The notes under the pieces were generated by a model, which worked only from the letters and a program-made list of their open reading frames with translations, did no database searches and was not told where the DNA came from. This document shows positions 1 to 64,000 of a stretch of DNA of 64,000 nt, piece after piece (positions within the stretch are counted from its first letter, which is position 1; every line of letters starts with the position of its first letter). The translations under genes were made by a program, and so were the position numbers. The stretch is from Verrucomicrobium sp. BvORR034 (GTDB taxonomy: Bacteria; Verrucomicrobiota; Verrucomicrobiia; Verrucomicrobiales; Verrucomicrobiaceae), in the NCBI RefSeq assembly GCF_000739635.1, contig NZ_BATQ01000091.1, forward strand, positions 1-64,000. The letters are read 5' to 3'.

Positions 1-727
1 TGACCAGACGGTCCGTAGGGCGGAAAAAGATGTCGTGCCAGGTGAAGGACTCCTTGGCGATCTCGAAGAGCGGGGGCTCATCCTCCTTGGGTTGGGAGAT
101 TGTCCAGGCTTCTGGTTTCTGGAACTTCCTCTTGATGCGACCGAAGGCCATCTTGCCCAGCTGGATGATCACCCAGATGAGCGTCGCGCCGATGCAGGCC
201 CCGGCCAGCGAGGCGACCAGGCCCCGGCTGCGGATGAACTCACTCATGAGCTGGGGTTCGATCCAGCTGCCAATCAGCCCTACGGCCAGGCCACCAAAGG
301 TGATCTCGTGCGGGAGGATGTAATGATCGATGTCGATGAACGTGCCCGCGATGAGGAGGGCGGCAAAGATCCAGTACAGAATCACCATGTCACCCCAGTC
401 CAGCCGATAGTCCCAGGAACCGCGGAACTTGATGAAGATCGCGTAGAAGACGCACCCGGTGAGCAACTCCACGAAGAAGTAGCGGAAGGGAATGGGGGAC
501 TTGCACGCGGCGCACTTGCCCCGCAGCGAGAGCCAGCTGATGAGCGGCAGGTTCTGGTACCAGGGAATTTGTTTCTTGCACTTCGGGCAGAAGGACCGCT
601 TGGGATTGTTCACCGAGATGCCAAGCGGCAGCCGGTAGATGACCACGTTGAGGAATGAACCAATGCCTGCTCCCAAAAAGAAAATCAGCAGGTGAATGAG
701 AAACTCGAGCACAGCAATCCGGGTCAT
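1..727 (-). CDS. Prepilin peptidase (type IV prepilin leader peptidase), 3' end outside window
   Basis: Integral inner-membrane aspartic protease that cleaves leader peptides from type IV pilins or type II secretion pseudopilins. The 242 visible codons show the family N-terminus: a first membrane segment ending in GSFLNVVIYRLP, a cytosolic zinc-type domain with CPKC (47-50) and CAAC (72-75), and the first catalytic aspartate in FIDIDHYILP (D132/D134). The second aspartate (GxGD) lies beyond the window edge. After D134 and two membrane segments the protein runs into a hydrophilic stretch that closely resembles the insert of the downstream paralogue. Start is the ATG at 727; no Shine-Dalgarno is visible. 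The family call is secure; the substrate is unknown. Confidence 0.9.
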   Translation of the reverse strand, partial: MTRIAVLEFLIHLLIFFLGAGIGSFLNVVIYRLPLGISVNNPKRSFCPKCKKQIPWYQNLPLISWLSLRGKCAACKSPIPFRYFFVELLTGCVFYAIFIKFRGSWDYRLDWGDMVILYWIFAALLIAGTFIDIDHYILPHEITFGGLAVGLIGSWIEPQLMSEFIRSRGLVASLAGACIGATLIWVIIQLGKMAFGRIKRKFQKPEAWTISQPKEDEPPLFEIAKESFTWHDIFFRPTDRLV

Positions 728-829
728 GAGGCAGAGGTGAAGGGAGGGGAAATGTGGCCGCCAGCTTAGCGGAAGCCGCTGACGGGGAAAGTTAATTCAT
801 CGCCCGTGCGGAGCTTGCAGGCACCTCGT

Positions 830-1873
830 CTAGATCACAAAGAAAGGGGTCAGGAATTCCAGCAGCCAGGAGCGAAGGAAGAGCCAGATCAGGGCCGCCG
901 CGGCCAGATAGGGGCCGAAGGGGATCTTGCTGCTCCATTCCTTGTTGCGAAGGAGCGCCGCCCCCAACAGAGGGATGGCAGACCCCAGAAAGGATGCTCC
1001 TACCAGCGTGAACAGCGCTCCCTGCCAGCCCAGAAAACTGCCAATCATGGCCAGCAAAAAGAGGTCGCCGTACCCCATGGCCTCACGAGGGATGACGACC
1101 TTCGTGCATTGACCTTTCAAGGTGGTCACCGACTCCATGGACTGCTGAATGATGCCTGTAGGGTCTCCTGACTGAACCTCCAGCCGATCCCGCCAGATCT
1201 CCACCCGGCAGGGGCCAAAGTCGCGATCATTGATGGTGAGTTCGGAGCATGTCAGAAGGAGCCGGTCGGTGGGGCGGAAGAAGATGTCCTCCCACGAAAG
1301 CGTCTCGCCACTCCGGGTGAACACGGGCGGTAGATTCTCGTCGATTTGGGTCACGCTCCAGGCCTGTGGTTCTGTGAACTGCTTGCTCAGCCTGCCAAAG
1401 GCGAGCTTGCCCAACTGGATGACCAGCCAGATGAGAAGGGCTCCGACACAGGCACCAGCGACCGAGGAGAGAAAGCTCCTCCAGGGGGTGGACTCATGCA
1501 ACAGTTCAGGCACCAGAGCACTTCCTGCCAGTCCCACCGCCAGTCCGCCGAAGGTGACCTCATGCGGCAGCAAAAAGTGATCGAGGTCGATGAATGTGCC
1601 CGCGATGAGCAGGGTGATGAAGACCCACTGGAGGGCCAGCAAAGAGCTCCAAGATGACCAGGACGCCCAAGGGCCCCGGAATGCTGCAAAGGCGGCCAGG
1701 TAGAAACCGGCTGTGACGAGGATGACGAGGGTCTGGCGTCCCACGCCTGAGTGCGTGGCCGACTCCCCCGAGCGGTAGAATGGAAAGGGGAATCTCTCCA
1801 CAGTGTGCAGGACCCCCACTCCCGCGATCAGCCCCAGGAGAAAAATCAGTGAGTGAGCAAGAATTTCAGGCAC
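830..1873 (-). CDS. Prepilin peptidase-like paralogue lacking the cysteine domain
   Basis: This 347-residue A24-type membrane peptidase is a tandem paralogue of its downstream neighbour, sharing AGTFID(L/I)DH, LPHE(V/I)TFGGLAVGL and the FFRPTDRL stretch. Both catalytic motifs are present: FIDLDH (D96/D98) and GYGD (D270). The N-terminal CxxC...CxxC domain is gone; after the first membrane segment (about 6-22) comes a short basic/serine loop and then the second segment. Between the two aspartates lies a roughly 100-residue hydrophilic insert (about 160-262). It could be an active peptidase without the zinc/methylation domain or a specialised enzyme for another pseudopilin set. The start ATG lies about 80 bases from the divergent dipeptidase gene. 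Confidence 0.85.
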   Translation of the reverse strand: MPEILAHSLIFLLGLIAGVGVLHTVERFPFPFYRSGESATHSGVGRQTLVILVTAGFYLAAFAAFRGPWASWSSWSSLLALQWVFITLLIAGTFIDLDHFLLPHEVTFGGLAVGLAGSALVPELLHESTPWRSFLSSVAGACVGALLIWLVIQLGKLAFGRLSKQFTEPQAWSVTQIDENLPPVFTRSGETLSWEDIFFRPTDRLLLTCSELTINDRDFGPCRVEIWRDRLEVQSGDPTGIIQQSMESVTTLKGQCTKVVIPREAMGYGDLFLLAMIGSFLGWQGALFTLVGASFLGSAIPLLGAALLRNKEWSSKIPFGPYLAAAALIWLFLRSWLLEFLTPFFVI

Positions 1874-1950
1874 GAGAGGGGCGGGATGGTGTAGGAAACG
1901 GTTCGCCCGACAAACGAACCCTGATCTGCAACGATTGTAAACTGCCCACG

Positions 1951-2706
1951 ATGGTGAGGACCAAACTTTTTGCCCTGGCTGCTTTTTGCGCCTGCTTGCT
2001 CACGCATTGCGGCAGCACCCCACCCAAGTCCAAATACACCGGCAAGACGGACGGGAAGAAGGAAGTTTGGTTGGGGGCCTCTCAGCTCCATGAAGTGATT
2101 TCCGCCGCGGGGCAGAGGGGGCTCGTGGACGTACGCACCTACATTCCGGACATCCAGTACGATCTTCCGTACCGCACGAAGAAGAACGTGTGCTGGCAGC
2201 CGCTTTACCCCCAGGACATGCCGTGCCTGCTGCACATCCGCACGGTCGAGAAGCTGCGGGTGGCTCAAGAGATCCTGCGGTCCAAGGGCCTTGGGTTGAA
2301 GATTTGGGACGCCTATCGTCCGCCAGAGGTGCAGGAATCGCTTTTTGAACACGGCGGCTACACAGGCATGTTTACCCCTCCCAGCCTCATGTGGTCCCGT
2401 CACTGCTCCGGTACCGCGGTGGACGTGACTCTGGTGGATGCCTCAGGTCGGGAACTGGAGATGCCCACCGGTTTCGATGAAGCGGACGCCAAGACGTCAC
2501 ACAACTCTTCGCTACCCAGCGAGGAGGTGAAATCCCGCCGCATGTCCCTCCAGCTCGCCATGACCGCAGCCGGATTCAGCATGCTGGATACCGAGTGGTG
2601 GCACTTTGATGATGCGGAGTTCGACAACGGGGGCGTGCCGCCGGTGGTCTTTGCCAAGGACATCGGCCTTACGCTGCCAGTGATCAAAAAACGCCGCGCG
2701 TCTTGA
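1951..2706 (+). CDS. D-alanyl-D-alanine dipeptidase, VanX/DdpX-like lipoprotein
   Basis: Predicted M15D zinc dipeptidase that hydrolyses D-Ala-D-Ala, for recycling or remodelling of peptidoglycan fragments. The start at 1951 is chosen because it gives a lipoprotein signal with lipobox LTHC (C20); a longer upstream frame overlaps the divergent gene and has no signal. Zinc and catalytic motifs are present: DAYRPP (R123), SRHCSGTAVD (H151, D158) and EWWH (E215, H218). The mature protein is about 230 residues, near the family norm. A lipid anchor is unlike cytoplasmic VanX of resistance operons, and no vanHA genes are nearby, so a periplasmic scavenging role is more likely than vancomycin resistance. 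Confidence 0.88.
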   Translation: MVRTKLFALAAFCACLLTHCGSTPPKSKYTGKTDGKKEVWLGASQLHEVISAAGQRGLVDVRTYIPDIQYDLPYRTKKNVCWQPLYPQDMPCLLHIRTVEKLRVAQEILRSKGLGLKIWDAYRPPEVQESLFEHGGYTGMFTPPSLMWSRHCSGTAVDVTLVDASGRELEMPTGFDEADAKTSHNSSLPSEEVKSRRMSLQLAMTAAGFSMLDTEWWHFDDAEFDNGGVPPVVFAKDIGLTLPVIKKRRAS

Positions 2707-2757
2707 GAAGCAACGACTTGGGGGTATCTTGCGGGACCATCCGCTTCATAGCCCCCA

Positions 2758-4077
2758 ATGCAAAAAATCGCAGTCAGTATCGTCAGGCGTCTCGCAGAGG
2801 CGGGCCATCAGGCCGTCTTCGCGGGCGGCTGTGTCCGTGATCATCTGATGGGCAAGGAGCCCAAGGACTACGACATCGCCACCAGCGCGCGTCCGGAGGA
2901 GGTCCAGCGTCTCTTTCCCAAGACCTTCGCCGTGGGAGCGCATTTTGGAGTCATCCTGGTGCGGGAAGGGGAGCATTCGTTTGAAATCGCCACCTTCCGC
3001 AGTGATGGCGAGTACACTGACGGCCGTCGGCCGGAGTCTGTCAGCTTCACCACGGCGGAGCAGGATGCTCACCGTCGTGACTTCACGGTCAACGGACTGT
3101 TTTACGATCCCGTCAAAGACGAGGTGCTCGACTATGTCGGAGGTCGGGACGACCTTGCCCGACAGGTTCTGCGCGCCATTGGCGATCCGCGCAAGCGGTT
3201 CGAGGAAGACCAGCTGCGCCTCATGCGGGCCGTGCGTTTTGCCACCGTGTTGGGGTTTGAGATTGAGGCGGGTACCTGGGCGGCGGTGGTGGAGATGGCA
3301 CCCAAGATCAAGAGCATCAGCGCCGAGCGCATCCGTGAGGAGCTCTCGCGAATCTTGCTGCACCCGAACCGGGTTCGTGGGTTTGACCTGTTGGTGAGCA
3401 GCGGGCTCATGGCTGCGGTGTTGCCGGAGATCCTGGTACTGCAGGGCTGTGAACAGCCGCCGCAGTTCCATCCGGAAGGGGATGTGTTTGTGCACACCCG
3501 CATCATGCTCGGCTTGCTGCCAGCGCAGGTTTCCCTGTCTCTAGTGTGGTCGGTCTTGCTGCATGACATTGCCAAGCCGGCGACGTTCACCCAGGACCCA
3601 GATGGACGCATCCGCTTCAATGGTCACGACAAGCTCGGGGCGGAGATGTCGGAGGAAATCCTGCGTCGGCTGAAGTATCCGAATGATGTGATCGAGCCGA
3701 CCGTCGAGGCCGTGGCCAATCACATGGTCTTCAAGGACGTGCAAAAGATGCGGATCTCGCGCCTCAAGCGCTTCATGGCCCGCCCGGGTTTTGAGGATGA
3801 AATGGAGCTGCACCGCGTGGACTGCCAGAGCAGCAACGGATTTTCAGACAACTATGACTTCATCCGGATGAAGCAGGAGGAATTCGGTCATGATCCGCTG
3901 CCGCTCATCCCCAAGCCGCTGATCAACGGTCACGAACTCATGAAGTTGGGCATCCCCAAAGGGCCTCAGGTCGGAGAGTTGCTCACCGCCGTGCAGAATC
4001 TTCAACTGGAAGGTGTGCTCACGACCTCCGAGGAGGCTTTTGCTTGGGTGAAGGAGAACTGGAAGGCATCACCTTAA
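2758..4077 (+). CDS. cca: CCA tRNA nucleotidyltransferase with HD domain
   Basis: Adds or repairs the 3' CCA end of tRNA. The class II nucleotidyltransferase head shows GGCVRDHLMG, the metal-binding DYD (37-39), RRDFTVN (106-112), GGRDDL and RFEEDQLRLMRAVRFA (148-162). An HD phosphohydrolase domain follows with LLHDIAKP (H269-D270). Length 439 residues fits bacterial CCA enzymes with an HD tail. A poly(A) polymerase of the same superfamily cannot be fully excluded by eye, but no other CCA enzyme is in view. The gene starts 51 bases after the dipeptidase stop and may be cotranscribed with it. No Shine-Dalgarno precedes the ATG. Confidence 0.88.
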   Translation: MQKIAVSIVRRLAEAGHQAVFAGGCVRDHLMGKEPKDYDIATSARPEEVQRLFPKTFAVGAHFGVILVREGEHSFEIATFRSDGEYTDGRRPESVSFTTAEQDAHRRDFTVNGLFYDPVKDEVLDYVGGRDDLARQVLRAIGDPRKRFEEDQLRLMRAVRFATVLGFEIEAGTWAAVVEMAPKIKSISAERIREELSRILLHPNRVRGFDLLVSSGLMAAVLPEILVLQGCEQPPQFHPEGDVFVHTRIMLGLLPAQVSLSLVWSVLLHDIAKPATFTQDPDGRIRFNGHDKLGAEMSEEILRRLKYPNDVIEPTVEAVANHMVFKDVQKMRISRLKRFMARPGFEDEMELHRVDCQSSNGFSDNYDFIRMKQEEFGHDPLPLIPKPLINGHELMKLGIPKGPQVGELLTAVQNLQLEGVLTTSEEAFAWVKENWKASP

Positions 4078-4144
4078 CCACCAACTGCTATTGGTGTTCT
4101 GCTGGTTGGGGAGAACGATGATCGGTGTTTGGGTCGATGATTCT

Positions 4145-4232
4145 GCGGCGACTGAGCCGATGGGAACCATTGGACGACACTCGCGGCGATGCTGTGGAGT
4201 AGTCCGACGGTCCCCGTCGGGTTGGGAGCGGA
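4145..4232 (+). repeat. Twin-hairpin intergenic repeat, copy A
   Basis: Member of the dispersed family also seen near 25.8, 39.1 and 48.5-48.9 kb. It begins GCGGCGACTGAGCC, followed by hairpin 1 (4157-4173, CCGATGG/CCATTGG), a spacer, GTAGT, and hairpin 2 (4204-4220, CCGACGG/CCGTCGG). The surrounding gap 4078-4383 holds no convincing gene; antisense frames here only continue shadows of the flanking genes. Confidence 0.75.
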
Positions 4233-4288
4233 GGGAATGGCGTATGAGGTCCATGGCGGACTGACCACCCAGAACGGTGTTAAGCGCT

Positions 4289-4315
4289 GACCGGCCGTTC
4301 CGGTCTGCAATTTTT
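4289..4315 (+). terminator. Possible terminator downstream of cca
   Basis: A six-base-pair GACCGG/CCGGTC stem with a five-base loop is followed by TGCAATTTTT. The T run starts four bases after the stem, so this is a weak candidate. Confidence 0.4.
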
Positions 4316-4383
4316 CTTATCCTGTCGAAAATTCCCCCAAATCCACCTTGTGCGGGCGTTCCGGGCGTTGATAAGGTGGCGCG

Positions 4384-5163
4384 ATGAAAAAATTCTTTCG
4401 ACTCCTTGGTGCCCTGACGGCGTCGCTTTTCCTGGCGAGCTGTTTTGAGCTTTCTTCCGTCGTGACTGTGAACAAAGACGGCTCCGGCGTGGTGGAAGAA
4501 ACCACGCTCGTCAGCGCTCAGCTGAAGGCGATGATGGCAGCAGGTGCAGGTGCCCAGGGTGGGGAAGGTGGTCCCAAAATGGACATCCTGCCCACCAAGG
4601 AAAAGGCTGGCGAGAAAGCCGCCAAGCTGGGTGATGGCGTCACGCTCAAAGCCTATGAGGAGATCAAATCTCCCGACGGTCGTGAAGGCGTGAAGCTGAC
4701 CTATGCCTTCACAGACGTGCGCAAGCTCAAGTATGCTCCTGGCGATGTGAAGGATGGTGAGAAGTCCATCACCTTCGGTCTGGAAGGTGATACCCTTACG
4801 GTGAACCTGCCCCAGGACAAGCCCAAAGAGGCTGACCCGAACGCACCCAAGCCAGAAGTCCCCAAGGATCTTGAGGCTCAGATGGCCATGATGAAGCCCA
4901 TGTTCGCCGGCATGCGTTTCCACTTCGCCTTCAAATCCGCCAGCGGCATCGCCAGCACGGACGCCACCCACGTGAGCGGCGACACCGTGACGCTCATGGA
5001 GATGAACATGGACAAGCTTCTGGAAAAACCCGAAGGCTTCAAGAAGTTCGCCGAGCTCATGGACAAGAAGGACATGACCCCTCAGCAGGCCGCTGAAGAG
5101 TTCAAGGGCTTCGATGGCATCAAGATCGAAGGCAAAGAGAAGCTCACGATCAAGCTGAAGTAA
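4384..5163 (+). CDS. Lineage-specific lipoprotein of unknown function
   Basis: A 259-residue protein with a clear lipoprotein signal: basic MKKFFR, hydrophobic core and lipobox LASC (C20). The mature part starts with a beta-rich segment with alternating hydrophobic residues, then glycine/alanine and lysine-rich stretches, a proline-rich linker near 145-160 and a methionine-rich patch near 165-180. No catalytic motif is recognised. AAGGTGG lies about five bases before the ATG, one of the few plausible Shine-Dalgarno sequences in the window. A strong terminator follows, so it looks monocistronic. Probably a periplasm-facing envelope protein; function unknown. Confidence 0.8.
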   Translation: MKKFFRLLGALTASLFLASCFELSSVVTVNKDGSGVVEETTLVSAQLKAMMAAGAGAQGGEGGPKMDILPTKEKAGEKAAKLGDGVTLKAYEEIKSPDGREGVKLTYAFTDVRKLKYAPGDVKDGEKSITFGLEGDTLTVNLPQDKPKEADPNAPKPEVPKDLEAQMAMMKPMFAGMRFHFAFKSASGIASTDATHVSGDTVTLMEMNMDKLLEKPEGFKKFAELMDKKDMTPQQAAEEFKGFDGIKIEGKEKLTIKLK

Positions 5164-5198
5164 CCGCCCAGAGGGCGATGATTCAGAGTTAGTTTGGA

Positions 5199-5228
5199 GG
5201 CCGGAGCGAGTTGCTCCGGCCTTTTTTT
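5199..5228 (+). terminator. Rho-independent terminator
   Basis: Perfect nine-base-pair stem GGCCGGAGC/GCTCCGGCC with a five-base loop, immediately followed by seven T residues; it ends the lipoprotein transcript. Confidence 0.9.
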
Positions 5229-5287
5229 GTGGTGTGTTGAGTTAGACTTGGCGTCTCGGCACAGGCCGAGGCAAACTTCCGCTGTCA

Positions 5288-5596
5288 TTGAAGACCACGT
5301 TGACAAAAATTGTACTCCTCTTGGTGGGTGGCTGCCTTTTTACCGGCTGGGCCATCTGCTTGTTACTGGGAGACCTGCGTAACCCATCCTTCCCAGGCGG
5401 CGCGGACCCTCGTGGGGTTGGAGGGATGGGCTGGATCATTCTACTGTTAGCGGCTCTTGCTTGGTTCTGTTTTAGAGAGGCATGGTGCATGATTAAGCGA
5501 AGGCATGTCGAGTTTCCGAATCCGAACGTGAAGACGCGATCCCATTCGAAAGTTCCGAAGAGGTCCCGCAGGAAGAAAAACAGGCGCAGGCGTTGA
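5288..5596 (+). CDS. Small two-span membrane protein, hypothetical
   Basis: A 102-residue frame with a TTG start. It has two hydrophobic segments (about 6-27 and 47-66) joined by a glycine/proline loop, and ends in a very basic Arg/Lys tail. The topology and positive tail argue for a real inner-membrane protein, but no family is recognised. The TTG start has no Shine-Dalgarno, and a preceding terminator separates it from the lipoprotein gene, so it would need its own promoter. Confidence 0.5.
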   Translation: MKTTLTKIVLLLVGGCLFTGWAICLLLGDLRNPSFPGGADPRGVGGMGWIILLLAALAWFCFREAWCMIKRRHVEFPNPNVKTRSHSKVPKRSRRKKNRRRR

Positions 5597-6079
5597 ATGG
5601 AGTTGAGGCGTCGGTGCCTCCGTGAACGTGTTATTGAGTTCGAGTTTTCCGGCATCACGGGCCAGCTTCAATTTTCGAGCCATCTCACAATCTTCAACAC
5701 CTGATCCCGCGCAGCGGGATTTTGGGACTGCGGTGAGAATCACCGCTTTGGGGTGTCCTGTGTGGTGCGGCCGTAGTTTGGACCCGCAGCGGAGGTCACG
5801 ATGGCCCCCCGCTGAAGGCAACGGGTTCAAGAGTATCACAAGAGGCATCAAAGCGGCAATTCTTGCCGCACTTCCCCAAAGCGCTTCGCGCCAAGGTGTT
5901 GGAGGTAACGTGGTAACTTGGAGGTGAGGGGGCTTTCAATGCAGGTGGCGCGATTCGATGGCCCATCGCGCAACTGACGCTGAAGTGGGTAGTTGAAGAC
6001 TGGTGATCGTGACTCGCACGGCTTCGCCGGAATTCTGGCCGGTCCAGTGGCATCACAGGAACTCTCCGCTCTTCGCACC
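5597..6079 (+). other. Intergenic region without a convincing gene
   Basis: Holds a small ATCCCGC/GCGGGAT hairpin (5704-5720) followed by three T, and a CGGTGA/TCACCG hairpin near 5731-5745. Beyond that lies GTAGTTTGGACC, which may be a decayed copy of the twin-hairpin repeat. Short frames here have no family resemblance. Confidence 0.5.
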
Positions 6080-6673
6080 ATGAAATCTCTCAATGTTCGC
6101 ACGGTTTTCCTTCTCCTCGCCGCCGCCGTTGCGTCGTCCTCCCTACAGGCAGAATCACCGGTTCTTCCTGCTGGAGTAGCCCGGGTTCCAGTCGTCTTCA
6201 CCGGTGGGCATGACACCGAGGGGCAAGATCGTGGCCGCCCCGTGAACCTCATCGCCGCTGCATTGGGTGTCCCGGCTGAGGTCTTCCGTGAAGCCTTCAG
6301 CCATGTCAAACCAGCCCGGGCGGGCACTGCGCCGGAGCCCAATCAGGTCAGGGAAAACAAGGCGGCGCTAATGGATGCTTTGGGCAAACACGGCGTCACC
6401 AATGACCGCCTGGACACCGTTTCCAACTACTACCGTTATGCCCGGGGGCGCAATGAACTCTGGACGCATCGTGACGCGGTGGCCAACGCGCTGGTGAAGG
6501 ATGGGAAGGTCACCTCCTTTGAACTCGTGGATGCCGGTGCGGGCTACAGCTCGGTGCCCCAGGTCACCGTGAAGGGGGTGAAAGACGTACGGGCCAAGGT
6601 GGAACTTGCCTTTGGCAAGGATCTGGCCAAAAACGGCTCCGTTGTCGTCCTCAAGGCGCAGGATGGCAAGTAG
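6080..6673 (+). CDS. Secreted protein of unknown function
   Basis: A 197-residue protein with a Sec signal (about 1-24, ending SSLQA). The ATG at 6080 is preferred over an upstream in-frame TTG because it places the signal at the N-terminus. The mature part contains VFTGGHDTEGQDRGRPV, a helical middle, and a C-terminal beta region including VDAGAGYSSVPQVTV, reminiscent of the short repeats found in several secreted Verrucomicrobiota proteins. No catalytic residues are assigned. It ends about 95 bases before the transglutaminase-like gene on the same strand and may belong to that unit. Confidence 0.75.
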   Translation: MKSLNVRTVFLLLAAAVASSSLQAESPVLPAGVARVPVVFTGGHDTEGQDRGRPVNLIAAALGVPAEVFREAFSHVKPARAGTAPEPNQVRENKAALMDALGKHGVTNDRLDTVSNYYRYARGRNELWTHRDAVANALVKDGKVTSFELVDAGAGYSSVPQVTVKGVKDVRAKVELAFGKDLAKNGSVVVLKAQDGK

Positions 6674-6767
6674 TGGAGGCAAAGACTGCCCCGGATTGGC
6701 TTTTTTCCAACGCTGGGTGGATGATTTCTCACTATACAACGTTCCTGGATCAGGGAATTTTGACCTT

Positions 6768-8501
6768 ATGCGCACCATCCGCTTCCTCCTTACTGCCGGC
6801 GCTTTCCTCGCGACTGCCCTGGGAACCCAGCCGACATCCAAGGCGGCCGACATCAGCAAGGTCCCGACGGCACCCGAGATTGCAGCCATCAAGTCCCTGG
6901 GATGGGACAAGGCAGCCTTCCAGTTGGGTGGCGTCCTGCGCACGGCGTACAAATCCACGTCTGGCACGGATCCCGCGTTTGGCCGCTGGCGTCGCATCCA
7001 GCAATGGTGCGCGTTCCTTGATCAGGCAAAGTATCCCAAAGACGGAACGGCGGAAATTCCCACGGCCATTGTGGACGAGTTCATGGGCGATGAATCGCTG
7101 AGTTATCAGCTGTTCGCGAATCTTCGGGCGGAGGACGATGCCTCCAAGGTGCTGGGAACGCTGGCCGCCATCCGGCAGGCCAAGCCGGAGGCCTGGAAGG
7201 TGTACAAGGCGCTGGCCATTGCGGTGGCGGTCGTCTTTGATCGGAACCGCCCTGACTCGTGGCCTCATCATCAGGTGAAGTCGTCTGCGGTGCCGCTGGA
7301 GTCGGACAGCGTCACCAATGTGGAGCGCTTCAATTTCTGGCTGGAGAGCGACACGGCTGGCAAGCTCATGCTGGATATCAAGAAACTCGAGGTGGAGCAG
7401 ATCAAGTTCATTGTGGACACCTGGATCAGCTTCGATGAGCTCCGCTGGGCGCAGAAGAATGTGCGTTTCCCGAGGAATGATTTTGGTCGGGCGTTTTCCT
7501 GCATCAACTACGACACGCCACGGTACGAAGAGGGAAAGTTGTCCTGGCTGGGCGACAGCTACAAACTGGTCGATATCGAGAAGACCGGCGGCATCTGCAT
7601 TGATCAGGCTTACTACGCGTGGACCTCAGGCAAGGCACGGGGGCTTCCGTCCATCCTCTTCGTCGGGGAGGGCAATCGCGGGGCTCACGCCTGGTTTGGG
7701 TACATGAAGTCTGACGATCACTGGGAGCTCAACGAAGGTCGTTATTCCTACGACAACTATGCGACCGGCTCTGCAAGAGATCCGCAGACCGGGAAGAAGA
7801 TGACCGACCACGATCTGCTGTATCTAGCCAGCCGCTTCCGTAACCGGCCGGAGTATCTGACAGCGCGCTTTCATGTCGAGATGGCGGACCTTTTCAAAGC
7901 GTCCAGCGATCTGCCTCGCGAAAAGGCTGCCATCGAAACCGCGATCGGCATCTGCCCTAATGATGCAGATGCTTGGGATCGTCGGACGGACATCCTTAAA
8001 GGCACTGGGGCCACACCGGTGCAAATGACCCAGCACTACGAGGCGGCCATCCGCCAGTTCAGTCGCAATGCGGACCTGAAAGCTGAGTACACCACCAAGT
8101 ACGTGGCGCTGCTGCGGGAAACCGGGCAGACCGACATGGCGGACAAGCTGGAGCGCAGTGTGGTCTCCGCGAACTCCAAGGAACGGACGGACCTCAGTAT
8201 GGACACGGCCAATCGGAAAATGAAGGAGCTGATGAAGGAAGGCAAATGGGAGGAGGCCTACAAGCAGCTGGACTGGGCCATGGGCAAGCTGGGGAAGGCC
8301 AGCAGCGGTCCGGTCTTCTCAGACATGCTGACGCCGTTTGTCAGGGATGCCAAGAAAGCGGATCAACTGGAGCTGGCCTGGAAAGCCCTCCGCACGGCTG
8401 GTCGGGCGCTCACTTTGCAAAGCGACGACTATCGCGATGAATACGCTGCGATGGAAGAGAGCGTCAAGAAGGCAATAAAGGAGCAGAAAAAGACCAATTA
8501 A
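6768..8501 (+). CDS. Secreted transglutaminase-like protein with helical repeats
   Basis: A 577-residue exported protein. The ATG at 6768 is chosen because it gives a Sec signal (about 1-26, ending SKAAD). The middle carries a papain/transglutaminase-like signature: GGICIDQAYYAW with candidate nucleophile C277, then RGAHAWFGYM with H307, then WELNEGRYSYDN where the third residue would be expected. This order (Cys, His, Asp/Asn) fits the transglutaminase-like superfamily. From about residue 370 it becomes all-helical with TPR-like spacing to the C-terminus. Peptidase, amidase or crosslinking activity cannot be chosen from sequence alone. It is followed by the M60 exoprotein on the same strand. 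Confidence 0.7.
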   Translation: MRTIRFLLTAGAFLATALGTQPTSKAADISKVPTAPEIAAIKSLGWDKAAFQLGGVLRTAYKSTSGTDPAFGRWRRIQQWCAFLDQAKYPKDGTAEIPTAIVDEFMGDESLSYQLFANLRAEDDASKVLGTLAAIRQAKPEAWKVYKALAIAVAVVFDRNRPDSWPHHQVKSSAVPLESDSVTNVERFNFWLESDTAGKLMLDIKKLEVEQIKFIVDTWISFDELRWAQKNVRFPRNDFGRAFSCINYDTPRYEEGKLSWLGDSYKLVDIEKTGGICIDQAYYAWTSGKARGLPSILFVGEGNRGAHAWFGYMKSDDHWELNEGRYSYDNYATGSARDPQTGKKMTDHDLLYLASRFRNRPEYLTARFHVEMADLFKASSDLPREKAAIETAIGICPNDADAWDRRTDILKGTGATPVQMTQHYEAAIRQFSRNADLKAEYTTKYVALLRETGQTDMADKLERSVVSANSKERTDLSMDTANRKMKELMKEGKWEEAYKQLDWAMGKLGKASSGPVFSDMLTPFVRDAKKADQLELAWKALRTAGRALTLQSDDYRDEYAAMEESVKKAIKEQKKTN

Positions 8502-8626
8502 GGTGATTATTTGCTGAGTCTGGTTGGCTGGGAGGCGTTCTTTTTTCTTATTCTTGTTCAAAAACGGCATCCGGCTTATGGATTCGGCACAATACATGAG
8601 CCTTGGGTTTTGGGATCATCTCGGGC

Positions 8627-11600
8627 ATGCGTATCCCATGCTCCTGTTCCCTCCATTGTGTTTTGGTGCTCTGGATCCTGTGTCTTCTGCCTGCCGCGCT
8701 GCGGGCGGATATTCCTGTCGATTATGAGGCGCTCACAGCGGGGGCGCAGGCCTTGGTCGTTCCGCAACCTGGAAGTCCGGGTGGGGTGGCGATGTTTGGC
8801 AGAGCTGCCTTTCCCGTGCTGAAGGGGCAGGGGAATCCCGTGAGGACGATGATTGCTGGGGGGCGTTATGGAGATAGCTACAACGCTGCGGCAGCCAGGG
8901 CCGTGGCGTTCTCGCACACCGGATTCTACGACACGGTAGCGGGCCCCCGCGGAACGATCTTTGCCAATGCGGTGCTCTGGGCGAGCCGACAGGCTTCGCC
9001 AGCAGGGACGAAGGTGGCGATCCTAAGCAACGCCGTCCCGGCTGCCTACTTCACCGGACAGGGGTACACCACTACGGCAGTGGGCACCAACTTGACGGCG
9101 GCAAATCTCACGGGCGTGCATGTGCTCGTGATGGGTGGACACACAACGCTCAACGCCGCTGCGGTGACCACGATTAAAAACTTCGCGGCAGCGGGCGGTG
9201 GGATTCTTCTCTCTGCCACGCCGTGGGCCCAGAGCACCCAGCAGTTCAACGACAGCAACAGCATTCTGGATCCCTTCGGGCTGGTGCTGAGCGGCAGTGG
9301 TCCCGACGAAGGATCCTACACGGTGGCAGAAGATGCCTATCCCGCCATCTCCTCGGCACTCCCGGCACTGGATGCGCTGATTGCAGACAAGGAGGGCACA
9401 GCTGTCATGACTCTGGCGGACCGCAAGATAGCCGCCAACGCGATCTTCCAGGTGGTGAGTGTGCGCATGGACATCTCTGAACTGGCTGCAAAGCTGGATA
9501 TCCTGGGCGATGCCAACCACTACGGGCTCATCGCTCCGACTCTGGCCTCGCCCATCAGCACGGCATTCAAGCCGGTGGAGGTGGCGCTGGCCCGCTACCA
9601 GTCGCAGAAGTTTGACCGCTTGCTCCCCGGGGAGTTGTTTGTCCACCCCTGTGCCGCAGATTTCCCAGGGCTGCCGACGCCGGGAGCCACCCCTGTGACC
9701 AAGTCGGTGCTGGTTCAGGGAAACACCCCGACCGACTTCTACATGAACGCGGGCGACAAGCCCACGCGGAATGAGACCGGACTCTTTGCCGCACCTGGAG
9801 CGACGATCACCGTCACCATCCCCGCGGCCGTGGTGAATCAGGGGCTGCAGGTGCTGATCTCAGGGAACGGAAGCGAGGACACGACGTTCGAGGAGGGTAA
9901 CTGGACCTTTTTTCCGAAACTCTGGCGTCGCGTCGCGCTGACCCAGTCAGTCATGCAGACGGGCAATGTTCTGGGTGGATTGGTGACGATTCTGGTGCCT
10001 GCGGGAAAGAACCTGGGGACCATCCCTGTCACGGTGGAGGGAGCGATCGAGGCTCCTGCCTTTGTCCTGGGGCAGACCACGGATGCAGCGTGGAATGCGG
10101 GCGTGAAGAATCGTCCCGCCCCCTATGGCTATATTCTGAACGACAAGCTGACGATTTATCTCCCTAAATTCCAGCTCACGGCCCTGAGCAACCCCACGGA
10201 GGTTACCTCTTACTGGAAGCGGGTCATGGATTTGGGCGACGAATATTACGGGTACACCCTTTACAGAAAGCGCGGGGAAGCCATCGCCACGTCCCGGTAT
10301 GTCGACTACGGCGCGGCGTATGCCGGATATCCCATCGAGGCTGGCTGGGGGGCCACCAGTGAGTCCATGCTCAACCGGGCCTTGACGCAGGGAAGTTGGG
10401 GAGATTTCCACGAACTCGGTCATGGCTATCAAAACAACTTCAATGACGCGTTTGTCATCGCCCTCAGCGCAGAGGTGGATGTGAACCTGCTGCCCGGCAT
10501 GGTGTACACGATGATCCATGACCGCACTTCGTGGGACGGCGCGCACTCCAGCTATGATGCCGTCAGCCGGTTGAACGCCCGGAACACCTTCCTCGGCCTG
10601 CCTGCCACGGAACGGACCTGGCAGAAGGCGCATGACAGCTACCCGGTGGCTTATGACTTCTACTTCAACCTTGCCGAGGCTTTTGGTTGGGAGGTGTACA
10701 AGACGGCTCTGGGGCGTCTGATGAAGTATTTGCAGACTCCCACCTCTGCCACGGATCCGGTGTTGCATGCGCTCAGCTCGAGCGATCCCAACTTCAAGCG
10801 AAACCGCTTCTACCTCCTGTTCTGCGATGCGGCGGGGCGCAATCTTGACGCCTATTTCCAGAGATACGGTTTGGGGGTGGTCGGAAAGGGACAGGAGATT
10901 ACCCAGTCGGTCAAAGACCTAATCGCGGCGAAGAACTACCCGGTGTGGACGGACAACACCGCCATTGACAGCCTGTCGACCCCTCCGGTGCTGAATGTCC
11001 CCGAGGACACCCTTCCAGGATCGGAATTGTACGCGTTCGTGGCGACCGATGCGGAGGAGCCCGGCACCATCTGGGACTATCAGATCACGGCGGGAAATAC
11101 CGGCAATGCGTTCACGATTGACCGCCGCACCGGGCGGCTGCGGGTGCAGAAGCTGGATGCCGAAACCCTCGCGAGCTACACCCTCACTGTGCAGGTGCAG
11201 GACAACGGAGTGCCCCGTTTTGCGGCAACGAAAACGTTGACGGTGAATGTGGCCAACGTTGGTGAGGCGCCCCAGGTGGAGAGCCGGGCCCTGGCTGCGA
11301 ACAGCGGGATGGTGCAGGGGGCTGCGTTGGGGACGGTACCGGTGGTACTGGAGTCGGGGCGCACGCTTGCAGGCTTTGAAATCGTGGCCGGCAACGATGG
11401 ACACTTCAACATCGATGCGCTGACGGGCGTGGTTTCAGTCAACAACCCAAGCGCCCTGGCCAATCCCGGGGTGGTGGTCCTGAAGGTGCGGGCGGTGGAC
11501 AGTGCCGGCGCGGCGGGGTTTGGCACGGTGCCAGTGGTGTGCAACCGCACCACAGGGGTCTTGGAAGAACGGTGGCCGGGGACAGTCATCACGGGCAATC

Positions 11601-13852
11601 CCACGGTGACCAGCACGTATGCCAGCTTCACCTCAGCCCAAAATGTTGCTGAAAACTATGTGCGCCGTGTCTCGGGCTGGGTGATTCCGCCGAAAACGGG
11701 ATTCTACACCTTCTGGATCGCATCTGACGACAATAGCACTCTCTCGCTGAGCACAGACGAGACGGCCGCCCAGATGGGGACGGTGGCCAGTGTCAGCGGA
11801 TGGACCAACTTCCAGGCATGGGACAGCAACGCATCGCAGAAGTCAGCGCCGGTCTTTCTCCAGGCGGATCGTGGTTATTACATCGAAGCCGTGCAACGTG
11901 AAGGTGGTGGCGGAGACCATGTGGCGGTAGCGTGGCAGGGGCCGGGCATGACCCGGCAGGTGGTTCCCGGCACCGCCTTGATCCCACGGAACGCGACCAC
12001 CAGCTACCCGTCTGCCGCACCTTCACCTGACCTTGCGATCAGTTCACCGGCAGAGAGCGCGGTCGTGTTCTCGCCGGGGACGATTCCCGTGGCGGTGTCG
12101 ATCAGCAATGAAACTCTCAATGTCGCCAAGGTGCTCCTGCTGGATGGTGAAAACGTGGTGGGTGAAGACACGGTGGCACCGTTTGTGGTGAACTGGGTGA
12201 ATCCCGCCGCTGGGCCGCATGCCCTGCGAGCCCGGATGGTGTTCGACTCAGGGATCATGGATACAGGAGTCCGGTCCGTGACCGTGGCCCCGGATGGAGC
12301 ACCCATGGCCGTCATCACTCGTCCCTTGCGGGAGGCCTGTGCCGTGCCAAACGGGGTGGGGCTGGTGCTGGAGTCGCTGGTGGTGGATGATCAGCCGGGA
12401 ACCGTGAGTGTCACCTGGAGCCAGGTCAGCGGGCCAGGGACGGTGACGTTTTCCGATGCTGGTGCCCTTAATACAGCGGCCACCTTCTCGCAGAGCGGGA
12501 CTTACGTGCTGCGCCTAGCGGCGAACGATGGGGGCAATACCACGCAGGATGAGGTGAGTGTGGCTTACGGGGTGTCGCCAGCTCCTCTCATCAACACCGG
12601 GATCAATGCCCCCAGCGCTGGCACCGGGCAGGTCATCGGAGGGACGGTGACCGTCCAAGGGGCTGGTGTCGGTCTCTATGGTGCGGCGGATCAGTGCCAG
12701 TTTTACCATCAGGTGCTCACGGGAGACTTCGACGTGCGGGCCCGTCTGGTGAGCCGTGGCGTCCCCATTCCCGGCGGCCAATGCGGCCTGATGGTCCGCG
12801 AATCCCTGGCACCGGGTTCGATGAATATCTCTCTCTCCCAGGACAGTGCGGCTACCAACTACTTGCTGCACCGCAGTGCCTCAGGCCTGACCTCCACAGC
12901 GGATGTCGGGGGAAGCATCAACAATGCCCCTGCCACCTGGCTGCGACTGGTGAGGAGTGGAGGTGCCTTCACAGGCTACGTGTCTGAAGATGGCATCAAC
13001 TGGACGCCCAAGGCGCCGGTCAATGTGGGGCTTTCTGGCAGTGTTTATGTGGGTTTTGTGGTGGCTAACGGCAGCAACCATGCCGCCGACGCGCTGAACA
13101 CGGCCGTGTTTGACCAGGTGAGTGGACTGAACCTGCTCAATACGGGTGCCTATGTCTCGGCTGGGCCGGATCAATCGCCGACAGGCCTTCAGGCTTCCCT
13201 GCAGGGTTCGACCCATGACGACAGCCTGCCCAGTCCGCCCTCGGCGGTGACCGTGCAATGGTCCCAGGTGAGCGGCCCCGGTGTGATGGTGTTGGGTTCG
13301 CCCGACACCTTTAGCACCACCGCCAGCATCCCATCTCCCGGCACGTATGTCCTGCGACTCACGGTCGATGATGGTGAGGTCAAGACATGCGACGAGGTGA
13401 CGGTGACCTCGCCGACGCAGATTGCCTGGTGGCGCAGTCAGCATTTCGGCGCGCAGGCGAACCAGACGGGGATTGCAGGAAACCTCTCCGACCCGAATGG
13501 CAATGCAGTGCCCAATCTGCTGGAATATGCGCACGGCACGGACCCGCAGGCGGGAGGCTCCCCGGCACCCATCACGTCCAAAATCGAAAGCGATCGGCTG
13601 ACGTTGAGGTTTCCCCGAAACAGCCTTGCGACGGATCTCACCCTGACGGTGCAGGCGGCCGATGCACCCAACGGACCATGGACGGATTTGGCGCGAAGCA
13701 CGGGTGGTGCCCCCTTTGTGCGGTTAAACTCGGGATCGGGAGTGTCTGAGACTGGCACGGGTGCCGTGAAGGACGTGCGGGTCACAGACTACATCTTCGT
13801 CTATGACCCTGCCCATCCTCAGCGCTTTATGAGAGTGCTGGTCGGGTTCTAG
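8627..13852 (+). CDS. Giant secreted M60-type metallopeptidase with cadherin, PA14 and PKD-like domains
   Basis: A 1741-residue exoprotein. The start at 8627 is the first ATG before a Sec signal ending LPAALRA. Order of parts: an N-terminal domain with a Rossmann/amidotransferase-like stretch (VLVMGG); an M60/enhancin-like peptidase with HELGHGYQ (H595, E596, H599) and downstream E616; cadherin-like repeats (about 785-950); a PA14 domain (about 980-1125); an Ig-like domain (about 1130-1220); a PKD/REJ-like domain (about 1228-1314); a DUF1349/laminin-like beta-sandwich (about 1320-1500); a second PKD-like domain; and a tail with DPNGNAVPNLLEYAHGTDP. M60 enzymes cleave mucin-type glycoproteins, so a role in degrading host or algal glycoprotein is inferred. 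Confidence 0.8.
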   Translation: MRIPCSCSLHCVLVLWILCLLPAALRADIPVDYEALTAGAQALVVPQPGSPGGVAMFGRAAFPVLKGQGNPVRTMIAGGRYGDSYNAAAARAVAFSHTGFYDTVAGPRGTIFANAVLWASRQASPAGTKVAILSNAVPAAYFTGQGYTTTAVGTNLTAANLTGVHVLVMGGHTTLNAAAVTTIKNFAAAGGGILLSATPWAQSTQQFNDSNSILDPFGLVLSGSGPDEGSYTVAEDAYPAISSALPALDALIADKEGTAVMTLADRKIAANAIFQVVSVRMDISELAAKLDILGDANHYGLIAPTLASPISTAFKPVEVALARYQSQKFDRLLPGELFVHPCAADFPGLPTPGATPVTKSVLVQGNTPTDFYMNAGDKPTRNETGLFAAPGATITVTIPAAVVNQGLQVLISGNGSEDTTFEEGNWTFFPKLWRRVALTQSVMQTGNVLGGLVTILVPAGKNLGTIPVTVEGAIEAPAFVLGQTTDAAWNAGVKNRPAPYGYILNDKLTIYLPKFQLTALSNPTEVTSYWKRVMDLGDEYYGYTLYRKRGEAIATSRYVDYGAAYAGYPIEAGWGATSESMLNRALTQGSWGDFHELGHGYQNNFNDAFVIALSAEVDVNLLPGMVYTMIHDRTSWDGAHSSYDAVSRLNARNTFLGLPATERTWQKAHDSYPVAYDFYFNLAEAFGWEVYKTALGRLMKYLQTPTSATDPVLHALSSSDPNFKRNRFYLLFCDAAGRNLDAYFQRYGLGVVGKGQEITQSVKDLIAAKNYPVWTDNTAIDSLSTPPVLNVPEDTLPGSELYAFVATDAEEPGTIWDYQITAGNTGNAFTIDRRTGRLRVQKLDAETLASYTLTVQVQDNGVPRFAATKTLTVNVANVGEAPQVESRALAANSGMVQGAALGTVPVVLESGRTLAGFEIVAGNDGHFNIDALTGVVSVNNPSALANPGVVVLKVRAVDSAGAAGFGTVPVVCNRTTGVLEERWPGTVITGNPTVTSTYASFTSAQNVAENYVRRVSGWVIPPKTGFYTFWIASDDNSTLSLSTDETAAQMGTVASVSGWTNFQAWDSNASQKSAPVFLQADRGYYIEAVQREGGGGDHVAVAWQGPGMTRQVVPGTALIPRNATTSYPSAAPSPDLAISSPAESAVVFSPGTIPVAVSISNETLNVAKVLLLDGENVVGEDTVAPFVVNWVNPAAGPHALRARMVFDSGIMDTGVRSVTVAPDGAPMAVITRPLREACAVPNGVGLVLESLVVDDQPGTVSVTWSQVSGPGTVTFSDAGALNTAATFSQSGTYVLRLAANDGGNTTQDEVSVAYGVSPAPLINTGINAPSAGTGQVIGGTVTVQGAGVGLYGAADQCQFYHQVLTGDFDVRARLVSRGVPIPGGQCGLMVRESLAPGSMNISLSQDSAATNYLLHRSASGLTSTADVGGSINNAPATWLRLVRSGGAFTGYVSEDGINWTPKAPVNVGLSGSVYVGFVVANGSNHAADALNTAVFDQVSGLNLLNTGAYVSAGPDQSPTGLQASLQGSTHDDSLPSPPSAVTVQWSQVSGPGVMVLGSPDTFSTTASIPSPGTYVLRLTVDDGEVKTCDEVTVTSPTQIAWWRSQHFGAQANQTGIAGNLSDPNGNAVPNLLEYAHGTDPQAGGSPAPITSKIESDRLTLRFPRNSLATDLTLTVQAADAPNGPWTDLARSTGGAPFVRLNSGSGVSETGTGAVKDVRVTDYIFVYDPAHPQRFMRVLVGF

Positions 13853-13894
13853 TGAGGGGGATGGCTCGCTGGGGTGCCTGGAGATTGGCTGCTC

Positions 13895-15172
13895 TCAAGC
13901 AAACCCCGGCACACTCGCGGCGCTGCTTGTGCCGAAGCTGTCTCCTTCGATGCCCATCCTCTGCAGCATCTGCACGTAGAGGTTGCACAGCGGAGTGTTG
14001 TCCTTGGCATCGCGCGCCACGTGCTGACCGTGTTGGAATCCGCCTCCGGCAAGCAGCACGGGCAGGTTGCGCCAGTCGTGACTGTTGGCGTTGCCGAGGT
14101 TGCTGCCGAAGAGCACCATCGTGTTGTCCAGCAGGCACTTGTCGCCTTCCTTCTTTTGCTTGAGCGCTCCGAGCAGCTTGTTGCAGGCGTTCATCTCCGC
14201 TTTTTCCACCAGTTCCAGCTGACGGATCTTCTCCGGATCCTGGCCGTGATGGGAGAGGTTGTGGTGATCAATGCTCACTCCGGGCACGGGCGGCACATCG
14301 CCGCGCCCCTGCACGAGGATGGTGATGAGCCGGGTGCTGTCCGTCTGGAGGGCCAGGGGCACCAACTCAAAGAGCAACTGCATGCGACCGATGATGTCGG
14401 CATTCTCAGCGATATCGGACGGTGCCTTGGCATCGATGACCGGCTTGGGCTTCTGCACCCACTCCTCCTGCTTGGCAAGACGCACTTCCATCTCACGCAC
14501 AGAGGTGAAGTACTCGTCCAGCTTCTCGCGGTCTGAGGAGCCAACTCGCGAGCCAAATCGTTTGGCCTCTTCGCGGACAGTATCCATGATGCTGCGTCCG
14601 TCCTTGAGCTTGCGCATCTGCTGCTGCACCTCCCACTGGGAGCCGTTGGTAAACAGCTTGGCAAAGACGACGGAGGGACGCGTTTCGGCCGGGATCATCA
14701 CGCCGCTGCGGGTGTAGCTCTGGCTGACATTGTTGGTTCCCAAGGTGAGGGACGGGTAGCGGGTTTCCACGCCAATCTTCTCGGCGACATACTGGTCCAG
14801 AGAGATGGTATTGCGGAATCCACCCAAGCCCGGGTGACGGGCGGAAGTGAGCCAGGTCATCTCAGAGGAGTGACCATCGGCACCCGACTGGTCTGGATGG
14901 GAGAGGCCGGAGAAGACGGTGAAGTCATTGCGGTGCTCCTTCATCAGGTCCAGATACTCCGTGGCGACATAGTCGCGCCCGGCCTGGGTGGGGAAGAAGG
15001 CGGGCCCGTAGATGCCGAGACTCGTGCAGACCGCCACCATCCGCTTCGGAGATGCGGCAGCGGCAGCGGCTGCCTTGTGCGGCCACATGGCATCCAGAAA
15101 CGGCAGAGCCAGGGAGACGCCAGTGCCACGCAGAAAGGCGCGGCGGGAAAGGGGAGATGAAGGGCGGTTCAT
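13895..15172 (-). CDS. DUF1552 secreted protein (Tat signal)
   Basis: A 425-residue protein with a twin-arginine signal (RRAFLRGTGVSLALPF). The body matches the DUF1552 family, which in Planctomycetes and Verrucomicrobia is nearly always next to a DUF1592/DUF1587 cytochrome-type protein. That partner lies 29 bases upstream on the same strand, so the two are probably cotranscribed. The family has a sulfatase/DUF1501-like look (SHPDQSGADGHSS, SIDHHNLSHHG, VLFGSNLGNANSHDW) but no proven activity. Cofactor loading before export is implied by the Tat signal. Function unknown; export is near certain. Confidence 0.85.
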   Translation of the reverse strand: MNRPSSPLSRRAFLRGTGVSLALPFLDAMWPHKAAAAAAASPKRMVAVCTSLGIYGPAFFPTQAGRDYVATEYLDLMKEHRNDFTVFSGLSHPDQSGADGHSSEMTWLTSARHPGLGGFRNTISLDQYVAEKIGVETRYPSLTLGTNNVSQSYTRSGVMIPAETRPSVVFAKLFTNGSQWEVQQQMRKLKDGRSIMDTVREEAKRFGSRVGSSDREKLDEYFTSVREMEVRLAKQEEWVQKPKPVIDAKAPSDIAENADIIGRMQLLFELVPLALQTDSTRLITILVQGRGDVPPVPGVSIDHHNLSHHGQDPEKIRQLELVEKAEMNACNKLLGALKQKKEGDKCLLDNTMVLFGSNLGNANSHDWRNLPVLLAGGGFQHGQHVARDAKDNTPLCNLYVQMLQRMGIEGDSFGTSSAASVPGFA

Positions 15173-15201
15173 AGTGGCGGTGGCGTAATCGGATGGGTGT
15201 C

Positions 15202-17652
15202 CTACTTGGACTGGAAGAGGGGGCTTTGCACAATTTCCTGAACCAAGGTGCGGAGTCCGCCGCCCTGTTCTTGTGTTTTGGCGACGATGGCATCAATGGC
15301 GGGGCGGTCAGAGAACCCGATGCCTGCGCCAGTGGAATAGATGACAAGCTTCTCCGTTATCGCCCGCACGACCGGCTGGGGATTGGCCATGAGCAGTTTC
15401 TTGAAGTCTGTGATGCCGGTGAAGGCGGCTCCATCCGCCAGAGCACCGCTGGCATCTACGGCCGGGCCGAGCTTGATGTAGAGGCGCTTCTTCTGGGTGT
15501 TCGACACGGTGGTCGTGTCACCCTTGTCCTGGGATCGGTAACGGTCCCGGAAGCCGCCGATGACATCGAAGCTCTCCAGGGCGAATCCGGGAGGGTCGAT
15601 CTTGCTATGGCAGCCCTTGCACGTTTCCGAGTTGCGATGCTTGTCCAGCTGCTCTCTCACGGTGGTGGCGCCGCGGGTATCGGGCTCCAGGGACCCCACG
15701 CCCGGCGGGGGTGGGGAGGGAGGCTGCCCCAGCAGCTTCTTCATGACCCAGGCCCCGCGCAGCACGGGCGAGGTGGTGGTGCCATTGGCCGTGACCTTGA
15801 GGACACTGGCCTGGGTGATGATGCCGCCTCGCGGACTGTTGGCGGGCAGGGAGACCTTACGGATCTGCTCACCATCCACGCCGTCAATCTGATAGTGCGC
15901 CGCCAGCCGGCTGTTGAGCATGGCAAAGTCTGAATGGATGATGTTGGTGACCGGGAGGTTCGAGGTAAGGAGTTCGGAAAAGAACGCCTCCGTCTCATCC
16001 ACCATGGACACCCGCAGAAGCTCGTCCGCCTCGGGGTAGAGCTTCTTGTCCGGCGTGGTGGCGTCGATATTGCGGAGGTCCAGCCACTGGCCGGTGAAGT
16101 TGGTGACAAAGGCCTTGGCCCGTTCGTTCTTGAGCATCCGCTCCACCTGGCCACGAAGCACTTGGGGATCACTGAGTTTCTTCTCGCTCGCCAGCTTGAG
16201 CAGTTCCTCATCCGGCATGGTGCTCCAGAGGAAGTAGGAGAGCCGGGAAGCCAGGGCGTGGTCGGTCAGCTTGCCAGTGTGCTCCTCCAGGAAGAGGAAC
16301 TGCGGGGCGGTGAGGATGGCGCGGAAGCCGATGCGGATGGCGTCGAGGTAGTTCAACTGCTCATCCAGTGCATCCGTCGTCAGCTTCACATAACGGTCTG
16401 CTTCGCCCGGTTCCAGCGGTCGGCGGAAGGCCTTGGTGGCAAAGCGTTCCAAGACCTGCTTGGCGCTCGCCTCGGGATCTTCCGGCTTTATTTCATAGGC
16501 CACCCGCTTGTCGCGGTTCTTGCGACCTTCCTCGATCTTGGTGATCGGCGTGTCGCCAAAAAGGGCCTCCATGCTGCGGGGCGGCCAGGTTTCTTTGAGG
16601 GGGCCTTCCACCTCCACCCACTGGATGGCCAGGCCATTTCCCCCGAACTCCTTGGCCCCGATGTTGTACACGTTTTGCCCCTTCTCATCCACGCCGGTGT
16701 TGGTCGGCTCGATGCGCAGGTGTTCGTTGGCGCGAAGACGGCCCACGAACTCCACCACGCGAGGCTTGTCCGCGGGCATGTCGAACCAGCCCAGGAGCTG
16801 CTTGTCCTTGAAGTTGTCTCCGTAAACCCGCATGGGGATGCTCTCGCCCTTGCTCTGGAAGCCGTAGGCGCTCACGCGGATGCGGAACAGTCCGGCCGGA
16901 TGGCGCTCCACCTGGCGGATCTGGGCCGCCGGGTAGCCTTGGTCAAAGAAGACAATGGCGTCTGGCAGTTCCTTCAAAAGCTGGCGGTGCTTGCTTTTGG
17001 GATCGTTGGGGTTGGTGAGTGTGCCTTCAGGCGTGTCGATGTTCTTGCGCACGCCTTCCTCGTCCTTGACCAGCCAGTGGCCACTGATAGGCGCGGGTTC
17101 TGGTCCGAGATTGATCGCGGCATCGACGGCAGCGTCCGCGGCCTCGAGGTACTTTTCCATCTGGAGGGTAGAGAGCCGCAACCCTTCAGAAACCGTGTCG
17201 AAGCCGTACAGCGGGGTGTCGGCTGGCAGCATGGCCGTGAGCGGGAGCGTGATGGCCAGCAGGTCCTGCACGGTGCGCTCGTACTCTTCCCGATTGAGCC
17301 GACGGAGGACGGTGCGGCCATTCGCGGCGACCTTCTGCTTGTCCACCGTGCTCAGGTTGTCCCCGAGGTTGGTCAGAAAGGCCCTGGAGGCATCGGCCGG
17401 AGGGCGCTCTTCCTTCTTGGGCGGCATCTCGCCCTTGTGCACCACGTCGTAAACTTTCACCCACTTCTCGTAAGTCGCTTTCTCATTCGGTGCCCAGAGC
17501 AACACCTCCAGGTCCACCCCGCCTTTTTTGGTCTCCGTGTCGTGGCACTCCAGACAATGATTGCCGAAAAAGGCCTTGGTATCGGGCGCAGCCGGAAGGT
17601 GGGTGCCCGTAATCAACAGGGTGGCGGTGGCGAGGAGCGGCAGTCTTGGCAT
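15202..17652 (-). CDS. DUF1592 domain protein with cytochrome-c type haem motifs
   Basis: An 816-residue exported protein of the planctomycete-type cytochrome family, with domain order PSCyt1-like, DUF1587, DUF1595, DUF1592, DUF1588 and DUF1585. An N-terminal haem motif CLECH (C33, C36, H37) follows the signal, and a second, CKGCH, lies in the C-terminal half before PPGFALESFD. LRRLNREEYERTVQDLL is the DUF1587 signature; FLWSTMPDEELL lies in DUF1592. The ATG at 17652 is preferred because the signal peptide then starts correctly. Likely a periplasmic redox protein working with the downstream DUF1552 protein; the substrate is unknown, with polysaccharide oxidation often proposed. Confidence 0.88.
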   Translation of the reverse strand: MPRLPLLATATLLITGTHLPAAPDTKAFFGNHCLECHDTETKKGGVDLEVLLWAPNEKATYEKWVKVYDVVHKGEMPPKKEERPPADASRAFLTNLGDNLSTVDKQKVAANGRTVLRRLNREEYERTVQDLLAITLPLTAMLPADTPLYGFDTVSEGLRLSTLQMEKYLEAADAAVDAAINLGPEPAPISGHWLVKDEEGVRKNIDTPEGTLTNPNDPKSKHRQLLKELPDAIVFFDQGYPAAQIRQVERHPAGLFRIRVSAYGFQSKGESIPMRVYGDNFKDKQLLGWFDMPADKPRVVEFVGRLRANEHLRIEPTNTGVDEKGQNVYNIGAKEFGGNGLAIQWVEVEGPLKETWPPRSMEALFGDTPITKIEEGRKNRDKRVAYEIKPEDPEASAKQVLERFATKAFRRPLEPGEADRYVKLTTDALDEQLNYLDAIRIGFRAILTAPQFLFLEEHTGKLTDHALASRLSYFLWSTMPDEELLKLASEKKLSDPQVLRGQVERMLKNERAKAFVTNFTGQWLDLRNIDATTPDKKLYPEADELLRVSMVDETEAFFSELLTSNLPVTNIIHSDFAMLNSRLAAHYQIDGVDGEQIRKVSLPANSPRGGIITQASVLKVTANGTTTSPVLRGAWVMKKLLGQPPSPPPPGVGSLEPDTRGATTVREQLDKHRNSETCKGCHSKIDPPGFALESFDVIGGFRDRYRSQDKGDTTTVSNTQKKRLYIKLGPAVDASGALADGAAFTGITDFKKLLMANPQPVVRAITEKLVIYSTGAGIGFSDRPAIDAIVAKTQEQGGGLRTLVQEIVQSPLFQSK

Positions 17653-17749
17653 CTGGCGGGTTGCAAATGGGCAATCCACCATAAACGTACTGGAGCCCGA
17701 CATATTTGTAGAAATCGGACATTCATCAGCAGGGCTTCTCCTGACGATT

Positions 17750-18433
17750 TCATCCTCCAGTCGTCGAGGTCACATAGTAAATCCCGTCCGCAATGCGGCG
17801 GGAGTAGGGCGGGTTGCGCGTCGCTCCCGACGGGAGAATCAGGTAACCAGCGCGCCAGCCACCCATGCCTTCAGTGACGATGATGACTTCGCGCTCGTTC
17901 ACCGCCACGTAGGCTGCTCTAGCAGCGAGAGCTCTCAGCCCGGGAGACAGGGTCTCTCGTGGCACCTCGGTGCCAAACCAACGGACTCGGTCGGGGGCGG
18001 CGTCAAAGGGCGGCCGGGTGTTGATCAGGTGCTGCACCTCGTCTCGGAGCTGGGGAATCCCCGCCGCGGTGAATTCGCGACGCTCGGCCAGGGTGGCGGC
18101 CGTTTGAACCAGGTGCGACGGACTGGCCAACACCGCAAATGCCGCGGCGCTGGCTAGAATCCCCGTGGTGAACCACCGCCAGGAGGAATGACTAAAGGAG
18201 ATCAGGCTGCAAAACAAAGTGGATAGGCCAAGCCCCCCAAGACCCAAGGCCGCAACAACGGCGATCAGTCCCACAAGCGAGGCGTTTGGTCGGCGCCCCA
18301 CTCCATGGATTTGCCAGAAATAGACCCACGCCAGACCAGCCACCAACAGGCAGAACAGCGTGAGTTGAATCAGTTCGTAAGGGGGGCGTTTTGTGAGGGA
18401 TTTCACTTTCCCTCTGAGTCTGCCACGGCGCAC
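17750..18433 (-). CDS. Membrane protein of unknown function
   Basis: A 227-residue frame with a GTG start and a very basic N-terminus. Three hydrophobic segments (about 20-40, 52-75 and 86-105) are followed by a soluble C-terminal domain of about 110 residues containing VAVNEREVIIVTEGMGGWRAGY. No family is recognised. It lies upstream of the DUF1592 gene on the same strand with about 100 bases between them, and its transcript is separated from the ThuA gene by a strong terminator. The start is uncertain; internal starts would remove only part of the basic head. Confidence 0.65.
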   Translation of the reverse strand: MRRGRLRGKVKSLTKRPPYELIQLTLFCLLVAGLAWVYFWQIHGVGRRPNASLVGLIAVVAALGLGGLGLSTLFCSLISFSHSSWRWFTTGILASAAAFAVLASPSHLVQTAATLAERREFTAAGIPQLRDEVQHLINTRPPFDAAPDRVRWFGTEVPRETLSPGLRALAARAAYVAVNEREVIIVTEGMGGWRAGYLILPSGATRNPPYSRRIADGIYYVTSTTGG

Positions 18434-18439
18434 TTGGAG

Positions 18440-18482
18440 TGAAAAGAAAAAGGGAACCGCGGAGCTGGTCCGCGGTTCCCTT
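18440..18482 (-). terminator. Rho-independent terminator for the thuA-like gene
   Basis: A perfect 14-base-pair stem (18450-18463 with 18469-18482, five-base loop) is followed on the minus strand by TTTTCTTTTC, directly downstream of the thuA-like reading frame. Confidence 0.88.
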
Positions 18483-18507
18483 CAATCCTTGAAATGCAGG
18501 GGATGGC

Positions 18508-19493
18508 CTACTTCTTGTAGTCTTCGGGCTTGAGTCCTTTCACGTAGCCTTTGAAGCCGTAGAAGCTGCCTTTGAAGTCGCCGACGAAGCTGACATCCGC
18601 CTTGGCTGGCACTTCCAGTCCGGTAGCCCAGTAGGCGCCGTTGATGATGAGGCGGCGGAGGTCGTCGTTCCGGAAGTCTGAGGAGGAGCCCATGGTCGTG
18701 GTCAGGATCTTGGCGTCCTTGCCGGATTCCGTCTTCACTTCACGCGTCCAGACCACCGGCATCATGGGGCTGTTCACGTCCTGTTCTGCCTTGTCGCTGG
18801 CGCGCTTTTTGGAGTAGCTGGCGGCGGGGACTCGGGAGTCATGCCGTTCAGTACCTGACCACGAACCAGGATCTTCGCATCCGCTGGGGGATAGGCTTCA
18901 TAGACATCAGTGTCGCCGAAGATATCCTTCACGCCGCGCAGAAGCGCATTCTGTTCCTGGCCGGGCTCGAGGATGCCCTTGGTCGCCTCAGACTTGTGTT
19001 TGCCCCAGTGGCTGACCCACTGCTCGCCCAGCACGTTCTTGCCGAAGCTGTTGAAGGAGGCGTACTGGCCTTTCAGACCGTTAAACGCATGGGTGCTGGT
19101 GCGGATGGCGATGATCGGCTTGCCAGAGGCAGCGTAGGCGGCGAAGTGCTTCATCTGCTCATCGGGCCAGGCGCGGAAGCGCAGGAGCATGATGCAAAGG
19201 TCGGCGGAATCCAGGGCTTCCAGGCCGGGATTGTTGTCCTTGGCTTCGGGATCCACCTCACCACTGGCGGCGTTGATGGAGAACACGACGGTGGTATCGA
19301 AGCCATGTCGTTCGGACAGGATCTTGGCCAGCATGGGCATCACTTCTTCGGAGCGATACTCTTCGTCCCCAGCCAGCAGGACGACTTTCTTGCCCTTGCC
19401 CGGGCCCTCTTTGCCCTGGAAGGAGATTTGCGCGGAGGCCAGAGTGGCCGTGAGGAAACAAAGGGAGAGACTGAGGAAGGTTCGCAGTTTCAT
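18508..19493 (-). pseudogene. ThuA-domain secreted protein, broken by a one-base frameshift
   Basis: A trehalose-utilisation ThuA-like (glutamine amidotransferase fold) secreted protein split over two frames. The first part (19493 to about 18825) has a Sec signal ending TLASA and the core through LVRGQVLNGMTPESP, then falls into an unrelated tail that stops near 18774. The second part continues in another frame with SYSKKRASDKAEQDVNSPMM, GSSSDFRNDDLRRLIINGAY and the family ending. The two join smoothly if one base is restored in the C-rich stretch near 18822-18830. The ATG at 19493 is used because it starts the signal peptide. Either a sequencing error or a recent mutation; both halves retain family-like sequence, which favours error. 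Confidence 0.8.
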
Positions 19494-19667
19494 GGGGTTG
19501 CAACAGGGAGATAACACAATGGATCGCTACAAAACGCCGGATTGGGACAACAATTAGCTGCCAGTTGAGGGGGAATGTCAACGAAACCGGGTCGGATACG
19601 AAATTCACTTCCTCATTGCGTCCCCGGGCATTCCGTAGGAAGGAACCGATTCACCGCAAACTCGATC

Positions 19668-20762
19668 ATGAGTGTCTGGACCCAAGCCAATCCCCAACTG
19701 AAAGACCTGGTCGCTTACAAGCCAGGCAAGCCGATTGAAGAACTGGCCCGCGAACGCGGTCTGCAACCCGGAGACATCATCAAGATGGCCTCCAATGAGA
19801 ACCCCCTGGGGCCTTCGCCCAAGGCGGTGGTGGCCATGCAGAAGGCGCTGACGGAGGCCCACATCTACCCGGATGGAGCGGGCTATCGCCTGCGCGAAGC
19901 TCTGGCCAACAAGTTTGGCGTCACCCTCGGTCAGGTCGTCTTGGGCAACGGCTCCAACGAAATCATTGAACTCATCGGCCACGCTTTCCTGCGTGAGGGC
20001 GATCAGGTAGTGACAGCAGAGCACGCCTTCGTGGTGTACAAGCTCATGGCCACGCTCTTCGGGGCGGAAACCATTGAGGTGCCGGATCCGGGCCTCGTGC
20101 ATGATCTGGACGCCATGCTGGCGGCCATCACTCCGCGTACTCGCGAACTTTTCATCGCCAACCCCAACAATCCCACGGGCACCATCGTGAGCATGGAGGC
20201 GTTGGACCGCTTCATGGACAAGGTGCCCGACCACGTCGTGGTGGTGCTGGACGAGGCCTATTACGAGTTTCTCGACAACCCGCCGGACACGATGAAGTAC
20301 GTGCGTGAGGGCAGGAACGTGATCCTGCTGCGCACCTTCTCCAAGATCCAGGGCTTGGCGGGTCTGCGCATCGGCTACGGGATCGGCCCAGAAGAGCTGA
20401 TCACGGTGCTGCACAAGACGCGCCAACCCTTCAATGCCAATGCCATCGCGCAAGCGGGTGCCGTGGCAGGTCTGGCCGACGAAGAGCACCAAAACCGCAC
20501 CAAGCAGATCACCGACGAAGGTCGCGCGTATCTGCAGGGCGAGTTTGCCGCCATGGGCCTGGAGTTCGTGCCCAGCTACGCCAACTTCGTGCTCGTGAAG
20601 GTCGGAGACGGCAACTCGGTTTTCCAGAAGATGCTGGACAAGGGCGTCATCGTTCGCGCCATGGCCGAGTACAAGCTGCCCGACTGGGTGCGTATTTCCG
20701 TCGGTACGATGGAGCAGAACCAGCGCTGCATCGCCACCCTGAAGGGCATCCTGGGGAAGTGA
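19668..20762 (+). CDS. hisC: Histidinol-phosphate aminotransferase
   Basis: PLP-dependent class I/II aminotransferase that converts imidazole-acetol phosphate to histidinol phosphate in histidine synthesis. The 364-residue protein shows MASNENPLGPSPKA, the ANPNNPTGT motif, the VVLDEAYYEF aspartate segment and the PLP lysine in RTFSKIQGLAGLRIGYG (K226). The ATG at 19668 is preferred over an upstream in-frame start because family proteins begin close to this point. No other his genes are nearby. Related aminotransferases for aromatic amino acids share these motifs, so substrate scope may be broader. It is transcribed divergently from the thuA-like gene. Confidence 0.9.
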   Translation: MSVWTQANPQLKDLVAYKPGKPIEELARERGLQPGDIIKMASNENPLGPSPKAVVAMQKALTEAHIYPDGAGYRLREALANKFGVTLGQVVLGNGSNEIIELIGHAFLREGDQVVTAEHAFVVYKLMATLFGAETIEVPDPGLVHDLDAMLAAITPRTRELFIANPNNPTGTIVSMEALDRFMDKVPDHVVVVLDEAYYEFLDNPPDTMKYVREGRNVILLRTFSKIQGLAGLRIGYGIGPEELITVLHKTRQPFNANAIAQAGAVAGLADEEHQNRTKQITDEGRAYLQGEFAAMGLEFVPSYANFVLVKVGDGNSVFQKMLDKGVIVRAMAEYKLPDWVRISVGTMEQNQRCIATLKGILGK

Positions 20763-20879
20763 AAGTCGCTTTCGATTCCTGTAAAAAGCGTTAAATCTGT
20801 CTGACCCGGTTTGAGGAGCTGCTCTGGCTCACCTCAGGCCGGGTCATTCTGCCTTGGTTCAGTACAGTCAGCCCAGTTC

Positions 20880-22235
20880 ATGCACGATACGATCGCCGCG
20901 ATCAGCACTGCCTTCGGTGAGGCAGCCATCAGCGTCCTGCGCCTGTCAGGGGAACATGCCCTGCAGGTGGCCCAGCGGGTCTTCAAAGGGAAGCGAGTGC
21001 TGGAGGCGTTGGAGCCTCGCGTGCAGCACTTCGGGAACATCGTGGATGGAGAGGGTGGGGTGGTGGACTCTGTTCTGCTGACCCATTTCCGTGCCCCCGC
21101 CAGCTACACGGGCGATGATGTCGTCGAGATCTCCTGTCACGGAGGCATCCTCGTCACCCGGCGCATTTTTGAGCTGCTCTTGCACCACGGCGCACGCGCG
21201 GCCGAGGCGGGTGAGTTCACCCAGCGGGCCTTTGTGAATGGGAAGATGGATCTCACACAGGCAGAGGCTGTGATGGATCTTATCCACGCCCAGAGTGAAC
21301 TGGCTCTCAAGGCAGCCACACAGCAGTTGGAAGGTCGTTTGGGCAAAGAATCCGAGCATCTGCGGGCGGATTTGATCGAGCTGCTGGCGCATGTGGAGGC
21401 CTACATCGATTTCCCGGATGAGGACATCGATCCTGATACCGGAGCAGCCATGCAGAAGCGTCTGGCATCGATCCAGCTGCGGGTGGGATCGCTCCTCGAC
21501 ACCGCCCATCACGGTCGCATCCTCCGCAGCGGAGCTCGCACCGTGATCTGCGGGGAGCCCAATGTGGGCAAATCCTCGCTCCTCAATCTGCTCAGCGGAT
21601 TCGATCGGGCCATCGTCAGCGCCGAGGCGGGGACGACGAGGGACACGATTGAGGAAGTGCTCCATATTCACGGGCTGCCATTTGTGCTGGTGGATACTGC
21701 TGGCATCCGTGAGGGCGCGGGCAGCATCGAGCAGAGCGGGATTGATCGGACCAATCGGGAAATGGCTCGTGCGGATGTGATCCTTGAGGTCGTGGATGGC
21801 AGTCTTCCTCGCGACGCTGCCCGCCGCGTGCCGGGGCTGGAGGATCGCCGTGGCTACCTGCTGATCTTGAACAAGAGCGACCTCGGTCTTCACCCAAGCT
21901 GGCTGCCTGACGTGGAGCGCGGGGCGATTCTCCTCTCCTGTGAAAATCAGGAGGGCCTGGATCCTCTGCGTGCGGCCATGCGAGATGCCGTGTGGACGGG
22001 TGCCGGGGCAGGCAATTCACACATGGTGGCGATCAATGCCCGGCATCAAGCCTGTTTCCAGCGTGCAGCGGAGGCTTTGGTGCACGGCGCTGCGGCGTTG
22101 AAACGCAACGAGGCCCCTGAGTTTGTCGCTGTATTTCTCCGTGAGGCCATGGAGGCAGTCGGTGAAGTGACCGGCCGCGTGGATGTGGAGGAAATCCTCG
22201 GAGCCATCTTCAGCCGTTTCTGCATTGGCAAATGA
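20880..22235 (+). CDS. mnmE: tRNA uridine-5-carboxymethylaminomethyl(34) synthesis GTPase MnmE
   Basis: With MnmG, MnmE installs the carboxymethylaminomethyl group on U34 of certain tRNAs. The N-terminal tetrahydrofolate-binding domain begins DTIAAISTAFGEAAISVLR, the usual family opening, which sets the ATG at 20880. GTPase motifs follow: GEPNVGKSS (225-233), GTTRDT, DTAGIR and NKSD. The C-terminus ends FCIGK, with the conserved cysteine used in modification. Length 451 residues is normal. It lies about 120 bases after hisC and about 125 bases before speA on the same strand; mnmG is not in the window. Confidence 0.96.
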   Translation: MHDTIAAISTAFGEAAISVLRLSGEHALQVAQRVFKGKRVLEALEPRVQHFGNIVDGEGGVVDSVLLTHFRAPASYTGDDVVEISCHGGILVTRRIFELLLHHGARAAEAGEFTQRAFVNGKMDLTQAEAVMDLIHAQSELALKAATQQLEGRLGKESEHLRADLIELLAHVEAYIDFPDEDIDPDTGAAMQKRLASIQLRVGSLLDTAHHGRILRSGARTVICGEPNVGKSSLLNLLSGFDRAIVSAEAGTTRDTIEEVLHIHGLPFVLVDTAGIREGAGSIEQSGIDRTNREMARADVILEVVDGSLPRDAARRVPGLEDRRGYLLILNKSDLGLHPSWLPDVERGAILLSCENQEGLDPLRAAMRDAVWTGAGAGNSHMVAINARHQACFQRAAEALVHGAAALKRNEAPEFVAVFLREAMEAVGEVTGRVDVEEILGAIFSRFCIGK

Positions 22236-22359
22236 AGAGAATGGCCCAGTCCGTCCACCATTTGTTTCCGTAAAGTTCACTTTCCAATCCGGCAAAATGT
22301 GTCCACAATCGGCCCTCTTTAGAGCCAGTCACCCCGCGCCAGTTCCCTACAATCAAGAA

Positions 22360-24288
22360 ATGAGCAAAAAACTCCCCCCGTGGTCCATCGAGGAATCCGC
22401 CACCACCTACGGCATTCGCGACTGGGGCAATGGATACTTTGACGTCTCCGCCAAAGGCGAAGTCGTGGTGAATCTGAAGGATGGGACAAAGACGAAACCG
22501 GTCAGTCTGCCGGACATCGTCCGCGGCATGCGCGAGCGTGGCATGCAGCTTCCCGTGCTCATCCGTTTTGGTGATCTGCTGCGCTGGCGGATCGAGGAGC
22601 TCAATGAGAGCTTCAACAACGCCATCCGCGAGGCCAACTACAAAGGCGTTTATCGTGGTGTGTACCCGATCAAGGTGAACCAGCAGCAGGAGGTGATTGA
22701 GGAAGTCACCCGCTATGGTCGCAAGTATCACTACGGTCTCGAGGCGGGCAGCAAGCCGGAACTCATCGCCGCCCTGGCCTACATGCAGGATCCAGAGGCC
22801 TACATCGTGTGCAACGGCTACAAGGACGAGGAGTTCATCGATCTCGCCCTGCGTGCGCAGAAGATGGGTCTGCAGGTCATCCTCGTCCTGGAGATGCCCA
22901 GCGAGCTTGATCTCATTCTGGAGCGCTCGAAGCTGCTCGGCATCACGCCGCAGCTCGGTGTGCGCATTCGCCTTTCCACTGAGAGCGCCGGTCACTGGAG
23001 CGAGAGCGGTGGCGACCAGAGCGTCTTTGGCCTGAACATCAGTCAGGTGATGCGCACCGTGGATGTCCTGCGTGAGAAGGGCATGCTCGACTGCCTGCAG
23101 ATGCTGCATTACCACCAGGGCTCCCAGATTCCGAGCATTCGTGCCATTCGTAACGCGGCGGTGGAAGCTGCCCGCGTGTATGTCGGCCTCGTCCAGGAGG
23201 GCGCCAAGATGGGCATTCTGGACCTCGGCGGTGGTCTGGCCATCAGCTACGACGGCCTGAAGTCCAACGAGACCAGCAGTGCCGACTACGGCATGAAGGA
23301 GTATTGCGCGGATGTCATCGAAGCCATCAGCGAAGTCACCGATGAGGCGGGCATCCCGCACCCGAACATCATTTCGGAATCCGGGCGCGCCATCGTGGCC
23401 TACTACTCCGTGCTCGTTATCAACGTGCTGGACATCAACCGTTACGAAGCGTCCGGCATCAAGAAGCTCCCTGCGAAGTCTCCGCCGTTGCTGAAGAACG
23501 TTTTCGAACTGTGCGAGCGCATCCGGAAGAACGGCCAGAAGCTCACCTCCGAGTTCCTCCAGGAGATCTACAACGATGCGGTGTACTACCGTGACAAGAT
23601 CCGTTCGGAATTCGGCTCGGGCAAGGTTAGCCTCCGTCAGCGCGCCCAGGGGGAGGAGCTCTATTGGGAGATCCTCGCCTGGATCGCCCAGCACGTGAAA
23701 TCGGGCAACTTTACGGATGAACAAATGGCCCGGCTGGACGCGGTTCTTACCGACTTCTACTACGGCAACTTCAGCGTCTTCCAGTCCCTGCCTGATTTCT
23801 GGGCCATCGACCAGCTCTTCCCGGTCATGCCGATTCACCGGCTGAAGGAGAAGCCCACGCGCACGGTGGTGCTCAGTGACATCACTTGTGACTGTGATGG
23901 CAAGATTGACCGGTTCATTCATGATCGTGAGATCAAGTCCAGTCTGCCGCTGCACGACATCAAGGTGGAGGACGAGTACATGCTCGGCATCTTCCTCGTG
24001 GGTGCATATCAAGAGACTCTGGGCGACCTGCACAACCTTCTGGGCGATACCAACGTGGTCAGCGTGCGCATGGAAAATGGCAAGCTGAAGTACACCCGCG
24101 AGCTCGAGGGCGACACGGTCAGTGAAGTGCTGAGCTACGTGGAATACGATCCCAAGGAAATGGTGCGCCGTTTCCGCGTGCTCGCTGAAGACGCGGTGGT
24201 GAAAAAACGCATCACGGCGAAGGAGCGCTTCTCCATCATGGAAGCGTATGAAAACGGCCTCCGTGGCTACACGTACTTCGAGTCCTGA
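22360..24288 (+). CDS. speA: Biosynthetic arginine decarboxylase
   Basis: PLP enzyme that decarboxylates arginine to agmatine, the first step toward putrescine. The 642-residue protein matches the SpeA family in length and opening (WSIEESATTYGIRDWGNGYF). The PLP lysine is in VYPIKVNQQQEV (K105); LHYHQGSQIPSI, ILDLGGGLAISYDG and ISESGRAIVAY are further family motifs, and the end (EAYENGLRGYTYFES) is typical. The ATG at 22360 is preferred because the family begins here; longer frames overlap mnmE. The next gene is a carboxy(nor)spermidine dehydrogenase, which points to the aspartate-semialdehyde route to spermidine. Confidence 0.95.
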   Translation: MSKKLPPWSIEESATTYGIRDWGNGYFDVSAKGEVVVNLKDGTKTKPVSLPDIVRGMRERGMQLPVLIRFGDLLRWRIEELNESFNNAIREANYKGVYRGVYPIKVNQQQEVIEEVTRYGRKYHYGLEAGSKPELIAALAYMQDPEAYIVCNGYKDEEFIDLALRAQKMGLQVILVLEMPSELDLILERSKLLGITPQLGVRIRLSTESAGHWSESGGDQSVFGLNISQVMRTVDVLREKGMLDCLQMLHYHQGSQIPSIRAIRNAAVEAARVYVGLVQEGAKMGILDLGGGLAISYDGLKSNETSSADYGMKEYCADVIEAISEVTDEAGIPHPNIISESGRAIVAYYSVLVINVLDINRYEASGIKKLPAKSPPLLKNVFELCERIRKNGQKLTSEFLQEIYNDAVYYRDKIRSEFGSGKVSLRQRAQGEELYWEILAWIAQHVKSGNFTDEQMARLDAVLTDFYYGNFSVFQSLPDFWAIDQLFPVMPIHRLKEKPTRTVVLSDITCDCDGKIDRFIHDREIKSSLPLHDIKVEDEYMLGIFLVGAYQETLGDLHNLLGDTNVVSVRMENGKLKYTRELEGDTVSEVLSYVEYDPKEMVRRFRVLAEDAVVKKRITAKERFSIMEAYENGLRGYTYFES

Positions 24289-24322
24289 TTGATTCAGGAA
24301 GGGCGGCGGAGTGATCCGCCGC
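24283..24322 (+). other. Tandem hairpins between speA and the carboxynorspermidine synthase gene
   Basis: Hairpin one (24283-24299, TCCTGA/TCAGGA) overlaps the speA stop; hairpin two (24303-24322, GCGGCGGA/TCCGCCGC) is perfect with a four-base loop. No immediate T run follows, but a pyrimidine-rich leader (CTTTAACCTCTTTTCTTTTT) leads to the next ATG. They may stabilise or partly terminate the message. Confidence 0.5.
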
Positions 24323-24357
24323 TGTGAATTCCTTTAACCTCTTTTCTTTTTCCCATC

Positions 24358-25563
24358 ATGTCCCACAGAGTCCTCATCATCGGTGCCGGCGGTGTCGGCC
24401 GTGTCGTTACCCACAAGTGTGCGCAGCTTCCGGAAGTGTTCGGCGAGATCATGCTCGCGAGCCGCACGAAGTCCAAGTGCGATAGCATTGCCGCTGAGCT
24501 CAGCCGCCCCATCCAGACCGCCGGTGTGGATGCAGACAACGTGCCCCAGTTGGTCGCCCTTCTGAAAGAGTTCAAGCCTGAGGTGGTGATCAACGTCGCG
24601 CTGCCGTACCAGGATCTCACGATCATGGATGCCTGCCTTGAGGCGGGGGTGCACTACATCGACACCGCCAACTACGAGCCGCCAGATGTGGCCAAGTTCG
24701 AGTACCACTGGCAGTGGGCCTACCAGCAGAAGTTCAAGGACGCCGGTCTGACCGCGCTGCTGGGTTGCGGTTTCGACCCCGGTGTGACCAACGTGTACAC
24801 CGCATACGCGCTGAAGCATCACTTCAGCAAGATCGACACGCTCGACATCATCGACTGCAACGCAGGCGATCACGGCAAGGCTTTCGCGACCAACTTCAAC
24901 CCGGAAATCAACCTCCGTGAAGTGACCGCCAATGGTCGCTACTGGGAAGATGGCAAGTGGGTGGAAACCAAGCCGCTTGAGATCGGCGGTACCTTTGATT
25001 TCCCGGCGGGCATTGGCCCCAAGAAGATCTACTGCCTCTACCACGAAGAGCTGGAGAGCCTCACGAAGCACATCCCGATCCGTCGTGCGCGTTTCTGGAT
25101 GACCTTCTCGGACAACTACATCAAGCACATGGAAGTGCTGGTGAACGTGGGCATGACGGGCATCAAGCCCATCAAGTACCAGGGCGTGGACATCGTGCCC
25201 ATCCAGTTCCTCAAGGCGTTGCTCCCTGAACCCGGTACTCTGGGTGCGGACACGAAGGGCAAGACCTGCATTGGCAACTGGATCGAAGGCACCGGCAAGG
25301 ATGGCCAGCCGCTCCGCTACTACGTGTACAACATCTGCGACCACGAGGAGTGCTATCGCGAGACGAACTCCCAGGGCGTGAGCTACACGACCGGCGTCCC
25401 GGCGATGATCGCCGCCCGCCAGTTGCTCACGAACCCGGCAGAGTACCGCCAGCCCGGCGTGTGGAACGTCGAGCAGCTTAATCCTGATCCATTCATGGAA
25501 GACCTCAACAAGTACGGTCTGCCCTGGTTGGAGACCTTCCCGACCGAGGAGTTGTCGGTGTAA
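24358..25563 (+). CDS. Carboxynorspermidine/carboxyspermidine synthase (saccharopine dehydrogenase family)
   Basis: NADPH-dependent enzyme that joins aspartate semialdehyde to a diamine (putrescine or diaminopropane) to form carboxyspermidine or carboxynorspermidine. The 401-residue protein has an N-terminal Rossmann motif VLIIGAGGVGRVV and family segments VINVALPYQD, YIDTANYEP, LLGCGFDPGVTNVYTAYA and ETNSQGVSYTTGVPAM. Adjacency to speA, which supplies agmatine for putrescine, suggests carboxyspermidine as the main product, though this is inference. The decarboxylase that completes the route (NspC-type) is not in the window. No Shine-Dalgarno precedes the ATG; a strong terminator follows. Confidence 0.92.
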   Translation: MSHRVLIIGAGGVGRVVTHKCAQLPEVFGEIMLASRTKSKCDSIAAELSRPIQTAGVDADNVPQLVALLKEFKPEVVINVALPYQDLTIMDACLEAGVHYIDTANYEPPDVAKFEYHWQWAYQQKFKDAGLTALLGCGFDPGVTNVYTAYALKHHFSKIDTLDIIDCNAGDHGKAFATNFNPEINLREVTANGRYWEDGKWVETKPLEIGGTFDFPAGIGPKKIYCLYHEELESLTKHIPIRRARFWMTFSDNYIKHMEVLVNVGMTGIKPIKYQGVDIVPIQFLKALLPEPGTLGADTKGKTCIGNWIEGTGKDGQPLRYYVYNICDHEECYRETNSQGVSYTTGVPAMIAARQLLTNPAEYRQPGVWNVEQLNPDPFMEDLNKYGLPWLETFPTEELSV

Positions 25564-25599
25564 GGGGGCTTCTAGCTTCTATTCTATAGAGCAATGTTT

Positions 25600-25633
25600 G
25601 AAAAATGGAGGGCACAATGCCCTCCATTTTTTG
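25600..25633 (+). terminator. Rho-independent terminator after the polyamine genes
   Basis: A 13-base-pair stem AAAAATGGAGGGC/GCCCTCCATTTTT with a five-base loop and a T-rich tail, 38 bases after the stop. The flanking A and T runs would let it work on both strands. Confidence 0.9.
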
Positions 25634-25809
25634 TGTTTGGGGTGGGCGGAGTGGGAAGAGGATCAAGGGACGTTTGAGGCGTGAGCGGGGCTGGGAACCC
25701 CGACCCGTTGCGCGGGAGACGCCAGACTAGAAGACACAAGACACAAGACCTGGGTGCTGGCGCAAGCTTGTACGTGCCCACTGTGATCAAGGCTCAGGGG
25801 ACAATTGAT

Positions 25810-25900
25810 GCGTGAGCCGGTTGGCACAACCGGACTACGCCTGTGGAGCTATGCGGTTGTAGTCTGGACGGGGCGTCCAGGGGCGGGAGCGGAGCGGAGG
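25810..25900 (+). repeat. Twin-hairpin intergenic repeat, copy B
   Basis: Hairpin 1 at 25817-25833 (CCGGTTG/CAACCGG) is followed by ACTAC, a spacer, GTAGT and hairpin 2 at 25864-25880 (CTGGACG/CGTCCAG). ACTAC and GTAGT can pair and enclose the centre. An AGACACAAGACACAAGACC element precedes it at 25732-25750. The rest of the gap 25634-26070 shows no gene. Confidence 0.75.
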
Positions 25901-26070
25901 ACGTCCGATACCCAAAACCAAGCAACCCTCCAAACAATCTCAACCCTTCGTGCCTTTGTGCCTTCGTGTGAGTCATCTCATCCACGTCCAACTCCTTTTC
26001 TCGTGCCATTTGACCAGAATCGTCGAAGGTCGGTATTCAGCTGTCCTCTCCATCCCCACGCCGCTTCCTC

Positions 26071-27143
26071 GTGTCTGCTCCTGCCCAATTCGTCTATTCC
26101 ACTTGTCGTGAAGGTTCTGAACGCCTCTTGAAGGCGGAGGTGGCGCGGCGGCACGAGGGGCTGTTGACCCCGGCGTTCATGCGTCCTCAGTTCGTCACCT
26201 GGAAGGCTACACGGATACTGCCGCCGGGTTTCGAGCTGGGTTGCGTGTTTGGCCGGGCTTCTGGGACTTCCGTGGGGTTGTTTCCCGATGAGAAGGCTCT
26301 GGTCCAGAAGTTGGGAGAGATTGCTGATGGCCGCCCCTATCATCTGCACGTGTTCCCGAGGGATTGCCATGAGGACGGGGTGTCTTCCTTGCAGTGGGCG
26401 GACATGGATGCGCTCCGTGCCCGGTTGGTCGGTCACGCCCGCGAGGCGGGGTTGTCTGCTCCAACGGAGAGCCGTCCGAACCGTGGCGATCTGGTTTTTG
26501 ACATCATCGTAGGAGACAAGACCACAGAACCTCTCTTTCTCGGTCGCCATCTCCATAGTGCCAGTCAGCAGCCCCCCTTGCAGGTGGCCTGCCGCGTTTG
26601 GAATTGCCTCTGGAAGCTCCCTCGCGTGCCTGGCTGAAGATGGAGCAGGCTCTGGCTTGGTCGGGTCTGGACGGCAAGCAGTCCCTGCAAGGTCAGGTCG
26701 TGCTTGAACTTGGCAGCGCACCGGGTGGAGCCAGTTATTCTCTCCTCCAACACGGTGCGCAGGTTTATGGCGTCGATACCGGAGTGATGGATCCGGATGT
26801 GCTGGGTTTCCATGATGCCAAGACGGGTGCCAGGTTCCATCATCTGCGCATGGCGGTGGGCACCCTGGCCCCGCATCACCTGCCCCCGGAGGTGGATATC
26901 ATCGTGTCCGACATGAACCTCGCCCCCGGTGTGGTCATTCCGTATCTTGAGAACTTGTGTCGCCGACATCGTCCTGCGCTTCTCATCCTCACCATGAAGA
27001 TGACCGAAGAGCGATTGGAAAGCAAAGTGGGGGAGATTTTAGGCTCGCTCCGGCGATTCGTGCCGACGCCGTTGAAGGCAACGCAACTGCCCGCGAACCG
27101 CCGCGAGGTGTGCGTAGTGGCCGGTGGCTTGGGGGCGGTGTGA
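26071..27143 (+). pseudogene. RlmM-like rRNA 2'-O-methyltransferase, broken by a one-base frameshift
   Basis: A THUMP-like N-terminal half (GTG start at 26071, about 167 residues) and an FtsJ/RrmJ-type C-terminal half lie in different frames. Restoring one C to the CCCCCC run at 26572-26577 gives a continuous protein of about 357 residues, close to E. coli RlmM, which methylates C2498 of 23S rRNA. The catalytic half shows APSRAWLKMEQAL, VVLELGSAPGGASYSLL, VDIIVSDMNLAP and LILTMKMTEE, and ends NRREVCVVAGG; together these supply the K-D-K-E tetrad of FtsJ-type enzymes. Because all catalytic positions are intact, a sequencing error is the simplest reading. Exact rRNA target is not certain. Confidence 0.8.
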
Positions 27144-27205
27144 GGGGGGCGAGTTAGGGTTTAGGGTTGTGAGTTATGGGCAGTGCAGGGAATTGGGCGC
27201 TGCTC

Positions 27206-27322
27206 TGCATTGGGGAGCGCACGCATCTTGCGTGCTGTTTCCGGCATCTTGCCGGGAACATCAGTGAGGTTGCAGGTTGTTGGGTCTTTTAGACCGCGGT
27301 CGGCACCGCGCTCCCCAATGCA
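27206..27322 (+). repeat. Structured intergenic element with 15-bp inverted ends
   Basis: Perfect 15-base inverted repeats (27206-27220 and 27308-27322, TGCATTGGGGAGCGC) enclose three smaller palindromes: GCACGC/GCGTGC (27219-27235), CCGGCA/TGCCGG (27241-27255) and GACCGCGGTC (27292-27301). No reading frame of note lies in 27144-27506. Could be a non-autonomous repeat or a structured transcript. Confidence 0.6.
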
Positions 27323-27506
27323 AAATGCATCGTAGCGCGGGAGTCAGGGGAGAGGAAATACGCGGCGTGCTTTGGTCGTGCGATCACCCGGCGCATGCCT
27401 TCCGCAGGATGCAGAAGGCGGCACGCAGGATGCGTGCGGTCCCCATGAATCTCGCGGCGATGCTGCAAGGCGTTTCCTTGAACTTCCACCCCATCACATC
27501 CGCCTC

Positions 27507-28670
27507 CTAACCCGCCCCTTCCATCAACTCCCGATAGCACTCTTCCAGCACCTTGATGTTCGTTGTCCGGTCAAACATCTGCTCGACGCGCTCTCTGCCT
27601 TTCATTGCCATCGAGCGACTGCTTTGCGGATCGCGGATCAATGCCAGCAGTCCTGCCGCCAGCCCTGTGCTGTCGTTCTCGTCCACGAGCCAGCCGCTTT
27701 CTCCGGACTCCACCGCCTCGGGAATGCCGCCGTGCCTGGTGGCAATGACGGTGGCGCCGCTGGCCATAGCCTCGAGCATGGCATTGGGCACGCCTTCGCG
27801 ATTCCCATCGCCTGTGGTCCGGCTGGGATGGAGGAAGAAGTGCGAGGTGGCGACTTCCTGCCTCAATTCGGCTTGATTCAGGAACCCGGTGAACTCGACG
27901 GATTCTGCCACTCCCAGTCGGGCAGCCTGCGCTTCCAACTCCTCCTTGAGGGGGCCGTCTCCGGCAATCGTCAGCGTGGCTCTGGGGAATTCCCGATGCA
28001 CGGCCGCAAAGGCGTCGAGGGTCAGGTCCAGCCCCTTCTTGGCAATCAGACGACAGCTCTGGAACAGACGCCATGCACCGTCCGCCGGGACCTCGCGCGG
28101 AGTGAAGGTCCATTCCTCCAGCGGGATGCTGGTGCGTTGCACGCGAACCTTCTCCGCCGGACATCCCAGATTGATCAAATCATCCGCCAGACTCTGCGAC
28201 CGGGCCTGAATGAGATCTGCGGCAGCGAACACTTCACGCAGAGGTGCCAGATGGTTCGGCTTGTTCACATCCACCCCGGCATCGGCGCCGTGAAAGGAGA
28301 CCACCACGGGGTGGGGGCAGGCCTTGATGAGCGGCAAAAAGTGGATGGCGGTGTGACCAAAGTAGATGTGCAGCAGTTTGGCCTCTGCCCGCTCCAGTTC
28401 CAGCAGGGCGTGGCGCACCTCCCAGGTGTAGAGATGCCAGGGGGCCTTCTTGAGGTTCTTGTGCACCCAGCGCCGCCACCACCGCAGTTTGGGCTTGGGC
28501 AGCACCACCAGCCGCTTCTTGGGGAAGGGAAAGCGGGCGTCGTTTTCCCTTTTGTGGGTGAACACCCAGGGCTCTAGATTTTGCAAGCCTGTGACCTGCC
28601 GATACACATGCAGCATGTCCGCCTTGAGGAAGTCAGACACGTAACTGGCAATCACAGGCTTTTTCGGCAT
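27507..28670 (-). CDS. Glycosyltransferase family 4 (group 1)
   Basis: A 387-residue retaining glycosyltransferase of GT-B fold. The N-terminal half has HPVVVSFHGADAG, the C-terminal half has LFQSCRLIAKKGLDLTL, ATLTIAGDGPLKEEL and the nucleotide-sugar EX7E region HPSRTTGDGNREGVPNAMLEAMASG (two glutamates seven residues apart). The ATG at 28670 is used because the protein then opens KPVIASYVSDFLK; a longer frame overlaps the divergent isomerase gene antisense. Likely role in capsule, lipopolysaccharide or exopolysaccharide assembly, supported by the divergent arabinose-5-phosphate isomerase, a Kdo-pathway enzyme. Donor and acceptor are unknown. Confidence 0.9.
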   Translation of the reverse strand: MPKKPVIASYVSDFLKADMLHVYRQVTGLQNLEPWVFTHKRENDARFPFPKKRLVVLPKPKLRWWRRWVHKNLKKAPWHLYTWEVRHALLELERAEAKLLHIYFGHTAIHFLPLIKACPHPVVVSFHGADAGVDVNKPNHLAPLREVFAAADLIQARSQSLADDLINLGCPAEKVRVQRTSIPLEEWTFTPREVPADGAWRLFQSCRLIAKKGLDLTLDAFAAVHREFPRATLTIAGDGPLKEELEAQAARLGVAESVEFTGFLNQAELRQEVATSHFFLHPSRTTGDGNREGVPNAMLEAMASGATVIATRHGGIPEAVESGESGWLVDENDSTGLAAGLLALIRDPQSSRSMAMKGRERVEQMFDRTTNIKVLEECYRELMEGAG

Positions 28671-28719
28671 TGCGGGCGGGTGGGGATTCTCTAGTTTGGC
28701 GGGAGGCATCCCTAGTTGA

Positions 28720-29709
28720 ATGCTGGCCCCTGTCACCATGAATTTTCCTGAGAAAGCACGTCGCGTCATCGAGCTGGAAATTGAAGAACTGAACCGGCTG
28801 CGGGACCGCGTGGGAGACAGTTTCACGGAGGCGGTGAACGTCCTGCTGGGCTGCCTCACTGCGACCCGGAAGATCGTGGTCTGCGGCGTGGGGAAGAGCG
28901 GAAACATTGGCCGGAAGCTCGTGGCCACGCTCAACAGCACGGGGGCCACCAGTGTGAATCTCAACGCCCAAGATGCCCTGCACGGGGATCTGGGCGTGCT
29001 GGATGATGGCGATGCGGTGGTCCTGCTCAGCTACAGCGGAGAGACCCAGGAACTGGTGGACCTGCTGCCTCATCTGCGTCGCCACCGGGTGACGCTGATT
29101 GCCATCACCGGCGGGCTCAGCAGCACCCTGGCGCGCAATGCCGAGGTGGTGCTGGACGTTCACGTGCAGCGGGAGGCCTGTCCGCTGAATCTGGCTCCCA
29201 CCTCCAGCACGACGGCGATGCTGGTGCTATGCGATGCCCTGGCCATGGTGCTGCTGGAGGCCCGCGGCTTCCGTGAAGATGACTTTGCCAAGTATCACCC
29301 CAGCGGATCCCTGGGCCGGGCCCTGCTCACCAAGGTGGGCGATGTGATGCGTACCGGGACCTCCCTGGCGCTCGCCACCGAGGAGTCGACGATTCAGGAG
29401 GCCCTGCAAGCGATGACGCGGGCTCGTTGTGGGGCAGCGGTGATTATCGATGCTTCAGGCAAGCTGGCGGGCGTGTTCACGCATGGAGACTTTGTGCGAG
29501 CCTTTCAGGCGGATCCCAATATCGCCGGGCGGCCCGTGGCGCACTTCATGACCCGCAATCCGGTCAGCATTGCGGAGAACAAGCTGGCCGCAGAAGTGCT
29601 GGCGGTGTTGGAACACCACCGGGTGGACGATCTGGTGGTGCTCAATGAGGCGGGCCAACCGGTGGGCCTGGTGGATACCCAGGATCTCACCCGCATGAAG
29701 CTGGTGTGA
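28720..29709 (+). CDS. kdsD: Arabinose-5-phosphate isomerase, KdsD/KpsF family
   Basis: Converts ribulose-5-phosphate to arabinose-5-phosphate, the first step to Kdo for lipopolysaccharide. The SIS domain shows CGVGKSGNIGRKL, LNAQDALHGDLG, SYSGETQEL and PTSSTTAML, then KYHPSGSLGRAL, followed by two CBS domains (DVMRTG..., HFMTRNPVSI...) to the C-terminus. Length of about 329 residues is typical. The ATG at 28720 and one at 28738 (MNFPEK) are both possible. The gene faces away from the glycosyltransferase with under 70 bases between starts, so they likely share a promoter region. GutQ-type paralogues have the same layout. Confidence 0.93.
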   Translation: MLAPVTMNFPEKARRVIELEIEELNRLRDRVGDSFTEAVNVLLGCLTATRKIVVCGVGKSGNIGRKLVATLNSTGATSVNLNAQDALHGDLGVLDDGDAVVLLSYSGETQELVDLLPHLRRHRVTLIAITGGLSSTLARNAEVVLDVHVQREACPLNLAPTSSTTAMLVLCDALAMVLLEARGFREDDFAKYHPSGSLGRALLTKVGDVMRTGTSLALATEESTIQEALQAMTRARCGAAVIIDASGKLAGVFTHGDFVRAFQADPNIAGRPVAHFMTRNPVSIAENKLAAEVLAVLEHHRVDDLVVLNEAGQPVGLVDTQDLTRMKLV

Positions 29710-29731
29710 GACCCCGGAGCTGGACGGGGTC
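29710..29731. terminator. Possible bidirectional stem between convergent genes
   Basis: A seven-base-pair GACCCCG/CGGGGTC stem sits in the 20-base gap between kdsD and the convergent TPR/PDZ gene and touches the latter's stop. No T run follows, so termination is only a guess. Confidence 0.3.
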
Positions 29732-32273
29732 ACTTGATGTAGGAATCCATGTCGCAGCCAAACTTCCGGTTGGGCACCTTGGCTGAGACTTGGCGGTAGG
29801 CTGAGCCGTCCCAGATGATCAGGTCGAGGGGGTCGTTGGACTTCATGTTCCGGAGCAGAAGGTATTGCTCCAGGGTCTGCACACGGTGCCCGTCTAACGC
29901 CACGACGATGTGGCCCAGTTTCAACCCGTTGCGGACCAGCAGCTGGCTGCTGGAGGTGAATTCCACCCCATCGACCGGGGCGTCCTTGAAGTCTGCCAAT
30001 GCCGCGTCTTGGATGCCATCGGGAAAGACGGGGGCCAGGGCCTGCTTGTAGGCCTCGGCGAGCTTGGGATCTCGTTCTTGATTGCGCTCCAGGAACGCAA
30101 TGAGAGGGGCGTTGTCATTGTAGCGCTCGCCGATGGCGGCGAAGTGCTTGGCAGCATCCTCCCACTTTTCCATGCGCTCCATGAGCTTGGCCATGGTTTC
30201 CAGTCCGCGATAGGAGTACACCTCCGCTGCGGCGGAGGCGATCTTTACGGCATCGTCTATGCGCCCGTTGTCAAAGTAGTAGTTCACCAGCCAGTCCGCG
30301 TGATTGGCCCAGGAAACGCGGTCATTGGCCATCTCAAATGCCGCCTGATAGGCGAAGGCAGCATCTTCCTTGAACTCTTTTTCCACCAGGTATTGACCCA
30401 GATCGATGAACTCGTCCGGGTTGAGCTGGCAGATCCGGGTCATATAGGCCATGTACGCCTTGGGGTCGCCCTTGAGGTTCCCGCTGATGTGCTCCATCAC
30501 GGGCAGGTGGTACTCCTCCAGCTTCGTGTAGGCCTGGCGGAACTGCTCGATGGTAGGGGAGTTGCCGTGCTTCTTGTACAGGTAGGACCGGGCCACGTCA
30601 TATTGATAGGGGGCAGTGGCAGCCAGCTTGTCCCAGAACCCAATGCTGGCATTGTAGAGCGTGCCCAGATCGATGTAGCGGGACCGGAAATCGTAGGCGG
30701 TTCCGAGAGTCAACTCCTGGGTGAACCACGCCTGGGCCCTGGGCAGGGAGGTGGCGGGCGCGGTAAACCGGCCCTTCTGGCGCAGGGTGGCCCAGTTGCA
30801 GCAGGTGACGAGATCGGGCTGCTTCCGGCAGAGGGCGCTGGCATCCTCCACCGCGGTGCGATAGAGCTTCTCCGTGGTGGCGATGCGCTTCAGTGCGAAG
30901 GGCAGCAGACGCATGCCGGCGAAGTACTGCTGCACCTGCTTTTCAAAGCCTGCCGCGGCATCGGGGACACCCCACATGTCCCGCAGAAAGGCCTGCGTAC
31001 GGTCCATGGCATGACAGAGGTGACGCTGGTGACTGGCGGCGACGAAGCCCCAACCGAGCACCTCCAGGGCCGGTTTGCCATTCTGATTCTTGCCCAGGCA
31101 GCGGGTGGGGGGATCGTTGAGGATCACGACCAGATTGTCCGTCTTCAGATCCTTGCCAGACCAGGTCTTCCAGGACTCTGCAAGATCGGCGATTTCACGC
31201 TCCAGCCAGCCATTGGCGAGGACATGACCCTGACCCACGCTGAAGTCCTGTTCAGTGGCGATGCGGCTCCAGTCGGGCAGATTGGCGGGTGGAGTTTCCT
31301 CGAACGTCTTGAGAACCGCGCTGGCATCCCGGCAGGTGATGAGCGCCCGGGCATGCTCCCGGCGTTCCAGCAGGGTCACCTCGCCCGGCTTCTCCACCAG
31401 ACGCCAGTCGCTGGTGTTGCGGAGTTTGAGCGCCCGTTGCCAGGCGGCGAGATCCGGGGGAAGTTTCTCGATGCGCTCCAGTGCCTCCACCTGTCGGCAG
31501 GCCAGGGTGAGGAGGATGGATTCTGCCAGTTCCCGCTCGGGGGTGGACTCCGCAGACAGACTCCTTGCCAGAGCCAGATGGGCCGTCATGCGGCACAGAG
31601 CGGGGCGGGCATCAGAGAAGGCACCCGCAGCCTCCCGGAGGGCCAGCGCTCCCACCAGCAGCGCGGATTGATCGTGCAAGCCCGCATCCAAAGGTGCTTG
31701 ATTCAGCTCCTTGGACAACCGGTTGGACTCTGCCATCAGAACCGCGCTGGTGGGATCCTGAAGCTTCTTGGCGAGTTCCAGGCCGCTTGCCGCTGGTGGG
31801 CTCCCTTGCTTGCCTTTTTGGGCTGTTAGCTTCCATCCCTTCTGGACCGCCTGGGCCCAGGGCACAAAGTTCTCCGGTGCCCAGAGATAGCCGCTGAGGG
31901 GCAGGGAGGTGCTGATTTTGTCCTTTTTGGCACGCGGGACAGAGGCTGACACCAGGTAGCCCGTGTCTGCGTTCGACACGGCCTCCACTTTCATATCAAC
32001 GGATGCGAACTCATCCGCAGGCGCTTTGGGATTGCTGGCAAAGAGGCAGATCTCCGCGATGTCGCGTGCGACTTGATCGACCAGCCAGGTGGACTCCGAG
32101 TTCCACTTCCACGTCACGTCCACGCCTGGGGCAGGGGGCTTGCGATTGGCGGAACTGTTTTCTACTCCCGGGAGGGACAGGTTATCATCGATCCGAACGT
32201 ATTTCCACCACGCCCAGGCTCCCATGCCTGTGGCCCAGATCCCGAGAATCACCAAGTTACGCCCCATGCTCAT
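29730..32273 (-). CDS. Membrane-anchored TPR-like protein with C-terminal PDZ domain
   Basis: An 847-residue protein with one N-terminal membrane segment (about 6-24), a beta-rich N-terminal domain and long helical repeats from about 170 to 740. TPR-like stretches include FAYQAAFEMANDRVSWANHADWLV and DDAVKIASAAAEVYS-type helices. The C-terminal ~100 residues resemble a PDZ domain: QLLVRNGLKLGHIVVALDG followed by VQTLEQYLLL. Such proteins often scaffold periplasmic or envelope complexes. No catalytic site is seen. A second ATG lies two codons in. It is transcribed divergently from the cyclase gene. Function unknown; the PDZ call is moderate. Confidence 0.75.
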   Translation of the reverse strand: MSMGRNLVILGIWATGMGAWAWWKYVRIDDNLSLPGVENSSANRKPPAPGVDVTWKWNSESTWLVDQVARDIAEICLFASNPKAPADEFASVDMKVEAVSNADTGYLVSASVPRAKKDKISTSLPLSGYLWAPENFVPWAQAVQKGWKLTAQKGKQGSPPAASGLELAKKLQDPTSAVLMAESNRLSKELNQAPLDAGLHDQSALLVGALALREAAGAFSDARPALCRMTAHLALARSLSAESTPERELAESILLTLACRQVEALERIEKLPPDLAAWQRALKLRNTSDWRLVEKPGEVTLLERREHARALITCRDASAVLKTFEETPPANLPDWSRIATEQDFSVGQGHVLANGWLEREIADLAESWKTWSGKDLKTDNLVVILNDPPTRCLGKNQNGKPALEVLGWGFVAASHQRHLCHAMDRTQAFLRDMWGVPDAAAGFEKQVQQYFAGMRLLPFALKRIATTEKLYRTAVEDASALCRKQPDLVTCCNWATLRQKGRFTAPATSLPRAQAWFTQELTLGTAYDFRSRYIDLGTLYNASIGFWDKLAATAPYQYDVARSYLYKKHGNSPTIEQFRQAYTKLEEYHLPVMEHISGNLKGDPKAYMAYMTRICQLNPDEFIDLGQYLVEKEFKEDAAFAYQAAFEMANDRVSWANHADWLVNYYFDNGRIDDAVKIASAAAEVYSYRGLETMAKLMERMEKWEDAAKHFAAIGERYNDNAPLIAFLERNQERDPKLAEAYKQALAPVFPDGIQDAALADFKDAPVDGVEFTSSSQLLVRNGLKLGHIVVALDGHRVQTLEQYLLLRNMKSNDPLDLIIWDGSAYRQVSAKVPNRKFGCDMDSYIK

Positions 32274-32388
32274 CGAGGAAAATGACTCGCGTTTACTCGT
32301 TGTGTAAACCGGTGAAAGTCACAATAAGTAGGGGCGGAAATGAAAGAAATCGCGCGAAAGCCGATGCTTCGACCGTTCAGCCCATCCC

Positions 32389-33024
32389 ATGCTTGTTGAT
32401 CTCTCTCATCCCATCCGCCAGGGACAGCCAACTTTTCCGGGAGATCCCGAATTGTCCGTGGAGCCGCACTTCACCACCGCCTCTGGCCCGTGGTGTAATC
32501 TCTCCCGCATCACGATGAGCTCCCATCATGGGACCCATCTGGATGCGATGTTCCACTTTGTGGAAGATGGGCGCACGCTCGACCAGATGCCGCTGGAGTG
32601 GTTCTATGGACCGGCCCGGCTCATCCGGGTGCCGAAGCAGGCGGGGGAGGAAATTACTTCGGAGGACTTCCGCAAACATGATGCGGTGCTCACTCCCGGG
32701 GCCAGGATCCTCTTTGAGACGGGCTGGCATCGTGAATACGGCACCATGAGGTACTATGAAGAAGCCCCTTCAATGACCCAGGAGGCGGCGGTGTATCTGG
32801 CATCACGCCAGCTGCGCCTCATCGGCATGGACACCCCCACACCGGGAAAGGACTACTACGAAATCCACCACACGCTGCTCGGGCATGGGGTGGAGATGGT
32901 GATCGTGGAAGGGCTGGCGAATCTAGACGCGCTGCCGGATGACCGGGAGTTTCAGTTCATCGGTTTTCCCTTGAACTTCGCAGGTCGGGACGGCTCTCCG
33001 ATCCGGGCGGTGGCGGAGATCTGA
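32389..33024 (+). CDS. Cyclase-family metal hydrolase (kynurenine formamidase-like)
   Basis: A 211-residue protein of the cyclase superfamily, which uses a metal site to hydrolyse amide-type bonds (KynB and relatives). The signature SSHHGTHLDAMFHF provides the HxGTHxDxxxH metal motif, and the N-terminal VDLSHPIRQGQPTFPGDP is typical. IVEGLANLDAL near the C-terminus also fits. No tryptophan-catabolism genes are adjacent, so substrate is open. It is divergent from the TPR/PDZ gene and convergent with the DUF5722 gene, 17 bases away. An imperfect GTTTAC...GTAAAC palindrome lies in the divergent promoter region near 32291-32309. Confidence 0.88.
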   Translation: MLVDLSHPIRQGQPTFPGDPELSVEPHFTTASGPWCNLSRITMSSHHGTHLDAMFHFVEDGRTLDQMPLEWFYGPARLIRVPKQAGEEITSEDFRKHDAVLTPGARILFETGWHREYGTMRYYEEAPSMTQEAAVYLASRQLRLIGMDTPTPGKDYYEIHHTLLGHGVEMVIVEGLANLDALPDDREFQFIGFPLNFAGRDGSPIRAVAEI

Positions 33025-33041
33025 GGACTAACCCAGGGAGG

Positions 33042-34322
33042 CTACGGCCCCTTGAGCTCGTCCCAGGACTTCAAGCCGACCACGGGAAGGGCAAACTTTG
33101 CCGCCTCGTCCCAGGCAGGCGTGTCTGCTTTCTGGAAGAGATCGTAGAACGGGCGCTTCCGGCCAGGCTCGGAGATCGTGCCGGGCTTGGTGGTCCAGAG
33201 GCCGAGTTTGAGTCCGCCTTCCTGGGTGTGATCCACATGGCGATGCCAGATGAGGGCGTCGATATCCGGCTGCCGCCGCAGCTTCTCCCAGACATAGGCA
33301 AATCCCGCTGCCTGGAGGGTTTCACCATCCGGCGTATCCGGGCAGTGCAGGCCCTGTTCACTGAGGATGATGCGGCGGGGCTTGCCCTCCCAAAGCAGCT
33401 CTGGACGCGTCATGTGCCGGGTGGCCACCTCCAGGTTCTTGAAGGTGATGTGGGGTGAGTCTTCGGTAGGCCAGGCGTTTTTGTCCTCCCAGGTGCGCGG
33501 ATTGCCCAGATCGTCAGGGTAGGGGTGGTGAGCCACATGCCACTCGAAGTCGCCATGCTCCCGTGCGGTGCGGGCGAAGAGGTCTAGAAACTCCTTCGTC
33601 TTGTAGGCTTCGGTCGGGCTGATGCCGGGAACGGAGATGTTCCAGTGATGATCAAACGACAAGTAGCAGCGCGCATGCAGAGAGTGCCGCCGCACCGCAT
33701 CGTGAGTGGCACGTACTGCTTTCTCATACTCCACCGCCGCCTCGGCCACGGACATCTGGCCAAGGTTGTACCAGGTGAACTGGGAGTTCACTTCATTGCC
33801 TACGATGTAGCCCCAGACCTGTCCGCAGGCTGAGCCCACACCGCTGTACCGTGCGGCGAGAAATTCAATCAATGCCCGGTAATGGCGCAGGCCCGTCTCG
33901 GTCGCGGTGTTGAAGGCTGGGATGATGTACTTCCCGTCGGCCCTGGCCTTGGGATGGATCAGGATTGCATCCTTCTCGGGATTGCGGCTCGGGTACTGGA
34001 TGAGGATCAGATAGACCAGGGCGCCCGCGTCGGAGAGGGGCTTGATCTGGCGGTCGAGGCTGCGTGCGTAGTCCTCGTTGATAAAGTACTCACGATCCTC
34101 GGAGCGGAAGGCAACTCGGTGAGCGGTGCCTGCGTCTGCGAGGAGGGCCGCGAGGTTCACATTGATGCCAGCATGACGGATGCCCAGGGCGAGAGCATCG
34201 TCCACCATCTGCACCTGCAGGCCTTTCTTGGAATCGGTCGCGGGAAAGGGGCGTGTGTCCTGGGCCAGTCCTCCCTGGGTGAGCAGGAAGAGTGAGAGAA
34301 ATGGCGTGAAGAGCTTGAACAT
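33042..34322 (-). CDS. Secreted DUF5722 protein, glycoside hydrolase-like barrel
   Basis: A 426-residue exported protein with a Sec signal ending GGLAQ. Sequence fits the DUF5722 family, whose members look like TIM-barrel glycosidases. The segment YIVGNEVNSQFTWYN supplies a candidate acid/base glutamate after Asn (GNE), and RIILSEQGLHCP a candidate nucleophile glutamate, in the order expected for clan GH-A. HHWN and HHPYPD fit substrate-binding loops. The assignment of catalytic glutamates is inference. Likely a periplasmic or extracellular polysaccharide-degrading enzyme. The next gene upstream on the same strand is a HAD hydrolase, 48 bases away. Confidence 0.75.
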   Translation of the reverse strand: MFKLFTPFLSLFLLTQGGLAQDTRPFPATDSKKGLQVQMVDDALALGIRHAGINVNLAALLADAGTAHRVAFRSEDREYFINEDYARSLDRQIKPLSDAGALVYLILIQYPSRNPEKDAILIHPKARADGKYIIPAFNTATETGLRHYRALIEFLAARYSGVGSACGQVWGYIVGNEVNSQFTWYNLGQMSVAEAAVEYEKAVRATHDAVRRHSLHARCYLSFDHHWNISVPGISPTEAYKTKEFLDLFARTAREHGDFEWHVAHHPYPDDLGNPRTWEDKNAWPTEDSPHITFKNLEVATRHMTRPELLWEGKPRRIILSEQGLHCPDTPDGETLQAAGFAYVWEKLRRQPDIDALIWHRHVDHTQEGGLKLGLWTTKPGTISEPGRKRPFYDLFQKADTPAWDEAAKFALPVVGLKSWDELKGP

Positions 34323-34370
34323 GCCAGGGCGCGAGGGGGTGGGAGGAGGGTAGCGGGCATCCCGCCAGCG

Positions 34371-35021
34371 TCAGTGGCTGGTGGGGGCGGGGACTGAGAG
34401 CACCACATCGCCAATCTGGGCGAGGCTGTCGAAGACCACGTTGGCTCCTGCTGCCTTAAGCGCGTGGCCATGACAGAGCCCCCAAGATACAGCTCCAAAA
34501 GGAAGCCCGACATCCAGCGTTGCGCTCAGATCCCTCATCTCGTCGCCCACACTCAGGATGGCATCTGCCGGCAACCCGCTCTTTTTGATCACGCGGCGGA
34601 GCTTGCGGCTTTTGCCAAAAAACGAAGCCCCGCATTCAAACTGCTCCACCAGGCCGGAGAGTTCCTCCCCCAGGATCTGCCGGATGTTGCTTTCGGAGTT
34701 GGAGCTGACGATGGCGATGCGGGTGCCGCCTGCGGAGAGTTGACGGAGGAGGTCCGCAGTTCCTGGAAACAGGCGGATTTCATTCAGCTTGGCGGCCATC
34801 ATGCGGCGGCCATCCCGGGCGATGAGCAGGAGTTTCCATCGGGGGATCTTGAGCAGGCGGGGTATGCTGGCGCCCTTGGGTCCACGCAGGGCCTCCAGAT
34901 CGGCTTCTGTGAGGCGGGGGAAATGATGACGGTCCGCGATTTCATCCGCTACCTCCATCATCCATGGCACGGTGTCCGCCAGGGTGCCGTCGAAATCAAA
35001 AATGACCAGTCGATACTTCAC
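34371..35021 (-). CDS. HAD-superfamily hydrolase, phosphoglycolate phosphatase-like
   Basis: A 216-residue haloacid-dehalogenase-type phosphatase with a GTG start. Motif I is FDFDGTLADT (nucleophile and acid aspartates), motif II lies in IAIVSSNS, the motif III lysine in RRVIKKSG, and motif IV is SVGDEMRDL. The helical cap between motifs I and II is of the phosphoglycolate phosphatase type. Substrate is unknown; such enzymes clear phosphoglycolate or small sugar phosphates. It reads toward the DUF5722 gene and may be cotranscribed with it. Confidence 0.88.
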   Translation of the reverse strand: MKYRLVIFDFDGTLADTVPWMMEVADEIADRHHFPRLTEADLEALRGPKGASIPRLLKIPRWKLLLIARDGRRMMAAKLNEIRLFPGTADLLRQLSAGGTRIAIVSSNSESNIRQILGEELSGLVEQFECGASFFGKSRKLRRVIKKSGLPADAILSVGDEMRDLSATLDVGLPFGAVSWGLCHGHALKAAGANVVFDSLAQIGDVVLSVPAPTSH

Positions 35022-35415
35022 GCTGCATCCCTATCCGCCGCTCATCGCTGAGGATCAAGCGGAGAAGGCGACGTGTCGCCTTTTGAGGCGCGCGACTTGT
35101 GATTCCGGCTGCGCGCGATGCTTGGGCGGGCTTTGGGCGAGGGCTTGTCCAGTTCGCAAACTCCGCAGGATTTCAACCAGGTGCCCGAGGCGAAAAGAAA
35201 GGCTGGGGGTAGGATCGAGGGCAGGGTTGGACTGGTCATAGCCCCACTTGGCAGCGCATGCACCGTGCCTATTAGCCATAATTATTAAACGTGCCTGAAA
35301 TTGAGAGTTTTGCGAATCCCAGGAGGGGGCGGTGCGCGGCAGGGCACTGCAAGATGCAAGAATCCATCAGGAGAGACGGGCAATTTGCAAGGCCGTGGAG
35401 CAGAAACTCAGCGTG
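35022..35415. other. Intergenic region without a convincing gene
   Basis: About 390 bases between the HAD and DUF2726 genes. A strong eight-base-pair hairpin AAGGCGAC/GTCGCCTT lies at 35065-35082 followed by TT, with GCGCGCG-rich palindromic sequence just after. Short frames on either strand resemble no family. Confidence 0.5.
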
Positions 35416-35928
35416 TCAGCTCCGGCGGGAGGTGAATTTGGAAGAGAGCATTTCCTTCAACTCCCGCGGCTCGTAGTCACGCTTCACGGGCACTCGAAGG
35501 AGCGGGACGGATGCGGATTGCAGCGCGGAGTCAAAGAAGACGTCCCTTGCCTTGCGATCTGGTCGGCGGTGGCTCCGGTCGTCGAGTTCGATCACCCCCA
35601 GGATGCGGAAGGTGGAGACTTCGCAGATCACAAAGTCGGCGTGCTTGGACTTGATGCGGTTGAAGGCCCGGCATTGGGACTTGCGATTCGCCCCTTGGCT
35701 GACCAGGAGAATGTCGGCAAGACGCACCTTGCAGGCCACATAGCATCCGGGAGGGATCACCTGCTGGAGCGAGCGGAAGAAGTTGAGCTCCGCACTCGTG
35801 AGCAGGACGCCAGCGGAGCAGTACCCCGTCTTGTCCGCGCCGAAGACGGCGATCACCCGCGCCAGGACCAGAACGGCCAGGAGAGCGGAGAAAGCGAGAA
35901 CGAAGTTGCCTTGGGTGACCCAATCCAT
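35416..35928 (-). CDS. DUF2726 domain protein, membrane anchored
   Basis: A 170-residue protein with one N-terminal membrane segment (about 7-29) and a DUF2726 domain: LTSAELNFFRSLQQVIP, VRLADILLV, KSKHADFVICEVSTFRILGVIELDDRSH and RDVFFDSALQSASVPLLRVPV. The fold is restriction-endonuclease-like in predicted form, with the IELDD and K/E positions in order, and some members carry topoisomerase-type zinc fingers, which are absent here. Function unknown; DNA or RNA metabolism has been suggested for the family. It stands alone with gaps on both sides. Confidence 0.82.
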   Translation of the reverse strand: MDWVTQGNFVLAFSALLAVLVLARVIAVFGADKTGYCSAGVLLTSAELNFFRSLQQVIPPGCYVACKVRLADILLVSQGANRKSQCRAFNRIKSKHADFVICEVSTFRILGVIELDDRSHRRPDRKARDVFFDSALQSASVPLLRVPVKRDYEPRELKEMLSSKFTSRRS

Positions 35929-36035
35929 CCCTTAACAAGTCCAAAATACCTGGACTCGCAACCGAAACGCGGTGCGATTTAGGTGGACTGAACCTCCGGC
36001 CTGCAATGGGGGTGGCCGTGATTTGTCGTGCCTGC

Positions 36036-36440
36036 CTAGCGATTGCCGACTGACGAGGTCATCAGGATGTGCGGGCCGTTGGCAGTGGGGGCGAGGAGCT
36101 TTTCCTTCTCCTTCAATTCAGGAGAGAGGGAGCGCTTGCCAAACCAGACGCGGCCTTGTTCAAACACGACGTGGGGCTCCCGGTCGCTCATGGTGGGGGC
36201 GAGCTTGGGAACGACGCTGGGGGCATACATGGTGCCCATGGTGACGTTGTCACGGAGACCCAGCACGTCGGTCACCGCCTTTTGCGCGAGACGGACGGCT
36301 TTGCTTTCGAGAGGCAGATCCTCCCGCTCGAGTTCATCGCGGTTACAGGTGACGCCTGCATACGTTTCCACGGTGCCGTATGAGTACTTGGCATCCACGG
36401 TGGCTTCGAACGAAACCCAGACTTTAAAGAGCTTTTCCAT
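36036..36440 (-). CDS. Conserved-looking hypothetical protein
   Basis: A 134-residue soluble protein from the ATG at 36440 (MEKLFKVWVSFEAT). It has an N-terminal beta-rich half and a C-terminal part with FEQGRVWFGKRSLSPEL. No signal peptide, membrane segment or catalytic motif is seen. An upstream in-frame start would add 19 charged residues but is less likely. The ordered amphipathic strand pattern and good codon use support it as real. Divergent from the GAF gene; function unknown. Confidence 0.6.
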   Translation of the reverse strand: MEKLFKVWVSFEATVDAKYSYGTVETYAGVTCNRDELEREDLPLESKAVRLAQKAVTDVLGLRDNVTMGTMYAPSVVPKLAPTMSDREPHVVFEQGRVWFGKRSLSPELKEKEKLLAPTANGPHILMTSSVGNR

Positions 36441-36733
36441 TTTTTCCTGAGGCTTTGGGGGCGATGCTTTGGAAGTGTAATCTTTCCTGCGCAACAAGCG
36501 AAATCACATGGCTCTACTATAGACCTCATCCAACGCTCTTAGTTCGAAGCGTTTCTGACCTGGCTGAGGATTTCCGACTTTACGAAAAAATATAACCATA
36601 TGGTGTCTGGTGGCAACGAAAAATTCACCTACTCGGAGTCGCCCCATATCGAACATCCCCGCGGTTATGGATGCAACAATTTACTTAATCTATTGGAACT
36701 ACCCGATTGCCCAGACTATTGCTAAAATAGGTT

Positions 36734-37453
36734 ATGATCGATGAGGTGACACAGCGGCGCATCGCCGCACTGCGAGAGTACGAGATCATGGATACCCCTC
36801 CGGAGGAGGAGTTCGACGAGATCACACGTCTGACCAGTTTCATTTGCGGAACTCCGATTGCTCTCGTCACCCTGCTGGATCACCGGCGGCAATGGTTCAA
36901 GTCCAAGGTGGGACTTTCCAGCATGGAGACCCCGATTGAGCACGCCTTCTGTGCCCATGCGATCAAGCAGGAAGGGGTGATGATGGTGAAGGACGCCACG
37001 CTGGATGCGAGGTTCGCCGCGAATCCCCTGGTGACGGCTGCCCCCAACATCCGTTTTTACGCGGGAGCCCCCTTGGTCACGCGGGATGGCGTATCTCTCG
37101 GCACGTTGTGCGCCATAGATTGTGCCCCCAGAGAGTTCGGGGTGGAGAAACAAGAAGCGCTCATGGCGTTGGCGCATCAAGTGATCCGGTCAATGGAGCT
37201 GCGCCGGACCGTCAAGGCATTGGAGCTGGCGTTGCTGGCTAAAGAGAGAGCCCAGCAGGAGGTGCTCACCTTGCAGTCGCTGCTGCCCATGTGCGCCTGG
37301 TGCCGGAAGGTGCGGGATGACTCCAACTACTGGTGCAAGGTGGAGGATTACTTCAGCCAGCACTCGCAAATTCGTTTTTCTCACGGAGTCTGCCCCGAGT
37401 GTTTTGACCGCTTGGAGCAAGAACTTGAAGGAGGCGCGGAACTCCGCGGCTGA
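36734..37453 (+). CDS. GAF-domain protein with C-terminal cysteine-pair motif
   Basis: A 239-residue sensor-type protein. The GAF domain (about 20-155) starts REYEIMDTPPEEEFDEITRL, as in many cytosolic GAF kinases, with FYAGAPLVTRDGVSLGTLC. A short coiled-coil (about 155-182) leads to a C-terminal module MCAWCRKVRDDSNYW ... FSHGVCPEC, with cysteines C187, C190, C220 and C223 that could hold zinc. The same tail occurs at the end of many PAS or response-regulator proteins in this and related phyla. There is no kinase or cyclase output, so it probably works through a partner. It is followed three bases later by a hydrolase gene. Confidence 0.85.
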   Translation: MIDEVTQRRIAALREYEIMDTPPEEEFDEITRLTSFICGTPIALVTLLDHRRQWFKSKVGLSSMETPIEHAFCAHAIKQEGVMMVKDATLDARFAANPLVTAAPNIRFYAGAPLVTRDGVSLGTLCAIDCAPREFGVEKQEALMALAHQVIRSMELRRTVKALELALLAKERAQQEVLTLQSLLPMCAWCRKVRDDSNYWCKVEDYFSQHSQIRFSHGVCPECFDRLEQELEGGAELRG

Positions 37454-37455
37454 AG

Positions 37456-38391
37456 GTGCGGGTCTCTTCGTCAGTGGTCTGCAGGCTGGGGATGCTGATT
37501 TTGTGGCACGGCTTGTCCATCTGCCCGGCGGCCGAAGTTAGGATTGTGGAATGGGAAAGCCGGTCCACCACAGCACCCGTTACGGGATTGGGGCGGGAGG
37601 CGGAGGCGTGGTTGCCGACCTTCCGGCTGGCCTTGGAAACGTTGCCAGAAAGCGCCATCGTGGGCCTGGCTCTTTCACAACCCGCCATGCTGGGTTTGCC
37701 TCCGGATCAGGCCAATGGTCTTCTGCCCCTGGTGAGCAGGCGGTATGAGATGATGGCGGTCGATCCCGTCTACGCCCGGGTCCCCAGCGCGCTGCCCTAC
37801 TGTTTCGCTGCCATCCAGCCACCCAAGGGACGAGCGACGGTGTATGTGCCGGATGGTCTGACGCCTGCGACGAAGTTCATGGTGTTTCTGCACGGCTACG
37901 GCGGCAGTTTCCTTTGGTACCAGCATTATCTTTCAGAGCGTTTCCCAGACCGGGTGATCCTTTGCCCAGCTTTCGGAATCAGTGGGGGATCCATGTCGGT
38001 CACTTATGTGCGCGAGGCGATCAGGGCCGTCCAGGCCCAGCTGGGGTGGAAGCCGGGCAGGGCTCCTGATTTGATGGGTCTGTCTGCCGGGGGTTTTGGA
38101 GCGTCAGTCATCTTCAACAGCAGTCCCTCCGACTTCAGGTCGCTGTTGGTCCTGGCGGCCTATCCACCCGTCGCAGTCGAGGCTTCCATACTGGGTAAGG
38201 CTAATGCCGCATTTCTGGCGGGCGATCAGGAGGCCTTTGTTTTGGACGGACGTTGGCGAAGGTGGCAGGAAATCCAGAGGAAGAGGCCCAGGGCTGGAGC
38301 GGTGTTCTCTCTGGTCCCGGGAGGGGGCCATTTCTTCATGTTGACCCATGCCGATGAAACCACCCAGTGGCTGCAGCAAAGGCTCAAGTGA
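37456..38391 (+). CDS. Secreted alpha/beta hydrolase, putative esterase
   Basis: A 311-residue protein with a GTG start two bases after the GAF stop, so translation is probably coupled. An N-terminal hydrophobic stretch (about 8-25) looks like a signal peptide. The alpha/beta-hydrolase motifs are MVFLHGYGGSF (oxyanion-hole side), LMGLSAGGFGAS (nucleophile elbow GLSAGG) and PGGGHFFM (likely catalytic histidine). Substrate is unknown; esterase or lipase-type activity is likely. Its pairing with a GAF sensor is odd and may be only positional. Confidence 0.8.
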   Translation: MRVSSSVVCRLGMLILWHGLSICPAAEVRIVEWESRSTTAPVTGLGREAEAWLPTFRLALETLPESAIVGLALSQPAMLGLPPDQANGLLPLVSRRYEMMAVDPVYARVPSALPYCFAAIQPPKGRATVYVPDGLTPATKFMVFLHGYGGSFLWYQHYLSERFPDRVILCPAFGISGGSMSVTYVREAIRAVQAQLGWKPGRAPDLMGLSAGGFGASVIFNSSPSDFRSLLVLAAYPPVAVEASILGKANAAFLAGDQEAFVLDGRWRRWQEIQRKRPRAGAVFSLVPGGGHFFMLTHADETTQWLQQRLK

Positions 38392-38464
38392 CAAGCAGGT
38401 TGAACGCATTCAGGAAAAACGGTCTGAGATTTCCGGTACAACCTGAACACCTCCCACTGCATTT

Positions 38465-38890
38465 ATGACTGCACCCGCGATCACTGTTCCCAAAAGCCCC
38501 AAAGAGAAAACGGCAGGCCTGATGTACTTCCCCCGTATGCTGGACAAGATCCGCCTGCAGGCCGCCGGAAAGCTGGACGCAGCCTATCAGGAAAACTACG
38601 GCAAGGGCGTGGATGGCTGGTGCACGGACTTCCTCCGCGTGCCGCATCCAGAATTGGAGAAGCGGGTGGCAGAAGGCGGCACGGATGAGGAAATATTCGA
38701 GTGGTGCCAGACCCAGGGAAGGGGACTGAACCGCACCGATATCTTCGTCTGGAACCAGTTTGTCCTGAAACTGGGCTGGAACGACATCGCCACCAAGGTG
38801 CTGGAGCGTCAGAAGGCCGAAGCACGGATGTCGGATCGCGCGGATATTGTGACGCTCGCTGGTTTTATGGATGCGGATGAAGGGCGGTAG
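38465..38890 (+). CDS. DUF5069 domain protein
   Basis: A 141-residue soluble protein matching the DUF5069 family in length and in motifs LMYFPRMLDKIRLQAAGKL, GVDGWCTDFL and IFVWNQFVLKLGWND. The family is common in Verrucomicrobiota and Planctomycetes and has no known activity. It starts 73 bases after the hydrolase stop. A long repeat-rich gap (38891-39525) follows. No signal peptide; likely cytoplasmic. Confidence 0.8.
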   Translation: MTAPAITVPKSPKEKTAGLMYFPRMLDKIRLQAAGKLDAAYQENYGKGVDGWCTDFLRVPHPELEKRVAEGGTDEEIFEWCQTQGRGLNRTDIFVWNQFVLKLGWNDIATKVLERQKAEARMSDRADIVTLAGFMDADEGR

Positions 38891-39050
38891 GCCCGCTACG
38901 GGGGAGACACAAGACCTGAGCTGACGTATGACTGGACGCACCGTGCCACTGGGTAGGAGGGCGACCGCGCGGGTTGCCTCGGGCTGAGGACACAAATGGC
39001 AAGCGGGGCACCCGCCTTGCAACGCCAGGGAAGGATTGAATCTCTGGGGT

Positions 39051-39142
39051 GCGGCGACTGAGCCGGAAGGCTCATCCGGACTACACCGAGGGCAACGCTG
39101 CGGGAGTAGTCCGACGATCCCCGTCGGCCTGGGGAGCGGAGC
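39051..39142 (+). repeat. Twin-hairpin intergenic repeat, copy C
   Basis: Begins GCGGCGACTGAGCC as in the copy near 4.1 kb. Hairpin 1 is CCGGA/TCCGG (39063-39079), then ACTACACC, a spacer, GGAGTAGTCC and hairpin 2 CCGACG/CGTCGG (39101-39117). GGACTAC and GTAGTCC can pair around the centre. An AGACACAAGACC element lies at 38905-38916 upstream. Confidence 0.8.
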
Positions 39143-39190
39143 GATTAATGGCAACCACCCCCGACCCACTGGCTCCTCAACACGTCGCTG

Positions 39191-39323
39191 GCGTTCGCTG
39201 GACACGTTGTCACCTCTCTCTGTCACACCCTCAACACCCTTTTTGGGGGTTCACTGATATATATATATGTAGGTTTTTTTGGTGTAACCTGAAAATAGGG
39301 TGTTGAGGGTGTGACGCGAACGC
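39191..39323. repeat. Long perfect inverted repeat around an AT tract
   Basis: A perfect 19-base inverted repeat (39222-39240 and 39297-39315, GTCACACCCTCAACACCCT) encloses a loop holding ATATATATAT and a T7 tract. An outer GCGTTCGC/GCGAACGC pair (39191-39198, 39316-39323) extends the symmetry. No gene lies in 38891-39525; an inverted AGACACAAGACTTGAAGAC element is at 39458-39476. Confidence 0.75.
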
Positions 39324-39525
39324 ATCTCAACACCTCCACTGCACTCCTGTAGGGCAATAGGCAACCAGGGCGGGGGATGCCAGACACCCCATGAGGCGTT
39401 TGGCACAGGCCGGGCCATGCCAACAACTCAGCTCAATTCAGCTGAGGTCTCGCGTGTGTCTTCAAGTCTTGTGTCTCCCCACAGCGGATGTTGACAACCC
39501 TGAGCTTTCTTGCCGAGCATGGGGC

Positions 39526-40596
39526 ATGACTGATCGACGCCAGTTCCTTTCCATGGGGGCGCTTGCCGCCTTCTCCTCTGTCGCCCCTGCTCAGACGGCG
39601 CCGCTCCCCGCAGCGGCGGCGGTGGCCAGGAAGGTCTGGCCTGCGGGGGTGGCCAAAGTGGAGATCCCTGCCAGCGATGGAGTCATGCAACCCGCGATGT
39701 GGTTCGCGCCGACAACGAGCGGCCCCAAACCCCTGCTGGTGGGACTGCACACCTGGAGCAGCAACTATGCGTCCGCGGGAGGCGACGCGGTGTATGCTGA
39801 GTGGTGCATCGCCCAGGGCTGGGCCTTCGTGCATCCTCACTTCCGGGGGCCCAACAACACCCCCCAGGCCATGGGTTCTGAGCGGGCGGTGGCGGATGTG
39901 GTGGAGGCGGTGGCGTGGGCGAGGAAACAGACGGCGGTCGATCCCGAGCGCATCTACCTCATTGGCGTGAGCGGTGGCGGTCACATGGCGCTTCAGATGG
40001 CGGGTCAACATCCCGAGTTGTGGGCAGCTGTCAGCGCCTGGTGTGGCATCAGCGACATTGCGCAGTGGCACACAGATCATCTGAAGAACGGCGTGCCGGA
40101 TACCTATGGCAAACACATCGAGGCAGCACTCGGCGGGAGCCCGACTTCAAGTGAGGCCCTGAAAGCCGAGGCTTGGAAGCGGTCGCCGCTGAGTTCGCTT
40201 GCGGCGGCCAAAGGGCTGCCTCTGGACATCAATCACGGCATTCACGATGGTCGTGCTGGAAGTGTGCCGTTTTCTCACTCGCTCAAGGCGTTCAATGCCG
40301 TGGTAGGAGCGGGCTCAACCGCGCTGGCTCCGGCCAAGATCGAGGAATACTACCACGCGCAAAAGCTGCCTGCGGGCTGGACCGCGCCTGCGGCGGATGC
40401 CGTGTATGGAGCGTGGGAGCCGCGTTTCCGACAGACCGCTGGGAACACACGTGTCACCGTCTTTGAAGGGGGGCATGAGATCGTGCACCAGGCAGCTCTG
40501 AACTGGCTCTCGGCCCAACGGAAAGGAAAGCCTGCCGTGTGGGGGCTCAAGGATTTCATCAAACTCGAGGTGGGTGGGGGCGAGAGCGGAAAATAG
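39526..40596 (+). CDS. Secreted prolyl-oligopeptidase-like alpha/beta hydrolase
   Basis: A 356-residue exported protein; the ATG at 39526 is used because it opens with a Tat-like signal (DRRQFLSMGALAAF). The alpha/beta-hydrolase core shows LLVGLHTWSSNY, HPHFRGPNN, the nucleophile elbow GVSGGGHMAL and the terminal FEGGHEIVH with the likely catalytic histidine. The fold resembles S9-type peptidases without the propeller domain, so it could be a peptidase or an esterase. Located between the repeat-rich gap and the pyrophosphatase gene; it has no obvious operon partner. Confidence 0.82.
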   Translation: MTDRRQFLSMGALAAFSSVAPAQTAPLPAAAAVARKVWPAGVAKVEIPASDGVMQPAMWFAPTTSGPKPLLVGLHTWSSNYASAGGDAVYAEWCIAQGWAFVHPHFRGPNNTPQAMGSERAVADVVEAVAWARKQTAVDPERIYLIGVSGGGHMALQMAGQHPELWAAVSAWCGISDIAQWHTDHLKNGVPDTYGKHIEAALGGSPTSSEALKAEAWKRSPLSSLAAAKGLPLDINHGIHDGRAGSVPFSHSLKAFNAVVGAGSTALAPAKIEEYYHAQKLPAGWTAPAADAVYGAWEPRFRQTAGNTRVTVFEGGHEIVHQAALNWLSAQRKGKPAVWGLKDFIKLEVGGGESGK

Positions 40597-40611
40597 CCCC
40601 GGTCCCACGGC

Positions 40612-40648
40612 AACAAAAAGCCCGGAGTGCTGAGAGCAACTCCGGGCT
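40612..40648 (-). terminator. Rho-independent terminator for hppA
   Basis: A ten-base-pair stem AGCCCGGAGT/ACTCCGGGCT (40619-40628 with 40639-40648) is followed on the minus strand by TTTTTGTTG. It lies between the convergent hydrolase and hppA genes. Confidence 0.82.
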
Positions 40649-40683
40649 GGAATCTCGAGTCCTGAAGCGGACGTTCCTCTAGA

Positions 40684-42756
<2,073 letters not shown>

Positions 42757-42971
42757 GCGACGAAGTGAATAGAGGCGGTGCTAATTAACGGGAAAACTCA
42801 TTTTGCCGGGGCAAAAGAGGGGGCGATTGTAACGACAATGTTGCGCGAGGCAAGAGGGGAATAACAGCAAGGTGAGGCTCCTCCCGCCCTAGAGAGGCAG
42901 GGGGATCTCTTCAACGCGGAAGGGCAGGTTCATTTTCTGCCCAAGACTGATATTTTTGAGCCGGGAGAGGG

Positions 42972-43925
42972 CTATCCGCGCGCTTTGCTGAAGTAGGCGC
43001 GCTGCTTTTCCGTGATGGGCAGGCCCACCTGGTCCATGACTTTCATCATGTCCTCCCACACCAGTCGTTTTTCAGCGATGCCGCCACCATCTTCCTGCTC
43101 CCTGCGCAACAGGTAGGAGGGGTGGTAGGTGATCATGATGGGGGTGCCCCGGAAGTCGTGGAACTTGCCACGCAGTCTTCCGACCGTCCCTTCGATGCCC
43201 AAGCCGGTCGCGGCAGTTGACCCCAGGGCGACGATGACCTTCGGCTTGATGATTTCCAGCTCCGCCAGTACGAATTGCTGGCAGGAGAGCATTTCCCCAA
43301 CACTTGGAGCGCGGTTCTTTGAGCCTTGGAACCGGCCATCATCGATCTTGGGTCGGAACTTGCAGATGTTGGTGATGTAAACTTGGTTCCGGCGCAGTCC
43401 CATCGCCTGGATGATCTTGGTCAACAACTGGCCGGCGGGGCCGACGAAGGGCTCGCGCACTTTTTCCTCTTCCGCACCGGGAGCTTCGCCGACAAACACG
43501 ATTTCGGCATCGGGCGTGCCGGTGGCGAAGACCATGGTGTCACGCAGCGTGCCCAGACTGCGGGCCTTGTCGTTGTTTTCGGCCTCCAGAGCCAAGCGGG
43601 CAAGCTGCTCATCCCGGGATTGGGGCTGCGGTGCAAGCGGGGAGGGGTCGCTTAAGGAGATCCGCTCCGGCATGGGCCTGGTCGGCGAGACGGGAGCGGG
43701 CGTGGGACCGGCGGGCGTTGCGGCATACTCCACGCGGCGAAATGAGGGCGCGGCAGCTGGCGGCACTGCTGCAGGGGGAGCGGCTGAGGCAGAGGGCTTG
43801 GCGGCCGTTGCAGATCTGCCCACTCGCAGCCGGGTTTGGACCTCCCGGGTCAGGGCCACATGCGTCACTCCACGGGCGGCTTGCTGGGCGAGATGGAGCT
43901 TGAGCAGGTCAGTAGCGGAGGACAT
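42972..43925 (-). CDS. Uracil-DNA glycosylase, family 4-like, without the iron-sulfur cysteines
   Basis: A 317-residue protein. The C-terminal ~200 residues match type-4 uracil-DNA glycosylases: VFVGEAPGAEEE, PFVGPAGQLLTKII, VYITNICKFRPK and TYHPSYLLRR. It would remove uracil from DNA. The first ~110 residues are an alanine/proline-rich, probably disordered leader. Family 4 enzymes normally hold a 4Fe-4S cluster with four cysteines; here only two cysteines exist in the whole protein (ICKF and SCQQ), and the usual KCRPP is KFRPK, so the cluster is probably absent. Transcribed toward hppA, 215 bases away. Confidence 0.85.
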   Translation of the reverse strand: MSSATDLLKLHLAQQAARGVTHVALTREVQTRLRVGRSATAAKPSASAAPPAAVPPAAAPSFRRVEYAATPAGPTPAPVSPTRPMPERISLSDPSPLAPQPQSRDEQLARLALEAENNDKARSLGTLRDTMVFATGTPDAEIVFVGEAPGAEEEKVREPFVGPAGQLLTKIIQAMGLRRNQVYITNICKFRPKIDDGRFQGSKNRAPSVGEMLSCQQFVLAELEIIKPKVIVALGSTAATGLGIEGTVGRLRGKFHDFRGTPIMITYHPSYLLRREQEDGGGIAEKRLVWEDMMKVMDQVGLPITEKQRAYFSKARG

Positions 43926-44118
43926 AGGCCGAAAGTATCTTGGAGCGTGAGGACGTGGTCAGAGTGGAGAGCAGAAGAGAATTCGCAAGAGCGAAGCGGG
44001 CAGTCTGGTGTTGATATGGAGCAAATGACTCCGCGGTTGGGGGGGTGAATTTTGGGTTGACCAGCCCCCTTTCGTCCCCCAAAATACCACAAACTTCGGA
44101 GAGCTTAACTAATCTGCC

Positions 44119-44607
44119 ATGCTGAACCCTAAGATCCTCGGACTGGCCACGCTGTGCTGCGTGTCAGTCATCTCCTGCGAGACGACCACCAAACCAAACA
44201 GTCGCGGTCAGAAGATCAGCGGGGTCCGCACGACGGCCTACACTCACACCGAGTCCGACCACATCAAGTATGGTCCGAAGGCGGCCACAGGGGATACCCT
44301 GAAATATGGTCGGGTGCGCAGTGCGGCCACGGATTGGTCCGTCTATCCCGTGGGCACGGTGTTCCAGATCGAAGGTGAGCCTTTCCTTTACGAAGTGGAT
44401 GACTATGGGTCTGCCTTGGTGGGGACCAATACGATCGATCTCTATCGCCCTGACAAAACTGCCATGAAGCAATGGGGTGCCAAGAATGTGAACATCAAGG
44501 TGGTCAAGTGGGGTTCCTTCACGAAGAGCCTCGCAATCATGCGCCCGCGTGAGAAGAAGAATCCGCATGTGCAGGCGATGGTGAAGCGCATTGAGCGGAG
44601 TTCCTAG
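44119..44607 (+). CDS. 3D-domain lipoprotein
   Basis: A 162-residue envelope protein with a lipoprotein-type signal (lipobox VISC, C20). The mature part is a 3D (Asp-Asp-Asp) domain of the double-psi beta-barrel type: VRTTAYTHTESDH, AATGDTLKYGRVRSAATDW, VYPVGTVFQI and YEVDDYGSALVGTNTIDLYRPD. Such domains occur in lytic transglycosylases (MltA) and stationary-phase muralytic proteins, so peptidoglycan cleavage is likely. It is divergent from the glycosylase gene and ends 40 bases before nth. Activity is inferred from fold. Confidence 0.85.
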   Translation: MLNPKILGLATLCCVSVISCETTTKPNSRGQKISGVRTTAYTHTESDHIKYGPKAATGDTLKYGRVRSAATDWSVYPVGTVFQIEGEPFLYEVDDYGSALVGTNTIDLYRPDKTAMKQWGAKNVNIKVVKWGSFTKSLAIMRPREKKNPHVQAMVKRIERSS

Positions 44608-44635
44608 ACCTCAGGCGAACGTTTATCCACGTGCC

Positions 44636-44641
44636 GGAGGT
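44636..44641 (+). promoter_or_regulatory. Shine-Dalgarno that sets the nth start
   Basis: GGAGGT lies six bases upstream of the GTG at 44648. It is the clearest ribosome-binding site in the window and decides against an upstream in-frame TTG that overlaps the 3D lipoprotein gene. Confidence 0.8.
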
Positions 44642-44647
44642 GGGACT

Positions 44648-45301
44648 GTGACGAAGAAGCAGCGGGCGGATCATGTCCGGACCAGGCTTGCGGGGTTGTA
44701 CCCGGATCCGCCGATCCCTCTGGATCACAAAGATCCCTACACGTTGCTCGTGGCGGTGCTGCTCTCAGCCCAGTGTACGGATGCCAGGGTGAATCTGGTG
44801 ACGCCTCATCTCTTTGCCCTCGCAGATGCCCCGGAGGGCATGGCGGAGGTGCCGGTGGAGAAGATCCTTGGGGTTGTGAAGCCATGTGGCCTTGGGCCGC
44901 AGAAAGCGAAGGCGATCTCAGAACTCTCCAAGATCATCGTCCGCGAACATGGCGGCAAAGTGCCGAATACCCTGGAGGCGCTTGAGAAGCTGCCTGGGGT
45001 GGGGCATAAGACGGCTCAGGTGGTCATGGCTCAGGCCTTCGAGGTGCCGAGCTTTCCCGTGGACACGCACATTCACCGGTTGGCCCAACGGTGGGGGCTG
45101 ACTTCAGGAAGCTCTGTCACCCAAACGGAGCGGGATCTGAAGCAGCTCTTTCCAGAGTCCTCCTGGAACAAGCTGCATCTACAGATCATCTACTACGGAC
45201 GCGAGCACTGCAGCGCCCGCGCTTGCGATGGCTTGAGTTGCATGCTCTGCACCGAGCTCTATCCAGATCGGAAGAAGAGCGTGAAAACCCGCAAGGCCTG
45301 A
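44648..45301 (+). CDS. nth: Endonuclease III
   Basis: Bifunctional DNA glycosylase/AP lyase for oxidised pyrimidines. The 217-residue protein (GTG start with GGAGGT six bases upstream) shows LLSAQCTDARVN, the helix-hairpin-helix LPGVGHKTAQVV with the catalytic lysine, and VDTHIHRLAQRWG with the catalytic aspartate. The C-terminal cysteines (HCSARACDGLSCMLC) do not fit the classical C-x6-C-x2-C-x5-C iron-sulfur spacing, although four cysteines remain; a related variation is known in other members of the superphylum. Follows the 3D lipoprotein with 40 bases between. Confidence 0.92.
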   Translation: MTKKQRADHVRTRLAGLYPDPPIPLDHKDPYTLLVAVLLSAQCTDARVNLVTPHLFALADAPEGMAEVPVEKILGVVKPCGLGPQKAKAISELSKIIVREHGGKVPNTLEALEKLPGVGHKTAQVVMAQAFEVPSFPVDTHIHRLAQRWGLTSGSSVTQTERDLKQLFPESSWNKLHLQIIYYGREHCSARACDGLSCMLCTELYPDRKKSVKTRKA

Positions 45302-45385
45302 GAGCTAGCCTGGAAACAGAACGGCCACGGGAGACTGATCGTCCGCCCATGGCCTTGAGAGTTCTGGTGAGTTGGAATCTGGCTT

Positions 45386-46078
45386 TTACCAGCGCCAGCG
45401 CCCGCCTACATGGAAGGAGTTGACCTCGTCGCCAAAGTCGATGCCGGCGGAAACGTCAAGCCAGGAGAGCATCGCATAGTAGGCGTTGAGCTCGATGACG
45501 CGCTCGTTCAGGTTGTCCGTGTTGGTGAACAGAAGGCTGAGAGCGAGTTCCAGTTTGTCGGTTACAGCGAAGCGGACGCCAGGGCGGACGTAGAGGTAAA
45601 AGTCGTCGGTGCTGATGTTTTCCAGCTCCTCGGAAACATAGTCATACCGGGCACCCAGTTCGCCAAAGATATGGAAGCGATTGCCGATCGGGATGAAGGC
45701 GCCGCCCGCCACTGAGAAGGTGGTGAGGTCGAGGTCTTCTGCCTCTGGGGTCTTGCTGGTGATGCGTTCCAGGCCAAACCGCAAATAGAGCGGCTTCATC
45801 AGTTCCAGCTTAAGGTCCACTCCGAATCCGCTGTCGCCTTCCAGGCGGTCGTCGCCCTTGAAGTCGTTATAAATGTAGCGCACTTCCAGGGACTGGTAGC
45901 CAAGGAGGCTGTTGCTGCTCCCGTAGCTGGACCCAGTGGAGGAGTAGGTCTGGTAGCTCTGCTGCTGCTGGGGAGCTGGATTGTAAGGATCGTAGGGGTA
46001 CTGCGGCTGATAGCCCTGTGCCTTGGCCGATACCACCATGCAGCAGGAAATAGCGAGGACTGAGAGGATGGTTTTCAT
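45386..46078 (-). CDS. Outer-membrane beta-barrel protein
   Basis: A 230-residue exported protein with a Sec signal ending SAKAQ and a Gln/Tyr/Pro/Ser-rich low-complexity stretch (about 21-55). The rest alternates hydrophobic and polar residues with aromatic girdle residues (SLEVRYIYNDF, PLYLRFGLERI, FYLYVRPGVRFAV, LNAYYAML) and ends in SFHVGGRWRW, an aromatic C-terminus fit for barrel assembly. About eight strands are likely. Resembles OmpA/OmpW-type small barrels in size; the ligand is unknown. It is monocistronic, convergent with nth. Confidence 0.8.
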   Translation of the reverse strand: MKTILSVLAISCCMVVSAKAQGYQPQYPYDPYNPAPQQQQSYQTYSSTGSSYGSSNSLLGYQSLEVRYIYNDFKGDDRLEGDSGFGVDLKLELMKPLYLRFGLERITSKTPEAEDLDLTTFSVAGGAFIPIGNRFHIFGELGARYDYVSEELENISTDDFYLYVRPGVRFAVTDKLELALSLLFTNTDNLNERVIELNAYYAMLSWLDVSAGIDFGDEVNSFHVGGRWRW

Positions 46079-46248
46079 GGGCCGCTAATTTGGACTTTGG
46101 GATATTTTGGGTGTCTAAAGTATTTTCTCAAAACCCTCCATGTGCAAGCTTTTCTTTGGCCGACGTGACCGCTCAGAGTGGATTGGGGCGGAAGTGTTTG
46201 TCGGGAGGCAGTTGACTAGGGAACTCTCTGGCCCTAAACGAAGTGGCC

Positions 46249-46836
46249 ATGGCAGAAGTTCCCTCCACGCGCAGTTTGAGTCTTGGCAGTCCTGCTCCAG
46301 CCTTTTCCCTGCCCAATGGCAGAGGTGAGGTGCTCACGTTGCAGGACGTCCGGGGGCCCCGCGGGCTGGTGGTGGCTTTTGTTTGTAATCACTGTCCTTT
46401 CGTTTTGCATCTGGCCAACGAACTGGGGATTTTCGCAGCCACCTGTGAGGCCAAGGGCGTGGGATTTGTCGGAATCAGCTCCAATGATGTGGAGCGGTAT
46501 CCTGCCGACAGCCCGGAGAAGATGCTGGAGATGTCGGCCAAGTACGGCTGGACCTTTCCGTATCTCTATGACGAGACTCAAGAGGTGGCGCAGGCTTATT
46601 TTGCTGCATGTACGCCTGATTTTTACGTTTTTGATGACAAGCTGGAACTGACCTATTGCGGACAGTATGATGCCTCCCGTCCCAAGAACGGACTGCCCGT
46701 GACGGGCGAAGACCTGCGCGCTGCGGTGGACGCAGTGCTGAAAGGGGAGTCGCCCGTGGCGACCCAACGCCCCAGCACGGGCTGCAATATCAAGTGGAAG
46801 CCGGGCGTGGAGCCCGCCTGGTTTGCGAAGTCGTAG
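46249..46836 (+). CDS. Thioredoxin-fold redoxin (AhpC/TSA family)
   Basis: A 195-residue cytoplasmic protein from the ATG at 46249; a GTG two codons earlier is possible. The redoxin domain starts LGSPAPAFSLPNGRGE and carries VAFVCNHCPFVLHLANEL, a CxxC active site. ISSNDVERYPADSPEKM and YFAACTPDFYVFD follow, the latter with the cis-proline region. This CNHCPF subgroup is widespread as thioredoxin-family proteins of uncertain partner, and may act as a peroxiredoxin or disulfide reductase. No signal peptide; no operon partner. Confidence 0.88.
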   Translation: MAEVPSTRSLSLGSPAPAFSLPNGRGEVLTLQDVRGPRGLVVAFVCNHCPFVLHLANELGIFAATCEAKGVGFVGISSNDVERYPADSPEKMLEMSAKYGWTFPYLYDETQEVAQAYFAACTPDFYVFDDKLELTYCGQYDASRPKNGLPVTGEDLRAAVDAVLKGESPVATQRPSTGCNIKWKPGVEPAWFAKS

Positions 46837-46849
46837 GGCGAGAAGCTTG

Positions 46850-46901
46850 GACGCCAAAGGCGTCAAACAAAGCAGCCCAGGGTGGCGACCGCTTCGCGGT
46901 C
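46850..46901. repeat. Pair of short perfect hairpins
   Basis: GACGCC/GGCGTC (46850-46864) and GACCGC/GCGGTC (46887-46901), each with a three-base loop, lie 13 bases after the redoxin stop. No T run follows. They may be a small intergenic repeat; no gene is seen in 46837-47074. Confidence 0.45.
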
Positions 46902-47074
46902 TGATTCCGCGACTGTGGGACTGTTTTGGATCATGCCGTTGGCGTGGGCTGCCGCAATGAAACACCAGATCATCGTCATCCTGCTAACCTAAGGCTCATG
47001 CGCCAACCGCGATTGACACGCGATGGGCTGTCGTGGAGACTTGCGTTTATTCCACGCCAAACCCAACTCCTGCC

Positions 47075-48451
47075 ATGATCCCACGGTGCCGATTCTCCTC
47101 ACTCTGTCTCGCAGCGGGGCTGCTGATGGGGCCATTTACTCAGGCATGCTCCCAGTCCAGCGGGGCTGAGAGCAGTGCGGGGGCGACTGAGCCGGGGCGC
47201 GCTCTGGATGAACTCGCGGGCGGGGACCAGCTCTGGGATCTGACGCCGGACCAGTTTGAAGCGAAGTTCAAACCCCTGCGGTTTGACTGGCTTTCGGCCA
47301 GCAAGGAGCAGGCGAGATTCTTTGGCTCCAGCTACGTGCTCTGGGGGCCACAGTTGAGGGTGCCGGAGGCGGTGGCGGAGTTTCAGACGGGGAAACTGGC
47401 GCGCGTGAACTTCTCCATCTTCAATCGCGGCGACAGTTCTTCGCTGGCGGGGAATCGCGAACAGTTTGAGAAGCAGGTAGAAGACACCAAGACCTTCATC
47501 TCGTCCAAGCTGGGCGTCCAGCCAGTGGAGCGGGGCAAGGATTCCCAAAGTGCCGTCAAGGCCATGGGCTGGATGTGGATGAAACCGCCGACGGCCTACC
47601 TGCTGGAGTACTCCTATCAGAAAGAGATGAAGTCTCGCGGGCAGGAGTTCCGTCCAGAGTTTATCCGGCTGCGCGTGGCGGAGGTGCCGAAGCAGCAGGG
47701 GCTCCTGGTAAATGGCTCGACGGGAGCTGCTGGCGTGACGCGATCCAGTCTGGCGGCCAACATCACCCGGGAGACCACGGGCGACGTGGTGATCAAGAAC
47801 GTGCCGATGGTGGATCAGGGGCCCAAGGGCTACTGTGCCGTGGCCACCACCGAGCGGGTGTTCCGCTACTATGGCATTCCGGTGGACCAGCACGAGATGG
47901 CCCAGGTGGCGAACACCGGGCAAGGGGGCGGCACCAGCCCCAGTGAAATGCTGGAGGCCTTGGAGAAGCTGGAAGCCCGGCTTCGCGTGCGCGTTCGCGC
48001 GCTGGAGAAGTGGGACTACAAGGAGTTCAGCAACATGATCTCGGACTACAACCGCGAGGCCAAACGCCGGGACAAGCGCGAGATCAATCTGAACAACATG
48101 GCCGTCATCAATATCGGTGACATCTACGCGTCAATGGATGCAGATTCACTCAAAGTGAGCCGGACGGAAAAGAACAAGGCAGGCTACAGCAAGTTTCAGC
48201 GCGCCGTGACGGACACGATTGAAAAAGGAGTGCCGCTCATGTGGGGTGTGCAGCTTGGCCTTTACAAAGAGCCCGGTATTCCCCAGAGCTTTGGCGGTCA
48301 TATGCGCCTGATCATTGGCTACAACGCGAAGACCAGTGAGATTCTCTATTCCGACTCCTGGGGCGCGGAACATGCGCTCAAGCGGATGCCGATGGACAAC
48401 GCCTGCGCCATGACCACCGGGTTGTATTACATTGAACCGATGGCGAAGTGA
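47075..48451 (+). CDS. C39-like cysteine peptidase, exported
   Basis: A 458-residue protein; the ATG at 47075 is used because it opens a signal peptide, with FTQACSQSSG a possible lipobox cysteine. The N-terminal half is a beta-rich domain of unknown type. The C-terminal half is a papain-like C39 domain: VPMVDQGPKGYCAVATTERVFRYYG (C254 after the oxyanion Gln), GGHMRLIIGY (H409) and YSDSWG (D427). C39 domains cleave double-glycine leaders in bacteriocin transport, but stand-alone exported members such as this have no known substrate. A 460-base repeat-rich gap follows. Confidence 0.82.
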   Translation: MIPRCRFSSLCLAAGLLMGPFTQACSQSSGAESSAGATEPGRALDELAGGDQLWDLTPDQFEAKFKPLRFDWLSASKEQARFFGSSYVLWGPQLRVPEAVAEFQTGKLARVNFSIFNRGDSSSLAGNREQFEKQVEDTKTFISSKLGVQPVERGKDSQSAVKAMGWMWMKPPTAYLLEYSYQKEMKSRGQEFRPEFIRLRVAEVPKQQGLLVNGSTGAAGVTRSSLAANITRETTGDVVIKNVPMVDQGPKGYCAVATTERVFRYYGIPVDQHEMAQVANTGQGGGTSPSEMLEALEKLEARLRVRVRALEKWDYKEFSNMISDYNREAKRRDKREINLNNMAVINIGDIYASMDADSLKVSRTEKNKAGYSKFQRAVTDTIEKGVPLMWGVQLGLYKEPGIPQSFGGHMRLIIGYNAKTSEILYSDSWGAEHALKRMPMDNACAMTTGLYYIEPMAK

Positions 48452-48517
48452 GGGGGAGGGTTCGGGGTGCTAAGTGCCTAGTTGGTGCGGTCGCAATGTG
48501 ATCTGCTGCGTCTCACG

Positions 48518-48634
48518 TGAAATCTCTCCGCTTCCGCCCCGATGGAGACCATCGGACTACTCCTGCGCGTCGCTTCGGGTGTAGTTCGGACGTGCCGTCC
48601 GGCTCAGTCGCTGCGGGGACGGGTGACCAAACCA
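48518..48634 (-). repeat. Twin-hairpin intergenic repeat, copy D (reverse orientation)
   Basis: On the plus strand it shows CCGATGG/CCATCGG (48539-48555), ACTACTCC, a spacer, GTAGT and a CGGACG/CGTCCG hairpin ending in CAGTCGCTGC. Read on the minus strand it aligns with the copies near 4.1 and 39.1 kb. A near-identical direct copy lies about 234 bases downstream; the gap 48452-48914 holds no gene. Confidence 0.8.
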
Positions 48635-48748
48635 TTGGATAGCTTCCTCAGGGGCTGCGCGGGTGCGCAAACAAGCGCGAGCGGGGAAGCGATGTGGTCA
48701 AATGAAGCCGAAGGGCGCGCCAACCGGTCAGGGTGTCCTCGGCGGCTC

Positions 48749-48868
48749 GCGTGAAAGCTCTCCGCCTTCGCGCTGATGGAGACCATCGGACTACTCCTGC
48801 GGCGTCGCTTCGGGTGTAGTCCGGACGTGCCGTCCGGCTCAGTCGCTGCGGGGACGGGTGACCAAGCC
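48749..48868 (-). repeat. Twin-hairpin intergenic repeat, copy E (direct duplicate of copy D)
   Basis: Same order as the copy about 234 bases upstream, with hairpins at 48773-48789 and a perfect CCGGACG/CGTCCGG at 48821-48837. The two copies match over about 115 bases apart from a few substitutions and a one-base insertion, so they look like a recent duplication. Confidence 0.8.
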
Positions 48869-48914
48869 AATGCGATGCCAGACGTCGCAGAACCTCAGCA
48901 ATCAGCCAAACGCC

Positions 48915-50072
48915 CTATCGCCGATTCAGCTTGTAGAACATCCGGGAACCCACGCCAATGAAGATCAGGTTGGGCACCCACATGAGGAGGTGGGGGTACA
49001 CGCTGGGGCGTTCGTTGAGGCCGTTGACGAAGATCACGAACACCATGTAGGAGACCGCGACAATGAGGCTCAAGGCGAAGCCGATGGAGGTCTCACGACG
49101 CTGCGCGGTGATGCCCAAGGGGATGCCGACGAGGGTGAAGACGATGGCGGCAAGTGAGAAGCTGTACCGCATACTCAGCTCTGTCCGGGAGACGGAGATC
49201 AGTTTCTCGCTCAGAGGCTGGCCGTCCACGCTGCTGATGCCAGTGTTGACCTCGCTCCAGAGGGCGGAGGTGTCCTTCATGCTGCTGGTGACGCGTTCCG
49301 TCTTTTCCTTGAGCTTGCTGAGCGGGAAGGTGATGGCGGTGTCCCCCATGTAGAGGAACTGGAGGTCGTTCATGATGTTGACCTCGGCTCCGGCAGAGGC
49401 GGCATCGGCTTCACCGCCCCCGGTTTCCACAGTGGCATTGCGCAAGTGAAGCTGGAAGTCGGTCACCCCTGGGGTCACCACCACCTCGGCGCGCTTGGCG
49501 CGGATGTAGCGCTCGGCACGGCCCAGGTTGGTCTGGATGATCTCGACGTTCTTGAGTTTGTTGCCTTCGCGCTCCTGGGTGAAGATGCGATAGCCCGGGA
49601 AGCGGTCGAGCACCTTGCCAGGCTGGAAGAGCACGGCGGGATCATCGAGCGCCAGATCGTAAAAGAGGCGCTTGATCTTGGTCTTGGCCAGTGGGGCCAG
49701 CTCCACATTCACGAGATAGCAGACGCCGGACATGAACACGGAGAGGACAAACACGGCCGCGCAGATGCGGGGCATGGACATCCCCGTCATGCGCAGGGCG
49801 GTCATTTCGTTGTCGGCGCTCATGCGCCCAAACACGAGCAGGATCGCAGTGAGCAGGGCCCACGGGATCGTAAAGATGAGGGAGTACGGGATGACGTACG
49901 TGATGAACTGCGCCACCGCCATCAGCGGGAGGGAGGCGGTATCGCCCAGGAGGCGCTCCATTTCCTTGAACACGTTTCCCAGAACCATCACCCCGGTAAG
50001 GACGAGGACACCCGTCAGGGTTGAGGAAGAAACCTGGCGCCAGATGTAGCGGTCAAAAATGCGGAGGGGCAT
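48915..50072 (-). CDS. LptF/LptG family permease
   Basis: Inner-membrane permease of the lipopolysaccharide export ABC transporter (with LptB and its partner). The 385-residue protein from the ATG at 50072 has MPLRIFDRYIWRQVSSS, the usual opening of YjgP/YjgQ proteins, three N-terminal membrane segments, a periplasmic beta-jelly-roll region (about 130-290), and three C-terminal segments with GIPLGITAQRRE. Whether it is LptF or LptG cannot be told by eye. It is last in the site-2 protease, enolase, FtsB run on this strand, 62 bases after ftsB. A TTG start six codons upstream is also possible. Confidence 0.88.
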   Translation of the reverse strand: MPLRIFDRYIWRQVSSSTLTGVLVLTGVMVLGNVFKEMERLLGDTASLPLMAVAQFITYVIPYSLIFTIPWALLTAILLVFGRMSADNEMTALRMTGMSMPRICAAVFVLSVFMSGVCYLVNVELAPLAKTKIKRLFYDLALDDPAVLFQPGKVLDRFPGYRIFTQEREGNKLKNVEIIQTNLGRAERYIRAKRAEVVVTPGVTDFQLHLRNATVETGGGEADAASAGAEVNIMNDLQFLYMGDTAITFPLSKLKEKTERVTSSMKDTSALWSEVNTGISSVDGQPLSEKLISVSRTELSMRYSFSLAAIVFTLVGIPLGITAQRRETSIGFALSLIVAVSYMVFVIFVNGLNERPSVYPHLLMWVPNLIFIGVGSRMFYKLNRR

Positions 50073-50134
50073 GCCTTGACGAAATGACAATGGGGGTAGG
50101 GAGGAGCGGGGCGGACTGCGGCGTTGCGGTGAGG

Positions 50135-50464
50135 CTAGTCCTCGAACCGAAGAATGATTTCACCGTCCTTTTGCAGGTTCAGACGGTCTCTCGCCATGCT
50201 TTCAAGATACTCGGGATCAGTCTTGATCAGTTCCAGCTTGCGCTGGAGGCGCTCTGCATCGGCCTTGAGCCCATCACGACGGGTGGTGAGTTCAGCCAGC
50301 TTGGCGCGGGCAGCTTCCTGCTCCTTCAGCGGCGGGCGGAAATACAGCACCGCAGCGGGAATGACCAGAAGGGCGAGCAGGTAGCGATTCAGCCTCACCA
50401 TCCTTGCGAGGAAATTCGGCCGGTCCGTTTCCGGGCCGTCGAATTCGGTTTCCTCGCGAGACAT
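50135..50464 (-). CDS. FtsB/DivIC-like septum formation initiator
   Basis: A 109-residue bitopic protein: a short cytoplasmic head, one membrane segment (about 24-43), and a coiled coil (about 46-80) ending in DPEYLESMARDRLNLQKDGEIILRF, the typical family tail. FtsB links FtsL and FtsQ in the divisome. It sits 25 bases after the enolase stop, a neighbourhood (eno-ftsB) conserved in many Gram-negatives, which supports the call. The low identity of the family makes the name less secure than the fold. Confidence 0.85.
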   Translation of the reverse strand: MSREETEFDGPETDRPNFLARMVRLNRYLLALLVIPAAVLYFRPPLKEQEAARAKLAELTTRRDGLKADAERLQRKLELIKTDPEYLESMARDRLNLQKDGEIILRFED

Positions 50465-50489
50465 GGTGAGGCGTCGAAGGGGAGGTTGA

Positions 50490-53023
<2,534 letters not shown>

Positions 53024-53210
53024 AATTTCCGTAGATGGGGAACAGCAGAGAAGAGGTCGTGCTTAATCAGCATACGCGACGGACTGCTGCAGGGAGCTGA
53101 TTTAATGGCGAACTTTGAGTCGATGGATTCTTGGACTCCTCTGAGACTTCGAGCACGGCTGCCGCATTTTTCCTAAGACAGGTGTAAATTTTCCGGTAGC
53201 ATGTGGCGTC

Positions 53211-54053
53211 ATGCCCATCCTTGCCGCGTTCGCTGCTGCCCAAGCGTCTTCCGTGACTGCAACCGCGGGGCTTGAGGCGCATCTGAAGGCCATGAATCTG
53301 CCCGCGCTGACCGCCTGTGGTGTGATCATTCTTTGGGCCTTCATCTGCTGGATCCGGATGTTGGTGACCGCTTCGCAGTTGCGCCGATGCCGGAAGGCGG
53401 ATGATGCGTTTCTGAAAGCACACCAAGACGCCTCGCATAGCCTGGAGGTGTTTCAGGATGGCTTGACTTTCGATGGAGCACCCAGGCATGCGGTGTACCT
53501 GACCTCCGCGCGGGAGATGGCGTTTCACCTGATGGGCTCGGATTCCGTGGACAAGAACTTCTCCATTCGCCTGAGAGCGGCGGGCCGCATCTCACCCAGC
53601 CAGATGGACTCCGTGCGGAAGGTTCAGGAACGAACGGCGGATTTCACCTCGCGGGAACTGGGGGATGGGTTGGGAGATGGATCGGTGGACATTTTGCCTT
53701 TCCTGGGGCTGGTGGCAGCACTGGTGAGTGTGGTGGTGGATGTGTCTGGCGGAGTCACCGGCTCGCAGTTGATCGTGTCTGCCGTCACCCCCATGGCGTT
53801 GGGAGTGGTTGTCTTTATTCCGCTGATGTTGTGGCACAACGCCCTGGTGCAGAGAGTGCGGGACCTTGTCGGGGAGTTGGGCGACTTTGCGGTCGAGCTG
53901 GCCACTCAGCTTGACCGGGCGTTTGTGGATCATCGCAAGCCCTTGGAATCGTTGCCGAGTCTGGGTTCCATGTTGCCCATGGAGGGGCCTACCTTTGCGC
54001 TGCCTCCCTCCGACACCTCCCGTTCGATTCCCTTGATGTCGGCGGCTCCCTAA
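53211..54053 (+). CDS. ExbB/TolQ-like membrane protein lacking the usual proton-path residues
   Basis: A 280-residue protein with the topology of ExbB/TolQ: TM1 about 31-52, a cytoplasmic loop, TM2 about 159-180, TM3 about 187-208. ILPFLGLVAALVSVVVDV and SAVTPMALGVVVFIPLMLWHNAL align with the TM2 and TM3 motifs of ExbB. By eye alignment, E. coli ExbB Thr148, Glu176 and Thr181 correspond to Ala, Ser and Met here. It is immediately followed by ExbD-like and TonB-like genes, which supports the family call. A long C-terminal tail (about 235-280) is unusual. Energisation by the proton gradient is doubtful. Confidence 0.72.
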   Translation: MPILAAFAAAQASSVTATAGLEAHLKAMNLPALTACGVIILWAFICWIRMLVTASQLRRCRKADDAFLKAHQDASHSLEVFQDGLTFDGAPRHAVYLTSAREMAFHLMGSDSVDKNFSIRLRAAGRISPSQMDSVRKVQERTADFTSRELGDGLGDGSVDILPFLGLVAALVSVVVDVSGGVTGSQLIVSAVTPMALGVVVFIPLMLWHNALVQRVRDLVGELGDFAVELATQLDRAFVDHRKPLESLPSLGSMLPMEGPTFALPPSDTSRSIPLMSAAP

Positions 54054-54054
54054 G

Positions 54055-54474
54055 ATGCCTTGGAACGCCCGGATTGCTGCCATGTTGGACCTGCGAACTC
54101 CCAGTCATCTCCGCCTTCGTCCCGTGACGTTTCGTCCGCTGGCGTTGGCGGTTTCGCTATTCGCGTTGATGGCGTGGATCGTTGCGCTCGCAGTTCCGGG
54201 TGGTGGTCTCGGTGAGAGAACCCCGTTGCCAGCGCCCACAGCAGTGGTGGATCTGACTCTGGAGGCGGATGGTTACGCCATTCTGAAGGACATCACTTTT
54301 CCGGTGGATGAGTTGCGAGACCAGCTGACACAACTGGCTGGTAAGGGCGGCATGCCCGCCGTGCGCGTGAAGGTGCCGCATGATCTGGATCTGGAGGTGC
54401 TGCTGAACGTGATGAACGTGCTGAAGGCCTGTGCGGTGCCGCAGACCTCGGTGGATGTGCGGACGGAACCATGA
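54055..54474 (+). CDS. ExbD/TolR-like protein without the membrane aspartate
   Basis: A 139-residue bitopic protein with one membrane segment (about 27-48) and a periplasmic domain of ExbD type: VVDLTLEADGYAILKDI, then FPVDELRDQLTQL, VRVKVPHDLDLEVLLNVMNVLK and a terminal beta strand. ExbD and TolR carry an essential Asp in the membrane segment; here the segment FRPLALAVSLFALMAWIVAL has none. The ATG lies one base after the ExbB-like stop and the end overlaps the TonB-like start by four bases, so the three are a tight operon. Confidence 0.75.
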   Translation: MPWNARIAAMLDLRTPSHLRLRPVTFRPLALAVSLFALMAWIVALAVPGGGLGERTPLPAPTAVVDLTLEADGYAILKDITFPVDELRDQLTQLAGKGGMPAVRVKVPHDLDLEVLLNVMNVLKACAVPQTSVDVRTEP

Positions 54475-55085
54475 GCCGTGCAGGTCCCAGTCCCGGAGTG
54501 CAGATGCTGATCGGCGTGCTGACCGCGAATGTCGCGATGGCCCTGGCATGGGTGGGCTACCGCATGGTGGAGACCAGAGAGGATGTTGCGAGGAACACGG
54601 CGGGTCAATGGCTGCCGCCAGGGAACTTCGCCTCCTCGATGTTGCCCCTGTCCGCTGGGTTGGGGCGGGAGCGGAAGCAGGTCATGGTCCGTCGCGTGTC
54701 CCCAGTCGTTTTGTCTGAGCACGAGCGCATTCTCGGCATGTTCCAACTGCCGGGGTACACCTTGGGTGAGCAGGGAGGAAAGACCCTGCTGGACGAGCTG
54801 ACGGAGGTGCTTAAGGCCGTGGATCACCGGATGCGGACCGTGCTGATGGAGCAATGGGTGCCGCCGGTGACACGCCTGCCTGCTGCTCAGAAGGAGGCGG
54901 TGCTCAGCGTCGTCCTGGGCCGCGATGGCCGGGTCGAGAGACGCTATTTTGTGCGTCCCTCGGGCAGCGATGCTCTGGATTCCTCCATTGTGGCGGCGGC
55001 GAGCAGGGTGGGGCAGGTGCTGCCCCTGCCGCAGGCCTACGGCAACGCTGAGTATGAGCTGAATGTGACGTTTCGGCTGGAGTGA
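54471..55085 (+). CDS. TonB-like protein with an N-terminal anchor
   Basis: A 204-residue protein with one membrane segment (about 11-30), a middle region with charged helices (HERILGMFQLPGY ... LLDELTEVLKAVDHRMR) and a C-terminal domain like TonB/TolA: AVLSVVLGRDGRVERRYFV, DSSIVAAASRVGQVLPLPQ, EYELNVTFRLE. The proline-rich spacer of classical TonB is absent. It starts within the end of the ExbD-like gene (ATGA overlap). It may transfer force or simply act as a scaffold between membranes, depending on whether the ExbB/D pair is active. Confidence 0.68.
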   Translation: MSRAGPSPGVQMLIGVLTANVAMALAWVGYRMVETREDVARNTAGQWLPPGNFASSMLPLSAGLGRERKQVMVRRVSPVVLSEHERILGMFQLPGYTLGEQGGKTLLDELTEVLKAVDHRMRTVLMEQWVPPVTRLPAAQKEAVLSVVLGRDGRVERRYFVRPSGSDALDSSIVAAASRVGQVLPLPQAYGNAEYELNVTFRLE

Positions 55086-55123
55086 TGCGTTGAAGTTCCC
55101 GCTGGGCTGGGTAAGCTGGCCGG

Positions 55124-57723
55124 ATGCCCCTGACCTTTGCGCTCCGAATCTTGCCCTATGCCTGCACGGCAGTGCTGTGGGTTGGAGGGATGGCTTCGGG
55201 CAACGCGGCGCCTCCGAGTCCGCCTGCTGCGGCCAAGGTCGAACTGGCAGCGCGGGAAGAGTATCAAGCAGCGCTCAAGGCATCCAGCGAGGGGCTGCAT
55301 GAGGAGGCGGCGCTCAAGTATGAGCGCCTGCTCAAGGACAAGTCCTTGAGCAAAAAGGAGGAGGCGCAGGTGGGTGAACGCATGGTGGATGCACTGGTGC
55401 GGGCCCGGAACTCCACCAAGGCGCTTCTGGCCCTCTCGCTCTTCAAGGTACCGGAGGCGACCTTCTGGAAGGGGCAGTGCCTGATCCTGGAGCACAAGTT
55501 TCGCGAGGCTGAGGAGGCCCTGAGGACCTGCCTGAAAGAGAGCACTCGCTATGAAGCGGAGGCCCGGCTTGCTCTCGGTCAGGTGTTGGTCGCGCAGGGC
55601 AGGGAGATCCCCGGGCGCAAGGAGTTCAAGGAATTGATGGAGAGCCCCAATGCCGGGATCGCGCGGATCGCCAGCCTGTATTGGAACGAATCGGAGATCA
55701 TCGCCTCTCGTGCACCGAATGTGCTTCGTCGTTTCGGTCAGGAGCGCAAGGATATCGAAACGGAGTTCCTCAAGGCCTGTGCCTGGTTGAAAACGGGCGA
55801 CGGCAAGCAGGGGGAGATTCTGCTGCGCCGCATCCTGCCGCTCACCACTCTCAACAAGGATCTGCAAGATGCTGCGACCGTACGGCTGGCAGAGGCCTAT
55901 GCGCTGCAAGGTCGCCAGCGCACGGCAGAGCGCGAGCTGGTGCGTTTCCTCGAACACGCGCCGGAGAGTCGCTATTATGAGCAGGCGTTTGCTTTGCTCC
56001 TGGATGTGACCGCGCCTGAGGAGACGGATGCGAGGGACCGGCTCATCGCCTGGTCCGCCATTCCCCAGCCTCGTGGACGGCATGCGCTGGCGTTGTTTTA
56101 CCTTGGACAGTGGCTGGCGGATCACAACCAGCCTGCCCAGGCCGTCGGGTTCTTGGAAACGTTTTTGTCCCTGCATTCAGGACATGTCCGTGAGGCAGAA
56201 GCCCTCCGGAATCTCATGAGCCTCTACGGCACCATGGGGGCCGATCGTCGCGTGCTGGAACTGGCCAACGTCTGGCGCAGCCGGTTCGGCACCGGCGGGG
56301 AGGATACGGTGGACTATCTCACCGCGATGATCCGGTACGCACGGAAGGAGTACCGCGAAGCCTCAATGTTGTTTGAGAAATCCGCGACGTCTGCGGTGGA
56401 TGCCGTGCAGGGACAGAGGGCCATGTACAATGCTGCCGCTGCGGCGTTTCTGGGGGGGACAAGGCACGCTATCAGAAGTGCCTGAAGCAACTGGCCACCA
56501 CCCAGATACGTGAAGAGGATGAGGATGCGGCGTCAAATTCCGAAGGGCCCGGCACCGGGCATCAGGTGAAGGAAGATGTGGATGCGGCGGGACGCGATGC
56601 AGTTTCTCAACTGCTGCTGGAGAAGGCGCTCCATCTGGCGGCCAAACATGATCCGACGGCAGAGGCGGCGTTGCAGGACTTTTTGCGGGAGCATGCCAGC
56701 CATCCACGGGCGGTGGAGGCCCATCTGGCGCTGGCCGAGCTTTGTCTGCTGGACATCCCGGTGCGTGCCAAGGCCGCATCGCTCGCGCTCGATGTGGCAA
56801 AGGCAATCCCGGAACTGGCTGACGGATGGAAGGAGAAGATCGACTACACGCGCGTGTGGCTGCACGAGGCTGCGGAGGACTTCCCAGCGCTGACAACGTC
56901 GGGACTGCAGTATCTGGAGACATGGCGCATGTCCCAGCGCCGGGATCAGGTGCGGATGAAGGTGGCCCAGGCCTACTACCGCATGGATGACTTCACCAAT
57001 GCCGGGATTCAGTTCGAGGAATTGGTGGAAGAACAGACTGAATCTCCCTACGCAGAGGTCGCGCAGTTTTATGCGGGCAAGGCGGCGATGGCCATGCTAA
57101 CCCCGGCGGGCATGGAGAAGGCGATCTCTCTTTGGGAAGAAGTGGTGAACCGCAATGGCTCGCTGGGCCGTGAGGCACAGCGCCAGCAGGCTCTGGCGAA
57201 AAGAAGGCAGGGCAATGAGGTGGACGCGCTTTTGGTGGTCAACAGCCTGCTTACCAGCAAGCCCGCGCCTGCAGGTGATGAGCTCTTTTCCCTGCTGATT
57301 GAAAAAGGGGAGCTGAGCATGCTTCTCGCTCGGAAGGATCCCAAGCACCTGGATCACGCCAAGGAGGTCTTCACCTATATCACGCAGGATACCACGGCCA
57401 CCCGTGCCTGGCGCGGACAGGCGGGCTACCTGCTGGCCCAGTGTCAGCTCCAGGCGGGCCGTTCCGCAGAGGCCCTGGAAGCATGCAATGATGTGGTGGA
57501 GTCCTGCCTGAACCCCACCATCTCCCGGACGCTGACCCCGCAGGAGTATGTCTGGCTCTACCGCGCCGGGTTCGCGGCGCTCGAGGTGCTTAAAGGCCGC
57601 CACGAATGGGAAGCCGCTGCCCGCCTGGCCGATCGCCTCGCCTCCGCCGGAGGAGATCGGTCGGAGTCCGCCAAGCTGGAGGGGACGCGGATCCGCCTGG
57701 AGCATTTTATCTGGGACAAGTGA
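55124..57723 (+). pseudogene. Long TPR protein of the ExbB/D/TonB-like operon, broken by a one-base frameshift
   Basis: A secreted helical-repeat protein read in two frames. The first part (55124-56485) has a signal peptide ending GNAAP and TPR-like helices up to YNAAAAAFLGG, then meets a stop. Restoring one G to the seven-G run at 56452-56458 continues the frame through DKARYQKCLKQLATTQ to the stop at 57723, giving about 866 residues. TPR-type stretches include LVRFLEHAPESRYYEQAFALLL and VEAHLALAELCLLDI. It resembles YbgF/CpoB or BamD-like periplasmic TPR partners, which fits a Tol/Ton-like operon. Intact sequence on both sides favours a sequencing error. Confidence 0.78.
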
Positions 57724-57736
57724 GGGCAAGGTCGAT

Positions 57737-58027
57737 TTAGGACTTGGGTAGCTCGCACAGTTCCACGGTGCCTCCGTGGAGGATCACGGGATGCTGGTTG
57801 ACCAGGGCGAGCAACTTCTCTTTGTCTTCGGAATCAAACCGCATGTAGGCCACGACATGATCGGTGGATTGGGCTGTCGTGCTGTTTCCCAGACGGATTC
57901 GATCGCCTATCTCACTGCCGCCCTTGAACATGCCGCTGCTGTGGACGGCGGAGAAAAAGGTGGTCCATTCCTCGGCGGTTGTAGTGCCGGTGAGGTTGTC
58001 CTGGATGAGGAGGATGTATTGGGTCAT
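57737..58027 (-). CDS. YCII-related domain protein
   Basis: A 96-residue protein of the YCII/DGPF superfamily (ferredoxin-like fold): TQYILLIQDNLTGTTTAEEW at the N-terminus, a GDRIRLG loop, and VVAYMRFDSEDKEKLLALVNQHP with the usual C-terminal strand (VELCELP). Family members are small enzymes or sigma-factor-linked proteins, mostly uncharacterised. It is convergent with the TPR gene, only about 13 bases apart. No sigma factor is nearby, so the function stays open. Confidence 0.82.
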   Translation of the reverse strand: MTQYILLIQDNLTGTTTAEEWTTFFSAVHSSGMFKGGSEIGDRIRLGNSTTAQSTDHVVAYMRFDSEDKEKLLALVNQHPVILHGGTVELCELPKS

Positions 58028-58135
58028 GTCGAGGAAATGTTGGCAGGGTTTTGGGCGATGTAAATCGCGGGTGCTTGGAGGTCGGAGAGCCTGTGAAACC
58101 CCAAGTTGCCGTATGATATCGCAGGCTTATCACAA

Positions 58136-58171
58136 CCCAAGGAGCGGCGGTTTGTGCCTCAAACCCAACCG
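58136..58171 (+). repeat. Palindromic repeat of the second family, copy 1
   Basis: CCAAGGAGCGGCGGTTTGTG followed by CCTCAAACCCAACCG matches the two copies at 59.7-59.9 kb; similarity (GAGCGAAGGG, GCTCCGCTTGCC) extends downstream to about 58260. No gene is seen in 58028-58571. Confidence 0.65.
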
Positions 58172-58571
58172 TCGAGGGTGAGCGAAGGGCAATCGCTTTG
58201 CTCCCACTTGGCTACTTGAAAGCCCGCGCATGGCCTTCTGTGGGGCGAGCGCTCCGCTTGCCGCGCTACATCGCTGACGATCTCAAGGTCCTGCCTCATG
58301 CCGATTGCCAATCTGCGCTACTCCAAAGATGCTGCGCGCTCAGGTGCTGGATCTGATTTGGTAGATTGAAAGTGAGAGAGCCTTCGAAATCGGATGCATC
58401 TTGAACTGCACTTGCCCTGCGTAAAACACTGAAAACCAGCCGTTAACCGGCCATCTGGACCCCAGATCCGACCCCCTCTGTTCCGCAAGCGCAGGTCAGA
58501 AATGAACGATTCGAAATCCAAATAGCTCTGGCCAAGGTCCCATTTCTCCCTATGGTCGCCCTCCCTCATTT

Positions 58572-59651
58572 ATGCGCGACCACGTCAAACTCTTCATTCC
58601 CGGACCCGTAGAAGTCTCTCCCGACACCTACGCGGCCATGTCCGCTCCGATGATTGGTCATCGCAGCAAGGATTTCCAAAACCTGTACGCAGAGATTCAT
58701 GAGAAGCTGCAGGTCCTCTTCGGAACCAAGCAACTGGTGTTTCTGAGCACTTCCTCCGCTTTCGGCGTCATGGAAGGCGCGGTGCGGAACCTGGTGAAGA
58801 AGAAGGTGCTGAACTGCTGCTGCGGCGCGTTCTCCGACAAGTGGCACGACGTTTCCCTCCGTTGTGGCAAGCAGGCGGAGGCCTTGAAAGTGCCCTGGGG
58901 CCAGGCCATTCTTGCCTCCCAGGTCGAAGAAAAGCTCGCCACCGGCGAGTTCGACACCGTGACCCTGGTACACAGCGAGACCTCCACGGGCGTCCTCAGC
59001 CCGGTGGCAGAGATCGCCAAGCTCAAGGCGAAGTTTCCGGATGTGCTCTTCATCGTGGACACGGTTTCGTCCTTCACGACGGTGCCGATGAACTTCGATG
59101 AGTTGGGCATCGATGTTCTTCTCACGGGCAGCCAGAAAGCTTTCGCCATGCCGCCCGGCCTTGGTCTCTTCACGGCCAGCGAAGCCGCCTACGAGCGCGC
59201 CGCCACGGTCGCAGACCGCGGCTACTACTTCGACTTCCTTGAGTTCAAAGCCAACGGCGAGAAGAGCATGACGCCCAGCACGCCGTGCATCTCCCTCATC
59301 TACGGCCTGCGTCACCAGCTCAACAAGTTCTTCGCCGAAGGGCTGGAGAACCGTTATGCCCGTCACGCCCGCCTCAACGGCCAGGTGCATGATTGGGTGG
59401 CCAAGCACGGCTTCGAGCACTTCGCCGCTGAAGGCTACCGCACGAAGGGCCTGACCTGCGTGAAGAACAACAAGGAGATCGATGTCTCTGCGTTCGTCAG
59501 CAACCTCAAGAAGAAGCACAAGCTCGTCATCGACGGCGGCTACGGCAAGATCAAGGGGACGACGTTCCGCATCTCCAACATGGGTGACGAGAGCGATGAA
59601 TCCATCGGCGAGTTGATCGCAGCGCTGGATGACACGCTCGGTTCCCTGTAG
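58572..59651 (+). CDS. Class V aminotransferase, alanine/serine-glyoxylate type
   Basis: A 359-residue PLP enzyme of the class V aminotransferase family (serine-pyruvate, alanine-glyoxylate or aspartate aminotransferase of the purple type). It shows LFIPGPVEVSPDT, FLSTSSAFGVMEGAVRNL, TLVHSETSTGVL, FIVDTVSSF and the PLP lysine in LTGSQKAFAMPPGLG (K189). It ends with GTTFRISNMGDES. Substrate cannot be decided; the related phosphoserine aminotransferase is possible in a lineage that lacks SerC. Monocistronic: repeat sequence upstream and a strong terminator downstream. Confidence 0.92.
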   Translation: MRDHVKLFIPGPVEVSPDTYAAMSAPMIGHRSKDFQNLYAEIHEKLQVLFGTKQLVFLSTSSAFGVMEGAVRNLVKKKVLNCCCGAFSDKWHDVSLRCGKQAEALKVPWGQAILASQVEEKLATGEFDTVTLVHSETSTGVLSPVAEIAKLKAKFPDVLFIVDTVSSFTTVPMNFDELGIDVLLTGSQKAFAMPPGLGLFTASEAAYERAATVADRGYYFDFLEFKANGEKSMTPSTPCISLIYGLRHQLNKFFAEGLENRYARHARLNGQVHDWVAKHGFEHFAAEGYRTKGLTCVKNNKEIDVSAFVSNLKKKHKLVIDGGYGKIKGTTFRISNMGDESDESIGELIAALDDTLGSL

Positions 59652-59673
59652 TAGAACAAGTTTGGTTCGATGA

Positions 59674-59713
59674 AAAGGCTGCTTGGGTCAGAGGACCGAA
59701 GCAGCCTTTTTTG
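59674..59713 (+). terminator. Rho-independent terminator
   Basis: A 12-base-pair stem AAAAGGCTGCTT/AAGCAGCCTTTT with a 14-base loop, ending in six T, 23 bases after the aminotransferase stop. Confidence 0.88.
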
Positions 59714-59734
59714 ATTTCGAATAACTATCCCTGT

Positions 59735-59910
59735 CCAAGGAGCGGCGGTTTGTGCCTTAAGCACAACCGCTGATCGTGACCGAAGGGAGACGTGCCTTAT
59801 GGACGGGCGACGGTCGCCAATGGCCTGACCCACCGCTTTTGTGGATTGGTGATAGCCTGCTCCGCTCGCCACGGCGGTTGTGCTTGAAGCACAAACCGCC
59901 GCTCCTTGGA
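59735..59910. repeat. Inverted-repeat element (second family, copies 2 and 3)
   Basis: Copy 2 (59735-59770) starts TCCAAGGAGCGGCGGTTTGT; copy 3 (59875-59910) is its near-perfect reverse complement and ends GCCGCTCCTTGGA. Each arm contains its own hairpin (TTGTGC/GCACAA). Together they make a 176-base element with 36-base terminal inverted repeats around about 100 bases of non-coding sequence, a MITE-like layout. Confidence 0.75.
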
Positions 59911-59935
59911 CAATCGGTATTTGGCCCTGCTTGCC

Positions 59936-60976
59936 TCACCCTGCCGCGAGAGTGGCCCGCACCCGCGGCGCGACCTCGGTCCCCAACAATCGGATGGACT
60001 CCAGCATCTTCTCATGGGGCACCGCAGCCACCGTCATCTGAAAGTTCAGCCGGACAATACCACCTAGATCCTTGCTGAGCCGGACGACTTTCTCCGCCAC
60101 GGTATCGGGATCGCCAATGAGCAGCGCTCCATTCGGTCCGGCCACCGCTTCAAACTGCGCCCGCGTGGTTGGGGGCCATCCGCGCTCCTTGCCGATGCGG
60201 GTGAACGACTCCGCATAGCCGGGGAAGAAGTCGTCCTTGGCAGCGGCGGTGGTTTGACCCACGAACCCGAGACAATGGAGCCCGACTTTGAGCGATTCCG
60301 GTTTATGACCTGCCTCCAGTCCTGCCTGGCGATAGAGATCAATCAAAGGACGGAAATGTCGAGGATCACCACCGATGATGGCCACCATGAGAGGGAGGCC
60401 CAGTGTACCCGCACGCACAAAGGAGGCAGGAGTGCCGCCGACCCCCAGCCAGATGGGAATAGAATCCTGCAGGGGGCGGGGATAGACGCCCTGCCCGGTG
60501 AGGGGTGCCCGGTGCCGACCGGCCCAAGTCACATGAGTCTCGGAGCGCAGCTTCAACAAAAGGTCGAGCTTTTCGGAAAAGAGCGAGTCATAGTCGCGCA
60601 CATTGAGGCCGAAGAGAGGAAAGGCCTCCGTGAAGGAACCACGGCCAACCACCAGCTCCGCACGCCCCTTGGAGATGAGGTCGAGCGTCGCGAATTCTTG
60701 GAACACTCGTACTGGGTCGGCTGCACTGAGCACGGTGACGGCACTGTTCAGACGAATTCGCTGGGTTCGCGCGGCGGCGGCCGCCAGGATGACGGCGGGT
60801 GCAGAATCCAGGAACTCGCTGCGATGGTGCTCGCCAATGCCAAAGGCATCCAGCCCGGACTCATCGGCCAACGTGATTTCCTCGAGCAGGTTGCCCATCC
60901 TTTCAGCCGGGGAGATGGACTGGCCTGAGGTGGTGTTGGTGGACGTGGCTACAAAGCTGTCGATGCCGATTTGCAT
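59936..60976 (-). CDS. LLM-class flavin-dependent oxidoreductase
   Basis: A 346-residue luciferase-like monooxygenase (TIM barrel, FMN or F420). It opens MQIGIDSFVATS from the ATG at 60976 and shows ADESGLDAFGIGEHHRSEF, LNSAVTVLSAADPVRVFQEFATLDLISKGRAELVVGRG-type segments, IPIWLGVGGTPAS and LLIGDPDTVAEKVVRL. The EHH motif is typical of the bacterial luciferase family. Substrate is unknown. Start at a TTG three codons earlier is also possible. It is convergent with the inverted-repeat element. Confidence 0.9.
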   Translation of the reverse strand: MQIGIDSFVATSTNTTSGQSISPAERMGNLLEEITLADESGLDAFGIGEHHRSEFLDSAPAVILAAAAARTQRIRLNSAVTVLSAADPVRVFQEFATLDLISKGRAELVVGRGSFTEAFPLFGLNVRDYDSLFSEKLDLLLKLRSETHVTWAGRHRAPLTGQGVYPRPLQDSIPIWLGVGGTPASFVRAGTLGLPLMVAIIGGDPRHFRPLIDLYRQAGLEAGHKPESLKVGLHCLGFVGQTTAAAKDDFFPGYAESFTRIGKERGWPPTTRAQFEAVAGPNGALLIGDPDTVAEKVVRLSKDLGGIVRLNFQMTVAAVPHEKMLESIRLLGTEVAPRVRATLAAG

Positions 60977-61140
60977 GGTGTCCAAGGGATACGCGTCGGC
61001 AAACGATCTGGACGAGCAGGGTATAGACAGAAGACTTCAAGACACAAGACTTGAAACAGGGGTGAGACGGGGTGTTCTGGTGCTGTTCCTATTTGCTTGG
61101 CCCAGCATCTCCTAATGCGCCGTCAACTGCCCACTGGCTA

Positions 61141-61932
61141 TCACTTGCGGCGGCGCAAAGCCCAGACCACCAAAGCAGAACTCAGCAGCAGCATGCGGCC
61201 AGGTTCCGGAACGGCGGAATACTGGATGAATTCGACCGATTCGTAGTAGGCGGCCCGGGCTGTCTGGGGGAGGGACTGCGCGTTGTTGTCGCCCCAGTAG
61301 AGCAGGCTTGAGCCGCCGGCTGCTCCCTGGTTGCTGCCCGCATAGTCGGTGAGCCAGACTTCCCCGTCGATGGAGACCGTGGTGAGTTTTGTCGCAGGGT
61401 CATAGACCATGGAGTAGTCATGGTATCCGGGGGACAAAGTCTTGTTGGTGCCTCCAAAGACGGAGACGATGGTGCCTCCCGTGGCGTTGCGGCCAAACAT
61501 CAGCGCCCAGGCGCGCCGGTTGCCCGATCCGTCGTTGGCAGCCAGGAAACCGACCCAGGTGTTGCTGCCTGTGGTCCAGGCCGCGTTCTCGTTGGGGTCG
61601 AGCGTGGGGATCTTGACGGTGGCGTTGCACTCCCAGCCAGTGCTCAGGATGTCTGTAACCTTCGGTGCGGTGAGGGAGGTCTGATAGTACAATCCAGTGC
61701 CACCAGAGGTGGCCCCCGGATCGTAGATCCGCCAGGACTGTCTGTTGTTGTCAGCGACGTCCGTGTAGGCGGAGGTCACGATGGTGGTGGCTGAGCTCGT
61801 GCTTTTCGCCCAGCCCTCGGTGGTGGGATCCGTGGCTCCCTGGTGAGAGTAGAGGACTGTTGCCGCCTGGAGGGTTGTGGAAACAACCGTCAGAGTCGGG
61901 ATCAGGAAAAACAGCAGGCTGTGCCATCGCAT
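61141..61932 (-). CDS. PEP-CTERM secreted protein
   Basis: A 263-residue exported protein with a Sec signal ending TTLQA. The body is a beta-sandwich, laminin-G or lectin-like (VLYSHQGATDPTTEGW, WVGFLAAND, TVSIDGEVWLTDYAG). The C-terminus is a PEP-CTERM sorting signal: VPEPGR, a membrane span and terminal basic ALRRRK. Such proteins are anchored and processed by exosortase/archaeosortase and relate to exopolysaccharide production. No exosortase gene is in the window. An ATG five codons upstream is an alternative start. Confidence 0.82.
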   Translation of the reverse strand: MRWHSLLFFLIPTLTVVSTTLQAATVLYSHQGATDPTTEGWAKSTSSATTIVTSAYTDVADNNRQSWRIYDPGATSGGTGLYYQTSLTAPKVTDILSTGWECNATVKIPTLDPNENAAWTTGSNTWVGFLAANDGSGNRRAWALMFGRNATGGTIVSVFGGTNKTLSPGYHDYSMVYDPATKLTTVSIDGEVWLTDYAGSNQGAAGGSSLLYWGDNNAQSLPQTARAAYYESVEFIQYSAVPEPGRMLLLSSALVVWALRRRK

Positions 61933-62032
61933 GATGGCGCTGAGCATGCACGACGCATGCCACTGAGGATCACGAGGTACATAAGTACCAGTGTCCGTCA
62001 GTTTGTGAAGAGGCGTCTTTGCCAGGGGCGGC

Positions 62033-62518
62033 TCACCGCTTCTGGAGGCGGCCCTTCAGCATACCGGGGGAGTTCCACTTGATGACGTGGTACGTCGCCG
62101 GGGTGTCTCCCACATTGCGGATGCTGTGCATCTGGTTCGCCGCCTGAAAAATCACGGACCCTGGGCCCACGCGAACGAGATTGCCGTTCACGAGAGATTC
62201 CACCGTGCCCTCCTTCACCACGATGATCTCTTCATCTGGATGTTGGTGGGGTGGGTGAGCTTCTTCGCCAGGGTTCAGGGTGGTGATGTGGCACTCCAGT
62301 TCATCCAGGGTGGCGGTGGGCGCCTGGCAGACTTTGCGCACCTGGCCTTTGGCGGTGTTCTTCGCTGTAAGTTTGTCCCAGTCAAAAACTTGGGAACTCA
62401 TGGGGGACGGAGCTGCGACTACGGGGGCTGGCTCCTGCGCGAGGGACATCATGGCCACTCCGGCGACCAGAGAACCGGCGGCAATCCAATGACGTGGGGC
62501 AAATCGGGAGTGGCTCAT
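62033..62518 (-). CDS. Secreted cupin-domain protein
   Basis: A 161-residue exported protein with a signal (about 1-27, ending SLAQ). The double-stranded beta-helix (cupin) shows LNPGEEAHPPHQHPDEEIIVVKEG, with the histidine/glutamate metal ligands, and GPGSVIFQAANQMHSIRNVG with the second-motif histidine. Its length is that of a single cupin. It sits 18 bases after the jelly-roll gene on the same strand and may be cotranscribed. Function unknown; a sugar isomerase-like role or a metal-dependent sensor is possible. Confidence 0.85.
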   Translation of the reverse strand: MSHSRFAPRHWIAAGSLVAGVAMMSLAQEPAPVVAAPSPMSSQVFDWDKLTAKNTAKGQVRKVCQAPTATLDELECHITTLNPGEEAHPPHQHPDEEIIVVKEGTVESLVNGNLVRVGPGSVIFQAANQMHSIRNVGDTPATYHVIKWNSPGMLKGRLQKR

Positions 62519-62536
62519 GAGGAGGATTGGTTGAGG

Positions 62537-63322
62537 TTATTTGGCAGGCGCGGCATTCCACACCTTGATGTCGTCGTAGAACCCATCTTTGCCCGCCACG
62601 CCCAGTTCGATCTTGGACTTGGTGTCGTGCGCGATGCCAGATGACTTCAGGTAGCCTGCAGGTTCGCCATCGATGGTGACGCGCATTTCGTCTCCCACCG
62701 TCTCCACCACCAGGTTGTACCATTTGCCCGTCTCGAACTTGGCGGGGTAGGTGACCTGACGGCCCAACAGCAGCTTGTTGGCCTCCGCCTTCTTGGCCGG
62801 ATCGGTGCTGTTGCGCATCTCGCGGATCTCATTCTTCATGCCGCCATCGCGCTCGTCGATGATGGTCACTCCATTGAGTCGAACTTGGGCCCGGCAGAGG
62901 TGGCCGTAGTGCGCTCCGGTGTACTTGCGGTCGTCGAACTCGACGTCGATCATCGACGCTCCCTCGAACTTGATCTTCACTTCCACCACGCTGTCCTTGG
63001 TGGGGATCTCCAGACCGTGGACGGCGGCGTGAGCGGTGACCGCCGGTTTGCCATCGGCGGCGGGGATGTTCTGGTCCCGGGTCTGGGTGCCCTTCAGCGT
63101 ACCGTTCTCCACCGCGAAGGTGGGCACCACTTTGTGCCAGACGGCGGCCGGTGTGGCCCCTTGGAAGTCATCGGAGAACAGGAGCTCCTTCTTCACGGCG
63201 ATCGACTTGGAGGGGACCTTGGGCAGCTTGGGAGCGTCTGCTGCGGGGGCGGAGGTGAGGCCCGCCAGGAGGAAAGGGAGTGCGAGGAGCGGTCGGCTGA
63301 ATTGAAGCGTGCGTGAATTCAT
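62537..63322 (-). CDS. Secreted jelly-roll protein of the 3-keto-disaccharide hydrolase-like (DUF1080) type
   Basis: A 261-residue exported protein (signal ending TSAPAAD). The mature part is a single beta-sandwich of LamG or DUF1080 type: ELLFSDDFQGATPAAVWH, ENGTLKGTQTRDQN, SVVEVKIKFEGASMIDVEF, GKWYNLVVETVGDEMRVTIDGE and GFYDDIKVW. Such domains bind or cleave glycans and are expanded in Verrucomicrobiota and Planctomycetes. The catalytic site is unproved. It is upstream of the cupin gene and faces away from the FAD oxidoreductase. Confidence 0.78.
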   Translation of the reverse strand: MNSRTLQFSRPLLALPFLLAGLTSAPAADAPKLPKVPSKSIAVKKELLFSDDFQGATPAAVWHKVVPTFAVENGTLKGTQTRDQNIPAADGKPAVTAHAAVHGLEIPTKDSVVEVKIKFEGASMIDVEFDDRKYTGAHYGHLCRAQVRLNGVTIIDERDGGMKNEIREMRNSTDPAKKAEANKLLLGRQVTYPAKFETGKWYNLVVETVGDEMRVTIDGEPAGYLKSSGIAHDTKSKIELGVAGKDGFYDDIKVWNAAPAK

Positions 63323-63463
63323 GGAGGATGCTATACGCCGGGGTGGCGGGTCGCTCTATCGGGGCAATCTCCGTGGAGAAGCGTTCGCCCCCCAGGTGAA
63401 AATGGCTTCATCTTGGGAAAGGTTATCCCGTCCAAATTCCGGATTTTCCGACTTCTTCAACGA

Positions 63464-64000
63464 ATGAAACTTCCTCTCGCCTCCCTTGCTCTGACCCTGC
63501 TGTCTGTGCTGCCTCTGACCGGACAGGAGACGGTCCAGGCGGATCTCGTCATCTATGGCGGCACCAGCGCCGGGGTGGTGGCGGCCGTGCAGGCGGCCAA
63601 GATGGGGCGCAGCGTGGCCTTGATCGAGCCGGGCCAGCACTTCGGCGGGATGAGCGTGGAAGGGCTGGGTGGATCTGACATCGACAACCACAAGCCTTTC
63701 CAGAACAGCCCTGCCGTGGGTGGGCTGACGCTGCAGTTCTACCGCAAGGCGGCGCGCAGATACGGGAGGCTGGCCGAGTTCGATGAAATGCTAAAAACAC
63801 GGGAGAAGAAACCGGCGCTGTGGCGTTTTGAGTCGCATGTGGCGGAGGAGGTGTTCTCAACCTGGATGAAGGAGTTTCCCAAGATTCGTCTGTTTCCGGG
63901 AACCCGGCTCGCAGATGCAGGCAGCGCCGTGAAGGAAGGGCCGCGTCTCGTGGCGCTCAAGGCTGAAGGGGGCCAGGAATTTCGGGGCCGGATGTTCATT
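63464..64000 (+). CDS. FAD-dependent oxidoreductase, secreted, 3' end outside window
   Basis: The first 179 residues of an exported flavoprotein. A Sec signal (about 1-20, ending LTGQ) leads to an FAD-binding Rossmann motif: ADLVIYGGTSAGVVAAVQAA, then GRSVALIEPGQHFGGMSVEGLGGSDID. This opening is that of the FAD_oxidored (xanthan lyase-like) family, common beside DUF1080 and cupin proteins in Verrucomicrobiota. The remaining sequence (SHVAEEVFSTWM, RLFPGTRL) fits. The substrate is likely a sugar or polysaccharide fragment, by analogy. The ATG at 63464 follows a divergent promoter region; no Shine-Dalgarno is seen. Confidence 0.88.
   Translation, partial: MKLPLASLALTLLSVLPLTGQETVQADLVIYGGTSAGVVAAVQAAKMGRSVALIEPGQHFGGMSVEGLGGSDIDNHKPFQNSPAVGGLTLQFYRKAARRYGRLAEFDEMLKTREKKPALWRFESHVAEEVFSTWMKEFPKIRLFPGTRLADAGSAVKEGPRLVALKAEGGQEFRGRMFI

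Follow-up and report, generated by a model that had tools for sequence, protein, structure and literature searches.

Proteins of the MotA/ExbB/TolQ superfamily are regarded as motors driven by ions. In the Tol system, a pair of TolQ threonines and an aspartate of TolR meet in the pore, as described in the parts of two papers available to us (PMC12583513, PMC12215075), and the same parts of the former report that the E. coli TolQ variants T145A and T178A and the TolR variant D23A fail in deoxycholate. According to the accessible text of PMC12204202, the histidine by which TolA contacts the motor is that of the SHLS motif; the same text describes tolQ-like genes lacking tolR beside vWA genes, including some from Verrucomicrobia. 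Here, we describe a Tol-type cluster in Verrucomicrobium sp. BvORR034 in which these residues are replaced. The window, i.e., the whole stretch of DNA analyzed, comprises 64,000 nucleotides (contig NZ_BATQ01000091.1, positions 1 to 64,000), and the features relevant to the cluster are as follows:

51908–53023, − strand: M50 metalloprotease with CBS domains, divergent from tolQ
53211–54053, + strand: tolQ, a 280-aa, three-span orthologue of TolQ; the two pore Thr replaced by Ala and Met
54082–54474, + strand: tolR, TolR/ExbD-like, one-span; membrane Asp replaced by Leu
54471–55085, + strand: tolA, 204 aa; TonB_2 domain kept, short linker, membrane His replaced by Asn
55124–56485, + strand: TPR gene, part 1; ends after a frame break; a neighbor, not a Tol member by descent
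56566–57723, + strand: TPR gene, part 2; the same gene in a different frame
58572–59651, + strand: class-V aminotransferase

Layout of the cluster and its assignment to Tol

The original prediction described four tightly packed genes forming an ExbB-ExbD-TonB-TPR operon. Three tightly spaced open reading frames (ORFs) on the forward strand do stand, and the proposed fourth, a long secreted TPR protein, is split into two ORFs in this genome. The tolR frame is readable from 54055 and is better started at 54082, where its relatives begin in the alignment; it overlaps tolA through an ATGA. The TPR gene starts 38 bases downstream of tolA, and co-transcription of the two is possible. A promoter scan returned no sites (0.8 in shuffles), a terminator scan returned two (3.7 in shuffles), and the repeat scan found no tandem repeats. 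An enolase gene lies two genes away from tolQ. A DivIC gene also lies upstream of the cluster, with two genes between, offering a weak hint only of a link to division.

The TPR gene is a neighbor of the tol cluster by descent. Of the 141 genomes of the order, 123 have a relative at E ≤ 1e-10, and among the listed ORFs of 20 TPR stretches from other genomes there was no match to a tol query (blastp, E ≤ 1e-3), which leaves the predicted four-gene operon unsupported; a role as a fourth subunit was rejected. In the TPR stretches L137, L147, and L151, a neighboring gene has a start sequence like that of the window's class-V aminotransferase. Assignment as CpoB was rejected, with TIGR02795 matches of 34–35 bits against 90. 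The reading frame is interrupted at a run of G near 56450–56463, and both congeners carry a single 866-aa frame; given the low pN against pS in both parts, the break is either a sequencing error or of very recent origin, and we rejected it as a sign of decay.

To place the cluster, the window TolQ was used as a query against the 141 genomes of the order, with matches in 76, a lower bound given that G003 and G012, for example, carry TolB with no TolQ match. We refer to a match as canonical where both pore threonines are kept (47/76, one with Ser at 181) and as degenerate where at least one is lost (29/76). Left out of the 76 were three long paralogues that are second matches of their genomes (L071 in G031, L072 in G076, and L251 in G011) and L250, the second match of G078, which is degenerate too. 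One canonical genome, G138 (L190), was counted as such despite a weak match (E 1.6e-6); the stretches taken for L191–L193 contain no tolQ, and L054 ends at its contig. Within the family, a TolQ match was lacking in G131, G116, G099, and G119, of which only the last two had a strong TolB match.

The window TolQ has drifted beyond reach of the Pfam MotA_ExbB model (PF01618; no match at E ≤ 10), is absent from the eight MotA_ExbB matches in a profile scan of its own genome, and scored below threshold against the TIGR02796 tolQ model (E 6e-4, 19.6 bits against 221). Its identity rests, therefore, on its orthologues. Searches with the window TolQ reached canonical members of the family with E values of 5e-32 to 5e-40, and Verrucomicrobium sp. 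BvORR106 (NZ_BATR01000134.1) gave a match at 93% identity. Typing the surroundings of the 76 loci by profile, we noted that the canonical matches are mostly the tolQ of tolQ-tolR-tolA-tolB-pal operons; at locus L043, for instance, the five proteins match MotA_ExbB (91 bits), ExbD, TonB_2, PD40, and OmpA. The window TolQ keeps the cytoplasmic loop and a C-terminal tail (FVDHR..LPSLG) common to canonical family members, and its TM2-TM3 loop is shorter. A family profile that included the window protein reached solved chains of TolQ best (E 2e-29), followed by ExbB (6e-22). A profile of degenerate sequences only (five rows) reached the solved TolQ at just E 0.84, and a PDB search with the single window sequence gave one chance-like match (E 2.1).

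The profile searches proposed with the original prediction had a mixed outcome across the three proteins. MotA_ExbB was not matched; tolR reached the ExbD model (PF02472) at 25.4 bits against a gathering threshold of 25.4 and fell below it (24.9) in the genome scan; and the TonB/TolA C-terminus of tolA scored above its cut-offs (PF13103 of the TonB_2 type, 37.6 bits vs. 22; TIGR01352, 29.7 vs. 27.1). Given that the orthologues sit in tol operons and that the family profile scores TolQ above ExbB, the cluster is Tol and not Ton, and the genes originally named ExbB-ExbD-TonB are by orthology TolQ-TolR-TolA. A Ton or nutrient-uptake system is likewise ruled out by the position of the relatives in tolQRAB-pal operons. 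The synteny survey suggested at the outset, here covering the surroundings of the 76 loci and 20 TPR stretches of other genomes, recovered mostly tol operons among the canonical relatives and found the TPR gene apart from tol in those 20 stretches.

Pore residues and missing partners in two clades

In the alignment with relatives, the residues of the window TolQ that correspond to Thr148 and Thr181 of E. coli ExbB are Ala and Met, respectively, bearing out two of the replacements originally read by eye. Across the degenerate rows, the replacements at the two positions comprise A, F, L, M, V, I, C, S, and G and are mostly hydrophobic. Degenerate genome G004 keeps Thr148 in the alignment. The third replacement, Glu176 to Ser, was read correctly, although it carries no weight as evidence of lost coupling, as Glu occurs there in none of the 47 relatives with both threonines intact. 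The predicted lack of an aspartate in the TolR membrane segment also held, with Leu in the window where relatives carry Asp, and Trp and Val in two congeners (3/3 genus members). As the residue losses recur in these two other genus genomes, they are no sequencing slip.

A TolR with the membrane Asp was found for 45 of the 47 canonical genomes, comprising 43 encoded next door, one seen on re-reading (L164), and one on another contig (G021, L214); of the remaining two, L054 is cut by the contig end, and no TolR was found for G105. Beside the degenerate tolQ, an Asp-bearing TolR was found in none of the 29 genomes: the three of the window's genus have the Asp-less TolR, and no TolR was found next to tolQ in the other 26. 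Searching elsewhere in the 29 degenerate genomes and G105, we found no match of TolR grade (best 82 bits vs. 100–165 in five controls). Retention of the threonines is not strictly tied to TolR, given that G105 keeps both with no TolR found and a TolA lacking the His, and the correlation between the two reflects two clades, not 29 independent events.

The membrane His of TolA is replaced by Asn in all three genus members and kept in 19 of the 21 other rows, the exceptions being G105 and L227. The L227 TolA lacks the His although the TolR Asp is kept there. TolA is also shorter in the window, at 204 aa vs. 234–401 aa in the 21 other rows. TolB matches reached E 4e-120 or lower in 32/32 canonical family genomes, compared with best values of only 1e-4 to 1e-8 in the seven degenerate family members, where the matches sit in frames of ~1000 aa where listed (4/7; 1036 aa in the window genome, E 6.6e-6). 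No Pal-like gene lies within the tol stretches of these seven members. All seven have OmpA-domain genes unlinked to tol (two in the window genome, with frames of 522 and 405 aa), so a working Pal may be encoded elsewhere. In the stretches read for genera g2, g5, and g6, tolQ stands alone, with no TolR or TolA beside it; a genome-wide search of these genera gave no TolA below E 0.1, a weak search in that the true TolA of G021 reached only E 0.13. The originally predicted loss of proton-coupling residues is thus borne out, and it gains strength from the replaced TolA His, from the failure to find TolB or a Pal linked to tol, and from a second clade.

In an rpoB tree of 20 genomes, the seven degenerate family members form one clade (support 100/99), and three sampled members of a second degenerate group form a separate clade (99/98), apart from the canonical rows. 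This second group comprises 22 genomes with a degenerate tolQ and no TolR beside it, TolB being adjacent in four (L063, L068, L069, and L070). At 20 of the 22 loci, tolQ is followed by a protein whose single membrane span holds a His, the sole invariant column in an alignment of the 20 stub proteins; L187, as a 21st locus, shows the same stub start in one frame, and no stub was found at L065. None of ten stub proteins scanned reached a Pfam cut-off, and a comparison of the stub profile with the TolA profile aligned His with His, but at a probability of only 23%. Caution is warranted in proposing one common mechanism, as the His is gone from TolA in the window's genus but a His is retained in the second clade.

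Selection on TolQ and alternative explanations

The degenerate tolQ is under strong purifying selection. By the Nei-Gojobori method, pairs among the three genus members gave dN/dS values of 0.05–0.075 for tolQ, 0.030–0.059 for the M50 protease gene, and 0.030–0.063 for enolase, indicating that tolQ is held about as tightly as its neighbor; tolR (0.10–0.18) and tolA (0.16–0.23) both evolve faster than tolQ. The conserved part of the degenerate TolQ has, furthermore, shifted. Based on median identities between genera, from pairs that are not independent, the cytoplasmic loop is 42% identical vs. 23% for TM2-TM3 in degenerate family pairs (TM2-TM3 higher in 0/17), compared with 51% vs. 52% in canonical family pairs (TM2-TM3 higher in 78/144). 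Canonical genomes of other families show 80% for TM2-TM3 vs. 31% for the loop (higher in 99/99 pairs), and the second degenerate group shows 47% vs. 45% (TM2-TM3 higher in 97/231).

These data bear on several readings of the locus. The degenerate TolQ could enter canonical ExbB/TolQ pentamers encoded at other loci and act there as a dominant-negative or modulating subunit, for which the window's genome, with its eight MotA_ExbB matches (L079–L086) and ten ExbD matches besides tolR, would offer partners, and the better preservation of TolQ outside the pore would fit such mixing. However, a search of its own genome with the window TolQ (E ≤ 1e-3) returned only the query itself, and in this genus tolQ has its own tolR and tolA, making a mixed pentamer unlikely.

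We find it quite improbable that the degenerate tolQ is a functionless relic in slow decay. The partners do go missing stepwise (no TolB or linked Pal turned up in the seven family members, and in g2, g5, and g6 tolQ has neither TolR nor TolA next to it), and the TPR frame is broken in the window genome. Set against this are the dN/dS of 0.052–0.075 for tolQ and a TolQ match free of internal stops in 28 of the 29 degenerate genomes, the exception being G004, where the TGA terminates a 304-aa frame in L049. The TPR gene, moreover, is a neighbor by descent with low pN against pS in both parts.

An ancient TolQ paralogue, as opposed to a Tol orthologue, is also improbable. It would account for the M50 protease gene lying divergent from the degenerate tolQ in 7/7 degenerate family genomes, and no listed ORF matched TolQ in the M50 stretches of 14 other genomes (12 canonical ones, G003 with no TolQ match, and G078 of the second clade). 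Yet canonical and degenerate copies were seen together in no degenerate genome (28/29 have a single match, and the second match of G078, L250, is degenerate as well), and the family-specific tail is shared. In G021 (L214), the tolR-tolA-tolB-pal genes adjoin a short one-span gene and a gene read as enolase, and enolase also lies near the window tolQ.

Least probable is a complex still driven by ions through other residues or another ion, which would fit the retained TolQ and TolR periplasmic domain and the other polar residues in the proteins but is opposed by the replacement of the two TolQ Thr, the TolR Asp, and the TolA His in the genus, by a TM2-TM3 region less conserved than the cytoplasmic loop, and by varied, mostly hydrophobic Thr replacements, with nothing found that points to another driving force.

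A probable Tol-Pal remnant and its relation to known systems

The reading that we consider probable is that the cluster is the remnant of a Tol-Pal system carried by an ancestor within the family, with TolQ serving as a selected, proton-independent scaffold, most likely at the division site. In this scenario, the losses would comprise TolB, the Pal linked to tol, and the residues that handle protons, and TolQ would then have been kept by purifying selection as a membrane scaffold not using the proton gradient, retained in the window's genus together with TolR and a shortened TolA. From the sequence comparisons, we infer that proton coupling would be absent, and the division site is suggested by E. 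coli TolQ, which acts there via FtsN independently of TolR and TolA. Precedents exist for activity independent of the motor. In the portions of PMC3831626 available, E. coli TolQ binds FtsN in a two-hybrid test, and its overproduction blocks division without TolR or TolA; filamentous phages, as stated in the accessible part of PMC7391070, appear not to need a proton-gradient-coupled Tol.

Taking both clades together, our best reading is that a proton-uncoupled TolQ scaffold may have been exapted twice. A broader form, which we offer tentatively as a possibility, would be that the Tol motor was twice made non-motor within one order, leaving a selected TolQ oligomer with neither a working axle nor a proton path, and that in one clade the degenerate TolQ and a TolA-like membrane-helix stub, its one invariant His occupying the site of the motor-contact His, would make up a two-part membrane platform that we did not find described for the MotA/ExbB/TolQ superfamily. 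A natural, selected loss of the proton path in two clades would disentangle what TolQ does as a motor from the non-motor function proposed for it in division, and the degenerate clades would offer organisms for studying this second role alone. Our searches on Verrucomicrobiota Tol, tol loss, degenerate TolQ, and TolR-less TolQ found no description of such a case in the accessible portion of the literature, in which subscription journals are sparsely covered; the closest report is that of the tolR-less tolQ-like genes next to vWA genes (PMC12204202).

Among known systems, the cluster shares superfamily and gene order with Ton (ExbB-ExbD-TonB) but differs in that the window orthologues lie in tol operons and no receptor occurs among the neighbors scanned. 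The tolQ-vWA pair, in the parts of PMC12204202 available, is likewise a TolQ relative without TolR; it is described with a threonine ring and an Asp-bearing helix, both absent here, and no vWA gene lies beside the window tolQ. Compared to Tol-Pal itself, the window lacks the pore Thr, the TolR Asp, and the TolA His, its TolA is short, and TolB and the Tol-linked Pal were not found, whereas the tolQ-tolR-tolA order, the orthology of TolQ, the periplasmic domain of TolR, and the TonB_2-type C-terminus of TolA are the same.

Family distribution of TolQ

Matches to the window TolQ query, found in 76 of the 141 genomes of the order, fall in families f1, f3, f4 and f6. As none of these 76 genomes belongs to family f2, Tol may have been lost there, or its TolQ may be too distant for this query to reach.

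Genes following tolQ* and a possible intermediate

The second clade comprises 22 loci with tolQ*, the degenerate TolQ orthologue (L063-L065, L067-L070, L073, L175-L187 and L189). A single-span protein with a membrane histidine follows tolQ* in 21 of them, the 21st being L187 (same start, one frame), and these proteins often end C-terminally in an R.IRP-like stretch. In genus g5 (L041, L042), a zinc-ribbon-like protein (381-388 aa) is encoded downstream of tolQ*, with three predicted spans and only below-cut-off Pfam matches.

Genome G105 (L047/L215) possibly represents an intermediate. Both TolQ threonines are present and TolB and Pal are also retained; TolR was not found in this genome, and its TolA is without the motor-contact histidine.

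Other genes of the window

47033-48451, Peptidase_C39-like protein

The TPR gene, 3' of tolA*, breaks frame at a G run (56450-56463); its frame is unbroken in both congeners (L039 and L040).
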